A stretch of 64,000 bases of DNA, taken from NCBI RefSeq assembly GCF_008761635.1, contig NZ_CP044344.1:1178001-1242000 (forward strand). The letters run 5' to 3'. Under the pieces are notes generated by a model, which did no database searches, was not told the origin of the DNA, and saw only the letters and a program-made list of their open reading frames with translations. Numbering within the stretch: position 1 is the first letter of the stretch; each line of letters opens with the position of its first letter. Shown in pieces: positions 1 through 64,000 of this stretch. Both the position numbers and the translations under genes were made by a program. Source of the DNA: Nocardioides cynanchi (GTDB taxonomy: Bacteria > Actinomycetota > Actinomycetes > Propionibacteriales > Nocardioidaceae).

Positions 1-70
1 ACTTGCGGCAGCAGGTCTTGGTGATGTGGGTGTTGGCGATCTCCGCCTTCACCTGAGCCGTCATCGCCAT
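1..70 (-). CDS. whiA: DNA-binding protein WhiA, 5' end only
   Basis: The minus-strand reading from the ATG at 70 begins MAMTAQVKAEIANTHITKTC and continues off the window edge. That is the highly conserved N-terminus of WhiA, the LAGLIDADG-plus-HTH protein that controls sporulation septation in Streptomyces and is conserved in non-sporulating Gram-positives. Only 23 codons are visible, so no domain can be checked. The position directly after yvcK on the same strand is the standard actinobacterial order (rapZ, yvcK, whiA). Confidence 0.9.
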   Translation of the reverse strand, partial: MAMTAQVKAEIANTHITKTCCRK

Positions 71-140
71 GGCGCCGATCCTGCCACGCGCGTCAACAAC
101 CCTCGTCTCGAGCGGAGCCGAGATACACGGTGGCCACCCG

Positions 141-1088
141 TCACACGTCCAGCAGGCGGGCGTAGGCACCGGCCAGCTTCGCGGGGTCGTGGCGCGGGGA
201 CCCGTCCCCCGTCGCCACGTCGTCGACCACGAGCCGGGCTCCGCAGCCCTTCACGAGCCGCTCCAGGTCGGAGAGGTCACCGGCCTCACGATGGTCGACC
301 AGCACGCTGCCGATGGGCAGGTCGGGCGCGTGGTCGAGGAGTGCGGCGAGATGGTCGGCGGCGGCGTACCCGTCGGTCTCGCCGTCCTGGGCCTCCAGGT
401 TGAGCACCACGACGAGGTGGCCCTCGCTCTCCAGAAGCGCCTCGCGCAGATCGGGCACGACCAGGTGGGGCAGCACCGAGGTGAACCACGAGCCCGGGCC
501 GAGCACGACCGCGTCGGCGGCCCGCACGGCGGCGACGGCCTCCGGGCAGGGACGCAGGTCGGGCGGGATCAGCGAGATCGACTCGATCGAGCCCTCCGAG
601 GTGGCGACGGCGACCTGGCCACGCACCGTGGTCAGGGCGTCGGGACGGTCGTGGTCCACACCCCGGACCTCGGCGCTGATGTCGAGCGGGGTCAGCGCCA
701 TCGGCAGGACCCGCCCACGGGCACCGAGCAGCCGGCCGACCCAGTCGAGCGCCTGCACATGGTCGCCCAGCTGCTCCCACAGGCTCACGATCAGGAGGTT
801 GCCGACCACGTGGCCGTTCATCTCGCCGGTGCCCGCGAACCGGTGCTGGAGCACCCTGGCCCAGGTCTCGCCCCACTCGTCGTCACCGCAGAGGGCGGCA
901 AGAGCCATCCGCAGGTCGCCCGGGGGCAGCACCCCGAACTCCGAGCGAAGCCGCCCGGAGGAGCCACCGTCGTCGGCGACGGTCACCACGGCGGTCAGGT
1001 CGACCGGCAGCCGGCGGAGCGCGGACAGGGACGCGAAGAGCCCGTGGCCGCCTCCGAGTGCGGTCACCCGACGGGGGTGAGCGGTCAC
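141..1088 (-). CDS. yvcK: YvcK/GlmR family gluconeogenesis factor (CofD-like fold)
   Basis: This 315-residue protein has the family's N-terminal nucleotide-binding signature ALGGGHGL (residues 10-17), then DDGGSSGRLR (39-48) and GDLRMAL. YvcK/GlmR proteins bind UDP-sugars and link carbon metabolism to cell-wall synthesis; the mycobacterial homologue is CuvA. The fold resembles CofD, but gene context and length fit YvcK. The GTG start at 1088 lies one base after the rapZ TGA, so translation is probably coupled. whiA follows 70 bp downstream. The family is clear; its exact biochemical role is not fully settled. Confidence 0.93.
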   Translation of the reverse strand: MTAHPRRVTALGGGHGLFASLSALRRLPVDLTAVVTVADDGGSSGRLRSEFGVLPPGDLRMALAALCGDDEWGETWARVLQHRFAGTGEMNGHVVGNLLIVSLWEQLGDHVQALDWVGRLLGARGRVLPMALTPLDISAEVRGVDHDRPDALTTVRGQVAVATSEGSIESISLIPPDLRPCPEAVAAVRAADAVVLGPGSWFTSVLPHLVVPDLREALLESEGHLVVVLNLEAQDGETDGYAAADHLAALLDHAPDLPIGSVLVDHREAGDLSDLERLVKGCGARLVVDDVATGDGSPRHDPAKLAGAYARLLDV

Positions 1089-1089
1089 G

Positions 1090-1992
1090 TCACTCCCGCC
1101 CGAGGTCGCGGTGCACCACGCCGACGCTGTGCCCGAGCTCGCGGAGCCGGCCGGCGATCTCCTCGGTCATCGCCACGCTGCGGTGCTTGCCGCCGGTGCA
1201 GCCGATCGCCACCGACATGAAGCGCTTGCCCTCGGTGAGGTAGCCACCGGCGACCCCCGTCAGGAGCTCGACGTAGCTGTCGACGAACTCGCGGGCGCCC
1301 ATCTGCCCGAGCACGAAGTCGCTGACGTCCTGGGACCGTCCGGTCTTGCCGCGCAGCTCGGGCACCCAGAAGGGGTTCGGCAGGAAGCGCATGTCGGCGA
1401 CGAAGTCGGCGTCGATCGGGATGCCGTACTTGAACCCGAAGCTGATCATCGTCACCTGGAGCCGCATCTGGTCGGGCGTGCCGAACGAGTCGGCGATCCG
1501 GTCGGTCAGCTGGTGCACGTTGAGATCGGACGTGTCGATGACCAGGTCGGCGTCGGCGCGGAGATCGGCCAGCACCGAGCGCTCGCGGCGCAGGCCCTCG
1601 ATCAGCCGCCCGCTCCCCTGGAGGGGGTGAGGTCGCCGCGCGGCCTCCTGGCGGCGGACCAGCACGTCGTCGGTGGCGTCGAGGAAGAGCAGGGTCGTCC
1701 GGCGGCCCACGGCGTGGTGGGCGAGGTTGGACTGGAGGGAGTCGAAGAACGAGCCGGAGCGGACGTCGACGACGACCGCGATCGGCTGGTCGTGACCCCG
1801 GCTCTCGTCGACCAGCTGCACCACCTCGCGCAGGAGCGACGGCGGCAGGTTGTCGACGACGTAGTAGCCGAGGTCCTCGAGCTCCTTGGCCGCGGTGCTG
1901 CGACCGGCTCCGGTCATCCCGGTCACGATCACGACCTCGCCGGCGTGGTCCCGGCTCCGCTCGACCCAGGGCCCGGTGGGCGTGTCGGTCAT
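1090..1992 (-). CDS. rapZ: RNase adapter / nucleotide-binding protein RapZ
   Basis: This is a 300-residue P-loop protein with Walker [10 protein letters not shown] at residues 25-33 and the C-terminal motif [10 protein letters not shown] typical of RapZ (YvcJ). In E. coli RapZ senses glucosamine-6-phosphate and directs small-RNA decay. In Gram-positives the role is less defined, though the gene sits consistently beside yvcK. The chosen ATG at 1992 overlaps the uvrC TGA as ATGA. The frame stays open further upstream, but that is antisense-type shadow inside uvrC and does not look like RapZ. Confidence 0.95.
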
Positions 1993-3962
1993 GAGTCCTC
2001 CAGGAGCTCGCCGGTGGCGGTGTTCACCGTCTGCGCGCCAGTGTGACCGCTGGCAGCGCTGACCGCATCCTTGATCGCCGAAGCCGTCCGCGGCCCGATC
2101 CCCGGCACCTGCGCGATCTCGTCGAGCTCGGCCAGCCGCAGCTTCTTCAGGGAGCCGAAGTGCTTGACCAGGGTCTTGCGGCGCACCTCGCCGAGACCGG
2201 GGACGTCGTCGAGGACGCTCTCGACCATCGTCTTGGAGCGCCGTGAGCGGTGGTGGGTGATCGCGAAGCGGTGAGCCTCGTCGCGCACCCGCTGGAGGAG
2301 GTAGAGGCCCTCCGACGAGCGGGCCATGATCACGGGATCCTCCTGGTCCGGCAGCCAGACCTCCTCGAGCCGCTTGGCCAGGCCGCAGACCGGGATGTCG
2401 ACGACTCCGAGCTCGCGCAGGGCGGCCTGCGCCGCCGCGACCTGGGGCGGGCCGCCGTCGACGACCACGAGGCCCGGCGCGTAGGCGAACTTGCGTGGCC
2501 GACCCGTCTCCGGGTCCACCAGCATCGGGCCGGACTCGGTGGCGATCTCGGTCGACCTGGCCTGCTCGTCGAGCAGCCGCCGGAAGCGCCGGGTGATCAC
2601 CTCGTGCATCGACGCGACGTCGTTCTGGCCCTGGACGCTCTTGATCACGAAGCGGCGGTACTCGCTCTTGCGGGCCAGGCCGTCCTCGAAGACGACCATG
2701 CTGGCCACCACCTCGGTGCCCTGGAGGTTGGAGATGTCGTAGCACTCGATGCGCAGCGGCGCCTCGTCGAGGCCGAGGGCCTTCTGGATCTCCTCCAGCG
2801 CCTGGTTGCGGGCGGTCAGGTCGGTGCCGCGCTTGGTCTTGTGCAGCATCAGCGCCTGGCCGGCGTTGCGGGCGACGGTCTCCTGCAGCGTCTTCTTGTC
2901 ACCGCGCTGCGGCACCCGGATCCGGACCCGGCTGCCGCGACGCTCGGAGAGCAGCTCCTCGAAGGTCTCCGGCTCCGGCGGCAGGGTCGGCACCAGGATC
3001 TCGCGGGGGACGGCGTCGTCGTCCTCGCCGCCGGCGTACAGCTGGAGCAGGAAGTCCTCGACCAGCTCGGCGGTGCCGCCCTCCTCGACCCGGTCGGCCA
3101 CCCACCCGCGCTGGCCGCGGATCCGGCCGCCGCGCACGTAGAAGATCTGCACCGCGACCTCGAGGGGGTCCTCGGCGAGGGCGATCACGTCCGCGTCGGT
3201 GCCGTCGGCGAGCACCACCGCCTGCTTCTCCAGCGCCTTCTGGATCGCACCGAGGTCGTCGCGGAGCCGGGCCGCCTTCTCGAAGTCGAGCGCCTCGGAC
3301 GCGGCGTACATCTCGGAGCGGATCCGCTTGACGAAGGTGTTGGTGTTGCCGGCCATGAAGTCGCAGAAGTCGTCGACGATGTCGCGGTGGTCGTCGGCGC
3401 TGATGTTGTCGACGCACGGCGCGGAGCACTTGTCGATGTAGCCGAGCAGGCACGGTCGCCCGATCTGGCCGGACCGCTTGAACACGCCGTTGGAGCACGA
3501 GCGCATCGGGAAGACCCGGAGCAGCTGGTCGACGGTCTCGCGGATCGCCCAGGCGTGGCTGTAGGGCCCGAAGTAGCGGGTGCCCTTCTTCTTGGCGCCG
3601 CGCCCGACCATCACCCGGGGGTACTCCTCGCCGACGGTGACCGCCAGCCAGGGGTAGGACTTGTCGTCGCGGTACTTCACGTTGAAGCGCGGGTCGAACT
3701 CCTTGATCCAGCTGTATTCCAGCTGGAGGGCCTCGACCTCGGTGTTGACCGTCGTCCACTCGACGCTCGCGCCGGTGGTCACCATCGCCGCCGTGCGGGC
3801 GTGCAGGTTGCCGACGTCCTGGAAGTACGACGACAGCCGGGCCCGCAGGTTCTTCGCCTTGCCGACGTAGATCACCCGGCCACGCGCGTCGCGGAACCGG
3901 TAGACCCCCGGCTGGGTCGGGATCTCCCCCGCCTTGGGACGGTACGACGCGGGGTTGGTCAC
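1989..3962 (-). CDS. uvrC: Excinuclease ABC subunit C
   Basis: The 657-residue UvrC is the dual-incision nuclease of nucleotide excision repair. In order it has a GIY-YIG 3'-nuclease domain ([20 protein letters not shown], starting at residue 19), a UVR helix that contacts UvrB ([14 protein letters not shown], about 225-240), the RNase H-like 5'-incision domain and a C-terminal tandem helix-hairpin-helix (VPGLG and VPGIG, last 75 residues). The GTG start at 3962 has no Shine-Dalgarno sequence. Instead a TAGGCT hexamer lies 6 nt upstream, suggesting a leaderless message. It heads the uvrC-rapZ-yvcK-whiA run. No LexA box is visible here. Confidence 0.97.
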
Positions 3963-3968
3963 GCTTCA

Positions 3969-3974
3969 AGCCTA
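3969..3974 (-). promoter_or_regulatory. Putative -10 element of uvrC (leaderless)
   Basis: The minus strand reads TAGGCT, then six bases, then the GTG start of uvrC. A TANNNT hexamer 6-7 bases before the start codon is the layout of actinobacterial leaderless promoters, and the same hexamer and spacing precede uvrB. Confidence 0.5.
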
Positions 3975-4014
3975 CGGGCAGGCGGGGACACCGTTGCGTC
4001 TGCAGGGAGCCGGA

Positions 4015-4485
4015 TCAGCCGGCGACGATGTCCTTGCCCTGGAGCTTGACCGCGACCCTCGGCAGGGCCGGCACCGAGCCCGGCGGGCTGCCCAGCGGGC
4101 CCGCGACGTTGCTGCCGTCCTTGATCGAGAACTGGCTGCCGTGGCAGCCGCAGTTGATGGTGCCCGCCGACACCGACGCGAGGATGCAGCCCGCGTGGGT
4201 GCAGGTGGCACCGAACCCCTCGAACTGACCCTGGGTCGGCTGGGTCACCACGACGTTCTGCTGGCCGAGGATCACCCCGCCGCCCACGGGCACCGCCGAG
4301 GCGGTCGTCAGGAGGGTGCTGGAGGACCCCGAAGGAGTCTTGCCGCCCGACTGGCCACCCTGCTGCCCGCCCGGCTGGGCAGCGGGCTTGCTCGAGCCGC
4401 CGCAGGCAGCCAACAGCGGCAGGCTCAGGCCACCCACGGCGGCTCCCGCGAGGGCGCGGCGTCGGGTCAGTGCTGGGTCGGTCAC
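4015..4485 (-). CDS. Secreted Rieske [2Fe-2S] lipoprotein
   Basis: This 156-residue protein has a twin-arginine-like N-terminus (TRRRALAGAAVGG) and a lipobox-like LLAAC at residues 24-28, then a Gly/Ser/Gln-rich linker and a Rieske domain. Both cluster motifs are intact: C95-T-H97 and C112-G-C-H115. C100 and C114 could form the disulphide seen in high-potential Rieske proteins. A folded Fe-S protein exported by Tat and anchored outside the membrane is the natural reading. The electron partner is unknown, because no cytochrome bc or dioxygenase gene is adjacent. The GTG start is preceded by AGGAGCC. Confidence 0.9.
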   Translation of the reverse strand: MTDPALTRRRALAGAAVGGLSLPLLAACGGSSKPAAQPGGQQGGQSGGKTPSGSSSTLLTTASAVPVGGGVILGQQNVVVTQPTQGQFEGFGATCTHAGCILASVSAGTINCGCHGSQFSIKDGSNVAGPLGSPPGSVPALPRVAVKLQGKDIVAG

Positions 4486-4527
4486 GGAGGCTCCTGGCGG
4501 GGTCTGGGCGGGGGGTCGTTGCTGTCA

Positions 4528-4533
4528 ACGCTA
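4528..4533 (-). promoter_or_regulatory. Putative -10 element for the Rieske gene
   Basis: The minus strand reads TAGCGT about 43 nt before the Rieske GTG, in the 100-bp gap after uvrA. It matches TANNNT and suggests the Rieske gene has its own promoter with a short leader. Evidence is limited to the hexamer. Confidence 0.3.
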
Positions 4534-4585
4534 GCTGCGAAGGCTGAGATTGCGCTGTGGGACGTTGGTACTACGACCAGACCCG

Positions 4586-7441
4586 TCAGGCGGTTCGGCC
4601 GGTGGTCAGCAGCGGCGCCAGGAACTGCCCGGTATAGCTCTCGGTGTCGGCTGCCACCTGCTCGGGAGTGCCTTCGGAGATCACCATCCCGCCGCGGGAC
4701 CCGCCCTCGGGGCCCATGTCGATCACCCAGTCGGAGGTCTTGATCACGTCGAGGTTGTGCTCGATCACCAGCACGGTGTTGCCCTTGTCGACCAGGCTCG
4801 AGAGCACCCCGAGGAGCTTGCGGATGTCCTCGAAGTGCAGCCCGGTGGTCGGCTCGTCGAGGACGTAGACGGTGCGGCCGGTCGATCGCTTCTGGAGCTC
4901 GCTGGACAGCTTGACCCGCTGGGCCTCTCCTCCCGACAGGGTCGTCGCGGGCTGGCCGAGCCGGACGTAGCCCAGCCCGACCTCGCACAGGGTGACCATG
5001 TGCCGCGCGATCGCGGGCACCGCGGCGAAGAAGTCCGCGGCCTCCTCGATCGGCATGTCGAGCACCTCGGCGATGGTCTTCCCCTTGTAGTGGACCTCGA
5101 GCGTCTCGCGGTTGTAGCGGGCACCGTGGCAGACCTCGCACGGGACGTAGACGTCCGGCAGGAAGTTCATCTCGATCTTGATCGTGCCGTCGCCGGCGCA
5201 GGCCTCGCAGCGCCCGCCCTTGACGTTGAACGAGAACCGCCCCTGGAGGTAGCCGCGCACCTTGGCCTCGGGCGTCGACGCGAAGAGCTTGCGGATGTGG
5301 TCGAACACTCCCGTGTAGGTGGCGGGGTTGCTGCGGGGGGTGCGCCCGATCGGCGACTGGTCCACGTGGATCACCTTGTCGACCTGGTCGACGCCGTTGA
5401 TCCGCTTGTGCCGGCCGGGCACGGCCCGGGCGTTGTAGATCTGCTTGGCCAGGCTGGTGTAGAGGATGTCGTTGACCAGGGTGGACTTGCCCGAGCCGGA
5501 CACGCCGGTCACCGAGACGAAGAGCCCCAGCGGGAAGCTGACGTCGATGTCGCGGAGGTTGTGCTCGACCGCGCCGACCACCTTGAGCTCGCGGCCCTTG
5601 GTGCGCGGACGGCGTACGGCGGGCACCGGGATCTCGCGGCGCCCCGAGAGGTACATCCCGGTCAGGGAGTCGCGGTGCTTGAGCAGCCCCTTCACCGAGC
5701 CCGAGTGGACAACCTGGCCGCCGTGCTCGCCGGCACCCGGGCCGATGTCGACCACCCAGTCGGCGGTGCGGATGGTCTCCTCGTCGTGCTCGACCACGAT
5801 CAGGGTGTTGCCGAGGTCCTTGAGCCGGACCAGGGTCTCGATCAGGCGCTGGTTGTCGCGCTGGTGGAGACCGATCGAGGGCTCGTCGAGGACGTAGAGG
5901 ACCCCGACCAGGCCGGCACCGATCTGCGTGGCGAGCCGGATCCGCTGCGCCTCGCCGCCGCTCAGCGAGCCGCTGGGACGGTCGAGCGAGAGGTAGTCGA
6001 GCCCGACGTCGAGCAGGAAGTTGAGCCGCTCCTGGATCTCCTTGAGCACCCGCTCGGCGATCTGCTTCTCACGGGTGGAGAGCTCGAGCTCGCGCAGGAA
6101 CGCGGCACTCTCGTTGATCGGCAGGGCGCAGACCTCGGCGATCGACTTGCCGCCCATGGTCACGGCCAGGCTGACCGGCTTCAGCCGGCTGCCGTGGCAG
6201 GCCGGGCAGGGCACCTCGCGCATGAAGCCCTCGAAGCGCTCCCGGCTGGTGTCGGACTCGGCCTCGTGGTGGCGGCGCTCGACGTAGGTGCGGACGCCCT
6301 CGAACTCGGCGTAGTAGGCGCGCTGGCGGCCGTAGCGGTTGGTGGTGACGACGTGCACCTTGGTCGGGTGGCCGTCGAGCAGGGAGGCGCGGGCCTTCTT
6401 GGAGAGCTTCTCCCACGGGGTGTTGAGGTCGAAGCCCAGCTCCTCGCCGAGCGCACCCATCAGCCGCAGGAAGTAGTCGGCGACGTGGGCCTGGCTCCAC
6501 GGCTGGATCGCGCCCTCGCCCAGGGTCGCCTGGGGGTCGGGGACGACCAGGTCGGGGTCGACCTCCATCCGGGTGCCCAGACCGTGGCACTCGGGGCAGG
6601 CGCCGAACGGTGAGTTGAAGGAGAACGACCGGGGCTCGAGCTCGTCGGTGTCGATCGTGTGGTCGTTGGGGCACGACATCTTCTCGGAGAACTTCAGCTC
6701 GCGACCGGGGTCCTTCGCCGGGAGGTCGACGAAGTCGAAGACCACCAGCCCGGCGGCGAGCCGCAGGGCGGTCTCGACCGAGTCGGTCAGCCGGCGCTTC
6801 GACGACGGCTTGACCGCCAGCCGGTCGATCACGACCTCGATCGTGTGCTTCTTCTGCTTGTCGAGCTTCGGGGGGTCGTCGAGCGTGTGGATCTCGCCGT
6901 TGACCCGCACCCGCGAGAAGCCGTCGGTCTGGAGCTGCCGGAACAGCTCGACGTACTCCCCCTTGCGGCCACGGATCACCGGGGCCAGCACCTGGAAGCG
7001 GCGACGCTCCTCGAGCGCCAGGACGCGGTCGACGATCTGCTGGGGTGTCTGCCGCTCGATCGGGGCGCCGCAGACCGGGCAGTGGGCGCGGCCGGCGCGG
7101 GCATAGAGCAGGCGGAGGTAGTCGTAGACCTCGGTGATCGTGCCGACGGTGGAGCGGGGGTTCTTCGAGGTGGACTTCTGGTCGATGGACACCGCGGGCG
7201 AGAGGCCCTCGATGAAGTCGACGTCGGGCTTGTCCATCTGGCCGAGGAACTGGCGCGCGTACGCCGACAGCGACTCGACGTAGCGGCGCTGCCCCTCGGC
7301 GAAGATGGTGTCGAACGCCAGGCTCGACTTGCCCGAGCCCGAGAGGCCGGTGAACACGATCAGGGCGTCGCGCGGCAGGTCGAGCGAGATGTCCTTGAGG
7401 TTGTGCTCCCGGGCACCCCGGATGATGAGCTGGTCGGCCAC
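4586..7441 (-). CDS. uvrA: Excinuclease ABC subunit A
   Basis: UvrA (951 residues, normal length) is the damage-recognition ATPase of nucleotide excision repair. It contains two ABC modules with Walker A motifs GLSGSGKSS (32-40) and GVSGSGKST (about 645), signature motifs [12 protein letters not shown] and [11 protein letters not shown], and zinc-binding cysteine pairs including CPVCGAPI and CEACAGDG...CEVCHG. The GTG at 7441 is preceded by AGGGAAG. A near-perfect LexA box lies 31 bp upstream, so it should be SOS-induced. uvrB and uvrC, also in this window, lack such a box. Confidence 0.98.
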
Positions 7442-7471
7442 GAACTTCCCTAGCTGGTCGTCGGACGGCGT

Positions 7472-7487
7472 TCGAACACATGTTCGT
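7472..7487. promoter_or_regulatory. LexA (SOS) box upstream of uvrA
   Basis: The site reads TCGAACACATGTTCGT, matching the actinobacterial/Gram-positive SOS consensus TCGAACNNNNGTTCGA at every fixed position except the last. It lies 31 bp before the uvrA start in the 151-bp gap to the divergent gene at 7593, so LexA could affect both directions. The strongest expectation is repression of uvrA. Confidence 0.85.
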
Positions 7488-7592
7488 CCACGCTGGTGGT
7501 CAGCGCAAGCGTGCCACGCCCCACCGACAGTCCGATCCTACGTGGCGGGGCGAGGTACCCCTTCGGGTGTCGGCGGGGTGTTAGATGGCGCC

Positions 7593-8351
7593 ATGACCTC
7601 GGCTCCCGACCACTCGGCGCAGCACTCGGCCCAGCGGGTGGCCGAACTCCTGGGCGAGGCCGCGCAGCGGCTGACGCGCACCGTCGACGGCCTCGGCGAC
7701 GAGGACTGGTCGGCCCCGTCGCTGCTCCCCGGCTGGACACGCGCGCACGTCGTCGCACACCTCGCCCTCAACGCCGAGGGCATGGCCCGGGCCCTGCGCG
7801 GGGTGGTCGCCGACGAGTCCGACGCCGACGAGGCGCGCACCATGTACGACTCCGACGAGCAGCGCGACTCCGACATCTCCGACCTTGCCACCGCCGACGC
7901 GAGTGAGCTCCGTGACCGGCTGCTGGCCGGCACCAGCGCGATCAACGACGCGATCACCGCGGTGCCCCCGACCGGCTGGCAGGGGCGGATCGAGCGCACG
8001 CCGGGCGGACGCACCATGCAGACCGCCAGCCTGCCGGGCATGCGGCTCCGCGAGGTGGAGATCCACCATGTCGACCTGGGAGCTGGCTACACCACCGCCG
8101 ACTGGTCGCCCGAGTTCGCCGAGCTGCTCCTCGACGCGATGTCCAGGCGCGACGCCACCACGGCCTTCGAGGTCAAGCCGCTCGACTCCGACCGCACCTG
8201 GCTGTTCGGCGACGCGGAGCCGGACGCGGAGCACCCGGTCCCGGTCGTGACCGGCCCAGCGGCCGACCTGGGCTGGTGGCTGACCGGCCGCCCCGCCCCC
8301 GAGACTGTGTCCTGCTCGCACGGCGAGCTTCCCGAGATCGGAGCGTGGTGA
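7593..8351 (+). CDS. Maleylpyruvate isomerase family mycothiol-dependent enzyme
   Basis: This 252-residue protein of the MDMPI/DinB-like family has the N-terminal four-helix motif LLPGWTRAHVVAHLALNAEG and a conserved EIHHVDLG (the metal/thiol site region). It ends in the small C-terminal lobe with the WWLTGR motif. Relatives use mycothiol as cofactor to isomerise maleylpyruvate or act as generic mycothiol S-transferases; the actual substrate cannot be read here. The ATG at 7593 follows a TTAGAT hexamer by 6 nt, so the message may be leaderless. The next gene starts 4 bp after the stop. Confidence 0.85.
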   Translation: MTSAPDHSAQHSAQRVAELLGEAAQRLTRTVDGLGDEDWSAPSLLPGWTRAHVVAHLALNAEGMARALRGVVADESDADEARTMYDSDEQRDSDISDLATADASELRDRLLAGTSAINDAITAVPPTGWQGRIERTPGGRTMQTASLPGMRLREVEIHHVDLGAGYTTADWSPEFAELLLDAMSRRDATTAFEVKPLDSDRTWLFGDAEPDAEHPVPVVTGPAADLGWWLTGRPAPETVSCSHGELPEIGAW

Positions 8352-8355
8352 CCCC

Positions 8356-9039
8356 ATGACCCAGCAGGCTGACTACACCGGCGAGGTGTCCCCCGGCGGC
8401 GCCCCGGACCGTCGTACGGCGGGGGCCCTCGAGATCACCAAGCTCGCGGTCGACCCGGAGATGCACAACAACTGCTACCTCCTGCGCTGCACCGACACCG
8501 GCGACCAGGTGCTGATCGACGCGGCCGACGAGGCCCACCGGCTGCTGGAGCTGATCGGGGACGGTGGGCTCACCGCGGTGGTCACGACCCACCAGCACTG
8601 GGACCACCACCGCGCCCTCGCCGAGGTCGTGGCCGGCACCGGCGCGACCGTCATCGCCGGCACGCCCGACGCCGACGCGATCACCGAGCAGACCGGGGTG
8701 ACCGTCGACCAGCGGGTCGGCGCCGACGACCGGATCCAGGTGGGCACCTGCTCACTCGTCGTGATCCCGGTCGCAGGCCACACCCCCGGCTCGATCTGCC
8801 TGTTGTACGACGACGGGTCGGGCCGGCCGCACCTCTGGACCGGGGACTGTCTGTTCCCCGGTGGTGTCGGAAACACGCAGGGCGACGCCGAGCGCTTCAC
8901 CCAGCTGATCGGTGACGTCTCGACCCGGATCTTCGACGCGCTCCCCGACGAGACGTGGTTCTACCCCGGCCACGGCAACGACTCGACGCTCGGCGTCGAG
9001 CGCCCCCATGTCGAGGAGTGGCGCGAGCGCGGCTGGTAG
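8356..9039 (+). CDS. Metallo-beta-lactamase fold hydrolase
   Basis: The 227-residue protein carries the HxHxDH zinc motif (THQHWDHH), a second ligand region (VAGHTPGSICLL), a metal-bridging Asp in WTGDCLFPGG and a terminal YPGHG. This arrangement fits glyoxalase II-like or other small thioesterase-type MBL hydrolases. With a mycothiol-dependent enzyme immediately upstream (4-bp gap, presumably the same transcript), hydrolysis of a mycothiol thioester is an attractive but unproven role. Confidence 0.88.
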   Translation: MTQQADYTGEVSPGGAPDRRTAGALEITKLAVDPEMHNNCYLLRCTDTGDQVLIDAADEAHRLLELIGDGGLTAVVTTHQHWDHHRALAEVVAGTGATVIAGTPDADAITEQTGVTVDQRVGADDRIQVGTCSLVVIPVAGHTPGSICLLYDDGSGRPHLWTGDCLFPGGVGNTQGDAERFTQLIGDVSTRIFDALPDETWFYPGHGNDSTLGVERPHVEEWRERGW

Positions 9040-9091
9040 GCCGCACCGACGCACCTGCCGGGAGAGCCGAGACGCTCTGGTAGAACGGAGG

Positions 9092-10618
9092 ATGCCCTCC
9101 GGAGGACCAGCGCGGCGCCGCACGCGACCTGCCGTCGCCGTACTCCCTGCCCTCCTCGCCACGGTTCTGATCGGGCTGCTCGGCACCTCCCCGGCCGTTC
9201 ACGCGGCACCCGGTGGGCCGGCGTCGCGGGCCGGGACGGTCCCGGTCGAGCAGAAGCCCAACATCGTGGTGATCCTGACCGACGACATGCGGGCCGACGA
9301 GCTGCAGTTCCTGCCCGCCGTCCAGCGCCTCCAGAGCTCGGGGGTCACGTTCACCCGAGCCCTGAGCCCGGACTCGCTGTGTTGTCCGGCCCGCGCGACC
9401 CTGCTCACCGGCAAGCTCGCGCACAACCACCTGACGCTGGGCAACGACCCCTCCAGCGACGGCGGCTACGGAGTGTTCGCCCTGCACAACGACATCGAGC
9501 GACTCCTGCCCCAGTGGCTGGACAACCAGGGCTACCGGACGGCCTGGATCGGGAAGTACCTCAACGGGATCCCGCCCTTCGACACCTTCGACCAACCGGA
9601 CTGGACGGACTTCGAGGTGCCGGTCAGGGGGATCTACGACTACCGCTTCAGCAAGTTCGCGGTCAACGGCCGGCTGGTCACCGACGACCGCTACCGCGAG
9701 GTCTACACCCGTCAGCTGCTGCTCTCGCGGGTGCGCGCGTGGTCGTCCCGGACGCGTCCGTTCTTCGTGCTCTACAGCGCCCTGGCACCCCACAAGAGCA
9801 GGTCGGCGCTCGGGGGCGCGGCTCCCCCGCAGGTGCAGGGCATCCACCGCGACTTCGACCCCGGCCGCCTGGTGCCGGCGCCGTCGGTGACCGAGACCGA
9901 CCTCACCGACAAGCCCCTCTGGCTCCAGGGCTACGCCGCCAAGGTCGGGCCGCAGCCCTACCCCTTGCGCCTCGAGACCCACCGGGTCGAGGCTCTGCTC
10001 AGCGTCGACGACACGGTCGACGCTCTCGTCACCACCCTCCACGACCTGCACGAGACGAAGCGGACCATCGTGATCTTCACCTCCGACAACGGCTTCATGC
10101 TGCGCGAGCACGACCTGGCCGACAAGAACAAGGCGTACGACGAGTCCGTGCACGTGCCGCTCGTGGTGCGCGGGCCCGGCTTCCGCGGCGGGATCGAGGC
10201 CGGCCAGACCGTGAGCCTGGCCGACGTGACCGCGACCATCCGGCGCGCGGCCGGCGTCACCCGGGCGCACCGCGCCGACGGCACCGCACTCCAGGACGTG
10301 CTCGGCTTCCCCGCGTCGTTCGACCAGAGGCCGGTGGAGATCGAGGGCTCGGACGCGCTCTACCCGAACCGCCCCGCCCTCCCCACCGACCCGATCGGAC
10401 GCTTCTACTCCGGAGCGGTGTGGGGCCCCTACTCCTACATCACCTACCAGACCGGGGACCGCGAGTTCTACGACCGGAGCACCGACCCGTGGCAGCTGGA
10501 CAACACCTACTCCGCCCACCCGGTGCCCGGGAGCCCGCAGGCGCTGCTCCAGGCCTGGTTCGCCGCCCACGTCGACTGCCAGGGCCTGGCCTGCAACGAC
10601 CGGATCACCGGGCCATGA
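9092..10618 (+). CDS. Secreted arylsulfatase-type sulfatase
   Basis: This 508-residue sulfatase has a cleavable signal peptide (hydrophobic residues about 15-32, then AVHAAP), the metal-binding NIVVILTDDMRAD near residue 57 and the formylglycine signature C97-C-P-A-R101. It also has FTSDNGFMLREH, which supplies the late metal ligands. Activity needs conversion of C97 by a formylglycine-generating enzyme, not seen in this window. The ATG at 9092 follows ACGGAGG. The stop overlaps the next gene (ATGA), so the exported sulfatase is co-translated with a molybdopterin oxidoreductase. Its natural sulfate ester is unknown. Confidence 0.93.
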   Translation: MPSGGPARRRTRPAVAVLPALLATVLIGLLGTSPAVHAAPGGPASRAGTVPVEQKPNIVVILTDDMRADELQFLPAVQRLQSSGVTFTRALSPDSLCCPARATLLTGKLAHNHLTLGNDPSSDGGYGVFALHNDIERLLPQWLDNQGYRTAWIGKYLNGIPPFDTFDQPDWTDFEVPVRGIYDYRFSKFAVNGRLVTDDRYREVYTRQLLLSRVRAWSSRTRPFFVLYSALAPHKSRSALGGAAPPQVQGIHRDFDPGRLVPAPSVTETDLTDKPLWLQGYAAKVGPQPYPLRLETHRVEALLSVDDTVDALVTTLHDLHETKRTIVIFTSDNGFMLREHDLADKNKAYDESVHVPLVVRGPGFRGGIEAGQTVSLADVTATIRRAAGVTRAHRADGTALQDVLGFPASFDQRPVEIEGSDALYPNRPALPTDPIGRFYSGAVWGPYSYITYQTGDREFYDRSTDPWQLDNTYSAHPVPGSPQALLQAWFAAHVDCQGLACNDRITGP

Positions 10619-11235
10619 GCGAGTTCCCGCCCACCCGGGGCTTCACCGGTCGGCCGCGGGGCGGACGACCCGACCGGCTGCCACCGGGCCAGTACGACAC
10701 CGGAGCCGACTGGCCCACCCTGACCGCCGAGGTCACCCCGCATCTCGTCCCGGACCGGTGGACGATGACCGTCGACGGGCTCGTCGACTCGCCGACCACC
10801 TGGACCTGGAGGGAGCTGCACGCGCTGCCCGGGTCGTCGTACTTCGGCGACATCCACTGCGTGACCACGTGGTCGAAGCTCGACACGACCTTCGCCGGGG
10901 TCAGCGTCGACACCCTCCTCGCCGCGGCCCGTCCGGCCGGGGACGCGGCGTACGTGATGGCGCACTCCACGACCGGCTACACCACCAACCTCCCCCTTTC
11001 TGACGTCACCGGCGGCAAGGCCTGGGTGGTCTGGGAGTACGACGGGCGGCCGCTGCCGGTCGAGCACGGCGGCCCGGCCCGGCTGCTGGTGCCGCACCTC
11101 TACTTCTGGAAGTCCGCCAAGTGGGTGACCCGGCTGGAGCTGATGGAGCGCGACCGGCCCGGCTTCTGGGAGCAGAACGGCTACCACGACCGTGGCGACC
11201 CCTGGCTGGAGCAGCGCTACCAGGGCGACCCGTGA
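10615..11235 (+). CDS. Sulfite oxidase-like molybdopterin-dependent oxidoreductase
   Basis: The 206-residue protein is an oxidoreductase molybdopterin-binding domain. It contains the Mo-ligating cysteine in GDIHCVTTWSKLD (C82) and the conserved block DVTGGKAWVVWEYDG. It has no heme or dimerisation domain and no signal peptide, so it is a minimal cytoplasmic member. It overlaps the sulfatase stop by 4 nt and is itself overlapped by the FAD reductase gene, its likely electron partner. The substrate is unknown; protein methionine sulfoxide or another S- or N-oxide is possible by analogy with MsrP-type enzymes. Confidence 0.87.
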   Translation: MSEFPPTRGFTGRPRGGRPDRLPPGQYDTGADWPTLTAEVTPHLVPDRWTMTVDGLVDSPTTWTWRELHALPGSSYFGDIHCVTTWSKLDTTFAGVSVDTLLAAARPAGDAAYVMAHSTTGYTTNLPLSDVTGGKAWVVWEYDGRPLPVEHGGPARLLVPHLYFWKSAKWVTRLELMERDRPGFWEQNGYHDRGDPWLEQRYQGDP

Positions 11236-11939
11236 CCAGCGCGACCAGCGTGCACGACACGGCCTGGACCAGCGGCCGGGTCGACGAGGTCGAGCGGGTC
11301 GGCGACCACCTGGTCCGGCTGCGGCTGGAGCTGGCCGAGCGCAGCGAGCACCTGCCCGGCCAGCACTGCGTGGTCCGGCTCCGTGCCGAGGACGGCTACA
11401 CCGCGCAACGGTCCTACTCGATCGCCTCCGACCCGGCGGACCCACTGCTGGAGCTGATGGTCGAGTGCCTGCCCGGCGGCGAGGTGTCGGGCTTCCTGCA
11501 CGACGAGGTGCGGGCCGGCGACGTGCTGGAGGTGCGCAGCCCGATCGGCGGCTGGTTCACCTGGGCCGGCGACACCACGGCGATCTGCGTCGGCGGCGGC
11601 ACCGGCGTCGTACCCCTGGTCTCCATGCAGCGGCACGCCGCCCGCCTGGGGCTGGCGGACCGGCTGCGGATCGTCGCGGTCGCCCGCACCTTCGCCGCCC
11701 TTCCCTACGCCGGTGAGCTGCTGGCGGGCGGGGCCTTCGTCGCGCTGACCCGCGAGAACCTCGGCGACCGCGTCGCCCACCCGCCGTACCCCGACGAGAT
11801 CGAGCGGCTCGCGGCGGGCGTCGAGCGCGCGTACGTCTGCGGCTCGGTCGGCTTCGCGTCGTTCGCCACCCGACTGCTCGGCGAGGTGGGCGTGCGCTCG
11901 GACGCGATCCGGGTCGAGCAGTTCGGCGCCACCGGCTGA
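11232..11939 (+). CDS. FAD/NAD(P)H ferredoxin-reductase-type oxidoreductase
   Basis: This 235-residue FNR-family protein has the FAD motif RSYSIAS (60-66) and the NAD(P) motif GGGTGVVPL (120-128), and ends with YVCGSVGFA. It lacks a C-terminal 2Fe-2S domain, so it should pass electrons directly to a partner. The GTG start overlaps the previous TGA as GTGA, and the pairing with the molybdopterin oxidoreductase strongly suggests a two-component NAD(P)H-driven enzyme. Confidence 0.88.
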   Translation: MTSATSVHDTAWTSGRVDEVERVGDHLVRLRLELAERSEHLPGQHCVVRLRAEDGYTAQRSYSIASDPADPLLELMVECLPGGEVSGFLHDEVRAGDVLEVRSPIGGWFTWAGDTTAICVGGGTGVVPLVSMQRHAARLGLADRLRIVAVARTFAALPYAGELLAGGAFVALTRENLGDRVAHPPYPDEIERLAAGVERAYVCGSVGFASFATRLLGEVGVRSDAIRVEQFGATG

Positions 11940-11995
11940 TCGGTCATCTGCTGGCTGCCCACCGCGACCGGACGCGGATCGTCCGGAACGCCTTG

Positions 11996-12001
11996 TAGCG
12001 T
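11996..12001 (+). promoter_or_regulatory. Putative leaderless -10 element for the VOC gene
   Basis: TAGCGT followed by seven bases and the ATG at 12009. This spacing favours the ATG over the in-frame GTG at 12000, which would overlap the -10 element. Confidence 0.5.
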
Positions 12002-12008
12002 GCCCGAC

Positions 12009-12365
12009 ATGGCCATCGCCCGGTTTCCCAGCCTCGTCCTCGACTGCCCCGACCCCGCTGCCCTCGCCGCGTTCTACGGAGCGATGCTCGACTGGTTGGT
12101 CGAGTCGCGCCCGGGCTGGGCGGAGGTGCGGGCCGACTACGGCCAGTGCATCTGCTTCCAGCAGGTGGCCGACTACACAGCGCCCGCGTGGCCGGGGCAG
12201 GCGGTGCCGCAGCAGATGCACCTCGACGTGATCGTCGACGACCTCGACACCGGTGAGGCCGCGGTGCTCGAGCTCGGCGCGACGAAGCACCAGCACCAGC
12301 CGGGTACGACGTTCCGGGTCTTCCTCGACCCGGCCGGGCACCCGTTCTGCCTTTGCGTGGACTGA
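12009..12365 (+). CDS. VOC (glyoxalase/bleomycin-resistance) family protein
   Basis: A 118-residue single-copy VOC domain protein. It has the N-terminal CPDPAALAAFYGAMLDW helix, the HLDVIVDDLD strand that carries a metal-ligand histidine, and the closing DPAGHPFCLC. Members are metal-dependent isomerases, dioxygenases or resistance proteins, and this subgroup has no assigned substrate. The gene is probably monocistronic: a leaderless-type promoter lies before it and a strong stem-loop starts 48 bp after its stop. Confidence 0.8.
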   Translation: MAIARFPSLVLDCPDPAALAAFYGAMLDWLVESRPGWAEVRADYGQCICFQQVADYTAPAWPGQAVPQQMHLDVIVDDLDTGEAAVLELGATKHQHQPGTTFRVFLDPAGHPFCLCVD

Positions 12366-12413
12366 GCCGAGCGGGACGCCGTCCTACGGTCCGCGCCAGC
12401 CACGGTCGGTCGT

Positions 12414-12465
12414 CGGGTCGTGTGCCTGAGGGCGCGCTCCGGCGCGGTCTCGGGCACACGACCCG
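12414..12465. terminator. Long stem-loop, probable terminator of the VOC gene
   Basis: Two 17-base arms, CGGGTCGTGTGCCTGAG (12414-12430) and CTCGGGCACACGACCCG (12449-12465), pair fully apart from one G-U, around an 18-nt GC-rich loop. There is no T-run, as is usual for GC-rich actinobacterial terminators. It lies in the 259-bp gap before the flavoprotein gene; nothing else is recognisable in that gap. Confidence 0.55.
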
Positions 12466-12624
12466 AAGTCCCCCACCGGTGCTCCGCGGCTCCGCCTGTC
12501 GTCGTACGACGTGCCCGTCTCCTGCCGGCGCCACCCTTCTGGCTACGGTGGGCGGGGGCCGCCTCAGCGACGGCCCGGCGTCACGAGCCGAGTTCCTCAG
12601 CCTGACCCGAGACAGGAGTTCCCG

Positions 12625-13803
12625 ATGAGTGCACCGATCGTCGTGGTGGGCGGCGGCCTGGCCGCCGGCACCGTCGTCACCCAGCTGCGCGAGCACGGCC
12701 ACGAGGGCCCGGTCGTGCTGCTCGCCGCCGAGACCCACGCGCCGTACGAGCGGCCGCCGCTGTCCAAGGACCTCCTGCTCGGCAAGGGTGAGCCGGCGGA
12801 CGCCGAGGTGCACGAGCGCGCGTGGTACGCCGGGCACGACATCGACCTGCGCACCGGCACGGCCGCCACCGCGATCGACCGCGAGGCGCGGCGAGTGCAG
12901 GCGGGTGGCGAGTGGATCGACTACGACACCCTGGTGCTGGCAACCGGAGCGCGCCCCCGGCACCTGGCGATGGCCGACGACAGCGGAGTCCCCGTGGTCT
13001 ACCTGCGGACGCTCGACGACTCGCTCGCCCTGCGCGAGCACCTCACCGAGGGTCGGCGGATCGGGATCATCGGGGGCGGCTGGATCGGGCTGGAGGTGGC
13101 CTCGGCGGCACGCCAGCAGGGGGCCGACGTCACGGTGCTGGAGTCGCTCGACCTGCCCCTGCTCCGGGTGCTCGGCCCGGAGGTCGCCCAGGTCTTCGCG
13201 GACCTCCACCGCGAGCACGGCGTCGACCTGCGCACCAGCACCGAAGTCACCGCGATCACCACGAACGGCGCGGGAGCCACCATCGCGCTCGGCGACGGCA
13301 GCGCCCTCGACGTGGATCTCCTCGTGGTCGGGGTCGGTGTCGAGCCGGTCACCGACCTGGCCGAAGCCGCCGGTCTGGCCGTCGACAACGGCATCCGCAC
13401 CGACAGCCACCTGCGCACCGCGGACGAGCACGTCTATGCGATCGGAGACGTCGCCAACATCGACCACCCGGTGCTCGGGCACCCGTTGCGGGTCGAGCAC
13501 TGGGACACCGCGATCCAGCACGGCAAGGCCCTGGCAGGCACCCTGACCGGCACGCCGACCGAGGCCTCCGCACTCCCCTACTTCTTCACCGACCAGTACG
13601 ACCTGGGCATGGAGTACGTCGGGAACCCTGGACCCGAGGGCTACGACCGGGTCGTGCTGACCGGCGACGTGCCCGGCCGCGTGTTCCGGGCCTGGTGGCT
13701 TCGCGGCCCGCGGGTCGTCGCGGGGATGCACGTCAACGACTGGGACGCCATCGACGAGATCCGCCGGGTCGTCGGCACCGACGAGGTCCCGCCCGGAACG
13801 TGA
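12625..13803 (+). CDS. FAD-dependent NAD(P)/ferredoxin reductase (rubredoxin/putidaredoxin reductase type)
   Basis: This 392-residue two-dinucleotide-binding flavoprotein has an N-terminal FAD site (VVVGGGLAAG), the APYERPPLSKDLL motif typical of ferredoxin reductases, ATGARPR, a central NAD site (GIIGGGWIGLE, near residue 150) and the FAD-binding YAIGDV. A C-terminal reductase dimerisation domain follows. It normally transfers electrons from NAD(P)H to a ferredoxin or rubredoxin for P450s or dioxygenases; no partner gene is adjacent. The ATG at 12625 follows GACAGGAG. Confidence 0.92.
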   Translation: MSAPIVVVGGGLAAGTVVTQLREHGHEGPVVLLAAETHAPYERPPLSKDLLLGKGEPADAEVHERAWYAGHDIDLRTGTAATAIDREARRVQAGGEWIDYDTLVLATGARPRHLAMADDSGVPVVYLRTLDDSLALREHLTEGRRIGIIGGGWIGLEVASAARQQGADVTVLESLDLPLLRVLGPEVAQVFADLHREHGVDLRTSTEVTAITTNGAGATIALGDGSALDVDLLVVGVGVEPVTDLAEAAGLAVDNGIRTDSHLRTADEHVYAIGDVANIDHPVLGHPLRVEHWDTAIQHGKALAGTLTGTPTEASALPYFFTDQYDLGMEYVGNPGPEGYDRVVLTGDVPGRVFRAWWLRGPRVVAGMHVNDWDAIDEIRRVVGTDEVPPGT

Positions 13804-13818
13804 CCAAGTCGGTACGAA

Positions 13819-13833
13819 CGAGGGTTACCCTCG
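13819..13833. promoter_or_regulatory. 15-bp perfect palindrome between flavoprotein and M36 protease genes
   Basis: CGAGGGTTACCCTCG is a perfect inverted repeat with one central base, 15 bp after the flavoprotein stop and 58 bp before the protease start. It could be a short terminator hairpin or an operator for the protease gene; the sequence does not decide. Confidence 0.4.
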
Positions 13834-13891
13834 GCGGGACGGTCAGGGGAGAGTACGTAGGCCGCCGTCCACGCCCAGCCGAGGGAGACAC

Positions 13892-16828
13892 ATGATCGAG
13901 CATTTCCTGCCCAGCCGCCGTCGGGCGGGCTACGCCGTGGCCTCGGTCGCGGCGCTGGCCGTGGCCGGCCTGGCGGGCAGCACGTCGTACGCCGCTGGTG
14001 CCGGCGCCGGCGGCCCTCGTGCCTCCATCACGACCTCCCACGTCCGCGCGACCGGCGGCGAGCAGCGCGGCTTCTACGACGCCCGCAGCCAGGCGCCGAA
14101 CGCCCGGCAGGTCGCGGCGGTCACGGCGGAGCAGCCGGCCGTGACGACGTTCAAGGCCACGCTTCCGGGCCAGAGCGTCCTCGATCTCGACCCGACGACC
14201 GGGACCGTGCGGATGCTGACCCGCCTCGACGGCTTCCTGACCGGGGCCAGCCACCGCGGTGCACCCCGAGTCGCGCGCCACTACGTCGCCCAGCACCACG
14301 CCGCCCTGGGTCTGACCAGGACCGACCTCAGGACCCTCCACCTCAGGCGCAACTACGTCGACATCGCGGGCACCCACCATCTGTACTGGACCCAGCGCAT
14401 CGGTGGGCGACAGGTGATCAGCAACGGCCTGACCGCCGCGGTCGACAAGCGCGGCCACCTGCTCACCGTCGGCGGGTCACCGATCAGCAAGTCGCGCGCG
14501 GGCAAGGTGCCCACCGGCACCGGCCGGATCGCGACCGCGAGCCAGGCGCTCACCGCGGCCCGGCAGGCCGGTCAGGTGTCCGCCGGGGCCGACCTCGGCA
14601 ACGACTTCGCCGAGCGCGGCCTGTTCCTCACCCCGAGCGGGCTGCATCTCGCGTGGCGCACGGTCGCCCTGTCAGCCAGCCGACCGGCCGAGCGGGTCGT
14701 CGACGCCACCACCGGGCAGCTGCTGCTCCAGCACCCGCTGACCAACTTCGAGAACAGCAACGACAGCACCGGCAAGGTCTTCCGCTTCTTCCCGAAGGCC
14801 AAGCACGGGGGTCGGCAGGTCCGGGTCGACTTCACCCGCCACGGCTGGCTGGGCCGCAGGGCCACCGTGCTGAAGGGCAACAACTCCCACGCCTACTCCG
14901 ACGTCAACGACGACAACCGCCCGGAGAAGTCCGAGGAGGTCAAGGCTCAGAGCGGTCACGCCTGGAGCTATCTGCTCAAGCCGTTCCACCCCTCACTGCC
15001 CGGCGCCGGCAAGTTCTGCAGCAACCCGTGGCCCTGCTCCTGGGACCCCGACACCCGGCGGTCCTGGCAGACCAACCGCGCGCAGAACGCCACGCAGGTC
15101 TTCTACTTCGTCAACAACTGGCACGACCACCTGAAGAAGGCGCCGATCGGCTTCACCAACGCCGCCGGCAACTTCCAGGCCAGCAACGGCGGTACCCAGG
15201 GCAAGGGTGGCGACGCGGTCGCCACCGAGACCGACGACGGCGCCAACACCGCAGGCGGACTGCCCGACAGCTCCCACATCGACAACGCCAACATGTCGAC
15301 GCCGCCGGACGGTCACGCGCCGACCATGCAGATGTACCTCCAGCACGAGCCCGGTACGTCGTACCCCACCGAGGACCCCTTCTCACCGACCAACGTCGGG
15401 GACGAGGCGGACACCGTCTACCACGAGTACACCCACGGGCTCTCCAACCGGCTCGACGTCGACGTCCAGGGCTTCTCGACGCTCGGCAACGTGCAGGCCG
15501 GCGCGATGGGCGAGGCGTGGAGCGACTGGTACGCCATGGACTACCTCGTCAAGCAGGGCCTGCAGAAGGACCGGCCCGGCAAGGTCGACGTCCGGCTCTT
15601 CCGCTACGACGGGGTCGGCGTGAACTTCGACCGGACCGAGCCGATCGACTGTGCCGTCAGCTCGAAGGCCCACCTCTGCAACGGCGGCCGCACCGGCCAC
15701 CGGGGCGGCTACACGTACGCCGACTACGGCAAGGTGGTCGGCGGGCCCGAGGTGCACAGCGACGGGGAGATCTGGGCCCAGACGCTCTGGAGCCTGCGCC
15801 ACAAGCTGGGTTCGCGGAAGACCGAGTCGTTGGTGACCCGGGCGATGGAGCTCGCGCCGTACAACCCGTCGTTCCTCGACATGCGCAACGCGATCCTGGT
15901 CGCCGACACCTCGTTGTACAAGGGCGTGGGTCGCGCCAACATCTGGCGGGTCTTCGCCAGCCGCGGCATGGGCTTCTTCGCCGGCTCGCTCGGTGGCAAC
16001 GACTCCGCACCCGGCGCCAGCTTCGCGACACCTCCGAAGCAGCTCGCCCTGCGCACCGTCCAGGGCACCGTGACCGACAGCAGCACCCACGCGCCGCTCG
16101 CCGGCGTGCCGGTCACCCTGGCCTTCCAGGGCAAGGGTGTCGTCAACCCGACGGCGGTGACCGACGCGACCGGGCACTACGCCATCCACGGCGTGCCCGA
16201 GGGCGTCTACCGCAAGCTGCAGGTGACCGGCGGCGGCTTCGAGCCGACGCGGGTCACCGTCAGGGTCGGCCCCTCGGGCGCCACCAGCAACCTGTCCGCA
16301 CGTCGCGACTGGGCCGCGGCCAGCGGCGGAGCCACGGTGCAGCACGCCGACGGTGTCGACTACAGCGTCTTCGGCTGCGGCCCGCGCGGCGCCATCGACC
16401 TGAGCCAGGCCACCGGCTGGAGCACCAATGCCGGGCCGGGCACCAACGACAGCCCGACCAGCACCTTCCATGCCAAGCAGATCGTGATCAACCTGCACCA
16501 CGCGGTGAACGTGACCGGGTTCGGGGTGGACCCCGAGGCCACCTGCAGCGACGGAGCGAGCGCGTCCACGGGGCAGTACGAGATCGACACCTCGCCGGAC
16601 AACGTGAGCTGGACGCCCGAGCACTCCGGCACGTTCACCGCCGCCGACAACGGTCGGATCAACGCCGTGCCCGCCGACACCAGCCCGACCGGGGTGCAGT
16701 ACGTCCGCTTCACCATCGTCACCAACCAGGTCCCGGACTTCGCTCAGGACTGCCCGGCGGGTGGGTTCGACGGTTGCCAGTTCGCCGATCTCACCGAGCT
16801 CGAGGTCTTCGGGACGCCCGGGCCCTAG
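13892..16828 (+). CDS. Secreted M36 (fungalysin-type) metalloprotease with C-terminal accessory domains
   Basis: The 978-residue secreted protease begins with a signal peptide (about residues 10-33). An FTP/PepSY-like propeptide (about 100-200) follows, then the M36 catalytic domain with zinc motif H511-E-Y-T-H515 and the downstream glutamate in GEAWSDWYAMDY (about 542). A carboxypeptidase-regulatory-like beta-sandwich comes next (about 722-805). The last 150 residues resemble an F5/8-type binding domain ending in LTELEVFG. It probably degrades extracellular protein after propeptide removal. The start follows GAGGGAGAC. Its TAG stop shares CTAG with the convergent gene. Confidence 0.93.
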   Translation: MIEHFLPSRRRAGYAVASVAALAVAGLAGSTSYAAGAGAGGPRASITTSHVRATGGEQRGFYDARSQAPNARQVAAVTAEQPAVTTFKATLPGQSVLDLDPTTGTVRMLTRLDGFLTGASHRGAPRVARHYVAQHHAALGLTRTDLRTLHLRRNYVDIAGTHHLYWTQRIGGRQVISNGLTAAVDKRGHLLTVGGSPISKSRAGKVPTGTGRIATASQALTAARQAGQVSAGADLGNDFAERGLFLTPSGLHLAWRTVALSASRPAERVVDATTGQLLLQHPLTNFENSNDSTGKVFRFFPKAKHGGRQVRVDFTRHGWLGRRATVLKGNNSHAYSDVNDDNRPEKSEEVKAQSGHAWSYLLKPFHPSLPGAGKFCSNPWPCSWDPDTRRSWQTNRAQNATQVFYFVNNWHDHLKKAPIGFTNAAGNFQASNGGTQGKGGDAVATETDDGANTAGGLPDSSHIDNANMSTPPDGHAPTMQMYLQHEPGTSYPTEDPFSPTNVGDEADTVYHEYTHGLSNRLDVDVQGFSTLGNVQAGAMGEAWSDWYAMDYLVKQGLQKDRPGKVDVRLFRYDGVGVNFDRTEPIDCAVSSKAHLCNGGRTGHRGGYTYADYGKVVGGPEVHSDGEIWAQTLWSLRHKLGSRKTESLVTRAMELAPYNPSFLDMRNAILVADTSLYKGVGRANIWRVFASRGMGFFAGSLGGNDSAPGASFATPPKQLALRTVQGTVTDSSTHAPLAGVPVTLAFQGKGVVNPTAVTDATGHYAIHGVPEGVYRKLQVTGGGFEPTRVTVRVGPSGATSNLSARRDWAAASGGATVQHADGVDYSVFGCGPRGAIDLSQATGWSTNAGPGTNDSPTSTFHAKQIVINLHHAVNVTGFGVDPEATCSDGASASTGQYEIDTSPDNVSWTPEHSGTFTAADNGRINAVPADTSPTGVQYVRFTIVTNQVPDFAQDCPAGGFDGCQFADLTELEVFGTPGP

Positions 16829-17958
16829 CTCCCCTGCCCGGCCCCGGCGAGGTTGGCCTGGGTCACCACCTGGGCGGGCAGCAGCAAGGCCTCGAGCCGG
16901 TGCCCGTCCGACTGCGGGTCGGGGAAGGGTCGCAGGCTCAGGCCGGCGGACTCCGGGCTCTGGCCCCGGGCCAGCGCCGAGACCAGCTGCGCGGCGGCGC
17001 GAGCCTCGAGCGCGCCGTCCTCGACGACCGTCAGGGTCTGCCGCCCGTCCCGGACCTGACGCAGACCCGGAACACCCGAGCCCTGCCCTGCGATCATCAC
17101 CCGGCTCTTACGGCCGAGCCCGTTCAGGACGCCGAGCACCGTCTCGGCGAGGTGGTCGTCCGCGGCGAGCACGCCGTCCACCTTCCCGCCTGCGGCGGTG
17201 AGCGCCTGCTGGAAGGACGCGGCGGCATCGGCGAGCGTCCAGCTCGTCACCTCCGCCTCCACGACGGTGGCCCGGCCGGCGCTCACCAGGGGGTCGAGCA
17301 CCTCGTGCACCCCCATGGCGAACAGCACCGCGTTCTGGTCGATGTCGAGCCCGCCGTCGAGCATGATCAGCTTCGGGTCGGTGACGCCCTGGGCGGTCAG
17401 GCAGTCGACCAGCGACTGGGCCTGGAGCCGCCCGGCTCCCTCCTCGTCGTACGACACGAGGTACGGCGCCGTACCGCCCGGCACCGGGTGGTCGAAGTCG
17501 ACCACGGTCACACCCGCGCGGGCCGCGATCCGCTCGACCCGGGCACCGGTCCGGGCGTCCAGCGTGTCGAGGACGAGGAACCGCGCCCCCGACCCGATCA
17601 CCGCCCGGGCCCCGCTCAGCAACGCCGTCGGGTCGGCCGCCGTGACCCGCACGCGGGGGCGCAGCCCCGCTTGCCTCAGTGCGCTGTCGAGGTCGTTCGC
17701 CACGGTCTGCGGGTCGCTCGTCACGGCCGTCGAGCTGTCGACGACGACGGCGACCGCACCCGAGGCCCGCCCCGCGTCGGATCCGGGCGGCGGCACCGTA
17801 CTGGTGGGCGGGTCGGCCAGGGAGCAGGCGGCGTCGGTCCCGGCGGATGCGCTGGACTCGTCGACGCCCGGGTTGCTGCCGCTCCCGGAGTCGCAGGCAG
17901 CCAGCCCGAGCACCATCGTGGCACCGAGGGCCGCGATCGAGGCGGTGGTCCTGCGCAC
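16825..17958 (-). CDS. Second periplasmic sugar-binding lipoprotein of the xylose locus
   Basis: This 377-residue substrate-binding protein has a lipoprotein signal (VLGLAAC) and a type I periplasmic-binding fold related to XylF: the motifs TVVDFDHPVPGG, SYDEEGAG and LIMLDGG correspond to the sugar-site blocks of XylF. It is clearly diverged from the xylF product at 21450-22568 and sits after the ROK regulator, 28 bp downstream. The GTG start has a TAGGTT hexamer 6 nt upstream, so it may also have its own leaderless promoter. It might bind a different pentose or act in sensing; this is not determinable here. Confidence 0.82.
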   Translation of the reverse strand: MRRTTASIAALGATMVLGLAACDSGSGSNPGVDESSASAGTDAACSLADPPTSTVPPPGSDAGRASGAVAVVVDSSTAVTSDPQTVANDLDSALRQAGLRPRVRVTAADPTALLSGARAVIGSGARFLVLDTLDARTGARVERIAARAGVTVVDFDHPVPGGTAPYLVSYDEEGAGRLQAQSLVDCLTAQGVTDPKLIMLDGGLDIDQNAVLFAMGVHEVLDPLVSAGRATVVEAEVTSWTLADAAASFQQALTAAGGKVDGVLAADDHLAETVLGVLNGLGRKSRVMIAGQGSGVPGLRQVRDGRQTLTVVEDGALEARAAAQLVSALARGQSPESAGLSLRPFPDPQSDGHRLEALLLPAQVVTQANLAGAGQGS

Positions 17959-17964
17959 GCTGCG

Positions 17965-17970
17965 AACCTA
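17965..17970 (-). promoter_or_regulatory. Putative leaderless -10 element for the second binding protein
   Basis: TAGGTT on the minus strand, six bases before the GTG at 17958. It falls in the 28-bp gap after the ROK gene and would allow expression independent of the xylFGH operon. Confidence 0.45.
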
Positions 17971-17986
17971 TCGGCCCCCGCAGCGC

Positions 17987-19279
17987 TCAGGCCGCGCCGG
18001 GGCTGTCGGGCCTCGAGGCTGCCTGGCCGCCGGCGGCCCCCGCTGCTGGAACGGAGGCACGGTCGCCGAGGCGGGCCGTCATCACGGCGACGGGGTCCGC
18101 GAGAAGGGGCGCGAAGGCAGCCTCGGCGGCGCCGAGGAGGGGCCCGTCCGAGCCCAGGCCTCCGGCACAGACCGAGACGTTCTGGGCGAAGTCGACGCCG
18201 TCGCGCTCGTGCAGGACCTCCATCACCCCGGTACGCCGGGCCTCGAGCACCTGTCCGAGGGTGCCCCCGAGGACCACCACCTCGGGGTTGAACAGCCGGA
18301 CCAGGGCCCGCAGCCCGAAGCCCAGCCAGTACGCCGCGTCGTCGAGGGCGCGACCGGCGAGGGCATCGCCGTTCGCGGCGGCCTGGACGACCTCGTCGAC
18401 GGCCGCGAGGCCGCCACCGGTGAGTCGGCCGGCCGAGCTCAGCAGCCGGTTGGCGCCGATCTTGGTCTCCCAGCAGCCACGGGAGCCGCACCGGCAGAGG
18501 GCGCCCTGGCTGTCGACGATCAGGTGTCCCACCTCGCCGGCGTAGCCCTCGACCCCTCGCAGCGGCTGGCCACGGACCAGGAAGCCGCCACCGATCCCGA
18601 CGGTGCCGCCGACGTAGGCGACCTCCGAGGCGCCGACGGCCGCGCCGTACAGATGCTCGGCCAGGACGCCGAGGTCGGCGTCGTTGCCGACGACGACCGG
18701 GAGATCCATCTCGTCGCGGAACACGTCGGCGAACTGGACGTCGGTCCAGCCCAGGTTGGGGGCGAAGTGCACCAGGCCGTCCTCGGAGCGGACCAGGCCG
18801 GGGATCGAGACCCCGATGCCGAGCACCACTGTCTCGGGCGCGGCCCGCAGCACCTCGCGGCACATCTGGGCCGCGGAGTCCACGACGTGCTGCAGGTCGT
18901 GGGCACCGGGCTGGTGGAGCCGCTCACGACGGTGCCGCATCTCGCCGCCCAGGCCGACGACGCAGACCCCGATCCGGTCGACGTCCAGCATCAGTGCCAG
19001 CACCCCGACCTCGATCCGGGGCGAGACGACCAGCGACGGCCGGCCCGAGCGCCTGGCCGTGACCCGGTCCGTGGCGACGACCTGGTCGGGCCGCAGCTCC
19101 TCCACCAGCCCGTTCTCACTGAGCAGGGAGGTGAGGTCGCCGATCGTGCTCCGGTTCAGGCCCAGCTCACGGGTCAGCCGGGCCCGCGTGGTCGGGCCGT
19201 TGTGGTGCACCCACGTGAGCAGGGCGCTGGTGTTGACGCGCCGGAGCTCCTCATGGCTGATCCCGGTCTTGGCTGGCAT
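17987..19279 (-). CDS. xylR: ROK-family transcriptional repressor, XylR type
   Basis: The 430-residue protein has an N-terminal winged HTH (TRARLTRELGLNRSTIGDLTSLL, about 30-52) and a ROK sugar-kinase-like domain. That domain includes the nucleotide loop IGIGGGF-type segment, GYAGEVGHL and the zinc motif CRCGSRGCWE. ROK regulators of this form repress xylose genes and release DNA on binding sugar. It is the fourth gene of the xylFGH run (27-bp gap). The symbol is inferred from context; ROK regulators for other sugars look similar. Confidence 0.88.
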   Translation of the reverse strand: MPAKTGISHEELRRVNTSALLTWVHHNGPTTRARLTRELGLNRSTIGDLTSLLSENGLVEELRPDQVVATDRVTARRSGRPSLVVSPRIEVGVLALMLDVDRIGVCVVGLGGEMRHRRERLHQPGAHDLQHVVDSAAQMCREVLRAAPETVVLGIGVSIPGLVRSEDGLVHFAPNLGWTDVQFADVFRDEMDLPVVVGNDADLGVLAEHLYGAAVGASEVAYVGGTVGIGGGFLVRGQPLRGVEGYAGEVGHLIVDSQGALCRCGSRGCWETKIGANRLLSSAGRLTGGGLAAVDEVVQAAANGDALAGRALDDAAYWLGFGLRALVRLFNPEVVVLGGTLGQVLEARRTGVMEVLHERDGVDFAQNVSVCAGGLGSDGPLLGAAEAAFAPLLADPVAVMTARLGDRASVPAAGAAGGQAASRPDSPGAA

Positions 19280-19306
19280 CTCCGTGGCCTTCGCGCAGGG
19301 TGCCGG

Positions 19307-20557
19307 TCAGGCCCGCCCGGAGGCCGAGGCCCGGCGGCGGCTGATCGCGTCGACCGACGCGGCCAGCAGGAGCACGGCTCCGGTGATGATGTAGACCCGA
19401 CCCTGAGACTGGCCCTGCAAGGTCATGCCGTTGATGATCACCGCGATCACCGAGGCGCCGAGCAGCCCGTCGAGCGGGCGGCCCTTGCCCCCGAAGAGGC
19501 TGGTGCCGCCGATGACCGCAGCACCGACGCCGTACAGCAGGGTCTCGGCACCACCGGTCTGCGGGTTGACGGAGTTGGTGCGGCTCGCGAGCAGCACGCC
19601 GCCGACCGTGGCCAGGGTGGAGCAGAGCATGAAGCACGAGATCTTGACCCAGGCGACGCTGATGCCGGCACGTCGGGCGGCCTCGGCGTTGCCGCCGACG
19701 GCGTACACGTGGCGTCCCCAGGCCGTGCGGGTGAGCAGGAAGGTGAGGAACACCAGCAACGCCCCCACGATCGGCACCACGATCGGCACGCCCTTGAGCG
19801 AGGCCAGGAGCACGTTGCGGCTGCGCTCCTTGGACAGGTAAGCCGTGGCCGCCAGCAGGATCGCGGCGAAGATGACCGACTTGAACACCCAGACGACGAG
19901 CGGCGGGGTCGGAAGTCCGGCGCCGGCCCGGGACAGCTGCCGCCTGAGCGACAGGCCGGCGTACGCCGCGACCGTGAGGACGGCCAGAACCCAACCGAGC
20001 CAGAGCGGCATGTTGTTGTTCATGATCGCCAGGATCGCGTTGTTGCGATAGGCGATGGTGCCGCCGGCGCCGGTCTCGATCAGCAGCACCCCCTGGAGAG
20101 CCAGGAAGTAGGACAGGGTGACCACGAAGGACGGGATGCCGAGCTTGGCGACCAGGAGGCCGATGCTCAGGCCGATCGCCGTGCCGCAGAGCAGGGCGAT
20201 GATCAGAGCTGGCACCCACGGCCAGCCGTGGTTGGTCATCAGGATGCCGAGCACACCGGCCGTGACACCACCTGCATAGCCCGCCGACAGGTCGATCTCG
20301 CCGAGCAGCAGCACGAAGACCAGGCCCATCGCGAACACCGCGATCGCCGAGCCCTGGAGGATCAGGTTGGCGAAGTTGAACGCGTTCGTGAAGGTCTTTC
20401 CGGACAGGAAGGTGAAGACGATGACCAGGGCGACCAGCCCGGCGATGGCGGGCAGCGCGCCCACGTCGCCGCCACGGAGCCGGACGATGTAGTCGTCGAA
20501 CGTGCCCTGGAGGGACTGTCTCTGGGGCGTCTCCGCCGCGTTGGAGGTGTCGCTCAT
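19307..20557 (-). CDS. xylH: Xylose ABC transporter permease XylH
   Basis: The 416-residue integral membrane protein has about ten or more hydrophobic segments. It carries the BPD_transp_2 family motif GEIDLSAG and the loop AVGGNAEAARRAGI that contacts the ATPase. The length matches XylH rather than the shorter RbsC. The ATG at 20557 overlaps the ATPase stop (ATGA), so permease and ATPase are translationally coupled. Confidence 0.93.
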   Translation of the reverse strand: MSDTSNAAETPQRQSLQGTFDDYIVRLRGGDVGALPAIAGLVALVIVFTFLSGKTFTNAFNFANLILQGSAIAVFAMGLVFVLLLGEIDLSAGYAGGVTAGVLGILMTNHGWPWVPALIIALLCGTAIGLSIGLLVAKLGIPSFVVTLSYFLALQGVLLIETGAGGTIAYRNNAILAIMNNNMPLWLGWVLAVLTVAAYAGLSLRRQLSRAGAGLPTPPLVVWVFKSVIFAAILLAATAYLSKERSRNVLLASLKGVPIVVPIVGALLVFLTFLLTRTAWGRHVYAVGGNAEAARRAGISVAWVKISCFMLCSTLATVGGVLLASRTNSVNPQTGGAETLLYGVGAAVIGGTSLFGGKGRPLDGLLGASVIAVIINGMTLQGQSQGRVYIITGAVLLLAASVDAISRRRASASGRA

Positions 20558-21360
20558 GCCTCGGTCCCCTTCGCTTCGGACTCGTAGCCGGTTGCCCGAC
20601 CGGTGGTGATCAGCTCGACCACCTGGTTCTGCTTGACCTCCGAGGAGGAGACCTGCGCGACCATCTCGCCCAGGTAGAGCACCGCGATCTCGTCGGCGAC
20701 CTGGAAGACGTCGTTCAGGTTGTGACTGATCAGGAGGACGCCGAGACCGCGGTCGGCCAGTCGGCGGACCAGAGCGAGCACCTGCTCGGTCTGGGCCACG
20801 CCCAGCGCGGCGGTCGGCTCGTCGAGGATCACGACCTTGGAGTTCCAGAGGACGGCGCGGGCGATGGCGACGGTCTGGCGCTGGCCACCGGAGAGCGACG
20901 CGACGGGGGTCCGGACCGACTGGAGGGTGCGCACGGACAGTCCGTCCAGGGTGGTCCGCGCCCGCTGCTCCATCGTGCCCTCGTCGAGGAGCTTGGCCTT
21001 GAGGATCTCGCGGCCGAGGAACATGTTGTGGACCACGTCGAGGTTGTCGCACAGCGCGAGATCCTGGTAGACGATCTCGATCCCGAGGCCGTTGGCGTCC
21101 CGGGGGCTGTGCACGTGCACCGGCTTGCCCTCGAAGGAGAACTCCCCCTCGTCGAAGGCGTGGATGCCGGCGATGCCCTTGATCAGTGTGCTCTTGCCGG
21201 CGCCGTTGTCGCCGACGAGGGCAGTGACCTTGCCGGGGAAGACGTCGAGGTCCACCCCGCGGAGCACGTGGACGGCTCCGAAGCTCTTCTCGATGCCGCG
21301 CAGGCTCAACAGCGGAGATCCGGTGTCGGCAGCGGGGCGCTCGGTGTCGGTGACAGTCAT
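20554..21360 (-). CDS. xylG: Sugar ABC transporter ATP-binding protein, single-domain XylG
   Basis: At 268 residues this has one ABC module: Walker A VGDNGAGKST (about 50), signature LSGGQRQTVAIARA and Walker B VVILDEPTAALG. Classical XylG/RbsA/MglA ATPases carry two fused modules of about 500 residues, so the half-size form must dimerise. The ATG at 21360 comes after a stem-loop that separates it from xylF. Confidence 0.92.
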   Translation of the reverse strand: MTVTDTERPAADTGSPLLSLRGIEKSFGAVHVLRGVDLDVFPGKVTALVGDNGAGKSTLIKGIAGIHAFDEGEFSFEGKPVHVHSPRDANGLGIEIVYQDLALCDNLDVVHNMFLGREILKAKLLDEGTMEQRARTTLDGLSVRTLQSVRTPVASLSGGQRQTVAIARAVLWNSKVVILDEPTAALGVAQTEQVLALVRRLADRGLGVLLISHNLNDVFQVADEIAVLYLGEMVAQVSSSEVKQNQVVELITTGRATGYESEAKGTEA

Positions 21361-21410
21361 GCGGGCGGGACCTCCCGGAGCAGGGGAACGAGGCGGTGGG
21401 ACAGCAGGAC

Positions 21411-21440
21411 GAGGGTGCCGGCCCGTAGGCCGGCACCCTC
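21411..21440 (-). terminator. Perfect 13-bp stem-loop between xylF and xylG
   Basis: GAGGGTGCCGGCC and GGCCGGCACCCTC pair without mismatch around a CGTA loop, 10 nt after the xylF stop and 51 nt before xylG. Intercistronic hairpins after a binding-protein gene usually stabilise its mRNA or partly terminate transcription, giving more binding protein than transporter. Confidence 0.7.
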
Positions 21441-21449
21441 GTCACGGGG

Positions 21450-22568
21450 TCAGCTGATGCCGGCCTGCGTGCAGAGCTTGGCGTACGGTCCGGTGCAGAC
21501 GTCGGACGCCTTCTGGAACCCGTCGTCGATGACCTTCTTCACGTTGTTCTTGAAGATGGCCTCCGGCGTCGCCAGCGCCGACTTCACGGGCTGGTTGGTG
21601 GTCGGGTCCGTGACCGAACCGGTCGCCAGGGCGTCCGCACCGGCGGTGTCGCCCTTGATCAGGTCGATCGCCAGCTTCGAGGCGAGGCCCGCCTCGAGGT
21701 CGGTGTTCTTGTAGACGGTCATGCACTGGTTGCCGGCAAGGATCTGCTGCAGACCGCCGACGCTGGCGTCCTGACCCGTGATCGGGACCTTGCCCGCGAG
21801 CCCGTTGGCCTTCAGCCGGGCGATGATGCCGCCGGCCATGGTGTCGTTGGCGGAGACGATGCCGTCGATGTTGCCGTTGTTCTTGGTGTACAGACCGTCG
21901 AACGCGTTGGCCGCCTTGTTGGCGTCCCACTCACCGCTGACGTCACCGACCAGCTTGTAGTCGCCCGAGTCGAGCTTGGGCTTGAGCGCCTTGGCGTAGC
22001 CCTCCTTGAACAGGGAGGCGTTGTTGTCGGTCTCGGCGCCGTTGATGTAGATGATGTTGGCGGTGTTCTTGCCCTCGGCCGTCAGGCACTTCTGGAGGCC
22101 CTCACCCATCAGCTGGCCGACCACGACGTTGTCGAAGGACACGTAGTACGACGCCCCACCGCCCGGCGTGAGCCGGTCGTAGTCGATGCTGGTGATGCCG
22201 GCAGCGGTCGCCTTCTTGAGGCAGGCCGAGCCCGACTCCGGGTCGAGGTTGACGATCATCAGGACCTTGACGCCCTCGTTGATCATCGAGTCGCAGATGG
22301 TGCCGAACTTCGCGGTGTCACCACCGGCGTTCTGGATGTCCGAGCCCACTCCGGCGGCCTTGAAGGCGGCGGTGAGGCTGGGACGGTCGTTGTTCTCCCA
22401 GCGAGGCGAGGTGGTCGCGTCCGGAAGAATCACGCCTACCGTCCCTGCCGAGGTGCCGCTCGAACCCGGCGCGCCGGCGGTGCTGCTGTTGCTGCTGCCG
22501 CAGGCGGTGAGCGCAAGCGTTGCCACTGCCCCCACGGCCGCCAGACTTGCCCACTTCGATGTTGCCAT
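21450..22568 (-). CDS. xylF: D-xylose-binding lipoprotein XylF
   Basis: This 372-residue solute-binding protein has a lipobox (LALTAC) and a serine-rich linker. The XylF-like binding fold follows: [34 protein letters not shown] and SANDTMAGG, with ITGQDAS near the end. Anchored outside the membrane, it delivers xylose to XylGH. The start ATG follows AGGGACAG. It is the first gene leftward from the divergent regulatory region shared with xylA. Confidence 0.93.
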
Positions 22569-22642
22569 CGACTGTCCCTACTTTCTTGCTCGGACGTGCT
22601 CCTGGCGCAGTCACACCTGCCGTGACCACCCTCACGCCGTAT

Positions 22643-22657
22643 GTTGTGGACCACAAC
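22643..22657. promoter_or_regulatory. Inverted repeat, candidate XylR operator (xylF side)
   Basis: GTTGTGGACCACAAC is a 15-bp perfect palindrome apart from its central base, 75 bp upstream of the xylF start. Its position in the divergent xylF-xylA promoter region and symmetry suit a dimeric repressor such as the ROK protein encoded nearby. Assignment to XylR is inference. Confidence 0.6.
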
Positions 22658-22715
22658 TTAACCGGCTACGTTGGGCCTGCCAACCCCCTGGAACGGCAAG
22701 TTTGTTGGATCAATC

Positions 22716-22737
22716 ACCGAATTGGTCACAATTCGGT
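22716..22737. promoter_or_regulatory. Second inverted repeat overlapping the xylA promoter
   Basis: Arms ACCGAATT (22716-22723) and AATTCGGT (22730-22737) flank GGTCAC. The right arm overlaps a plausible -10 (CACAAT, 22727-22732), with TTGTTG at 22702 as a possible -35. It differs in sequence from the xylF-side palindrome, so a second regulator, possibly carbon-catabolite control, is possible. Confidence 0.5.
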
Positions 22738-22779
22738 CACGACAGAGGCTTCCGGGCCCATCGGAACGAGAGGTGCGTC

Positions 22780-23940
22780 ATGACGGAGCTGTCCCCGACC
22801 CCCACCGACAAGTTCTCCTTCGGTCTGTGGACCGTGGGCTGGCAGGGGGTCGACGTCTTCGGGGGTGCGATCCGGCCACCGATGGACCCGGCGTACGCCG
22901 TCCACCGCCTGGCCGAGCTGGGGGCCTACGGGATCAGCTTCCACGACAACGACGTCTTCGCCTTCGACGCCGACGCCGCCGAGAAGAAGACCGCGATCGA
23001 CTCCCTGCGGCGGGCCCTGGACGAGACCGGCCTCGGCGTACCGATGGTCACCACCAACCTGTTCTCCCACCCGGTCTTCCGCGACGGCGGGTTCACCAAC
23101 AACGACCGCGACGTCCGGCGCTTCGCCCTCCGCAAGGCCGCCGACAACATCGACCTGGCGGTCTCCCTCGGCGCCAAGGTGTTCGTGGCCTGGGGCGGGC
23201 GCGAGGGAGCCGAGTCCGGCGCTAGCAAGGACATCCGGGCCGCGCTCGACCGCTACGCCGAGGCCTTCAACATCCTGGGCCAGTACGTCCTGGACCAGGG
23301 CTACGACCTCCGCTTCGCCATCGAGCCCAAACCCAACGAGCCACGCGGTGACATCCTCCTCCCCACGGTGGGCAGCGCCCTGGCGTTCATCGCGGAGCTG
23401 GACCACCCCGAGCTGGTCGGGGTCAACCCGGAGGTCGGGCACGAGGAGATGGCGGGCCTCAACTTCGCGCACAGCCTCGCCCAGGCCCTCTGGCACGGCA
23501 AGCTCTACCACGTCGACCTGAACGGTCAGAACGGTCCCCGCTTCGACCAGGACCTGCGGTTCGGCGCCGGCAACGTGCGCGGCGCCTTCTGGACCGTCGA
23601 CATCCTGGAGACGGGCGGCTACCAGGGCCCCCGCCACTTCGACTTCAAGCCTCCCCGGACCGAGGACGAGTCCGGGGTCTGGGCCTCGGCCTCGGCCTGC
23701 ATCCGCAACTACCTCATCCTGCGTGAGAAGTCGCGAGCCTTCCGGGCAGACCCGGAGGTGCAGCAGGCCCTGGCCGCGGCCCGTGTCGACCAGCTGTCGG
23801 TCGCCACCCTGGCCCAAGGCGAGTCCCTGGCCGACCTCCGCGCCGAGTCGTTCGACCCGGACGAGGCCGCCGCTCGCGGCATGGCCTTCGAGGCCCTCGA
23901 CCAGCTCGCGCTGGAGCACCTGTACGGCGTGCGGGGCTGA
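22780..23940 (+). CDS. xylA: Xylose isomerase
   Basis: XylA (386 residues) converts D-xylose to D-xylulose. All hallmark residues of the actinobacterial class I enzyme are present. These are the catalytic His/Asp in SFHDNDV, the metal ligands in [28 protein letters not shown] and [16 protein letters not shown], and the last metal Asp in [11 protein letters not shown]. It diverges from xylF, and xylB begins 2 bp after its stop. The ATG at 22780 is preceded by GAGAGG. Confidence 0.97.
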
Positions 23941-23942
23941 GC

Positions 23943-25349
23943 GTGGCCTTGGTCGCGGGGATCGACTCCTCGACCCAGTCCTGCAAGGTGCTCGTTGTCG
24001 ACGCCGACACGGGCGCGGTGGTCCGCCGCGGCCGGGCCGGTCATCCCGACGGCACGGAAGTCGACCCCCGGCACTGGTGGGAGGCCCTGCAGTCTGCCGT
24101 CCACGACGCCGGCGGCCTCGACGACGTGGCCGCGGTCTCGGTGGGTGGTCAGCAGCACGGCATGGTGGCCCTCGACGACGCGCGGGCGGTGGTCCGCCCG
24201 GCCCTGCTCTGGAACGACACGCGCTCGGCCGCTGCTGCGGCCGACCTCACCGACGAGCTCGGCGGCCCCCAGGTGTGGGCCGACGAGGTCGGGCTCGTGC
24301 CGGTCGCGTCGTTCACGATCACCAAGCTGCGCTGGCTCGCCCAGCACGAGCCCGAGGCCGCGGCCCGCACCAGCGCGGTCTGCCTGCCGCACGACTGGCT
24401 CACCTGGCTGCTGGCCGGACGCCCCGACGACCTGGTGACCGACCGCAGCGACGCCAGCGGCACCGGCTACTGGTCGGCCTCGACCGGCACCTACCGGCCC
24501 GACCTCCTCGAGCGCGCGCTCGGCCATCCGGCCGCCACGCCGCGGGTGGCGGCTCCCGACGAGGTGGTCGGGCACGGTGCCAGCGGCGGTTGGGTCCTGG
24601 CTCCCGGCTGCGGCGACAACGCCGGTGCCGCTCTCGGGCTCGGGGCAGCCCCCGGCGACGCGGTCGTGTCGCTGGGCACCTCGGGCGTGGTCTCCGCCGT
24701 GTCGCTGGTCCCGGCGGCCGACGCCAGCGGTGCCGTGGCGGGCTTCGCCGACGCCACCGGCCGCTACCTCCCGCTGGTCGCGACGCTGAACGCGGCCCAG
24801 GTGCTCGACGCCTCCGCCGGGCTCCTCGGCGTCGACCACGCCGGGCTCAGCGACCTGGCCCGTTCCGCGCCGTCCGGCGCCGGCGGGCTGGTGCTGGTCC
24901 CTTACTTCCAGGGCGAGCGCACGCCCAACCGCCCCGACGCCACCGGCTCGCTGCTCGGCCTGACCCTCGCCGGCACCACCGCGGCGAACCTCGCCCGGGC
25001 CGCGGTCGAGGGGCTGTGGTGCGGCCTCGCCGACGCGCTCGACGCGCTGCGCGACCAGGGTGCCGAGGTCCGGCGCGTGCTCCTCGTCGGCGGCGCGGCG
25101 GCCTCGCCCGCCGTACGCGAGATCGGGGCCGAGGTCCTCGGGCTGCCGATCGACGTCCCACCGGCCGAGGAGTACGTCGCCCTCGGGGCAGCCCGTCAGG
25201 CCGCCTGGGTGCTGGACGCGGCGGCCGGTGCCCCGGACTGGGCCGGCAGCGCCGACGGCTGGTCGCGGCACGAGCCGCTCACGGCTGGGGGCCCGGCCGT
25301 CCGGGCCCGCTACGCCGAGGCCCGCGACCTCACCCTGACCCGCGCGTAG
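23943..25349 (+). CDS. xylB: Xylulokinase
   Basis: The 468-residue FGGY-family kinase phosphorylates D-xylulose, feeding the pentose phosphate pathway. Features include the N-terminal phosphate-binding [15 protein letters not shown], the sugar site [10 protein letters not shown], the catalytic-base region CLPHDWLTW and the adenosine-binding [11 protein letters not shown]...SLGTSG and LLVGGAA motifs. The GTG start lies 2 bp after xylA, so the two are certainly one unit. Confidence 0.96.
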
Positions 25350-25359
25350 GCGTCCTCCC

Positions 25360-25959
25360 TCACTCAGCCTCGGCCGGCGCCGGCGGCCAGCTCACGCACC
25401 GCCAGTGCTGGTCGTCGACGGTGAGCTCGACGACGGCGCAGTTCGCGAGCCGGGCCGGCGGGTCGGCCGGCTCCTGGGTCAGGATCAGCGGCAGGGCCAG
25501 TCTCATCAGGCCACCGTGGCTGACGGCCAGGACCGTCTGGCCACGGTGCCGGTCGGCGATCTCGTGGAGCACGTGGTGCATCCGGAGCCGCAACTGGGCC
25601 CCGGTCTCGCCGCCGGGCAGCCGTCGCTCCAGGTCACCGGACAGCCAGGCGGCATAGGTCTCGGCGAACGGGTCGTCGGCACGGGAGCCGCTGAAGGATC
25701 CGACCGAGAACTCCCGGAGCGCCTCGCGGGTCGTGACCGCGACCCCGAGGGCGGCCGCTGCGATCTCCGCGGTCTGGACCGCACGCGCGTAGGTGCTCGT
25801 CCAGACGTGGGCCACGTCGCGGCCGGCGAGCCGGTGGCCCAGGTCATGTGCCTGCGCGCGTCCGGTGTCGGTCAGGGAGCCGCCCTCGTCGGCCCAGTGG
25901 TGGCTCTCGTACTCGGCGTCCGCATGACGCGCGACCAGGATCGTCGCCGCTGCCGTCAC
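25360..25959 (-). CDS. Histidine phosphatase (phosphoglycerate mutase-like) family protein
   Basis: The 199-residue protein has the RHG-type motif as LVARHADAEY (catalytic His near residue 11), TSTYARAVQTA and the second histidine in VSHGGLMRL. A-D replaces the usual G-E after RH, so the RHG motif is non-canonical (RHA). It probably dephosphorylates a small metabolite. The GTG start overlaps the stop of the upstream VOC gene (GTGA). It converges on xylB with a 10-bp gap. Confidence 0.85.
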   Translation of the reverse strand: MTAAATILVARHADAEYESHHWADEGGSLTDTGRAQAHDLGHRLAGRDVAHVWTSTYARAVQTAEIAAAALGVAVTTREALREFSVGSFSGSRADDPFAETYAAWLSGDLERRLPGGETGAQLRLRMHHVLHEIADRHRGQTVLAVSHGGLMRLALPLILTQEPADPPARLANCAVVELTVDDQHWRCVSWPPAPAEAE

Positions 25960-26351
25960 TCCGCGGCGGCCTCGGCCGTCGGACGGTACGGCGTCAGGAC
26001 GCAGAACTCGTTGCCCTCGGGGTCGGCCAGCACCGCCCACCCGCGATCGCCGTCGCGGAGGTCGTCGACCAGCGTCGCGCCCAGGCCCAGCACCCGGTCG
26101 ATCTCCTCGTCGCGGCTGCGATCGGTGGGCCGCAGGCACAGGTGCATGCGGTTCTTCACCGACTTGGGCTCGGGCACCTTGAGGAACAGGAGGTAGCGGT
26201 CGTCGGGTCCGGTCAGCCCGCACTCCTCGTCCTCGGGCTTCATCTCCCAGGTCTCGTCGACCGTGAAGTCCTCGAGGACCTGCGCCCACCACATGGTCTG
26301 GGCGTAGGGATCGGCGGCGTCGATGCAGAAGTTGGATGCGCGAGAAGCCAT
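25956..26351 (-). CDS. VOC family protein
   Basis: This 131-residue glyoxalase-fold protein contains an N-terminal YAQTMWWAQVL helix, the mid-domain RMHLCLRPTD strand and the closing VLADPEGNEFCVL. The function is unknown; the family includes small-molecule-binding and resistance proteins. The ATG at 26351 is preceded at 6 nt by TAGGCT, so the transcript is probably leaderless, and it is translationally coupled to the phosphatase downstream. Confidence 0.8.
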   Translation of the reverse strand: MASRASNFCIDAADPYAQTMWWAQVLEDFTVDETWEMKPEDEECGLTGPDDRYLLFLKVPEPKSVKNRMHLCLRPTDRSRDEEIDRVLGLGATLVDDLRDGDRGWAVLADPEGNEFCVLTPYRPTAEAAAE

Positions 26352-26357
26352 GGCGCG

Positions 26358-26363
26358 AGCCTA
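26358..26363 (-). promoter_or_regulatory. Putative leaderless -10 element for the VOC/phosphatase pair
   Basis: Minus strand TAGGCT, six bases before the ATG at 26351. Confidence 0.5.
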
Positions 26364-26456
26364 GACCGCGGCCCTCCCCGCGGGCCCCGGGTTTTCCGCC
26401 CGCGACACCGACGTCGTACGCCGTGGGCCGGCGAGGGGGTGCGGCAGACTGACCGC

Positions 26457-27191
26457 ATGAGCCTGCTCGACTCCTGGACCCGCGACCTGCACGAGGCGGA
26501 GGACGGCACCATTCGGCCGACCTACCGGAAGGGCACCGGGCCCGGTGTGATCGTGATCCACGAGCTGCCGGGCCTGACCCCCGCCGTGATCGACTTCGCG
26601 GACGAGGTCGTCGAGGCCGGCTTCACGGTCGTCCTGCCGCACTTCTTCGGTCACCCCGAGGCGCGGAGCAACCCCGGCACCCTGACCGGCGCCCTCGTCC
26701 AGGTCTGCACCTCCTCGGAGTTCACCAAGCTGGCCACGGGGGTCACGGCTCCCCTGGCGGACTGGCTGCGCAGCCTGGCCCGGACCCTGCACGCGGAGCT
26801 CGGCGGCCCCGGCGTCGGGGCGCTCGGGATGTGCTTCACCGGAGGCTTCGCCCTCGCCACGATGGTCGACGAGTCCGTCGCGGCGGCCGTCGTGGCCCAA
26901 CCCTCGGTGCCGTTCGCGATCGGCAAGAAGCGCGCCGCCGACCTCAACCTCTCCCCCGCCGACACCGACGCCGTGGTGGCCCGGGCCGCGGCCGGCTGCC
27001 AGGTGCTCGGACTGCGCTACCGCAAGGACCGTGCCACCGGGACGCGTTTCGACACCCTCCGCGAGCTGCTCGGTGACAACTTCGTCGGGGTCGAGTTCGA
27101 GGGCAAGGGCCACGCCACGCTGACCGAGCACCGGCAGCAGGAGGCGGTCGACCGGGTGCTCGAGTTCTTCGAGGAGAAGCTCAAGGGCTGA
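26457..27191 (+). CDS. Dienelactone hydrolase family protein
   Basis: The 244-residue alpha/beta hydrolase has the cysteine nucleophile elbow GMCFTGG that marks the dienelactone hydrolase family, the oxyanion-region IHELPGL and a C-terminal histidine in GKGHATLTEH. Dienelactone hydrolases act in chlorocatechol degradation, but stand-alone members have broad ester substrates. A CAGACT hexamer precedes the ATG by 6 nt. Confidence 0.87.
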   Translation: MSLLDSWTRDLHEAEDGTIRPTYRKGTGPGVIVIHELPGLTPAVIDFADEVVEAGFTVVLPHFFGHPEARSNPGTLTGALVQVCTSSEFTKLATGVTAPLADWLRSLARTLHAELGGPGVGALGMCFTGGFALATMVDESVAAAVVAQPSVPFAIGKKRAADLNLSPADTDAVVARAAAGCQVLGLRYRKDRATGTRFDTLRELLGDNFVGVEFEGKGHATLTEHRQQEAVDRVLEFFEEKLKG

Positions 27192-27233
27192 AGGGCCCGC
27201 ACGGTCGCCGGCCACGCGAACTAGCATCGACGG

Positions 27234-30194
<2,961 letters not shown>

Positions 30195-30205
<11 letters not shown>

Positions 30206-30953
30206 CGGCGACGCTCTGGTCCAGGTCGGCCGACTCCGACGCGGCCGGCTTGTGCAGGTAGACCACCAGGCTCTTGCCGATCAGCGGGTTCAGCACGCGC
30301 TCGGCCCAGCGGGTCGCGCGGGGGCGCTTCATGATGTCCCAGACCAGGAGCCGGTGGTAGGCCTTCGCGACCGGGTGGTCGTCGTTGTGCACCCCGACCG
30401 CGCACTTGATCCACCAGTACGGCGCGTGCAGGCCGTGCGCGTAGTGCTTGCCGTCGTAGGCCAGGCCGGCGTTGGTCGCCTTGGTGATCAGCTCTGCGTC
30501 GGAGTAGATCCGGATGTGCCCGCCGGGGGTGTTGTGGTAGTCGTCGGAGAGCTTCCAGCACACCAGCTCGGGCAGCCAGCGCGGCACGGTCAGCGCGATC
30601 GTGCCGCCCGGCCGCAGCACCCGGACCAGCTCCTCGATGGCCGCGATGTCGGCCGGTACGTGCTCGAGGATCTCCGCGGCCACGATCCGGTCGAACTCGC
30701 CGTCGGCGAACGGGAGGGAGAGAGCGTCGCCCTCCTCGACGTCCGCCTCGGCGCCCAGCGGCACCTCGCCGGCCTCCGCCATCGCCACGAAGAGGTCGCG
30801 CACGTGGGCGAGCTCCTCGGCGTCCTGGTCGAAGGCGACCACGTCGGCGCCCCGGCGGTACATCTCGAAGGCGTGCCGGCCGGCGCCGCAGCCCAGGTCG
30901 AGCACCCGCTCCCCCGGCTGGAGCCCGAGCCGGTCGAAGTCGACGGTCAGCAC
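30195..30953 (-). CDS. Class I SAM-dependent methyltransferase
   Basis: The 252-residue protein has motif I VLDLGCGAGRHAFE, an acidic motif II (ADVVAFDQDAEE) and motif IV AAEILEHVP. The methyltransferase core covers residues 1-165; the C-terminal 80 residues are extra and contain a WWIKCAVG segment. The GTG start overlaps the GT4 stop by 7 nt. Its acceptor is unknown; a glycolipid or glycan made by the neighbouring glycosyltransferase is the simplest guess. Confidence 0.87.
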
Positions 30954-32248
30954 GTCTGCTCCTCGGTCGCGGTGCGGGGTCGGGGCTCGGTGGCGGAGCG
31001 CTGTCGTGACTCCTGGGCGAAGGCGACGATGGCATCGTCGTAGGCCTGCGCGGTCGCAGCAGCGACGGCGTGCCAGCTGAACAGCTCCTCGACCCGCCGG
31101 CGTCCGGCCGCGCCGTACCGCGCCCGGCGCTCGGGGTCGTCGAGCAGCTCACCGATCGCGGTCACCAGCTCACCGACGTCGCCGGGCGTGACCAGGTCGG
31201 CGCAGAGACCGTCGGGGCCCACGACCTCGGGGATCGCGCCGGCCCGGGAGACCACCAGCGGGGTGGCCGTCGCCATCAGCTCGGCGGTCGGCAGGGAGAA
31301 GCCCTCGTAGAGGCTGGGCACGCAGGCGAGCTCGGCGGAGCCCATCAGCTCGACCAGCTCGGCGTCGCTGATGCCGTGCACGAACCGGACGTGGTCCCGG
31401 ATGGCCAGCTGGTCGAGGAGCTGCTCGGTGCGGCCGCCGGGTGACGGGCGGGTGACCAGCATCAGCTCGAGCTCCGGTCGCTCGGTGCGCAGCTTGGCGA
31501 ACGCCTCGAGCAGGGTCGCGATGCCCTTGACCGGGGCGTCGGCGCTGGCCATCGCGATGATCCGGCCGGGCATCCGTGGGCTGGTCGGCGGCACGAACGA
31601 CTCCTCGACCCCGAGCAGCACCACCCTGGTCCGGGCCGGGTCGACGCCGAACTCACGGACGACGTCACGGCGGGACGACTCCGACGGCACCAGCACCATC
31701 CGCATCCGGCGGGCGACCCGCGCCTGCATCCGGACGAAGCCGTACCAGCGGCGCAGGGTCAGCCGCTTGCGTCGGGTCGGCGCGGAGGCGATGTCGATGC
31801 GCCGGTCGATGCTGATCGGGTGGTGGATGGTCGTCACCAGGGGCAGCCCGACCCGCTCCTCGAGGTCGAGCAGGGCCGAGCCGAGCACCTGGTTGTCGTG
31901 GACCACGTCGAAGTCGGCGGACCGCTGCTCCAGGAGCCGCAGCACGCGCTTGCTGAACGTCCGCGGCTCGGGGAACCCGGCCGTCCACATGGTCAGCACC
32001 TCCTCGACGTCGATCCGGTCGCGGATCTCCGACGGGCGGGGCGTGCGGAACGGGTCGGGCTCGCGGTAGAGGTCCAGGCTGGGCACCTCGGTCAGCCGGA
32101 CGCCCTCGTCGAGCACCGGGTAGGGCTGGCCGGAGAACACCTCGACCTCATGGCCCAGCCGGACCAGCTCCCGGCTCAGGTGGCGGACGTAGACGCCCTG
32201 GCCACCGCAGTGCGGCTTGCTGCGGTAGGACACGAGGGCCACGCGCAC
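30947..32248 (-). CDS. Glycosyltransferase family 4 protein
   Basis: The 433-residue GT-B enzyme has the N-terminal acceptor loop SKPHCGGQGVYVRHLSREL. Its C-terminal donor domain contains GRIIAMASADAPVKGIATLL, the diagnostic VPSLYEGFSLPTAELMA (E-x7-E) and ATPLVVSRAGAIPEVVG. The GTG at 32248 has GGAGAGG 8 nt upstream; a GTG at 32284 in the same frame is possible. First gene of a three-gene operon preceded by an operator-like palindrome. Confidence 0.9.
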   Translation of the reverse strand: MRVALVSYRSKPHCGGQGVYVRHLSRELVRLGHEVEVFSGQPYPVLDEGVRLTEVPSLDLYREPDPFRTPRPSEIRDRIDVEEVLTMWTAGFPEPRTFSKRVLRLLEQRSADFDVVHDNQVLGSALLDLEERVGLPLVTTIHHPISIDRRIDIASAPTRRKRLTLRRWYGFVRMQARVARRMRMVLVPSESSRRDVVREFGVDPARTRVVLLGVEESFVPPTSPRMPGRIIAMASADAPVKGIATLLEAFAKLRTERPELELMLVTRPSPGGRTEQLLDQLAIRDHVRFVHGISDAELVELMGSAELACVPSLYEGFSLPTAELMATATPLVVSRAGAIPEVVGPDGLCADLVTPGDVGELVTAIGELLDDPERRARYGAAGRRRVEELFSWHAVAAATAQAYDDAIVAFAQESRQRSATEPRPRTATEEQTC

Positions 32249-32292
32249 GAGGTCCGCCTCTCCGGCTCGGGTCGACCGGAGCACGGAGGTTG

Positions 32293-32318
32293 CTACCGAC
32301 CGGTAGGGGACGAGCCTA
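32293..32318 (-). promoter_or_regulatory. Promoter and operator-like palindrome of the GT4 operon
   Basis: The minus strand has a -10-like TAGGCT (32313-32318). Immediately downstream, over the expected start site, is CTACCGGTCGGTAG (32293-32306), with 6-bp arms and a 2-bp centre. A palindrome at +1 is a classic repressor position, and the motif resembles TetR-type half-sites. The regulator is not identified in this window. Confidence 0.5.
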
Positions 32319-32340
32319 ACCGGGCCTCAGGAGGCTCGGA

Positions 32341-33315
32341 TCAGGTGCCCTCGCTGGAGTGACCGGGGAACACGTGCGCACTGGGATCGACCACGACGGC
32401 GGCGTTGTTGACCGCGGTCGCCGCCTCGCCGAAGCCGACCGCGATCAGCCGGACCTTGCCGGGGTACTCGGTGATGTCGCCGGCGGCGAAGACCCGCTCG
32501 AGGTTGGTGCGCATCGCCGCGTTCACCACCACATGGCGCTTCTGCACCTCGATCCCCCAGTGCTGGAGCGGTCCGAGGTCCGCGACGAAGCCGAGGGCGG
32601 CCACCACGGCCTGCGCCGGGCGGCGTACCGGCTCCTGGCCGTCGACGGTGATCTCCACCTCGGCGACGGTGGGCTCTCCGAACATCCCCGTGACCTGCGC
32701 CTTGGTGATGATGTCGACGTCGAGGTCACGCACCTGCTGGACCGACCGCTCGTGGGCGCGGAAGGCGTCGCGCCGGTGCACCAGCGCCACCGACCGGGCG
32801 ATCGGCTCGAGGTGGATCGCCCAGTCGAACGCCGAGTCGCCGCCGCCGACGATCACGACGTCCTTGCCGGCGTACGGCGCGAAGCTGGGCACGAAGAACT
32901 CCATGCCCCGCCCGAGCCACCCGTCCCCGGCCGGCAGCGGGCGCGGACTGAACTTGCCGATGCCCGCGGTGATCAGCGCCGCCTTGGCGGTCACCGTGGT
33001 GCCGTCGTCGAGGGAGACCGTCACGTCGTCGTCGGTGTGCTCCAGCCCGGTGGCGGTGCGGTCGAGGAGGTACTCCGGCTGGGCGGTGTTCGCCTGCTCG
33101 ACCAGGCCCTCGACGAGGTCGCGGCCCTTGACCGACGGGAAGCCGGCGACGTCGAGGATCTGCTTCTCGGGGTACATCGCGGTGATCTGCCCGCCCAGCT
33201 CCGGCAGCGAGTCGACCACGGCCACCCGCAGCTGGCGGAAGCCCGCGTAGTAGGCGGCGTACAGGCCGGTGGGACCGGCCCCGATGATCACCAGGTCCAC
33301 GTCGAGGTGTGCCAC
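32341..33315 (-). CDS. Ferredoxin-NADP reductase, thioredoxin-reductase-like type
   Basis: This 324-residue flavoprotein has FAD motif VIIGAGPTGLYAAYYAGF, NADPH motif VVIVGGGDSAFDWA and the FAD-closing VFAAGDITEYPGK. The redox CxxC of thioredoxin reductase is absent, which assigns it to the YumC-like ferredoxin/flavodoxin-NADP reductases. The GTG at 33315 follows GGAAGG at 6 nt. An ATG at 33342 (ATGA overlap with the previous gene) would add 9 residues and is less likely. Confidence 0.9.
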   Translation of the reverse strand: MAHLDVDLVIIGAGPTGLYAAYYAGFRQLRVAVVDSLPELGGQITAMYPEKQILDVAGFPSVKGRDLVEGLVEQANTAQPEYLLDRTATGLEHTDDDVTVSLDDGTTVTAKAALITAGIGKFSPRPLPAGDGWLGRGMEFFVPSFAPYAGKDVVIVGGGDSAFDWAIHLEPIARSVALVHRRDAFRAHERSVQQVRDLDVDIITKAQVTGMFGEPTVAEVEITVDGQEPVRRPAQAVVAALGFVADLGPLQHWGIEVQKRHVVVNAAMRTNLERVFAAGDITEYPGKVRLIAVGFGEAATAVNNAAVVVDPSAHVFPGHSSEGT

Positions 33316-33338
33316 GTCGTTCCTTCCATCAGGGATGT

Positions 33339-33842
33339 TCATCGGGTCTGCACGTTGGCCACGAGCCAGCCACGGTCGGTGTGGACCATGGTGACCAGCG
33401 CCCGCCGGGCGTCGTACGACGGGGGGTTGCCGCCGCTGGTCGTGCGCTGGTCGAGGAAGAGCAGCACGAGCAGCCGGTCGGACGTCGCGCTCACGACCCC
33501 GGAGGCTGCCACCTTGGTGCTGGTGCTCGTGCGCGAGGCCACCATCCGGGCACGCACCGGGGCGGCGCTGCTGCGGTACTGCGCGGCGAAGGTGTCGGTC
33601 ATCAGCCCGCTGACCTGGGTCAGGTGGGAGTCGTACGAGCGCCAGGACGTCGTGAAGATCCGGGCGGCGTCGAGGGCCGCCGTCTGGGTCGCGGTGCTGG
33701 CCGCGATGTCGCCGATCACGACCGGGCGCTCGGCCGACGCGGTCGGCGCCGGTACCCCCCAGAGGTACCACGCCTCGGCCGCCAGGGCCGTGACCGGCAC
33801 CAGCAGGGCGGCCGCCAGCACCGGGGTCAGCCGGCCGCTCAC
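33339..33842 (-). CDS. Small membrane-anchored protein, Mce-associated-like
   Basis: The 167-residue protein has one N-terminal membrane segment (about 6-28) and an extracytoplasmic alpha+beta domain ending TDRGWLVANVQTR. This resembles the Mce-associated/NTF2-like membrane proteins of actinobacteria, and it is similar in plan to the next gene upstream, with which it overlaps by GTGA. No mce genes are nearby. The function is unknown. Confidence 0.7.
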   Translation of the reverse strand: MSGRLTPVLAAALLVPVTALAAEAWYLWGVPAPTASAERPVVIGDIAASTATQTAALDAARIFTTSWRSYDSHLTQVSGLMTDTFAAQYRSSAAPVRARMVASRTSTSTKVAASGVVSATSDRLLVLLFLDQRTTSGGNPPSYDARRALVTMVHTDRGWLVANVQTR

Positions 33843-34360
33843 GAGGTGCCCCCGACGAACTGGACGTTGGAGGTCAGCCAGCGGCCGTCCTCGGCGACCA
33901 GGCTGAGCCGGAGCCGGTAGCTCCGCTCCACGGGCCGGCCACCGGTGCGGTCGTTGGCGACGGTGCCGGCCGTCGCGACGATCACCGTCGCGTTGGTCGG
34001 GTCGACCTGGACCACACCGGACCAGACGACGTGGCCCACCATCGAGGAGCGGTGGCGTTGCAGCACCCGGACCACGCGCCCCGACGCGCTCGCGTAGTGG
34101 GCGCGGAAGCTGCCGGTGGCGCCGGCCGCGACCGCTCCCACCGTCTGCTCGGCCCGGTCGTAGCGGAGGTTGACGAAGGCGGTCGCCTCGGCGTTCGCGG
34201 CGGCCAGCACCGCGCCGTACCGCTCCTGGGCGACGCGGGCGTCGAGGCGGTCCTGGTGGGTGCGGCGGACGAGGGCGGCACCGAGCACGGCCAGCACCAC
34301 GAGCAGTGCGAGGAGCCCGGCCAGCCATCGGTTGGTGACGCTCACGACGGCACGCCGCAA
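33839..34360 (-). CDS. Small membrane-anchored protein, Mce-associated-like, paralogue of neighbour
   Basis: This 173-residue protein has one N-terminal transmembrane helix (WLAGLLALLVVLAVLGAAL) and a soluble outside domain ending EDGRWLTSNVQFVG. The closing motif parallels the downstream neighbour, suggesting a duplicated pair. The start is uncertain: TTG at 34360 has GGAGG 13 nt upstream, while GTG at 34345 has none. The 123-bp gap to the divergent channel-like gene must hold its promoter. Confidence 0.68.
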   Translation of the reverse strand: MRRAVVSVTNRWLAGLLALLVVLAVLGAALVRRTHQDRLDARVAQERYGAVLAAANAEATAFVNLRYDRAEQTVGAVAAGATGSFRAHYASASGRVVRVLQRHRSSMVGHVVWSGVVQVDPTNATVIVATAGTVANDRTGGRPVERSYRLRLSLVAEDGRWLTSNVQFVGGTS

Positions 34361-34483
34361 CCGCCAGCCGCGACCTCCACGGAGTCCCTCCCAGGCTCAA
34401 TCGATCACCCGCCGTCCGCATCGTACGGCGCGGTGCCCCCGCGCCGACGCGCTCGCCACGCGGCGGTTGCCTACGATGCCGGT

Positions 34484-35179
34484 GTGGCTGTCCAGAGCGT
34501 GGTCCGCGGGCCCGGGCTCGGCACGCTGCGGCGCAACCCCTCCGCAGTGCTCCTCGCGGCTCAGCTGCTGTCGATCCTGGCCTACCCCTTCCTGGACTCC
34601 TCGACCGCCGGGCGCGCCGCGATCGGGGTCTTCGGCCTGGTCGTGGTGGCCGCGGCCCTGTGGGCGGTGCGGAGCACACCGGCACTCACCTGGGTGGCCC
34701 TGCTCCTCGGCGGGCCGGCCATGGTGCTCACCGTGCTCGAGGCGACCTCGCCCGACAACCATGCCGTCGTGCTGGTCTCGGCGCTCTTCCACGCGCCGTT
34801 CTACTTCTTCATCTCCTACGGCATGATCCGCTACGTCTTCGCCGACGAGCGGGTCAGCTCCGACGAGATCTACGCGACCGGCGCCGCGTTCACGGTGGTG
34901 GCCTGGGGCTTCGCCTACGTCTACGCCGCTGCCCAGGTGGTCTGGCCGGGCTCGTTCACCGGCTCCGGCGGCGTGGGCGACCGTAGCTGGTTCGAGCTGT
35001 TGTTCCTGTCGTTCACCACCCTGACCAGCACCGGCCTCTCCGACGTGACACCGGTGCTCGGGCACGCCCGGTCGCTGTCGATGGTCGAGCAGGTGACCGG
35101 CGTCTTCTACATCGCGTTCGTGGTCGCCCGGATGGTGGCCCTGACCGTGGCTCGTCGCCGGCCCGAGGACGCGACCTGA
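34484..35179 (+). CDS. Two-pore-type ion-channel-like membrane protein with altered selectivity filter
   Basis: The 231-residue integral membrane protein has about five hydrophobic helices followed by a pore loop and a final helix. The loop SFTTLTSTGLSDVTP (176-190) aligns with potassium-channel pore loops such as SFTTLTTVGYGDVTP. However, G-Y-G is G184-L-S, so the potassium filter is missing. The GTG start lies 6 nt after TACGAT, suggesting a leaderless mRNA. Whether it conducts ions, and which, is unknown. Confidence 0.75.
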   Translation: MAVQSVVRGPGLGTLRRNPSAVLLAAQLLSILAYPFLDSSTAGRAAIGVFGLVVVAAALWAVRSTPALTWVALLLGGPAMVLTVLEATSPDNHAVVLVSALFHAPFYFFISYGMIRYVFADERVSSDEIYATGAAFTVVAWGFAYVYAAAQVVWPGSFTGSGGVGDRSWFELLFLSFTTLTSTGLSDVTPVLGHARSLSMVEQVTGVFYIAFVVARMVALTVARRRPEDAT

Positions 35180-35205
35180 GCGGGTCTGCGGCGCTCCCGG
35201 AGGCG

Positions 35206-36021
35206 TTGGAGGCGGCCGTCACCGGCGTACGACGCGGGTCGGGCACGGTGTCCGTGGTGCTGCGGGTCTCGGGTGAGGAGGCCCCACGGCTGGCGATCGA
35301 TCCGGAGGCGCAGCACTACGCCGCCAGCACGATGAAGCTCCCGGTGCTCGTCGCCGCCCTGCGCCGGGCCGAGCGGGGTGAGCTCGACCTCGACCGGCGG
35401 GTGGTGGTGCACGACGACTTCGACTCCGTGGTGCCGGGCCAGCGCTTCACGATGGACCCCGACCAGGACTCCGACCCCGAGACCTGGGCGGCCCTCGGCG
35501 ACGCCGTGGCCCTGCGGGACCTGGTCGGACGCATGGTCACCGTCTCCGGCAACCTCGCCACCGACCTGGTGCTCGAGCAGGTGGGCCCGGCCGAGGTCGC
35601 CACCGTGCTGGACCTGGCCGGCTGCTCGCCGGGCACCACGCTCCCCCGCGGCATCGAGGACTACCCGGCGCGCGACGCGCGCCTGGACAACCTGGTCACG
35701 GCCGACGACCTGGCCCGGGTGATGGTCGCCCTGGCCGAGGGCCGGCTGGCCGGGCCGGCCGCCACTGCGGAGTGCGAGCGGGTCCTGCGCGCCCAGACCT
35801 ACCGCGGCGGCATCCCCGCCGGCCTGCCGCCCCGCCTGGTCATCGGCAACAAGACCGGCTGGATCGACGGCGTCAACCACGACGTCGCGCTGGTCCGGGC
35901 TGCCGGTCTGCCGCCGGTCGGCCTGGCCGTGCTGGTCTCCGCGCCGGGCACCCCGGAGGAGCGTGAGGCCGGGATCGCCCGGGTCGCGGCTGCGGCGTGG
36001 GACCTTACGATGTCCCGGTGA
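35206..36021 (+). CDS. Class A beta-lactamase-fold serine hydrolase
   Basis: The 271-residue protein has the catalytic tetrad motif S41-T-M-K44, an SDN-like S115-G-N117 and K217-T-G219 in IGNKTGWIDG. No signal peptide is evident, so it is unlikely to be a secreted resistance enzyme; related proteins are annotated as generic serine hydrolases. The start is weak: only TTG at 35206 is in frame without going into unlikely CTG territory, and the GGAGG is too close. It overlaps the next gene by GTGA. Confidence 0.8.
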   Translation: MEAAVTGVRRGSGTVSVVLRVSGEEAPRLAIDPEAQHYAASTMKLPVLVAALRRAERGELDLDRRVVVHDDFDSVVPGQRFTMDPDQDSDPETWAALGDAVALRDLVGRMVTVSGNLATDLVLEQVGPAEVATVLDLAGCSPGTTLPRGIEDYPARDARLDNLVTADDLARVMVALAEGRLAGPAATAECERVLRAQTYRGGIPAGLPPRLVIGNKTGWIDGVNHDVALVRAAGLPPVGLAVLVSAPGTPEEREAGIARVAAAAWDLTMSR

Positions 36022-36602
36022 GCGCGGGGAGCATCTGGCGGGAGTTCGAGCACGACCCGCGCGACCCGTCGTACGCCGGCATGCGGGCCTCCGACCGCGA
36101 CCGTGCCGTCGTCAACGACCTCCTGGCCTCGGCGTACGCGGACGGCCGCCTGGACCGCGACGAGCTCGACGAACGGTCCGGCGCGGTCAGCTCGGCCAAG
36201 ACCTACGCCGAGCTGCTGCCGCCGATCCGCGACCTCACCGCCGACGCGGTGCCGGCCCGCTTCGCCACGGTCGCCCCGACCGACGTACGACGCAGCGCGG
36301 AGGTCTACTTCGCCGGCCAGCGGCGGGACGCGCTGATGGGGTTCCTGGTGCCCAACCTGATCTGCTGGGCGATCTGGCTCATGACCGGTCACAGCGGCTT
36401 CCTCTGGCCGCTCTTCGTCGCCATCCCGACCGGGATCAACCTGCTGCGGGTGCTGGCGAGCCGGCAGGAGATCGTCGAGAAGCGGGTCGAGAAGCTCCAG
36501 CGCCGCCAGGCCAAGGCCCTCGAGACCCCCGAGGCGCAGCAGTCCGGACCGATCGTCGGCGAGGCGGAGCGGTCGCCGGTGCGCGAGACCGACGACGACT
36601 GA
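36018..36602 (+). CDS. DUF1707 / 2TM domain protein
   Basis: A 194-residue protein. The N-terminal DUF1707 motif (MRASDRDRAVVNDLLASAYA, then GRLDRDELDERSG and TYAELLPPIRDL) is followed by two transmembrane helices (about 107-150) and a charged coiled C-terminus (REIVEK-type, RVEKLQRRQAKA). DUF1707 domains are frequent at the N-termini of actinobacterial membrane proteins and of some regulators; the function is not established. The GTG overlaps the hydrolase stop. Confidence 0.82.
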   Translation: MSAGSIWREFEHDPRDPSYAGMRASDRDRAVVNDLLASAYADGRLDRDELDERSGAVSSAKTYAELLPPIRDLTADAVPARFATVAPTDVRRSAEVYFAGQRRDALMGFLVPNLICWAIWLMTGHSGFLWPLFVAIPTGINLLRVLASRQEIVEKRVEKLQRRQAKALETPEAQQSGPIVGEAERSPVRETDDD

Positions 36603-36621
36603 TCCGGGCCGCAGGACGCTG

Positions 36622-36672
36622 GCGGTGAGCCAGGACCGGTCTCGAGCCCGCGAAACGGTCCCAGCTCACCGC
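36622..36672. terminator. Bidirectional stem-loop terminator between convergent genes
   Basis: Arms GCGGTGAGCCAGGACCG (36622-36638) and CGGTCCCAGCTCACCGC (36656-36672) pair over 17 positions with two mismatches around a 17-nt loop. It exactly fills the gap between the DUF1707 gene and the MmcQ gene stop, so it can end transcription from both sides. Confidence 0.7.
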
Positions 36673-37035
36673 TCAGGCGTCCCAGCCGTCGGGGCGGAGC
36701 TTCTGCGGGAGCTTCTCGACGACCAGCCGGTAGGACTCGTCGACCGCCTCGAGCAGCTCGTCGTCGGGGATGCCCTCGAAGGCCAGGTCGTTCCAGCCGG
36801 AGCGACCGATGTAGGCCATCGTGGTCGCGCGGCCGGGGTAGCGGTGCAGCCACTCGTCGGCCACCTCACGGGTGGTCGCGGCCTTGATGCCGACCCCGGA
36901 GCCGCCGAGGAAGGCGAAGATCTTGCCGCGCTCCCCCGGCCCCACCTTGAACACCGGGTGCTCGTGCCCCCAGGGGTTGTCGGCCCAGGCGCCGGGCTTG
37001 GCCGCGCAGTACGCCGTCATCCGGGTCACGTCCAT
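36673..37035 (-). CDS. MmcQ/YjbR family DNA-binding-fold protein
   Basis: The 120-residue protein has the family pattern AYCAAKPGAWADNPWG...VFKVG...KIFAFLGG and closing SYRLVVEKLPQK. MmcQ/YjbR proteins have a CyaY/TBP-like fold with no firm function. The ATG at 37035 has GACAAT 6 nt upstream (leaderless-type). A GTG at 37053, directly after the lipoprotein stop, would add six residues. Confidence 0.8.
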   Translation of the reverse strand: MDVTRMTAYCAAKPGAWADNPWGHEHPVFKVGPGERGKIFAFLGGSGVGIKAATTREVADEWLHRYPGRATTMAYIGRSGWNDLAFEGIPDDELLEAVDESYRLVVEKLPQKLRPDGWDA

Positions 37036-37053
37036 CAGGAGATTGTCGCGCAC

Positions 37054-38142
37054 TCAGCGCTGCCGGCCCGGGGCCGGCAGCGGGGACCAGGTCCGGCCCT
37101 GGTCGGTGGTCACCCTGAGCACCGGCTGGATGAAGCGACGGTCGGGGGTCGTCAGGGCGACCAGACGGCCGTGCGCACTGCTGAGCGAGACGGGCCGGAT
37201 GCCGGGCACCACGTCGACGGGGCGGCCGGGCCGGGCCCGGAGCAGCTGACCCGGGCCGGTGGAGACGAACGCCGTTCCCGAGGGCAGCACCACCGCACTC
37301 AGCGCCTCGACCACGCCCGAGGGTGCCGGCTCGGTGCGCCAGGTGCGACCGGCGTCGTCGGAGACCGCCAGCCCGGCCACGCCGGTGGCGTCGATGCCGT
37401 TGCCCAGAGCCCGGCCCAAGACGACGACGACGTGGTCACCGGCTCCGACCACGACGTCCGCCACCTGCCCCAGCGGCCAGGCCCCGGTCGTCCACCGATG
37501 CCCGGCCAGCGTGGCCCAGACCGGGGACCCGTCGGCGCTGCCCGCGACGACCAGTGCCCCGGAGGCGGTGACGTAGCCGCCGGACGGATGCGCCAGCGGC
37601 GGCTTGGGTACGTCGTACGCGCGACCTGTCGACGGCCGGTACACCACCAGCCGGGCTCCGCGACGCACCAGCACGTCTCCCGGTCGCGGGCGCTCCGACA
37701 CATCGGACACGGCCAGCGGGTGGGCGACGGCATCGACCCCGATCCGGACCAGGTCCATCCCGTGCCGACCCCTCGACGAGACGATCCACCCGTGGGTCAG
37801 TGCGGCCTGCACGAAGCTCGCGGTGGGTGCCCCCCGGACCGCGACCTCCCCCGTGGCGGTCCGGACCGCGAACGCCTGGCGCGGGTGCCGGCCCGAGCCG
37901 GCCGACCAGATGCCGAGCAGGTCGCCCCGGGCATCGGCGGCCCAGCTGTAGAGGTGCGAGCCTGGCGCCGCGACCACGGAACGCGCGGACCGCTCACGGC
38001 CCGAGCCGGGCTCGGCGCTCGGCTGGTCGGGCCGCAGGTTCGCGGGCGGTGCGGGGTGCCGCACGGCAGAGCCGGGTGTGCCGGGATGGCAGCCACCCAG
38101 GACCAGGAGCAGCAGCACAGCGGGAAGCGCTCGTGACCTCAC
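37054..38142 (-). CDS. Beta-propeller-like lipoprotein with Asp-box (BNR) motifs
   Basis: The 362-residue lipoprotein (signal VLLLLVLGGC, lipid Cys near 18) has a body rich in short beta strands. Two sialidase-type Asp boxes are visible, SDDAGRTW and TTDQGRTW, with weaker repeats between. No sialidase catalytic residues can be picked out, so a non-enzymatic propeller such as those near photosystem assembly or WD40/YVTN folds is more likely. The GTG start shares no clear operon with uvrB (36-bp gap from its stop). Confidence 0.7.
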   Translation of the reverse strand: MRSRALPAVLLLLVLGGCHPGTPGSAVRHPAPPANLRPDQPSAEPGSGRERSARSVVAAPGSHLYSWAADARGDLLGIWSAGSGRHPRQAFAVRTATGEVAVRGAPTASFVQAALTHGWIVSSRGRHGMDLVRIGVDAVAHPLAVSDVSERPRPGDVLVRRGARLVVYRPSTGRAYDVPKPPLAHPSGGYVTASGALVVAGSADGSPVWATLAGHRWTTGAWPLGQVADVVVGAGDHVVVVLGRALGNGIDATGVAGLAVSDDAGRTWRTEPAPSGVVEALSAVVLPSGTAFVSTGPGQLLRARPGRPVDVVPGIRPVSLSSAHGRLVALTTPDRRFIQPVLRVTTDQGRTWSPLPAPGRQR

Positions 38143-38178
38143 GGTCCTGAGACCCGTCAGACGGTCAGTTGGTTGCGC

Positions 38179-40311
38179 TCACTTCGTCGCCTCCATCATC
38201 TGACGGAGCTCCTTCTTGAGGTCGTTGACCTCGTCGCGCAGCCGGGCGGCGAGCTCGAACTGGAGCTCGCCCGCGGCTGCCTTCATCTGGTCGGTGAGCT
38301 CCTGGATCAGTGAGGCGAGCTCGGCCGACGGCAGGCCGGCGAGGTCCTTGGCGTGGCCGCTGGAGTTCAGCTGGCCCAGCGCCGGCACCGGCTGGCCGAC
38401 CTTGAGCTTGACGCCACCCGCGCGACCCTTGGCCTCGGTGCCGGCCCAGGTCTGGAGCAGGGCCTGGGTGTCCTCACCCTCGCGGGCCAGCATCTCGGTG
38501 ATGTCGGCGATCTTCTTGCGCAGCGGCATCGGGTCGACGCCGCGCTCCTTGTTGTAGGCGACCTGCTTGGCCCGGCGCCGGTTGGTCTCGTCGATCGCCG
38601 AGGCCATGGACGGCGTGATCTTGTCGGCGTACATGTGCACCTGGCCCGACACGTTGCGCGCCGCGCGGCCGATGGTCTGGATCAACGACTTGTCGGAGCG
38701 CAGGAAGCCCTCCTTGTCGGCGTCGAGGATCGACACCAGCGACACCTCGGGCAGGTCGAGGCCCTCGCGGAGGAGGTTGATGCCGACCAGGACGTCGTAG
38801 TCGCCCAGGCGCAGGTCGCGCAGCAGCTCGATCCGCTTGAGGGTGTCGACCTCGGAGTGGAGGTAGCGGGTGCGAACGCCGGCGTCGAGCAGGTAGTCGG
38901 TGAGGTCCTCGGACATCTTCTTGGTCAAGGTGGTGACCAGGATCCGCTCGTTCTTCTCAGTGCGGACCCGGATCTCGTGGATCAGGTCGTCGATCTGGCC
39001 CTTGGTCGGCTTCACCACGACCTCGGGGTCGATCAGCCCGGTCGGCCGGATGATCTGCTCGACCACGTCACCGCCGACCTTGTCGAGCTCGTAGTTGCCC
39101 GGGGTCGCGGAGAGGTAGATCGTCTGGCCGATCCGCTCCAGGAACTCCTCCCACTTCAGCGGGCGGTTGTCCATCGCGCTGGGCAGCCGGAAGCCGTGGT
39201 CGACCAGGTTGCGCTTGCGCGACATGTCGCCCTCGTACATCCCCCCGACCTGCGGCACCGCGACGTGGGACTCGTCGATGACGAGGAGGAAGTCCTCCGG
39301 GAAGTAGTCGAGCAGGCAGTTGGGCGCGCTGCCGGGGCTCCGGCCGTCGATGTGCATCGAGTAGTTCTCGATGCCGGCGCAGGACCCGACCTGCCGCATC
39401 ATCTCCACGTCGTACGTCGTGCGCATCCGCAGGCGCTGTGCCTCCAGCAGCTTGCCCTGCTGCTCGAACGTGGCGAGCCGATCCTCGAGCTCGGTCTCGA
39501 TGCCGCGGATCGCCCGCTCCATGCGCTGCGGGCCCGCGACGTAGTGGGTGGCCGGGAAGACGTAGAGCTCCGGGTCGTCGGTGATCACCTCGCCGGTCAC
39601 CGGGTGCAGCGTCATCAGCCGCTCGACCTCGTCTCCGAAGAACTCCACCCGGACCGCGTGCTCCTCGTAGACCGGGAAGATCTCCAGGGTGTCGCCGCGC
39701 ACGCGGAAGGTGCCGCGGGTGAAGGTCATGTCGTTGCGGGTGTACTGGATCTCGACCAGCCGGCGCAGGATCGTGTCGCGGTCGTGGGTCTCGCCGACCT
39801 TGAGCCGGAGCATCCGGTCGACGTACTCCTGCGGGGTGCCGAGGCCGTAGATGCAGGAGACCGTCGACACCACGATCACGTCGCGCCGGGTGAGCAGCGA
39901 GTTGGTCGCGGAGTGCCGCAGCCGCTCGACCTCCTCGTTGATCGAGGAGTCCTTCTCGATGTAGGTGTCGGTCTGGGGGACGTAGGCCTCGGGCTGGTAG
40001 TAGTCGTAGTAGGAGACGAAGTACTCGATCGCGTTGTTGGGGAACAGCTGGCGCAGCTCGTTGGCGAACTGCGCGGCCAGCGTCTTGTTGGGCTGGAGCA
40101 CCAGCATCGGCCGCTGCACCTGCTCGGCCACCCACGCGATCGAGGCCGTCTTGCCGGTGCCGGTCGCGCCGAGCAGGACGACGTCCTGCTCACCGCCCTT
40201 GACCCGGCGCACGATCTCCTCGATCGCGGCCGGCTGGTCGCCCGAGGGCGTGTAGTCCGAGATCACCTCGAACGGCGCCACCCGGCGCTCCAGGTCGGTC
40301 ACTGGTCGCAT
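38179..40311 (-). CDS. uvrB: Excinuclease ABC subunit B
   Basis: UvrB (710 residues) is the helicase-like damage-verification subunit. It has Walker A GATGTGKT (near 48), the beta-hairpin segment [20 protein letters not shown] that clamps DNA, the DEXX box VIDESHV and the motif VI region [11 protein letters not shown]-terminal UVR domain ([18 protein letters not shown]) binds UvrC. The ATG at 40311 is 6 nt after TAGGCT, as in uvrC, so it is probably leaderless. Confidence 0.98.
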
Positions 40312-40317
40312 GCGGCC

Positions 40318-40323
40318 AGCCTA
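40318..40323 (-). promoter_or_regulatory. Putative leaderless -10 element of uvrB
   Basis: Minus strand TAGGCT, six bases before the uvrB ATG. It has the same hexamer and spacing as uvrC. Confidence 0.5.
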
Positions 40324-40379
40324 CGGGCGGCCACCGACAGCCCGGGGTTCGTGGCCCGGCACCGGCCGAATCGCGGTCC

Positions 40380-40861
40380 TCAGCGGAGCGGGACGAACGC
40401 GCTGTTCGCGGTCGTGCTGCGTCGCCGCCGGCTCTGGACCTGCCTCCTGCTCCTCGCCCTCGTCGATGGGGTCGCGATCCGGGGGTCCGGATCGTCGCTC
40501 CTCGGTGCCGTGGTCTTCGCCCCGGGCTGGACCGCCCTCGTCGCCGGAGCCACGCTGGCGCTCCTGTACGCCGTCACCCGGTCGTGGAACCACCAGGCGC
40601 CGTACCGGTCCCCGGCACGCGTCGCCCGGAGCAGCACCGGACCCTCCCAGGACGTGTGCCCGGCCGCCCAGGGATGGGGCCCGTGCGGATGGTCGTGGAA
40701 GGTGAACGGCGTCCCGGGACGCAGGAGCGTGACCAGCTCGTGCCCGTCGTCGGCGACGACGGTCTCCGGGTGGGTCAGCCAGTCCTGCCCGTGCAGCACT
40801 CGTGGAGGACGATCGTCGACCCCGGCTCGCAGATCCGGTCACCGTAGCGATCGGAGGGCAT
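40380..40861 (-). pseudogene. Frameshifted, 3'-truncated DUF402 family gene
   Basis: From the ATG at 40861 the frame reads to STIVLHEC and then stops at 40775. The next frame continues the family sequence as LHGQDWLTHPETVVADDGHE and RPGTPFTFHDHPHGPHPW up to RYGAWWFHD (about 40590). One extra G near 40799 would join them as VLHEVLHGQDW, as expected of DUF402 proteins. After WWFHD the usual WYVNF-type ending is absent and the frame runs into unrelated arginine-rich sequence. So it carries a one-base deletion plus loss of the C-terminal half. Confidence 0.65.
40414..40590 (+). other. Plus-strand hydrophobic ORF fragment abutting the DUF402 remnant
   Basis: A GTG-initiated frame encodes an arginine cluster (LRRRRLW) and two hydrophobic helices, TCLLLLALVDGVAIRG and VVFAPGWTALVAGATLALL. 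It then meets the reversed DUF402 sequence at the point where that family's homology stops. It looks like the 5' part of a small membrane protein gene cut by rearrangement. No ribosome-binding site is visible; expression is doubtful. Confidence 0.3.
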
Positions 40862-40871
40862 CCGTGCTCCA

Positions 40872-41417
40872 ATGCCGCGCATGGACGACCTCGGCGCGAC
40901 CAACCGCTGGACCGCCGACCGGTCGTCGGCACGGAGCGCGGCCACGGCGCTGCTGGTCCAGGAGCTGCGCCGCGGCCGCATCCTCGTCCTCGGCGGTGTG
41001 CTCACCGTGGGGCTGATGCTGGCGCTGCTGACCGCCGGTCGAACCGACGAGGACCACGACCCGCTCCTCGCGCTCCTCTTCTCGGTGGCACTGATCGGCG
41101 CGCTCGTCCTGTGTGCCGTCGGCTTCGCCCACTGGCAGCGACTGCGGGTGATGCACCGGCAGCTGCCTTGCGGGCTCGAGTTCGAGTCGCAGTTCGGTCC
41201 GGACTTCGTGGTGGTCCGACGGCAGTGGTCGGAGTCCACGCTCGCGTTCGACGGGTTCTCCGACGTCCACGTCGTGCACGGCTGGGTGCTGCTGCGCAAC
41301 CGGCAGACCCGGGTGCAGGCGATGCTCCCCCAGGAGCTGTTCCCGCCCCACGACCTGGCCCGCTTGCGCGTGGTGATCGCGGGGTACCAGCCGCGCGAGG
41401 CGGAGGCGGAGGACTAG
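40872..41417 (+). CDS. YcxB-like membrane protein
   Basis: The 181-residue protein (178 if the ATG at 40881 is used) has two transmembrane helices (about 40-56 and 68-88). A YcxB-like C-terminal domain follows: STLAFDGFSDVHVVHGWVLLRN...LPQELFP, a pattern shared by small PH-like membrane proteins of unknown role. Its TAG stop shares CTAG with the convergent lipoprotein gene. Confidence 0.72.
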   Translation: MPRMDDLGATNRWTADRSSARSAATALLVQELRRGRILVLGGVLTVGLMLALLTAGRTDEDHDPLLALLFSVALIGALVLCAVGFAHWQRLRVMHRQLPCGLEFESQFGPDFVVVRRQWSESTLAFDGFSDVHVVHGWVLLRNRQTRVQAMLPQELFPPHDLARLRVVIAGYQPREAEAED

Positions 41418-41746
41418 CCGCGACGACGGCTGGCCGTGGCCGCGCCGCGGCTCCCGCCGAGGACGCTGCCGAAGACGAACGAGGCGCCGAGGACGAAGCC
41501 GGTGTCGTACCAGCCGCCGTTGTTGTGCACCTCGTAGATGCCCACGCTGCTGTTGAACCACGAGATGATCAGGCTGACCGGCAGGATGAAGCCGTGCCAC
41601 AGGCCGGGCCAGAAGCCCGCCAGGTCCTGCCCCGTGCCGGCCACGTCGTTGCTGCCGGCACACCCCGTGAGCACCACCAGCAGGGCCACGGTCAGGGCGG
41701 CCACGGCCGGTCGGCGGAGCGAGCGCCAGGGTTTCGGTTCGGTCAT
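41414..41746 (-). CDS. Conserved small lipoprotein with membrane segments
   Basis: The 110-residue protein has a lipobox (VVLTGC), then FWPGLWHGFILPVSLIISWF, the well-conserved SVGIYEVHNNGGWYDTGFVLG and a second hydrophobic stretch. Similar small proteins recur in actinobacteria and some Firmicutes without known function. The stop overlaps that of the convergent gene at CTAG. Confidence 0.75.
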   Translation of the reverse strand: MTEPKPWRSLRRPAVAALTVALLVVLTGCAGSNDVAGTGQDLAGFWPGLWHGFILPVSLIISWFNSSVGIYEVHNNGGWYDTGFVLGASFVFGSVLGGSRGAATASRRRG

Positions 41747-41818
41747 GTGTCCATCAGATCGCCGTCCCGGTCCGCCGACCAGATCGGAAGGTCCCGGCCT
41801 TGTGGGTAGCGTGGCGCC

Positions 41819-43078
<1,260 letters not shown>

Positions 43079-43099
43079 CCGCCGCCCGACCGCTGAGCC

Positions 43100-44038
43100 T
43101 CAGGGGGCGTGCGGGATGTCGATGATCGAGCTCAGCTGGAGTGCCTTGGCCTTGTCGCCCTTGACCTTGAGCCGTCCCTTGAGCACCCCCAGCACCGGGT
43201 TGAGGTGACCGGTGGCCAACCGCAGGTAGTCGTGACCCTCGCAGGTGATCGTGGCGTCACGCTCGCCGCCGGCGTCGCCGGTCTCGACCGTGGCCACGCC
43301 CTCGTGCACGCGGACGACGTACCGCTCGATCTCGCCGCTCGGGTTGCCCAGCAGCCGGAACCCGATGGTCAGGTCGACCCCCCTGGCCTTGCGCTCGTTC
43401 ACGAACTCCGGCAGCCGCCGGAAGATCTCATCGAGCACCACGTGCCGGAAGCCCGAGCGCATCACGCTGCGCAGGTGAGCAGCAGGCACGCTGCCCAGCG
43501 CGGTCGCGACGTCGACGGGGTCCAGCAGCCGCGGGTCGACCGCCACCCGGCCGGTGCCCGGAACCCGGAAGATGCCGCCGATCCCGAGGGCGAGGTCGGC
43601 GTCGCCCTCGATGTCGAGGTGACCGGCGAGGTAGAGGAGGCCGGCGTTGGCCTCACCGCTGACCAGCCGGAGGAACCGCACGAGGCTCGTGGTCATCACC
43701 ACGTCGACGGGCAGGTCGGCCCCCAGGTGCGGCCGCGGGGTCATCGCGCCGTTCACGAACTCCAGACCGTGCCGCTCCAGCACCTGCCGCCCCCGCACCA
43801 GGTCGAACCGGACGACGCCGTGCAGGCCGGCCAGTCGCTCGGGTACGGCGTACTCGTGCAGGCGCTCGACGATGCCCTCGACCGCGGCGGTGCGGACCTC
43901 GTCGCGGCCGACGAGGGCGAGCAGGACGTCGTCGGCGGTGGCATGGAGCGCGGCCACGAGGTCCTCGGGACCGACCGTCGCGAAGAAACGCCGGGCTGCG
44001 GACTCGTCGGCGTCGCGGAGTCCCACCAGAGCGGTCAA
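43100..44038 (-). CDS. Protein with two SCP2-like sterol/lipid-carrier domains
   Basis: The 312-residue protein has a C-terminal SCP2-like region (VVRVHEGVATVETG, DATITCEGHDYLRLATGHLNP and VLKGRLKVKGD) and a middle region with a second similar pattern (LLYLAGHLDIEGDADL). SCP2 domains bind fatty acyl-CoA or sterols. The start is TTG at 44038 with GGAGAGG upstream. A 17-bp palindrome matching the TetR operator at 48816 lies 40 bp upstream, so this gene probably belongs to that lipid regulon. Confidence 0.78.
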   Translation of the reverse strand: MTALVGLRDADESAARRFFATVGPEDLVAALHATADDVLLALVGRDEVRTAAVEGIVERLHEYAVPERLAGLHGVVRFDLVRGRQVLERHGLEFVNGAMTPRPHLGADLPVDVVMTTSLVRFLRLVSGEANAGLLYLAGHLDIEGDADLALGIGGIFRVPGTGRVAVDPRLLDPVDVATALGSVPAAHLRSVMRSGFRHVVLDEIFRRLPEFVNERKARGVDLTIGFRLLGNPSGEIERYVVRVHEGVATVETGDAGGERDATITCEGHDYLRLATGHLNPVLGVLKGRLKVKGDKAKALQLSSIIDIPHAP

Positions 44039-44077
44039 CGCCGGCCCGCCTCTCCTCGCTCGACCGGAGCCGAGATC

Positions 44078-44094
44078 TGTAACTCGGAGTTACA
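44078..44094. promoter_or_regulatory. 17-bp palindromic operator upstream of the SCP2 gene
   Basis: TGTAACTCGGAGTTACA is a perfect inverted repeat around one central base, between the AlkA-type gene stop and the SCP2 start. It aligns base for base with TGCAACTCGCAGTTGCA before the TetR gene (shared pattern TGYAACTCGSAGTTRCA). Confidence 0.7.
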
Positions 44095-44096
44095 CC

Positions 44097-45005
44097 TTAT
44101 CCGGCGGGCAGGTGGGTGCGCGGCGCCATCCGGGGGCCATGTCGCGGCCGACCGCCGGCCAGGCCGTGGATCAGGAGCACGGCGCGGTTGCGCTGCGGCC
44201 GCCACGGCTCGAGGAACTCGCGGAGCTGGTCGTCGTCGAAGGCCTCGCCGGTCACGGCCCAGCCGATGTCCTTGGCGACGTGGTAGTCGCCGAAGCTGAC
44301 GGCGTCGGGGTCGCCGAACGCCCGGGACCGGACCTCGGCCGACGTCCACTCCCCCACCCCGGGCAGGCTGCGCAGCCTGGTGTCGGCGTCGTCAGGGGTC
44401 AGCCGCTCGAGGCTGTCGGCCACGGCGGCCGCGCGCACGAGGGTCCGCGAGCGGGCCGGGTCGACGTGCATCCTCAGCCACTCCCAGGACGGGACCAGCC
44501 GGATCGTCGCGGCGTCGGGCTGGACCCGGAGCCGCAGGTCGCCACCCGGGCCGGGTGCCGGCTCGCCGTACCGCCTGACCAGGGCCCGGAAGCCGGCGAA
44601 GGCCTCCTGGCCGGTCACCTTCTGCTCGAGGATCGCCGGCACCAGCGCCTCCCAGAGCCGATGGGTGGCCCCGAAGCGCACCCGGCGTCGGCGCCAGGCC
44701 TCGGCGACCAGGGGGTGCCGGTCGGCGTCGAAGCCGGTGTCGTCGTCGTCGGCCCCGAGCAGGGCGGGGACGTGCTCGAGCGCCCACTCCGCGCCCGGGC
44801 CCCACGCCCGGGCCAGGACGTCCGCGTCGGCTGTCCGCGCCGCGATCCGCAGGGTGACCGGCCCGGCCGGGGTGCGGATGCCGCGCCACACCTCACCACC
44901 CTCGGACCGGTAGGTCGGGTCGCCGGGCCCGCGCCGGAGCGGGCCGAGCAGCGCGGCGACCGAGAGCGGGAACCCGGGTCGCCACACCCGCTCTCCGGAC
45001 TCCAC
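44097..45005 (-). CDS. DNA-3-methyladenine glycosylase II (AlkA-type HhH-GPD)
   Basis: The 302-residue protein has an HhH-GPD glycosylase core: ALVPAILEQKVTGQEA (family helix), then LRSLPGVGEWTSAEV (the hairpin) and the catalytic Asp region DAVSFGDYHV. It should excise alkylated bases. Divergent from the tryptophan dioxygenase gene. The GTG at 45005 has TAGCCT 6 nt upstream, so a leaderless promoter is likely. Confidence 0.87.
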   Translation of the reverse strand: MESGERVWRPGFPLSVAALLGPLRRGPGDPTYRSEGGEVWRGIRTPAGPVTLRIAARTADADVLARAWGPGAEWALEHVPALLGADDDDTGFDADRHPLVAEAWRRRRVRFGATHRLWEALVPAILEQKVTGQEAFAGFRALVRRYGEPAPGPGGDLRLRVQPDAATIRLVPSWEWLRMHVDPARSRTLVRAAAVADSLERLTPDDADTRLRSLPGVGEWTSAEVRSRAFGDPDAVSFGDYHVAKDIGWAVTGEAFDDDQLREFLEPWRPQRNRAVLLIHGLAGGRPRHGPRMAPRTHLPAG

Positions 45006-45084
45006 GCGGTCAGGCTAGTCGGCGAGGCCGACATCCCGGCCGGACCGGGACCGCAGCCGTCGCGGCGCGACTAGGGTCGGCACC

Positions 45085-45939
45085 GTGAGCGACTCCAGCA
45101 ACCAACGCGGGCTCGAGGAGGGCATCGAGCGCGACTTCAGCCGCCAGATGTCGTACGGCGACTACCTCCGGCTCGACCTGCTGCTGTCAGCGCAGCGTCC
45201 GCTGAGCGACCCGCCCCAGCACGACGAGCTGCTCTTCATCATCCAGCACCAGACCTCCGAGCTATGGCTGAAGCTGCTGGTCCACGAGCTCCGCTCGGCG
45301 AGGGCACTGCTGGCCACCGACGACCTCTCGCCCGCGCTGAAACGGCTGGCCCGGGTCAAGCACGTCCAGCACGTGCTCACCGACCAGTGGTCGGTGCTGG
45401 CGACCCTGACCCCGTCGGAGTACGCCCTGATCCGCCCCTTCCTGGCGACCTCGTCGGGCTTCCAGTCGGCGCAGTACCGCGAGGTCGAGTTCCTGCTCGG
45501 CAACAAGAGCGCCGACATGGTCAAGGTCTTCTCCCACGACCCCGAGGCGCACGCAGCACTGACCACGCTGCTCTTCCAGCCGTCGCTGTACGACGAGCTC
45601 CTGGCCTACCTGTCGCGCCAGGGGTACGCCGTACCGGAGGAGTCGCTGCACCGCGACTGGTCCCGGCCCTACGTCTCGCAGCCGGCCCTGGTCGACATGT
45701 TCGCGGGGGTCTACGCCGCGCCCGAGGAGCACTGGGGCGTCTACGAGACCTGCGAGGAGCTGGTCGACGTCGAGGACAACTTCCAGGAGTGGCGGTTCCG
45801 GCACCTCCAGGTCGTGCAGCGCACGATCGGCCACAAGCAGGGCACCGGCGGCTCGTCCGGCGTCGACTTCCTGCGCCGGGCGCTCGACCTGACCTTCTTC
45901 CCCGAGCTGTACGCCGTCCGGTCGCGGATCGGCGACTGA
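45085..45939 (+). CDS. kynA: Tryptophan 2,3-dioxygenase
   Basis: The 284-residue heme dioxygenase opens the indole ring of L-tryptophan to N-formylkynurenine. Family landmarks are MSYGDYLRLDLLLSAQ, DELLFIIQHQTSELWLKLL (substrate pocket), the SGFQSAQYREVEFLLG block and GTGGSSGVDFLRR, which contacts the substrate. No kynureninase or formamidase gene is adjacent. The GTG at 45085 lies 7 nt after TAGGGT, suggesting leaderless translation. Confidence 0.95.
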   Translation: MSDSSNQRGLEEGIERDFSRQMSYGDYLRLDLLLSAQRPLSDPPQHDELLFIIQHQTSELWLKLLVHELRSARALLATDDLSPALKRLARVKHVQHVLTDQWSVLATLTPSEYALIRPFLATSSGFQSAQYREVEFLLGNKSADMVKVFSHDPEAHAALTTLLFQPSLYDELLAYLSRQGYAVPEESLHRDWSRPYVSQPALVDMFAGVYAAPEEHWGVYETCEELVDVEDNFQEWRFRHLQVVQRTIGHKQGTGGSSGVDFLRRALDLTFFPELYAVRSRIGD

Positions 45940-45982
45940 CCGCTCGGAGGCCAGTGTCGGAGGCCTCCGGCAGGATGGCTCC

Positions 45983-47539
45983 ATGCTGCTGCGCGACCTG
46001 GTCGAGACCTCGGGTGCCGTCGCCGGGACCCGCTCCCGGAAGGCCAAGGTCGCCGCGATCGCCGAGCGACTCGAGCGAGCCGGAGTCGACGAGCTGCCGG
46101 TGGTCACGGCCTACCTCGGCGGCACGATCCTCCAGCGCCGCACCGGGGTCGGCTTCCGCGGTCTCAGCGCTCTGCCTGCGCCGGCCTCCGACCCGACCCT
46201 GACCGCCCTGGCCGTGCACGAGACGCTCGACGAGCTCGCTGCGCTGGCCGGGCCCGGCTCCCAGGAGGCCCGGGCGTCGGGGGTCCGTGACCTGTTCGCG
46301 CGAGCCATGGCCGACGAGCAGCGCTGGCTGCGCGGGGTGATCACCGGCAACGTCCGCCAGGGTGCCCTCGACGCGCTGGTGCAGGAGGCCGTCGCGGCCG
46401 CATCCGGCGTGCGGCTGACGGCCGTGCGCCGAGCCGCGATGCTCGCGGGCGGCACGGTGCCGATCGTGGTCGCCGCGATGACCGGCGGCGAGGAGGCCCT
46501 GGCCGAGGTGGGCCTCGAGGTGGGCCGGCCGGTGCTGCCGATGCTGGCCTCCAGCGCCCCCGACGTCACGGCCGCGATGACCAAGGCGGGTGGCGGCCGG
46601 GTGGCCGTCGACGTGAAGCTCGACGGCATCCGGATCCAGGTCCACCGTCGGGGCGACGACGTGCAGATCGCGACCCGCAGCCTCGACGACATCACCGACC
46701 GGCTGCCCGAGGTGGTGGCCGTCGCGAGGTCACTGCCGGCGCGGGAGTTCGTGCTCGACGGCGAGGCCATCGCGCTCGACGATCGCGGCCGGCCGCGACC
46801 CTTCCAGGAGACCGCGTCCCGCACCGCCCAGCCCGACCGCGAGGGCGGTGTCGCGGTCACGCCGTACTTCTTCGATGTGCTCACCGTCGACGGCCGGGCA
46901 CTGCTGGACGCACCGGCGACCGAGCGGCTCGCCGCCCTCGACGCCCTGGTTCCCGAGCAGCACCGGGTGCCCCGTCTCGTCACCGACGACCCCGCCGCAG
47001 CCGAGGCCTTCGCCCGCGAGGCGATCGCGGCCGGCCACGAGGGCGTGGTCGTCAAGGGCCTCGACCTCGGCTATGCCGCCGGGCGCAGGGGCTCCGGCTG
47101 GGTCAAGGTCAAGCCGGTGCACACGCTCGACCTGGTGGTGCTCGCCGTCGAGTGGGGCAGCGGGCGCCGCGAGGGCTGGCTGTCCAACATCCACCTCGGC
47201 GCCCGCGACCCGTCGGGCGACGGCGGCGCGGGCGGGTTCGTGATGCTGGGCAAGACCTTCAAGGGGATGACCGACGAGATGCTGGCCTGGCAGACCGAGC
47301 GGTTCACCGACCTCGCCCTGGAGCCGAGCGAGATCCGGGCCCACTACGTCGTGAAGGTGCGACCCGAGCAGGTCGTCGAGATCGCCTTCGACGGTCTCCA
47401 GCGGTCCACCCGCTACCCCGGAGGGCTGGCGCTGCGCTTCGCCCGCGTCGTCCGCTACCGCGACGACAAGGGGCCGGACGAGGCCGACACCATCGAGACC
47501 GTCCGCGGCCTCGCCGGCGATGCCACACTGCCCACGTGA
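45983..47539 (+). CDS. ATP-dependent DNA ligase
   Basis: This 518-residue ligase has an N-terminal helical DNA-binding domain (1-190), the adenylation motif K212-L-D-G with VDVKLDGIRIQVHR, then FVLDGEAIAL, GVVVKGLD and the OB-fold segment GWVKVKPVHTLD. It corresponds to the stand-alone LigB/LigC-type ligases that actinobacteria carry besides NAD-dependent LigA, probably for repair. A small ORF overlaps its stop by GTGA. Confidence 0.93.
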   Translation: MLLRDLVETSGAVAGTRSRKAKVAAIAERLERAGVDELPVVTAYLGGTILQRRTGVGFRGLSALPAPASDPTLTALAVHETLDELAALAGPGSQEARASGVRDLFARAMADEQRWLRGVITGNVRQGALDALVQEAVAAASGVRLTAVRRAAMLAGGTVPIVVAAMTGGEEALAEVGLEVGRPVLPMLASSAPDVTAAMTKAGGGRVAVDVKLDGIRIQVHRRGDDVQIATRSLDDITDRLPEVVAVARSLPAREFVLDGEAIALDDRGRPRPFQETASRTAQPDREGGVAVTPYFFDVLTVDGRALLDAPATERLAALDALVPEQHRVPRLVTDDPAAAEAFAREAIAAGHEGVVVKGLDLGYAAGRRGSGWVKVKPVHTLDLVVLAVEWGSGRREGWLSNIHLGARDPSGDGGAGGFVMLGKTFKGMTDEMLAWQTERFTDLALEPSEIRAHYVVKVRPEQVVEIAFDGLQRSTRYPGGLALRFARVVRYRDDKGPDEADTIETVRGLAGDATLPT

Positions 47540-47934
47540 CCACCTTCGAGATGGCCCTGCGCACCGGCAACTGGGGACCCCTCCTCTACGAGCTCGCCCC
47601 GCACTCGCAGGCGGTGGTCGAGCTCGCACCCCAGGACCACCCGGGCGTCCTGGTCCGGTTCGTCGACGGGCTCCCCGCCGTGCCCCGCGAGCTCCTGGCC
47701 GACGACGTCCTCGACATCGTCGTGGTCGCCCCGAGCGGGAAGGTGTGCCTGCGGGTGACTCCGCCGGACGGGGCCGCCGAGGTGCCCCGTGGGCGTTCCG
47801 GGGAGGGATCCTGGGAGCTCCGGATCGAGTGCACGGGTCAACGGTCCCTCCACCTCTACTCGCTGACCGGTACGCCGTTCCCCACCGACGCCGAGCTGGA
47901 GGCGCTGGCAGCCTCGGTCGGCCCGACAGGCTGA
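47536..47934 (+). CDS. Hypothetical protein coupled to the DNA ligase gene
   Basis: A 132-residue protein. It starts at the GTGA overlap with the ligase, MTTFEMALRTGNWGPLLYEL (20 residues), and has no signal or membrane segment. I do not recognise a family. The coupling predicts co-expression with the ligase, but nothing in the sequence indicates DNA repair. Confidence 0.65.
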   Translation: MTTFEMALRTGNWGPLLYELAPHSQAVVELAPQDHPGVLVRFVDGLPAVPRELLADDVLDIVVVAPSGKVCLRVTPPDGAAEVPRGRSGEGSWELRIECTGQRSLHLYSLTGTPFPTDAELEALAASVGPTG

Positions 47935-47941
47935 CCGGCGC

Positions 47942-48151
47942 TCAGTCGCGTGCGGCGTTCCGCTCGCGGACGTAGGCGTCGGCCCACCGCTCGAGCCGCC
48001 ACACGGCGTACAGACCGACGACGATGCCGAGCGGGGTCAGCCAGAGCGAGACCGACACGATCGCATAGATCGCGCCGAGCAGCAGGAACGGCACCAGCCA
48101 GATCGGCGGCACGTCGTACCGCCGGCTCTCCCGCAGGGGCGTCGAGGCCAT
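47942..48151 (-). CDS. Small membrane protein
   Basis: The 69-residue protein contains a long hydrophobic hairpin (PPIWLVPFLLLGAIYAIVSV and LTPLGIVVGLYAVW) and a basic/acidic tail ending NAARD. It converges on the gene at 47536 with a 7-bp gap. An upstream in-frame start exists at 48211 but would overlap the next promoter. Function unknown. Confidence 0.6.
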   Translation of the reverse strand: MASTPLRESRRYDVPPIWLVPFLLLGAIYAIVSVSLWLTPLGIVVGLYAVWRLERWADAYVRERNAARD

Positions 48152-48228
48152 GACCGGAATGCTCGCACGGCCGCACGGAGGTGTCAGGTGCCCCGATAGA
48201 TTCGGCGGCACGAGCGAGGAGGACGACA

Positions 48229-48795
48229 GTGATCGAGCTGACCAGGGGCCAGGAGCTGGCGCTGGAGACCGACGACGGGCAGCCGCTGGTCCGGCTCCAG
48301 ATGGGGCTGGGCTGGGACAAGGAGCGCGGCGCCGGCTTCATCGGCACTGGCAAGCCCGACGTCGACCTCGACGCCACGGCCATCCAGTTCGCGGACGGCC
48401 GGCTCTTCGACATCGCGTTCTACAACCACCTGGAGACCCGCGACGGCTCGGTGGTCCACCTCGGTGACAACATCAGCGGCCGCGGCGAGGGCGACGACGA
48501 GCGGCTCACCGTCGACCTGGGGCGGGTCTACGCCAAGGTCGACACGATCCTCTTCCTGGTCAGCAGCTACCAGGGGCACACCCTGGACTGGATCGACAAC
48601 GCCTACTGCAGGCTTCTCGACGAGCGCGACGTCGAGCTGGCGCGGCTCACTCTGACCGACGGCACCCCGCGGACCGGCCTGGCGATGGCGAAGCTGTTCC
48701 GCGACGGCGACGGGTGGCGGCTGCGCGCGATCGGCGAGGGTGTGGCGGTCACCGTGCCGACCGAGTCGCTGGACCGGCTGACCCGCTTCCTCTGA
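48229..48795 (+). CDS. TerD family protein
   Basis: The 188-residue protein has the TerD pattern: LTRGQELALETDDGQPL, VRLQMGLGWD, a calcium-binding-like VDLDATAIQF and YNHLETRDGSVVHLGDN, closing VDTILFLVSSYQGHTLDWI. TerD proteins bind calcium and are linked to tellurite and phage/stress responses; single copies in actinobacteria have no clear assignment. The GTG start follows GAGGAGGACGACA. Confidence 0.88.
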   Translation: MIELTRGQELALETDDGQPLVRLQMGLGWDKERGAGFIGTGKPDVDLDATAIQFADGRLFDIAFYNHLETRDGSVVHLGDNISGRGEGDDERLTVDLGRVYAKVDTILFLVSSYQGHTLDWIDNAYCRLLDERDVELARLTLTDGTPRTGLAMAKLFRDGDGWRLRAIGEGVAVTVPTESLDRLTRFL

Positions 48796-48815
48796 GCGAC
48801 CTCGCAGCGACACGC

Positions 48816-48834
48816 GTGCAACTCGCAGTTGCAC
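48816..48834. promoter_or_regulatory. TetR autoregulatory operator
   Basis: GTGCAACT-CGC-AGTTGCAC is a perfect 19-bp inverted repeat lying 5 bp before the TACGAT hexamer (48840-48845) of the TetR gene, the usual place for an autorepressor site. It matches the palindrome at 44078 and a half-site at 50903. Confidence 0.75.
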
Positions 48835-48851
48835 GGTCGTACGATGCCGCC

Positions 48852-49523
48852 ATGCCGAGCACCGCGCAGCGCCCCAGCAGCACCGCCGTACGACGCCGGG
48901 CCCGGGAGTCGGCAATCCTGGCCGCGACCCGGACGCTGTTCGACGAGCGTGGCGTCGCCGACGCGCAGATCGAGGACATCGCCCGTGCCGTGGGGATCAA
49001 CCGGGCGATCGTCTACCGGCACTTCACCGGCAAGGAGGAGCTCTTCGCCCTGGCCCTGGTGGGCTACCTCGACGAGCTCGCGGCAGCGCTCACCGACGCA
49101 GCCGCCGAGAGCACCTCACCGCCGGACCAGCTGGCGGCCCTCGTGTCGACCTTCGTGGACTACGGCGTCGCCCACCCGGCGTTCGTGGACTGCGCCCACA
49201 GCCTGATGCGACGTACGGGTCACGAGCTCTTCGACGAGATCTCCGAGGGAGCGATGCTCCGGCTCGGCCGGGCGATCGCGGCCTGCCTGGCGAGCCTGCG
49301 CCGGACCCTGGAGGCCGGCGTGTCCGCGGGCGACTTCGAGATCGACGACCCGGTCCTGCTGGCCAACACGCTGTACGCCACCGGGCTCGGTGGCCTCCAG
49401 CTCGCCCGGGTCGGCCTGGTCATCGACGAGGTGTCGCCCGGCGTACCCCAGGTCGGCCGGATCGGCGCCGAGCAGGTCAAGGCGCTGCTGCTCACCTCGG
49501 CCCTGGCCATGGCCCACGGCTGA
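48852..49523 (+). CDS. TetR family transcriptional regulator of a fatty-acyl module
   Basis: This 223-residue regulator has an N-terminal HTH (GVADAQIEDIARAVGINRA, then IVYRHFTGKEELF) and a TetR ligand domain. The ATG at 48852 is 6 nt after TACGAT, and a palindrome overlies the -35 side, so it probably represses itself. It converges on the thiolase gene (28-bp gap). In Mycobacterium a TetR gene sits near the equivalent thiolase/FabG4/HtdX cluster, by recollection of that region. Confidence 0.88.
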   Translation: MPSTAQRPSSTAVRRRARESAILAATRTLFDERGVADAQIEDIARAVGINRAIVYRHFTGKEELFALALVGYLDELAAALTDAAAESTSPPDQLAALVSTFVDYGVAHPAFVDCAHSLMRRTGHELFDEISEGAMLRLGRAIAACLASLRRTLEAGVSAGDFEIDDPVLLANTLYATGLGGLQLARVGLVIDEVSPGVPQVGRIGAEQVKALLLTSALAMAHG

Positions 49524-49545
49524 GCCCACCGGCGAACTCTCCGGC

Positions 49546-49561
49546 CGAGCGTCAACGCTCG
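49546..49561. terminator. Small stem-loop between convergent TetR and thiolase genes
   Basis: CGAGCGT and ACGCTCG pair perfectly around the thiolase TGA stop. At 7 bp it is a modest candidate terminator for one or both genes. Confidence 0.35.
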
Positions 49562-50832
49562 AGGATCGCGGTGACGCCCTGGCCGCCGGCGGCACAGATG
49601 GAGATCAGGGCGCGCCCGGACCCCTTCTCGGCGAGCAGCTTGGCCGCGACGTTGAGGATCCGTCCGCCGGTGGCGGCGAACGGATGGCCCGCGGCCAGCG
49701 ACGAGCCGTTGACGTTGAGCTTCGACCGGTCGATCTCCCCCAGCGGCGCGTCGAGCCCGAGGCGCTCCTTGGTGAAGACCGGGTCGTCCCAGGCCTTCAG
49801 CGTGGCCAGCACCTGGGAGGCGAACGCCTCGTGGATCTCGTAGAAGTCGAAGTCCTGCAGCGTCAGGCCGTTGCGCGCCAGCAGCCGGGGTACGGCGTAC
49901 GCCGGCGCCATCAGCAGCCCCTCGTTGCCGTGCACGAAGTCCACGGCCGCGGTCTCGTGGTCGACCAGGAAGGCCAGGGGCTCCAGCCCGTGCGCGGTCG
50001 CCCACTCCTCGGAGGAGAGCAGCACCGCCGACGCGCCGTCGGTCAGCGGCGTCGAGTTGCCGGCGGTCATGGTGGCGCCCTCGCCGCGGCCGAAGACCGG
50101 CTTCAGCCTCGCCAGCGACTCGACCGTGGAGTCCGGGCGAAGGTTCTGGTCGCGCTCCAGGCCCCGGAAGGGCGTGACCTGGTCGTCGAGGAACCCGGCG
50201 TCGTACGCCGCGGCGAGGTGCTGGTGCGACAGTGCGGCCAGCTCGTCCTGCTCCTCGCGACCGACGCGCCACTCCAGCGCGGTCAGGGCGGCGTGCTCGC
50301 CCATCGACAGCTTGGTCCGGGCCTCGCCGTTCTGCGGGATGGCCAGACCGATGTCCGTCGGGCGGATCCGGGCCAGCGCGGTCAGCTTCCCCTTCGTGTC
50401 GCGGGCCGCGTTGACCTTCATCAGCTTCTTGCGCAGCTTGTCGCTGATCGCGACCGGGGCGTCGGAGGTCGTGTCGGTGCCGCCCGCGATGCCGACGTCG
50501 ATCGTGCCGAGGGTGATCTTGTCGGCCACGATCGCCGCGGCCTGGAGCCCGGTGCCGCAGGCCTGCTGGATGTCGGTCGCCGGGGTCTCAGGGGCCAGCT
50601 TCGAGCCGAGCACAGACTCGCGGGTCAGGTTGAAGTCGCGCGCGTGCTTGAGCACGGCTCCGGCGACGACCTCGCCGACCCGCTCCCCCTCGAGCCCGAA
50701 CCGGGTGACGAGACCGTCGATGGCCGCGGTGAGCATCTCCTGGTTGGAGGCGTCGGCGTAGACGCTGTTGGAGCGGGCGAAGGGCAGGCGGTTGCCGCCG
50801 AGCACGGCGACCCGGCGGGTCTTCGGGTTCAT
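49552..50832 (-). CDS. Acetyl-CoA acetyltransferase (thiolase, FadA2/FadI-like)
   Basis: This 426-residue thiolase has the nucleophile in QQACGTGLQAA (C92), the catalytic His in YEIHEAF, the GHPFAATGGR motif and the second Cys in SICAAGGQG (near 413). It would cleave 3-ketoacyl-CoA or condense acetyl-CoA. The ATG at 50832 follows AAGGA. It is divergent from the FabG-type reductase gene, matching the mycobacterial fadA2/fabG4/htdX arrangement. Confidence 0.93.
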   Translation of the reverse strand: MNPKTRRVAVLGGNRLPFARSNSVYADASNQEMLTAAIDGLVTRFGLEGERVGEVVAGAVLKHARDFNLTRESVLGSKLAPETPATDIQQACGTGLQAAAIVADKITLGTIDVGIAGGTDTTSDAPVAISDKLRKKLMKVNAARDTKGKLTALARIRPTDIGLAIPQNGEARTKLSMGEHAALTALEWRVGREEQDELAALSHQHLAAAYDAGFLDDQVTPFRGLERDQNLRPDSTVESLARLKPVFGRGEGATMTAGNSTPLTDGASAVLLSSEEWATAHGLEPLAFLVDHETAAVDFVHGNEGLLMAPAYAVPRLLARNGLTLQDFDFYEIHEAFASQVLATLKAWDDPVFTKERLGLDAPLGEIDRSKLNVNGSSLAAGHPFAATGGRILNVAAKLLAEKGSGRALISICAAGGQGVTAILER

Positions 50833-50902
50833 GGCACATATCCTTGTGCCTCGGGCCGCGTCATCCAATGCAATGAGCGCCACATCACGAAATATGGACC
50901 CG

Positions 50903-50922
50903 GAGTTACACATCGGGTTACA
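50903..50922. promoter_or_regulatory. Half-site and direct GTTACA repeats in the thiolase/FabG promoter region
   Basis: GAGTTACA (50903-50910) is identical to the right half of the SCP2 operator, with a degenerate left half. A second GTTACA lies at 50917-50922, 12 bp on, about one helical turn. The site is midway between the divergent starts at 50832 and 50971, so it may be a weaker member of the TetR regulon. Confidence 0.45.
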
Positions 50923-50970
50923 TGTTGGTGGCCGACCGGCCAGACCCGTGGCACGCCCAGGAGACGACCC

Positions 50971-52302
50971 ATGACCGACCGCTACCAGGACTTCGTGTCC
51001 TCCCCCGTCGGCAGGCTGATGGTGAAGAACCTCGGTCTGCCCAACCCGGTCGAGCTCGACCGGTACGCCGCGGGGTCGCCGCTGGTCGACGGCACCGTTG
51101 TCGTCGGAGGCACGGGTCGGCTGGTGGAGTCACTGCCGGGGCTGCTCGACACCCGGGGCATCACCTCGGTGGCGGTCACCGATGGGGAGGCCCGCTACAA
51201 GGGTCTGGTCTTCGACGCCACCGGACTGACCGACCCGGGCGCCCTGGTGGCGCTCCGGGACTTCTTCGCGCCGCTGATGCGCAACGTGCAGACCTGCGCT
51301 CGCCTGGTCGTGATCGGCACCCCGCCGGAGCAGCTGAAGGGCGAGGAGCGGATCGCGCAGCGCGCCCTCGAGGGCTTCACCCGGAGCCTGGCCAAGGAGG
51401 TCGGCCGTGGCGGCACGGCCCAGCTGGTCTACGTCGCCGACGGCGCGGAGGGTGGGGTCGCCTCCACGCTCGGCTTCCTGCTCTCGCCGAAGTCGGCCTA
51501 CGTCTCGGGCCAGGTGATCCGGATCGGCAACACTGCCACCGAGCCCGCCGAGGAGCCCGACTGGCAGCGCCCGCTGGCCGGCAAGGTCGCGCTGGTGACC
51601 GGCGCCGCCCGCGGCATCGGCGAGCAGATCGCCCGCGTGCTGGCGCGCGACGGCGCCACGGTCGTCGGCGTCGACGTACCCCAGGCGGCCAGCGACCTGA
51701 TCACCCTGACCAAGGAGCTGGACGGCGACTACCTGACCCTCGACATCACCGCCAAGGACGCCCCGAAGCGGATCGCGCAGCACCTGTCCACCGCGCACGG
51801 CGGCGTCGACGTCGTGGTGCACAACGCCGGGATCACCCGCGACAAGCGGCTCGCCAACCTCGACGAGGCCCGCTGGAGCTCGGTGATCGACGTCAACCTC
51901 GTGGCACCCGAGCGGATCACCGCCGAGCTCCTCGCCCAGGGCCTGGTCCACGACAACGGACGGATCATCGGGGTCGCGTCGATCGCCGGGATCGCGGGCA
52001 ACCTGGGCCAGACCAACTACGCCACCTCCAAGGCCGGGGTGATCGGCCTGGTGGACTCCCTGGCCGGCGAGCTCACGCACGGGATCACCGTGAACGCGGT
52101 GGCCCCCGGTTTCATCGAGACCAAGATGACCGCGGCGGTGCCGTTCGCCACCCGCGAGGTCGGACGTCGGCTCAACTCGCTGAGCCAGGGCGGCCAGCCG
52201 GTCGACGTCGCCGAGGCGATCGCGTGGTACGCCGACCCGGCCTCCACCGCGGTCAACGGCAACGTGGTGCGGGTCTGCGGCCAGATGATGCTGGGCGCCT
52301 GA
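50971..52302 (+). CDS. fabG: High-molecular-weight 3-oxoacyl-ACP reductase (FabG4 type)
   Basis: A 443-residue protein. An N-terminal flavodoxin-like domain (1-200) precedes a complete short-chain reductase domain with G211-A-A-R-G-I-G217, NAG and the catalytic Y350-A-T-S-K354. This is the architecture of mycobacterial FabG4, which reduces 3-ketoacyl-CoA or -ACP using NADH. The ATG at 50971 follows AGGAG. It overlaps htdX-like by TGATG. Confidence 0.93.
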   Translation: MTDRYQDFVSSPVGRLMVKNLGLPNPVELDRYAAGSPLVDGTVVVGGTGRLVESLPGLLDTRGITSVAVTDGEARYKGLVFDATGLTDPGALVALRDFFAPLMRNVQTCARLVVIGTPPEQLKGEERIAQRALEGFTRSLAKEVGRGGTAQLVYVADGAEGGVASTLGFLLSPKSAYVSGQVIRIGNTATEPAEEPDWQRPLAGKVALVTGAARGIGEQIARVLARDGATVVGVDVPQAASDLITLTKELDGDYLTLDITAKDAPKRIAQHLSTAHGGVDVVVHNAGITRDKRLANLDEARWSSVIDVNLVAPERITAELLAQGLVHDNGRIIGVASIAGIAGNLGQTNYATSKAGVIGLVDSLAGELTHGITVNAVAPGFIETKMTAAVPFATREVGRRLNSLSQGGQPVDVAEAIAWYADPASTAVNGNVVRVCGQMMLGA

Positions 52303-53258
52303 TGGTCTCGACAGGCTCGACCAACGAGGGGACCGGCTCGACCAACGAGGGGACCGGCTCGGCCAACGAAGCGACCGGCTCGACCACCGAGGTCCGGATC
52401 GTCCACGGCGAGCCCGGCGGCGTCACGACCCTGCTCCGGGCCGCCCTGCCGTCGATCCCGCTGGTCAACCAGCTGCCCGGGGTCCGCAGGTCCGGCGGCT
52501 TCGAGGGGCTGGCTTTCGCGCGGCCGGCGGTGACGATCGAGCGGGCGCCGGTCTCGGCGTACGCACAGGTCTGCGGCTTCCCGGTCAAGGACACGGTGCC
52601 CCTGACCTACCCCCACGTGCTGGCGTTCCCGCTGCACCTGGCGATCCTGAGCGACCCGAGCTTCCCCTTCCCGGCCGTCGGTGCCGTGCACGTCGCCAAC
52701 GTCATCACCGCACACCGGCCGGTCGCGATCGGCGAGACGGTCACGGTGACCGTGCGGGCCGACGAGGTGCGACCGCATCCCAAGGGCCGCACCGTCGACG
52801 TGGTCGCGCGCATCGACGCCGGGGGCGAGGTGGTCTGGGAGAGCACGTCGACCTACCTCCGCCGCGGCCGCGGGGACTCCGAGGCGCACGTGCCGGACGG
52901 CCCGACGGACGTACCGACCGGCCGGGTCACCTGGCCGCTCCCGGCCGACCTCGGTCGCCGCTACGCCGGGGTGTCGGGAGACCACAACCCGATCCATCTC
53001 TACCCGTTGACCGCCAAGGCGCTGGGCTTCCCGCGCCAGATCGCGCACGGCATGTGGAGCCTGGCCCGCTGCGTCGCGGCCGTGGAGAACCGGCTGCCCG
53101 ACGCGGTGACCGTCGAGGCCGCGTTCAAGAAGCCGATCCTGCTGCCCGGCTCGGTGGGGTTCGGGGTGGAGCCCGGGTCCGACGGCGGCCTCGCCTTCGC
53201 GCTGACCTCACCGAAGGACGGCGCCCCGCACCTCGTCGGCCGCACCCGCTCCGCCTGA
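52302..53258 (+). CDS. MaoC family (R)-specific enoyl-CoA hydratase (HtdX-like)
   Basis: This 318-residue double hot-dog protein has an N-terminal hot-dog domain and a C-terminal hydratase-2 motif, GVSGD227-H-N-P-I-H232. It would form (R)-3-hydroxyacyl-CoA for reduction or oxidation by the FabG partner. The first 30 residues are a degenerate seven-residue repeat (GSTNEGT) encoded by a 21-bp tandem repeat right after the start, unlike normal HtdX N-termini. The start is fixed by TGATG coupling. Confidence 0.88.
   Translation: MVSTGSTNEGTGSTNEGTGSANEATGSTTEVRIVHGEPGGVTTLLRAALPSIPLVNQLPGVRRSGGFEGLAFARPAVTIERAPVSAYAQVCGFPVKDTVPLTYPHVLAFPLHLAILSDPSFPFPAVGAVHVANVITAHRPVAIGETVTVTVRADEVRPHPKGRTVDVVARIDAGGEVVWESTSTYLRRGRGDSEAHVPDGPTDVPTGRVTWPLPADLGRRYAGVSGDHNPIHLYPLTAKALGFPRQIAHGMWSLARCVAAVENRLPDAVTVEAAFKKPILLPGSVGFGVEPGSDGGLAFALTSPKDGAPHLVGRTRSA
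52314..52392 (+). repeat. 21-bp tandem repeat (3.75 copies) in the 5' end of the MaoC gene
   Basis: The unit GGCTCGACCAACGAGGGGAC-C occurs twice exactly (52314-52334 and 52335-52355), then once with three changes (52356-52376), then as a partial fourth (52377-52392). The preceding GGTCTCGACAGGCTCGACCA looks like the dispersed high-GC repeat often seen between actinobacterial genes. The repeat length is a multiple of three, so the frame is kept. Confidence 0.8.
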
Positions 53259-53295
53259 CCACCGGGACGTCATACGTACGGGTTGTCGCGCGGGG

Positions 53296-54174
53296 TCAGC
53301 GGGTACGACGCCTGATCAGGCCCTCCTGGGCCACCGTCGCGACCAGCCGGCCGTCCTGGGTGAACACCCGCGCCAGGGACAGCCCGCGTCCACCGCTGGC
53401 CGAGGGCGACCACTGGTCGTAGAGCCACCACTCGTCGGCCCGGAACGGCCGGTGGAACCAGATCGTGTGGTCCAGCGACGCCGGCATCAGCTCCGGCGAG
53501 CCGATCTCGACGTCGTGCGGCACGAGCGAGGCGCCGAGCAGGGTCAGGTCGCTGGCGTAGGTGAAGGCCGCCACGTGCAGGTGCAGGTCGTCGCCGAGGT
53601 CTCCGTCGACCCGGATCCAGACCTGGGCCCGGGCCGGACGCTCGGCGTCCTCGCCGAGGTGGGTGTGTCCAGGATGCTGACTGTTGCCGAGGTACCTGGT
53701 GTCGAGCGCCGCCCACTCCTTGGCGAACTCCGCGGCGGCCCGGTCGTCGCCGGTCCGCAGCGCGGCGATCTGGGCGAAGGTGAGACCGCCGTCGGGGCCG
53801 GGCACCTCGGGCATCACGTCCTGGTGCTCGAAGCCCTCCTCGGGGCGCTGGAAGTTGGCGGTCAGGTAGAAGATCGGGTGCCCGTGCTGCCGGGCCACCA
53901 CCCGGCGGGTCTCGAACGACCGACCGTCCCGGATCCGCTCCGCGTCGTAGATGATCGGCACCGTCGTGTCGCCGGGGCGCAGGAAGTAGGAGTGCAGCGA
54001 GTGCACGTCGAGGCCCGGCTCGGAGGTGCGGATCGCGGCGATCAGGGCCTGCGCGGCCACCTGGCCGCCGAAGACGCGCTGCCGGTCGGTGTCGGGGCTC
54101 CGCCCCCGGAACAGATCGGTGTCGAGGCGCTCGATGTCGAGGAGCTCGACGAGCTCCCCGGCGGACGACGGCAT
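53296..54174 (-). CDS. tesB: Acyl-CoA thioesterase II
   Basis: The 292-residue double hot-dog thioesterase has the N-terminal RVFGGQVAAQAL, VHSLHSYFLRPGD, FETRRVVARQ and ASLDHTIWFH motifs of TesB, with the Asp-Thr-Gln triad region in SLDHTIWFHRP. It would release free fatty acids from acyl-CoA, fitting the upstream acyl-CoA module. The ATG at 54174 overlaps the PAC2 gene stop by one base. Confidence 0.93.
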   Translation of the reverse strand: MPSSAGELVELLDIERLDTDLFRGRSPDTDRQRVFGGQVAAQALIAAIRTSEPGLDVHSLHSYFLRPGDTTVPIIYDAERIRDGRSFETRRVVARQHGHPIFYLTANFQRPEEGFEHQDVMPEVPGPDGGLTFAQIAALRTGDDRAAAEFAKEWAALDTRYLGNSQHPGHTHLGEDAERPARAQVWIRVDGDLGDDLHLHVAAFTYASDLTLLGASLVPHDVEIGSPELMPASLDHTIWFHRPFRADEWWLYDQWSPSASGGRGLSLARVFTQDGRLVATVAQEGLIRRRTR

Positions 54175-55100
54175 CAGACCTCGCCGTCGGGCGAGTCGAG
54201 GCCGGCCAGGAACTGCTCGAACTGCTGGCCGATCTCCTCCCCCGTCGGCAGCGGCTCGTCCGGGGCGAGCAGGCTGTTGCCCTCCTGCTCGGCGAGGGCG
54301 AAGGAGTCGTACTGCTGCTCCAGCGCCTGGACGATCTCGGCCACCTCGGGGTTGTTCGAGAGGTAGCTGTCCACCTCGACACCGCGGGTGTGCGCCAGCT
54401 CGCGGAGCTCGGTGAGGTCGATCGTCAGCCGCGCGGCGCGCTCGACATGCTCGAGCAGCTCCACCGAGGCCTGCGGGTAGTCCAGCTGCGCGAGGTAGTG
54501 GGGGATGTGCGCGACGAAGCCCATCGCCCCGTGACCCCACTCCCCGAGCCGCAGCTCGAGCAGCGCCTGCGCACTGGAGGGGATCTGCAGCTCGCCCCGC
54601 CACGGGCTCTCGCCCGAGAGCAGCTCGGGGCTGTTGGCATGGTGGGTCACCGCGATCGGGCGGGTGTGCGGCACCGCCATCGGCACCGCGCCCATGCTGA
54701 CCACGTGGGACACGCCCAGGTGCTCGACCACGCGGCGGACGGCCAGGGCGAACGCCTCCCACCGGTTGTCGGGCTCGGGACCGTGGAGCAAGAGGTACGG
54801 CGTGTCCCCGGCGTCGGCCAGGAGCCGCACCACGAGGCGCGGGGCGTCGTACTGCTCGTAGTGGTCGCGGACGAAGGACATCGCCGGGCGCCGGGCCCGG
54901 TAGTCGTGGAACTCGTCGACCTCGAAGGTCGCGACGACCCGCCCGCCCCCGGACCGCTCCACGAGGTGCTGGGCCGCGTGCGCGGCGGCGTTCCCGGCGT
55001 CCAGGAAGCCGTCGAGGACCATCACCATCGGCACGCCGGAACCGTCGGCGAGCTCGGGGACGTCGTCGACGATGTGGACCAGGCGCTCGGGATCGGGCAC
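54174..55100 (-). CDS. PAC2 family protein (proteasome-assembly-chaperone-like)
   Basis: This 308-residue actinobacterial PAC2 protein has the N-terminal MVLDGFLDAGNAA, the central YLLLHGPEPDNRWEAF and the conserved GAVPMAVPHTRPI and HANSPELL. A C-terminal helical extension (about 250-308) is acidic. PAC2 relatives help assemble 20S proteasomes in eukaryotes; the bacterial role is unproven. The GTG at 55100 follows AAAGG. It forms an operon with tesB. Confidence 0.88.
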   Translation of the reverse strand: MPDPERLVHIVDDVPELADGSGVPMVMVLDGFLDAGNAAAHAAQHLVERSGGGRVVATFEVDEFHDYRARRPAMSFVRDHYEQYDAPRLVVRLLADAGDTPYLLLHGPEPDNRWEAFALAVRRVVEHLGVSHVVSMGAVPMAVPHTRPIAVTHHANSPELLSGESPWRGELQIPSSAQALLELRLGEWGHGAMGFVAHIPHYLAQLDYPQASVELLEHVERAARLTIDLTELRELAHTRGVEVDSYLSNNPEVAEIVQALEQQYDSFALAEQEGNSLLAPDEPLPTGEEIGQQFEQFLAGLDSPDGEV

Positions 55101-55172
55101 GGGTGACCTTTCGGGATCGGGGACCTGTCTCAGCGTCCCAGACCACCAGCCTATTCCGGCGGCCGGTCGGTC

Positions 55173-55190
55173 CGGCCCGTCAACGGGCCG
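55173..55190 (-). terminator. Stem-loop directly after the O-methyltransferase gene
   Basis: CGGCCCGT and ACGGGCCG pair perfectly around a two-base loop and abut the stop codon of the gene at 55191. No T-run is present. It separates that gene from the PAC2/tesB operon. Confidence 0.55.
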
Positions 55191-56210
55191 TCAGCGGGTC
55201 GTCTCGATCACGTTCCACGACGTCTCCGCGTCCGGCACGGAGCCGGGTGGGAAGCCGGCCGCCACCAGGAGCGCGTCGTACTCCGGCTTCGTGCGCTCGC
55301 GCGCCCCGAACATCACCAGCATGTGCAGGTCGACGAAGTGCAGGTCGCGGGTGTCCTCGAACGAGCGGGGCGCGTCGAGCAGCTTCTCGACCACGACCAG
55401 CCGGGCACCCTCGGACATCGCGGCGCGGACAGTGGCCAGGATCGCGACGCACTCCGCGTCGTCCCAGTCGTGCAGCACGTTGGAGATCACGTAGAGGTCG
55501 GCCCCGGCCGGCACCGAGTCGAAGAAGTCGGCCGCCACACCGTGGGCCCGGGCGCCCAGGCCCGCCTCGGCGAAGGCCACCTCCGCCTCGGCGGCGACCT
55601 CGGGTCGGTCGGCGACGACGCCGGACAGGTCCGGGCCGGCCTCCAGGATCCCGGCCAGCATCGCCCCCCGGCCGCCACCCACGTCGACCACCGTCCGCAC
55701 CCCCGTGAGGTCGACGCCGGCCAGGATCGCCTCGATCTGGCCGGCCGCCCGGCGCGCCATCGCCCGGTTGAACAGGGCCTCGGCCTCGGGATGCCGGCTG
55801 AGGTGCTCCCAGGAGGGCATCCCGTTGACGGCCTCGAAGACCGACGAGCCGGTGCGGACGGCGTCCTCGAGCCGGGTCCAGGACGCGACGTTGGGCAGCC
55901 AGCTCTGCATCAGGACCAGGTTGCGCACCCCGCTGGGGTGGTCCTCCCGCAGGGTGGCCCCGGTCGCGCTGTTCGCGTACGCGCCGTCGCCGTGGCCGTC
56001 GCGCTCCAGCAGACCCAGGTCGGTGAGGGCCACCAGCAGCCGGGCCGTCGCGTGCGGGTCGCTGCCCAGGGCCGCCGCGAGGTCCGGCGCGGTCCGCGGC
56101 TGGTCGAGCTGGTCGAAGACGCCGAGTCCGCAGGCCGCCCGGAGTGTCATCGCCACCCAGGTACCGCGGGCCATCCACAGCACCGTGTCGACTGGTTGCA
56201 GGTCCGCCAT
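55191..56210 (-). CDS. O-methyltransferase family SAM-dependent methyltransferase
   Basis: The 339-residue protein has an N-terminal winged-helix dimerisation domain and the O-methyltransferase SAM motif VVDVGGGRGAMLAGIL, then DLYVISNVLHDWDD, which is diagnostic of the plant/bacterial O-methyltransferase family, and VVVEKLL. The acceptor is unknown. No secondary-metabolite genes surround it, so a biosynthetic role cannot be assumed. The ATG at 56210 follows GGAGGAGCG. Confidence 0.88.
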   Translation of the reverse strand: MADLQPVDTVLWMARGTWVAMTLRAACGLGVFDQLDQPRTAPDLAAALGSDPHATARLLVALTDLGLLERDGHGDGAYANSATGATLREDHPSGVRNLVLMQSWLPNVASWTRLEDAVRTGSSVFEAVNGMPSWEHLSRHPEAEALFNRAMARRAAGQIEAILAGVDLTGVRTVVDVGGGRGAMLAGILEAGPDLSGVVADRPEVAAEAEVAFAEAGLGARAHGVAADFFDSVPAGADLYVISNVLHDWDDAECVAILATVRAAMSEGARLVVVEKLLDAPRSFEDTRDLHFVDLHMLVMFGARERTKPEYDALLVAAGFPPGSVPDAETSWNVIETTR

Positions 56211-56297
56211 GGTCGCTCCTCCGCTGGTCCGTTCCCGTGAGCGTCCCACCTGGAGGCGCCCGCGTCAGTACCGTTTCCCGGGGTCCCTGCTCGCGAC

Positions 56298-56323
56298 GAA
56301 CCATTTCGGGTGGCCAGGTCGTC
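56298..56323 (+). promoter_or_regulatory. ECF-type promoter before the SigE-family sigma gene
   Basis: GAACC (56298-56302), 17 bp of spacer and CGTC (56320-56323) fit the GAAC-N16/17-CGTC pattern of many ECF promoters. It lies about 45 bp before the sigma gene start, in the 156-bp divergent gap, so the sigma factor may activate its own gene. Confidence 0.4.
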
Positions 56324-56366
56324 TGGGAGGGTGACGGGGCACCTGCCCCGCGGATCGGAGAAGTCG

Positions 56367-56906
56367 GTGAGCACTCGGGACCGAGCGGCGTTCGCGGAGT
56401 TCGCTGCGGCGCGGGCCAGGTCGCTGCACCGGGCGGCGTACCTGATGGTCGGCGACCCCCAGCTGGCCCAGGACCTCGTCCAGGAGGCGCTGACCAAGAC
56501 GTACGTCGCGTGGCCCCGGCTGCGGGACCCGCACAACGCCGAGGCCTACTGCCGCAAGGCGATCACCACCACCGCGATCTCGTGGTTCCGCCGCAAGGGC
56601 TGGAACAACGAGCGACCCACCGAGACCCTGCCCGAGGGAGCCCTCGCGGGCCACGACGGCGGCGTCGCCCAGCGGGACGAGATCTGGCGAGCGCTCCAGT
56701 CGCTGCCACCACGGCAACGCGCGGCGCTGGTGCTCCGGTACTTCGACGACCTGACCGAGGCCCAGACGGCCGACGCCATGGGCTGCGCCGTCGGCACGGT
56801 CAAGAGCCAGGTCTCCGCCGGACTGGCCAAGCTCCGTACCCGGCTCGGCGACGACCTCGAGCTGCTCCCCCACGACGATTCGACCGAAGAGATGGTGACC
56901 CGATGA
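56367..56906 (+). CDS. SigE family RNA polymerase sigma factor
   Basis: This 179-residue ECF/SigE-family sigma factor has region 2 (AAYLMVGDPQLAQDLVQEALTK) and region 4 (SLPPRQRAALVLRYFDDL, then AMGCAVGTVKSQVSAGLAKL). The length matches the actinobacterial SigE group. The start GTG at 56367 follows GGAG. The stop overlaps a gene encoding a membrane-anchored protein (ATGA), which probably controls it. Confidence 0.87.
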   Translation: MSTRDRAAFAEFAAARARSLHRAAYLMVGDPQLAQDLVQEALTKTYVAWPRLRDPHNAEAYCRKAITTTAISWFRRKGWNNERPTETLPEGALAGHDGGVAQRDEIWRALQSLPPRQRAALVLRYFDDLTEAQTADAMGCAVGTVKSQVSAGLAKLRTRLGDDLELLPHDDSTEEMVTR

Positions 56907-58072
56907 CCGGACAGCTGCGCACCACGATGCACACCCGGGCCGACGCGCTGGACCGCCTCGACCTCGACCTGGACGCCATCGTCCGCGACGGCAACCGCCG
57001 CCTGCGGCGGCGCCGTACCGCGCTGGTCGCCGGCGGCGCCGCCCTCGCCCTCGTCACCGCCGGGACCGCCTTCGGCCTCCACGGCCGGGGAACCACCGCC
57101 GAGCCGATGCCGGCCGACCAGCCCACCAAGGCGTTGACCTATGCCGTCGGCAGCGTCATCCACACCGGCGACGGGACGATCGACGTCGGACGGAAGGTCG
57201 AGTCCATGGTCCAGACGGCTCGCGGCTTCGTCTTCTCCGATCCCGATCTGAACGTCTACGAGGAGACGAACGGCGACGTCCAGCAGATCGGGCACCTCGC
57301 GCATGCGCGGAGCAGGCTCCTCGCCGGCGACGACGGGCTGGTCGCGACCTGGTACGACGGCCACCTGATCCATCTCTGGCCCGCCGCCTCCGCCGAGGGC
57401 AACCGCAACACCATCGACCCCAGGTCGACCGCACCCAACGGCGTGAACCCCTCTCAGCCGGGTCAGCCCGACCCCTACGTCGAGGCCTTGTCGGACGGAC
57501 ACCTGTGGCTCTGGGACGGTCAGGGCACGAAGGTGGTCGAGGTCCGGCCGACCCCGAGCACCGCCTTCTGGCCGGACCAGGGTCTGTCGGAGCCCGGCAC
57601 CGTCCAGGACGCTGCCGGAGACCGGATCCTGGTCCGGGTCGGCAACGGGCTCGCCGTGGTGAAGGCCAACCTCCGTCCACTGGACGCCGCCGGCCTCGCT
57701 GGCTGGGCGGCAGGAACCGATCTCACCGGCGTCGCGGCCCAGGTCCCGGACGTCTCCAGCGGCGACCTCGCACCCGACGGGGCACACTGGTTCACCCAGG
57801 ACGCCGACCAGTTCGCGGTGTTCGCCTCCGCGACCGGGAAGCGGCAGGACGTCGCGTTCAAGGACCTCGGCTTCCAGTTCGCTGCGCCGTACCAGTGGCT
57901 GGACAGCGACACGATCGCGGCCCTGGCCCTCCCGAAGGCCACGAACGATCCGCAGCCGATCTCGCTGCTGACCTGCCACGTGTCGACGAACGACTGCGTG
58001 GTCACCGCCCGCGACATCGGCGACAACACCCAGGTGGCGGTCCCGGTCGGGGAGTCGCTCCGGCAGCAGTGA
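56903..58072 (+). CDS. Membrane-anchored protein encoded with the sigma factor
   Basis: The 389-residue protein has a short N-terminal cytoplasmic part (1-38, arginine-rich), one transmembrane helix (about 40-58) and a long extracytoplasmic domain with beta-propeller-like features (repeating DGHLWLWDG-type segments). It carries no classic HxxxCxxC zinc anti-sigma motif. Overlap with the sigma gene suggests it is a partner or anti-sigma factor. The family is not recognised. Confidence 0.68.
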   Translation: MTGQLRTTMHTRADALDRLDLDLDAIVRDGNRRLRRRRTALVAGGAALALVTAGTAFGLHGRGTTAEPMPADQPTKALTYAVGSVIHTGDGTIDVGRKVESMVQTARGFVFSDPDLNVYEETNGDVQQIGHLAHARSRLLAGDDGLVATWYDGHLIHLWPAASAEGNRNTIDPRSTAPNGVNPSQPGQPDPYVEALSDGHLWLWDGQGTKVVEVRPTPSTAFWPDQGLSEPGTVQDAAGDRILVRVGNGLAVVKANLRPLDAAGLAGWAAGTDLTGVAAQVPDVSSGDLAPDGAHWFTQDADQFAVFASATGKRQDVAFKDLGFQFAAPYQWLDSDTIAALALPKATNDPQPISLLTCHVSTNDCVVTARDIGDNTQVAVPVGESLRQQ

Positions 58073-58091
58073 CGCCGCCGCCCGCGTGACC

Positions 58092-60005
58092 TCAGTCGCG
58101 CGTGCGGGCGCTCTGGTCGGTGGCCGCGAGCGGCTCGTCGCCGTCGGCGGCGAGCCGCTCGACGATGCCGCGGGCGATGGTCTGAGCGGTCAGGCCGACC
58201 CGCTCGAGGATCGCGCTGCGCTCGGCATGGTCGAGGAACTCCTGCGGGATGCCGTGCAGCGAGAACGGCGTGGTGACGCCCTCGTCGGACAGGCGCTGGA
58301 GCAGGGCCGAACCCGCTCCGCCGACGCGGCCGTTGTCCTCGATGGTGACCACCAGACGGTGCTCCCGGGCCAGCCCGACCAGGGCGGGGTCGACCGGCTT
58401 GACCCAGCGCGGGTCCACGACGGTGACGCCGATGCCCTGGGCGGCCAGGCGGGCGCCGACGTCGACGGCGACGGACGCCATCGAGCCGATGCCGACGACC
58501 AGGACGTCCCGGGTACCGGTGCGGACCAGGACGTCGCAGCCGCCGGCCCGGTCGATCGCGGGGATCTCGTCGGGTGGCGCCCCCTTGGGCAGCCGCACCA
58601 CCGTCGGCGCGTCGTTCACAGCGACGGCCTCGCGCAGCAGCTCGCGCACCCGGGCGCCGTCGCGCGGCGCCGCGATCCGCAGGCCCGGCACCACCTGGAG
58701 GATCGACATGTCCCACATGCCGTTGTGGCTGGCACCGTCGTTGCCGGTCACCCCGGAGCGGTCGAGCACGAAGGTGACGCCGCAGCCGTGCAGCGCGACG
58801 TCCATCAGCACCTGGTCGAAGGCCCGGTTGAGGAACGTCGCGTAGATCGCGACGACCGGGTGCAGGCCGCCCATGGCCAGGCCGGCCGCGCTGGTGACGG
58901 CGTGCTGCTCGGCGATGCCGACGTCGAAGGTGCGTTCGGGGTACGCCGCCGCGAAGCGGTCCAGCCCGACCGGGTACAGCATCGCCGCGGTGATCGCGAC
59001 GAGGTCGCGCCGCTCGGAGCCGAGGGCGACCATCTCCTCGGCGAAGAAGTCGGTCCAGATCCGGCCCGCGGGCCGGGCCTCACCGGTCTCGACGTCGAAG
59101 GCGCCGATCTGGTGGAACTGGTCGGCCTCGTTGCGCTCGGCGGGGTCGTAGCCGAAGCCCTTGCGGGTGATCACGTGCACGATCACCGGCCCGCCGAACC
59201 GCTTGGCCTGGGCCAGGGCGTGCTCGACCGCGACCCGGTCGTGGCCGTCGATCGGCCCGACGTACTTCAGGCCGAGATCCTCGAACATGCCCTGTGGGGC
59301 CAGGGCGTCCTTCATGCCCTTCTTCATCGCGTGCAGCGCGTCGTACACGGCCGGGCCGACCCCGGGCACCTTGTTGAGCCGGGTCTTGACCTGGTCCAGG
59401 ACCTCCTCGTAGCGAGGGTTGGTGCGCAGCGTCGCCAGGTGGGTCGCGAGACCGCCGACGGTCGGCTGGTAGGAGCGCCCGTTGTCGTTGACCACCATCA
59501 CCAGCTTGCGGTCCTTGCCGACCGCGATGTTGTTGAGCGCCTCCCAGGCCATGCCGCCGGTGAGGGCGCCGTCGCCGATCACCGCCACGACGTAGCGGTC
59601 CTCGCCACGCAGCGCGTAGGCCTTGGCCAGCCCGTCGGCGTACGACAACGAGGTGGAGGCGTGGGAGTTCTCGACGAGGTCGTGCTCGGACTCGGCGCGG
59701 CTCGGGTACCCCGACAGACCCCCCTCGGTGCGCAGGGAGTCGAAGCGACCGATCCGACCGGTCAGCATCTTGTGCACGTAGGCCTGGTGGCCGGTGTCGA
59801 AGACCACGCGGTCACGCGGGGAGTCGAAGATCCGGTGGATGGCCAGGGTCAGCTCTACCACCCCGAGGTTGGGGCCGAGGTGGCCGCCGCGCGGGGCGCA
59901 GGTGCGGACCAGCTCGTCACGGATCTCGGAGGCCAGCGTGGTGAGCTGGGCGTCGGTGAGGTCGCGCAGGTCCGCAGGTCCGGTGACCCGCTCCAGCAGT
60001 CCCAT
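58092..60005 (-). CDS. dxs: 1-Deoxy-D-xylulose-5-phosphate synthase
   Basis: Dxs (637 residues, typical) makes the first intermediate of the MEP isoprenoid pathway from pyruvate and glyceraldehyde-3-phosphate. It has the TPP-binding block [17 protein letters not shown], the [12 protein letters not shown] start region, the transketolase pyrimidine-domain motif [11 protein letters not shown] with catalytic Glu and [15 protein letters not shown]. The ATG at 60005 follows AAGGGGC, and a -10-like TAGACT lies about 40 nt upstream on the minus strand. It is convergent with the sigma operon (19 bp). Confidence 0.97.
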
Positions 60006-60186
60006 CGGGGCCCCTTCGTACGACGGTCGGTGTCTGCCGAGTCTAGACGTGGAGGCCTGGCCGGCTGGTCCGGCACGGGCCGCTGCCGGCCCCGGCGGTA
60101 GCGTCCGGATGCCGGCCGAGGAGTTCGTCCCGCCTCGGTACGAATCAGGTCTTGTGCCCACTGCTCCCGACAGCCAAGGTCCGTCT

Positions 60187-62070
60187 ATGACCCCCTCGCT
60201 CGGGCGGCGCCTGTCGCGCTCGGCCCGTCCCCTCCTGCTCCTCACCCTGCTCGCCACGATCGGCTTCCTCTGGACCGCTCCACCGTCCACCGCGGTGACG
60301 TCGTCCGGCGTGCTCCTCGCCCCCGCGGTCGCCGCGCCGGGCGACCCGGACCTGGGGCCGAACACCTATGTGTTCGACCCCTCGATGTCGGTCGACGAGA
60401 TCCAGGCCACGGTGGACGCGGTGTCGAAGCAGCAGCTGGGAAACCAGTTCGGGACCGAGCGCGTGGCGCTGCTGTTCAAGCCCGGCACCTACGGGTCGGC
60501 GGCCCAGCCCCTGAACTTCGAGGTGGGCTACTACACCGAGGTCGCCGGTCTCGGCCGCAATCCCGGCGACGTCGTGATCAACGGGTCGGTGAACGTCTAC
60601 AACCAGTGCGACAACGGCACGTGCATCGCGCTCAACAACTTCTGGCGCTCGCTGTCCAACCTCACGATCGACGTGACGAACCCCGCCTTCGGCTGCCACA
60701 CCGGCGAGTTCTGGGCGGTCTCGCAGGCAGCGCCGATGCGGCGCGTCCACATCAACGGACTGACCACGCTGATGGACTACTGCAGCGGACCGTCGTTCGC
60801 CAGCGGCGGCTTCATCGCCGACTCGCGCTTCGACGGCGGCACCGTGGTCAACGGCTCGCAGCAGCAGTTCTACGTGCGCAACTCCGCCCTGGACGGGTGG
60901 ACCAACGGCGTGTGGAACCAGGTCTTCTCCGGTGACACCGGCGCGGTGCCGGCCCAGTGCTTCCCGGCGGACGCCTCGTGCGGTGGCCCCTACACGACCC
61001 TCGCCACCACGCCGCAGAGCCGCGAGAAGCCGTACTTGTACGTCGACGGCTCCGGCGCCTGGCGGGTCTTCGTGCCCGGCGCCGCCGCCGGCTCGTCGGG
61101 TCCGACCTGGGACGCCGGCTCCGACACGCCCGGCCGCTCCCTGCCGCTCTCGTCGTTCTACGTCGCCCACCCCGGCGACTCGGCCGCGAACCTCGACAGC
61201 CAGCTGGCGCGCGGCAAGAACCTCCTGGTCACGCCCGGCGTGTACGACGTCGGCCGCACCCTCGACGTGAGGCGTGCCGACACCGTGGTGCTCGGGATGG
61301 GTCTGGCGACCCTGACCGCGACCCGTGGCGCCGTACCGCTGGCGATCGCGGACGTTCCCGGCGTGGACATCGCCGGGCTGACCATCGACGCCGGATCGAC
61401 GGAGTCGCCTGCCCTGCTGCGGGTGGGGACGGCGCACGGCAAGAGGTCGAGTGCGGCCGACCCGACCGCCCTGCAGGACGTCTTCTTCCGGATCGGCGGA
61501 CCTCACGAGGGCCGGGCGACCACCAGCCTCGTCGTGAACAGCGACCACGTCGTGCTCGACGACATCTGGGCCTGGCGCGCCGACCACGGCGCCGGTGTCG
61601 GCTGGACCCAGAACACCGCCGACACCGGCCTCGTGGTCAACGGTGACGACGTGAGCGCGACCGGTCTCTTCGTGGAGCACTACCAGAAGCACGAGGTGAT
61701 CTGGAACGGCGAGCGCGGCTCGGTGGTCTTCTTCCAGAACGAGCTCCCCTACGACGTCCCGTCGCAGGCCGCCTGGCGCTCGACGCCGACCACCGACGGG
61801 TACGCGGCGCTGAAGGTCGCCGACCGCGTGCGCAGCTTCACCGGCGACGGCCTGGGCAGCTACAGCTTCTTCAACCAGGGGGTCGACATCTTCGCCGATC
61901 ACGCCTTCGAGGTGCCGACCACGCCGGGTGTGCACCTGCACGACCTGCTGACGATCTTCCTCGACCCCAACAACGGGCGGGGTGGCATCCGCCACGTCGT
62001 CAACGACACCGGAGGCTCCTCGACGATCGCGAATCCCGACGTGCCGGTGACGCTGGTCGACTACCCCTGA
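60187..62070 (+). CDS. Secreted right-handed beta-helix protein
   Basis: The 627-residue protein has a signal peptide ([16 protein letters not shown]). A conserved repetitive body follows, with motifs [45 protein letters not shown] and [14 protein letters not shown] that form turns of a pectate-lyase-like helix. Homologues are often labelled adenylyl cyclase or factor 5/8 proteins, but no cyclase motif is visible. Carbohydrate binding or cleavage is more plausible. A TAGCGT hexamer (60099-60104) gives a promoter with an 80-nt leader. Confidence 0.8.
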
Positions 62071-62086
62071 CCGCCCCTGCCGACGG

Positions 62087-63010
62087 TCAGAGGTCGACGA
62101 CCGCGATCGCCGGCTCGTGGAGGCTGCCGAGCCAGACCCGTCCGTCGTGCTCGCGGACGCCGGTGACCATGTGGTAGCCGGCACCGGGAACGTCGACGTC
62201 GTGGACCAACCTGCCGGTGTCGTCGTAGGCCTGGGCGCGGACGGTGCGCTTCGGCTTCGGCTGGAGGGCCTCGGGGATCCGGGTCACGGCCCGCCGGACC
62301 GGCAACGGCGCACGCTGAAGCACCTCGACCACGGGGTCACGGGGCGAGGCGATGGTCACCCAGACCAGGCCGTCGCTGCCCCGGGCGATGTTGTCGGGGT
62401 AGCCGGGCAGGTCGGTCACCAGGAAGTCGCGCTCGCCGGCACGCGCGCCGGTCAGCCAGCGGCGTACGACGGTGCGCGCACCGGTCTCGGCGACCGCGAC
62501 GTAGGACTCGTCCGCCGCCAGGGCCACGCCGTTGGCGAACGCGAGCCCGTCCAGCACGACCTCGACCTCACCGTCGGGGCCGAGCCGGAGCAGCCGGCCG
62601 GTGCGGGTGTCCTGGACGAAGTCGTCCTTCCAGCGGTCGATCCCGAAGTGCACCGACGAGTCGCTGAACCAGACCGTGCCGTCGGATGCGATCGCCGCGT
62701 TGTTGCAGAAGACCATCGGCACACCGTCGACCCGGTCGGCGACGGCCTCGATCGCGCCGGTGGAGGGGTCGACGCGGAGCAGGCCTCTCCTGGCGTCGCA
62801 CACCAGCAGCCGGCCGTCGAGGTCGAGCTCGATCCCGAGCGGTCGACCGCCCGTGTCGGCGACCTTCGCGATCCGGGCCCCGTCGTGGCTGACCCGCCAG
62901 ATCGCGCCGTCCTCGGTCCCGGTGAAGACCGCACCCTCGTCCGGCCCTGTCGTCGCCACGACGACGTCCTCCGCGCCCGGGCTCGGGACCTGGAACACCT
63001 GCATCGTCAT
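62087..63010 (-). CDS. SMP-30/strictosidine-synthase-like beta-propeller protein
   Basis: This 307-residue six-bladed propeller of the SMP-30/gluconolactonase/strictosidine-synthase class has EGAVFTGTEDGAIWRV, GRPLGIELDLDGRLLVCD, NNAAIASDGTVWFSD (metal-site region) and FANGVALAADESYVAVAE, with the P-G-Y-P-D-N-I loop. The reaction is unknown; lactone hydrolysis is the commonest activity. The ATG at 63010 overlaps the Nudix stop (ATGA), so the two are co-translated. Confidence 0.87.
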   Translation of the reverse strand: MTMQVFQVPSPGAEDVVVATTGPDEGAVFTGTEDGAIWRVSHDGARIAKVADTGGRPLGIELDLDGRLLVCDARRGLLRVDPSTGAIEAVADRVDGVPMVFCNNAAIASDGTVWFSDSSVHFGIDRWKDDFVQDTRTGRLLRLGPDGEVEVVLDGLAFANGVALAADESYVAVAETGARTVVRRWLTGARAGERDFLVTDLPGYPDNIARGSDGLVWVTIASPRDPVVEVLQRAPLPVRRAVTRIPEALQPKPKRTVRAQAYDDTGRLVHDVDVPGAGYHMVTGVREHDGRVWLGSLHEPAIAVVDL

Positions 63011-63864
63011 CCGCACATCCTTCGGTACTCCTCGGAGTCGAGGAAGGCCGGCACCACCAGCACGGCCGACATGGTCAGGTCCAGCCCGCGGGCCCGCTCG
63101 GGTGCCACGAAGACGATCTGCCGGCCCTCGTGACACTCGACGTCGGCATCGGTCAGGTCGACCCGGGCGACGTAGATGTGGTTGCTGTCCACGGAGCCGT
63201 AGTGCGGGTGGTAGACGGCGAGCTCGGTGAACAGCCGGAGCGTGCCGGGTGGCAGCCGGATCCCGGTCTCCTCCCGGAGCTCGCGGAGGGCACCGGCCTC
63301 GGGGTCCTCGCCGGGGTCGAGGTGCCCGCCCGGCATCCCCCAGGTCTCGGGGTCGATCGGTGCGTGCTCGTCGCGCTCCTGGAGCAGCAGTCGGCCCTCG
63401 GCGTCGACGAGGATCACGCAGGCGAACGCCCGCGGCTCGCGGCGACCGAAGCGCTGCACGTACGACGGGCTGCCGATCACCCGCGGCAGGGCCACCGCGA
63501 GGGCCCGGTTCCAGTCGAGGGTGTGGACGGTCATGGGGTCGACGAAGACGATCTGCCGGCCCTCGTGGCACTCCACGTCCGCATCGCTCAGGTCGGTGAA
63601 GGCGGTGAAGAGCACGACGTCGTGGCTCTCGGCGCAGCCGGCGCAGTAGAAGGTGAAGTCGCCGACCCGGTCGAGGTCGATGCCGGTGAGGCCGGTCTCC
63701 TCCTCCAGCTCACGACGGGCGCCGGCGGCGTCGTCCTCTCCCTCGTCGATGCCGCCGCCGACCATGCCCCACCGGTCAGGGTCGACCGGTGCGCCCTCGT
63801 CGCGCTCCTGGAGCAGGAGTCGGCCGCGCGAGTCGACCAGGACGACGGCGGCGATACGGCGCAT
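63007..63864 (-). CDS. Tandem-domain Nudix hydrolase
   Basis: This 285-residue protein has two complete Nudix domains. The boxes GGGIDEGEDDAAGARRELEE (residues 36-55) and GGHLDPGEDPEAGALRELRE (179-198) each continue to ETG and fit GX5EX7REUXEE. Both domains share the unusual ADVECHEGRQIVFV about 60 residues after the box. It should hydrolyse a nucleoside-diphosphate-linked compound. The ATG at 63864 has TAGCGT 6 nt upstream. Next gene overlaps by 4 nt. Confidence 0.9.
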   Translation of the reverse strand: MRRIAAVVLVDSRGRLLLQERDEGAPVDPDRWGMVGGGIDEGEDDAAGARRELEEETGLTGIDLDRVGDFTFYCAGCAESHDVVLFTAFTDLSDADVECHEGRQIVFVDPMTVHTLDWNRALAVALPRVIGSPSYVQRFGRREPRAFACVILVDAEGRLLLQERDEHAPIDPETWGMPGGHLDPGEDPEAGALRELREETGIRLPPGTLRLFTELAVYHPHYGSVDSNHIYVARVDLTDADVECHEGRQIVFVAPERARGLDLTMSAVLVVPAFLDSEEYRRMCG

Positions 63865-63870
63865 GCCTCG

Positions 63871-63876
63871 ACGCTA
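63871..63876 (-). promoter_or_regulatory. Putative leaderless -10 element overlapping the upstream stop codon
   Basis: The minus strand reads TAGCGT, 6 nt before the Nudix ATG. Its first three bases are the TAG stop of the upstream deacetylase-family gene. Confidence 0.5.
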
Positions 63877-64000
63877 GCGGCCGACGCCGCCCCGGTGCCC
63901 GTCGAGGTACGCCGCCACCAGTCCGCCGAGGCTGGGCAGGTGGTAACCGCCCTCCTGCACGACCACGGCAGGCAGGCCGAGACCGCCGAGCACCTGACCG
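63874..64000 (-). CDS. Histone deacetylase / acetylpolyamine amidohydrolase family protein, 3' end
   Basis: The last 41 codons are visible: they read GLPAVVVQEGGYHLPSLGG and end in HRGGVGR. The VVVQEGGYxLxxLG motif is characteristic of the C-terminal part of HDAC-like Zn-dependent amidohydrolases. The catalytic region lies outside the window, so substrate class cannot be judged. Confidence 0.8.
   Translation of the reverse strand, partial: GQVLGGLGLPAVVVQEGGYHLPSLGGLVAAYLDGHRGGVGR

Follow-up and report, generated by a model that had tools for sequence, protein, structure and literature searches.

A short dispersed repeat that enters Nocardioides coding genes probably encodes the N-terminal residues of HtdX

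The window examined in this study, a 64-kb stretch of the Nocardioides cynanchi genome, contains a gene for an HtdX-like dehydratase (183-bit match of its product to Mycobacterium tuberculosis HtdX, 4oob/3wew) directly behind fabG (Table 1). The start codon of htdX is followed by GTCTCGACA and then by four 21-bp units, which together translate as VST-GSTNEGT-GSTNEGT-GSANEAT-GSTTE. The protein begins with MVSTGSTNEGTGSTNEGTGSANEATGSTTEVRIVHG, and VSTGSTNEGTGSTNEGTGSANEATGSTTEVR is an example of a repeat-encoded peptide of the predicted HtdX. TRF reported 4.0 copies of the 21-bp unit with 88% matches, the top score among 14 rows for the window; relative to copy 1, 20 of 21 bases agree in copy 2, 17 of 21 in copy 3 and 15 of 21 in the incomplete copy 4, and the array including its head is 89 bp long. 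A preliminary description of this DNA had claimed these units right behind the start codon, coupling to fabG through TGATG and a frame that stayed open despite the repeat. All of this is borne out by the sequence, with the head VST preceding the units. A further tandem repeat lies at window positions 41454-41519 (30-bp unit, 2.2 copies, 75% matches), with a unit unlike the VSTGST family.

Table 1. Features at the fabG-htdX junction of the window and, in the last three lines, XerD-like carriers at other loci
Feature	Positions	Strand	Basis
Upstream fabG (3-oxoacyl-ACP reductase), part of gene	51100..52302	+	NCBIfam PRK08261.1, 593.9 bits (cut-off 410)
TGATG, overlap of fabG stop (TGA, 52300-52302) and htdX start (ATG, 52302-52304), one shared base; element behind it	52300..52304	+	Sequence
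htdX-like gene, MaoC/double hotdog (3R)-hydroxyacyl dehydratase, 318 aa	52302..53258	+	Pfam MaoC, 1.3e-15
Dispersed-repeat core GGTCTCGACAGGCTCGACCA, reads VSTGST; first G is the G of the ATG	52304..52323	+	Genome copies
21-bp tandem array, four units, GSTNEGT / GSTNEGT / GSANEAT / GSTTE	52310..52392	+	TRF score 131
HtdX inter-domain linker, without element in the window copy	52857..52919	+	Element here in G075 (sense) and G031 (antisense)
XerD-like carrier	L045:1214-2188	-	
XerD-like carrier	L375:523-1497	+	
XerD-like carrier	L421:907-1893	-	

The htdX frame holds no ATG, GTG or TTG after codon 1 until codon 77, and the invariant columns in an alignment of 40 HtdX orthologues begin at A47. 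With no alternative start before codon 77 and invariant residues from A47, the repeat should be translated if HtdX is made, and we infer that, on this proviso, it is part of the protein. AlphaFold gave the product a mean pLDDT of 84.1, with values below 50 at residues 1-28, so that the N-terminal segment is predicted to be disordered, and with a dip to 67 at residues 191-200. The linker between the hotdog domains is a second point of entry, since it contains the element in sense, reading VSTGST, in G075 and in antisense, reading VVEPVETP, in the HtdX of G031; the pLDDT values of the two segments suggest flexibility at either place of entry.

The head of the array belongs to a dispersed family whose core, GTCTCGACAGGCTCGACC / GTCTCGACARGCTCGACC, spans about 18 bases and has the ends TGGTC...GACCA. 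The N. cynanchi genome (G000; 3,998,545 bp) contains 18 copies of the 20-mer GGTCTCGACAGGCTCGACCA at up to 2 mismatches, 8 at up to 1 and 5 exact, and the same 20-mer read backwards has no match in it; within the window the element is single-copy at up to 3 mismatches, at htdX. This genome-wide count upheld the earlier suggestion that the flank of the array is a dispersed repeat; the array is, however, no isolated accident in htdX, as in-frame copies occur in many genes of the genome and the genus and, in other lineages, at this very position of HtdX. At up to 1 mismatch, the 20-mer was found in 23 of 37 genomes of the genus (N. cynanchi included; 0-95 copies each) and in none of 21 other genomes of the order, with no match to the reversed control in any of these 58 genomes. 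In a class-wide sample of 296 genomes the 20-mer occurred in 16: the genus contributed 8 of its 15 sampled genomes, the rest of the family 1 of 10 (with 17 copies) and other groups 7, five of these with a single match each; the control matched once each in three genomes of this sample. Among the 80 named relatives identified through HtdX, almost every one is called Nocardioides. The 15-mer GGCTCGACCAACGAG occurs at 250 places at up to 2 mismatches versus 46 for its control. One weak match was to a plasmid (72% identity, Arthrobacter), a phage search for the element gave no match, and comparison of the htdX region with known RNAs in Rfam gave none at gathering score. Upstream of nuoD, L549, L559 and L561 have variants such as GTTTCGACAAGCTCAACC at the same start codon, which implies that the family is broader than the counted 20-mer.

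An intergenic related form of the type GTGGTCTCGACTTCGCTCGACCACCGAGG occurs in arrays that open with one full element and continue with reiterations of its 3' half (e.g., L193 and L213), and the array in the window has the same architecture. Only multiple-of-three spacings, mostly 21 and 18, were found in 33 of 38 arrays called coding, a test with some circularity, since matching frames in the flanks were the ground on which part of the arrays had been classed as coding; 15 of 59 noncoding arrays had only such spacings, the commonest in these being 19 and 20. Start-type arrays with an in-frame start codon had only multiples of three in 10 of 11 cases, although their choice shares the same bias. 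Since coding arrays mostly keep to multiples of three, the 21-bp array of the window is best read, from these sequence comparisons, as a frame-compatible version of arrays also found between genes. Arrays of the exact 20-mer occur in high-copy genomes, with a 56-bp period at G028:C26:24639-24994 (7 copies) and a 32-bp period at G010:C23:33346-33557 (7 copies). That the array arose wholly by local slippage of a Ser/Thr/Gly low-complexity start, resembling the repeat through GC-rich codons alone, is very improbable: its tandem unit, its multiple-of-three period and its products, which are low-complexity linkers, would suit such an origin, but exact copies of the 20-mer turn up both in unrelated genes and in intergenic DNA, and the reversed 20-mer and the reversed ATG pattern were absent from sets of 58 and 215 genomes, respectively. 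Slippage is likely for the later 21-bp copies of the array and unlikely for its head.

The element is dispersed over genes of unrelated function. In the N. cynanchi genome, hosts named by Pfam or NCBIfam, with copies at up to 2 mismatches, include LpdA (dihydrolipoyl dehydrogenase), GlgB, maltokinase, a FadB/FadJ-like protein, a SIS-domain protein and a KAL-type 4HBT protein that has the same TGATGG start as HtdX. A gene of the MM-CoA-mutase family has two near copies (L013/L014, at 1,647,556 and 1,648,861; 2 mismatches each), which read GSTSSTSGG near the N-terminus and VSTGSTGG internally. The array in a YoaA/DinG-like helicase (L016, at about 2,412,300) is an 18-bp Gly/Ser/Thr expansion that reads VSTGSTGGGGSTGGSGSTGGGGSTGGS and lies outside the Pfam domains found. 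The LpdA copy is located in a short turn, and 28 of 30 aligned loci (that of N. cynanchi included among the 30) are without the element; in the closest LpdA, that of G068 (87% identity), this turn is occupied by a copy of different arrangement.

The frame in which the element is read inside genes was examined with a codon-usage caller trained on long ORFs, which called 2522 of 2795 training windows correctly and 3 wrongly, left 270 uncalled, and called none of 527 shuffled windows coding. It was applied to 201 distinct sites from 23 genomes, a subset of all copies selected independently of the start codon. Both flanks were noncoding at 57 of these sites and shared one coding frame at 35, the internal sites. 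Internal sites are strongly biased in frame: 27 read VSTGST, 5 read the antisense VEPVET, three other frames had 1 each and the sixth had 0. The 27 of 35 compare with an expected 1/6 (binomial p 6e-15), a figure to be read with the caveats that L402, with a stop immediately before it, actually lies between genes and that XerD-like orthologues, in which the element occupies a common site, account for three of the 27. As the 20-mer is stop-free in all six frames, the bias towards VSTGST points to selection on the product. In the XerD-like tyrosine recombinases, which come from three species (Table 1), VSTGST lies in the same loop, ahead of ALFLNARGGRLSRQSAW, and these copies represent either one old insertion or recurrent entry. 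Five genomes carry a copy (MDGGLDKLDHRVG...) in the GLDKLDHR/GLDELDHR frame within near-identical surroundings (L427, L447, L449, L450 and L451); it is apparently an inherited copy in a rare frame that was kept.

Copies are also enriched directly behind start codons. The combination of ATG and element, ATGGTCTCGACNNGCTCGACC, was found at 117 places in 42 of 215 Nocardioides genomes, and the reversed pattern was absent from all 215. Merging identical neighbourhoods and leaving out a few places gave 107 distinct sites, of which 41 were noncoding on both sides and 40 had downstream coding sequence in the frame of the ATG. Of these 40, 34 were called gene starts with the element directly behind the ATG, and six were called internal, although in two of the six, L269 and L291, an in-frame stop immediately precedes the ATG, and these two are probably starts as well. 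Eighteen of the 34 gene starts overlap an upstream stop codon by one base (17 TGATG, 1 TAATG). The pattern TGATGN{0,24}GTCTCGAC... had zero spacing in 26 of the 77 places listed, and the remaining 51 were spread over 24 other spacings with at most 6 each. Chance would give closer to 4 than to 2 of 77 at zero spacing, by a hand estimate from the base composition before intergenic copies, and the Poisson tail was taken at an expectation of 4.3.

Start-site hosts named by profile are biotin carboxylase, GltX (class I tRNA synthetase family), HisG, an HpcH/HpaI-type lyase, a transketolase-type subunit, a CoA transferase, acetaldehyde dehydrogenase, an alpha-amylase-family protein and NuoD. Judged from sequence appearance, several genomes have the element in biotin carboxylase, HisG and GltX, and Pfam confirmed one member of each. 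A variant of the element lies directly behind the nuoD ATG in 4 of the best 30 loci (query locus counted); between the ATG and a conserved TTC-TAC, the sequence of L559 exceeds that of L552 by 18 bp. A NuoD tree of 32 loci, consisting of the best 30 and two further known carriers, needs 5 changes in its best form, and its strongly supported branches force 2. A filled and an empty site can be compared in a gene that is without a Pfam or NCBIfam match and for which the best 30 loci were inspected: G208 reads ..GGCTGA^TGGTCTCGACAAGCTCGACCAACGAGG^GC.. and G075 reads ..GGGTGA^GC... In G208 the element follows the stop as TGA^TGGTCTCGAC..., and the new ATG takes its A from the stop and its TG from the element. 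A -4 NTGA overlap was seen by eye in 12 of 27 repeat-free loci of this gene; in G084 the element stands one codon behind a kept GTGA, and the copy in G004 is degenerate. The concentration at zero spacing and the hits on the same genes in several genomes (HtdX and NuoD, with biotin carboxylase, HisG and GltX by sequence look) could mean that the element is kept for a function at gene starts, as an initiation or coupling sequence or as a useful flexible tail. This is unlikely, however, as 77 of 81 HtdX sequences do without the element, it also occurs in loops, at C-termini and between genes, and tolerance at codon 2 would explain the enrichment without any benefit.

Recurrence was evaluated in 81 HtdX sequences (80 named loci and the window), and a pattern check of all 110 HtdX loci identified as carriers the window locus, L047 with its duplicate L129, L062 and L075. 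Four of the 81 have an N-terminal copy; those starting MVST- are the window (4 units), RYN_190 (2), RYN_216 (1) and N. agariphilus (degenerate). The HtdX core of the window has at best 69% identity to any of the 80 loci. In a tree of the core domain each HtdX carrier has a repeat-free sister, well-supported branches force 4 changes, and both a single carrier clade (AU p 5.3e-8) and a grouping of the window with RYN_190 alone (p 1.0e-4) were rejected. HtdX thus appears, from the sequence-based tree, to have been hit more than once, with at least 4 changes. The preliminary description had weighed entry of the repeat behind the start codon against an ancient part of the protein shared by orthologues. 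The repeat does occur in other HtdX proteins, but the carriers are only 4 of 81 with the window included, differ in unit number and do not make up one clade, and such a pattern is not that of an ancient part of the protein. An N-terminal segment inherited from a subclade ancestor, with many later losses, is accordingly quite improbable: all four carriers do fall inside one supported clade of 23 rows (96/84), three of them start MVSTGSTNEG, and the window and RYN_190 are identical across 31 nt, TGATGGTCTCGACAGGCTCGACCAACGAGGG, but the tree stands against it and the same sequence is present in unrelated genes. Even so, inheritance and repeated loss could account for some of the copies at shared sites, as in NuoD with only 2 forced changes, in the four HtdX carriers of the 23-row clade and in the XerD-like proteins, where three species have the copy at one site.

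Movement as a REP-type element by a RAYT (Y1) transposase would suit its short, dispersed form, its arrays between genes and its TGGTC/GACCA ends. RAYT (PF01797, Y1_Tnp) was found in 0 of 98 Nocardioides genomes versus 5 of 14 control genomes; mobilisation by a RAYT was rejected on this search and is highly improbable given also the weak hairpin. No stable hairpin was found in the core (-2.6 kcal/mol, z -0.77; array z -0.10), and no target-site duplication was apparent by eye at the sites compared, which are diverged. Rickettsia palindromic elements (RPEs) are strongly palindromic, and REP/REPIN sequences are short, abundant and often clustered between genes. The Nocardioides element resembles the latter in being short, abundant and often found in intergenic clusters and differs from the REP/RAYT system in the lack of a RAYT in the 98 genomes, in its poor hairpin and in its common in-frame coding copies. 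It shares tandem units in multiples of three and variable copy number with protein-coding minisatellites, but its array is seeded by a dispersed head, GGTCTCGAC, that is present in unrelated genes.

RPEs are dispersed repeats of about 150 bp that lie in frame inside unrelated protein genes and add a peptide to the product (review PMC10969869). The element shares with them in-frame copies in unrelated genes (27 of 35 internal sites in one frame, with named hosts), but its core of 18-21 bp barely folds, and it also differs in its 18/21-bp tandem arrays, its high-GC host and its marked preference for start codons. The mycobacterial interspersed repetitive unit (MIRU), likewise an actinobacterial repeat, appears to insert at start codons with translational coupling kept and carries its own ORF, which is coupled to the gene with -4 spacing (PMC12548453, citing Supply 1997 for the insertion). 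The location at start codons and coupling junctions is found here too (18 of 34 overlaps; 26 of 77 listed places at zero spacing), but the Nocardioides element has no ORF of its own, is fused in frame behind one ATG, often in a -1 TGATG, and also enters gene interiors; it is set apart from MIRU by description. Because the size and hairpin of RPEs, the separate ORF of MIRU and the transposase of the REP/RAYT system do not apply to it, the family is assigned to none of these systems. By analogy, it would work like RPEs as in-frame selfish DNA and like MIRUs at start/stop junctions. The literature matches listed on RPEs, MIRUs and Nocardioides repeats, which may omit subscription or unlisted papers, contain no description of the family.

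Taken together, the N-terminal 30 residues of HtdX are probably (probability about 0.83) translated from one copy of a short dispersed repeat, which time and again enters coding genes of Nocardioides. The HtdX repeat would consist of the element head and, after it, 21-bp reiterations of the 3' half of the element. Where the element enters between a stop and a start codon, it may preserve or create a TGATG overlap, with the A supplied by the stop and the TG by the element, so that ribosomes would still arrive at the gene through reinitiation. An 18-bp core would add six small hydrophilic residues without a frameshift, copies in other frames or in folded parts would mostly be purged by purifying selection, and slippage or unequal recombination may then alter the unit number, 18 or 21 bp at a time. 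The HtdX extension is most likely neutral, and we infer that repeat tails are neutral or nearly neutral and filtered by purifying selection. A more specific version of this reading, that the element is a mobile repeat adapted to coding sequence, is possible but tentative: its ends would fit start/stop junctions, the TGGTC end making or keeping an overlapping start codon behind TGA or NTG, its body would read VSTGST or VSTSST in frame, and it would spread through operons by a non-RAYT route. If true, such a repeat would keep adding N-terminal tails to housekeeping enzymes and would rank with the smallest mobile DNAs known to invade proteins.

For the genus, with start-codon copies in 42 of 215 genomes, the family amounts to a replicated natural experiment in how short dispersed DNA becomes protein sequence, where one peptide enters many genes, mainly in one frame and in some genes repeatedly, at starts, loops and tails. 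The gain of disordered tails, targeting close to gene starts and repeat movement without detectable RAYTs could all be tested with this family. A VSTGST or VEPVET stretch in a Nocardioides protein can stem from repeat DNA and need not be conserved sequence.
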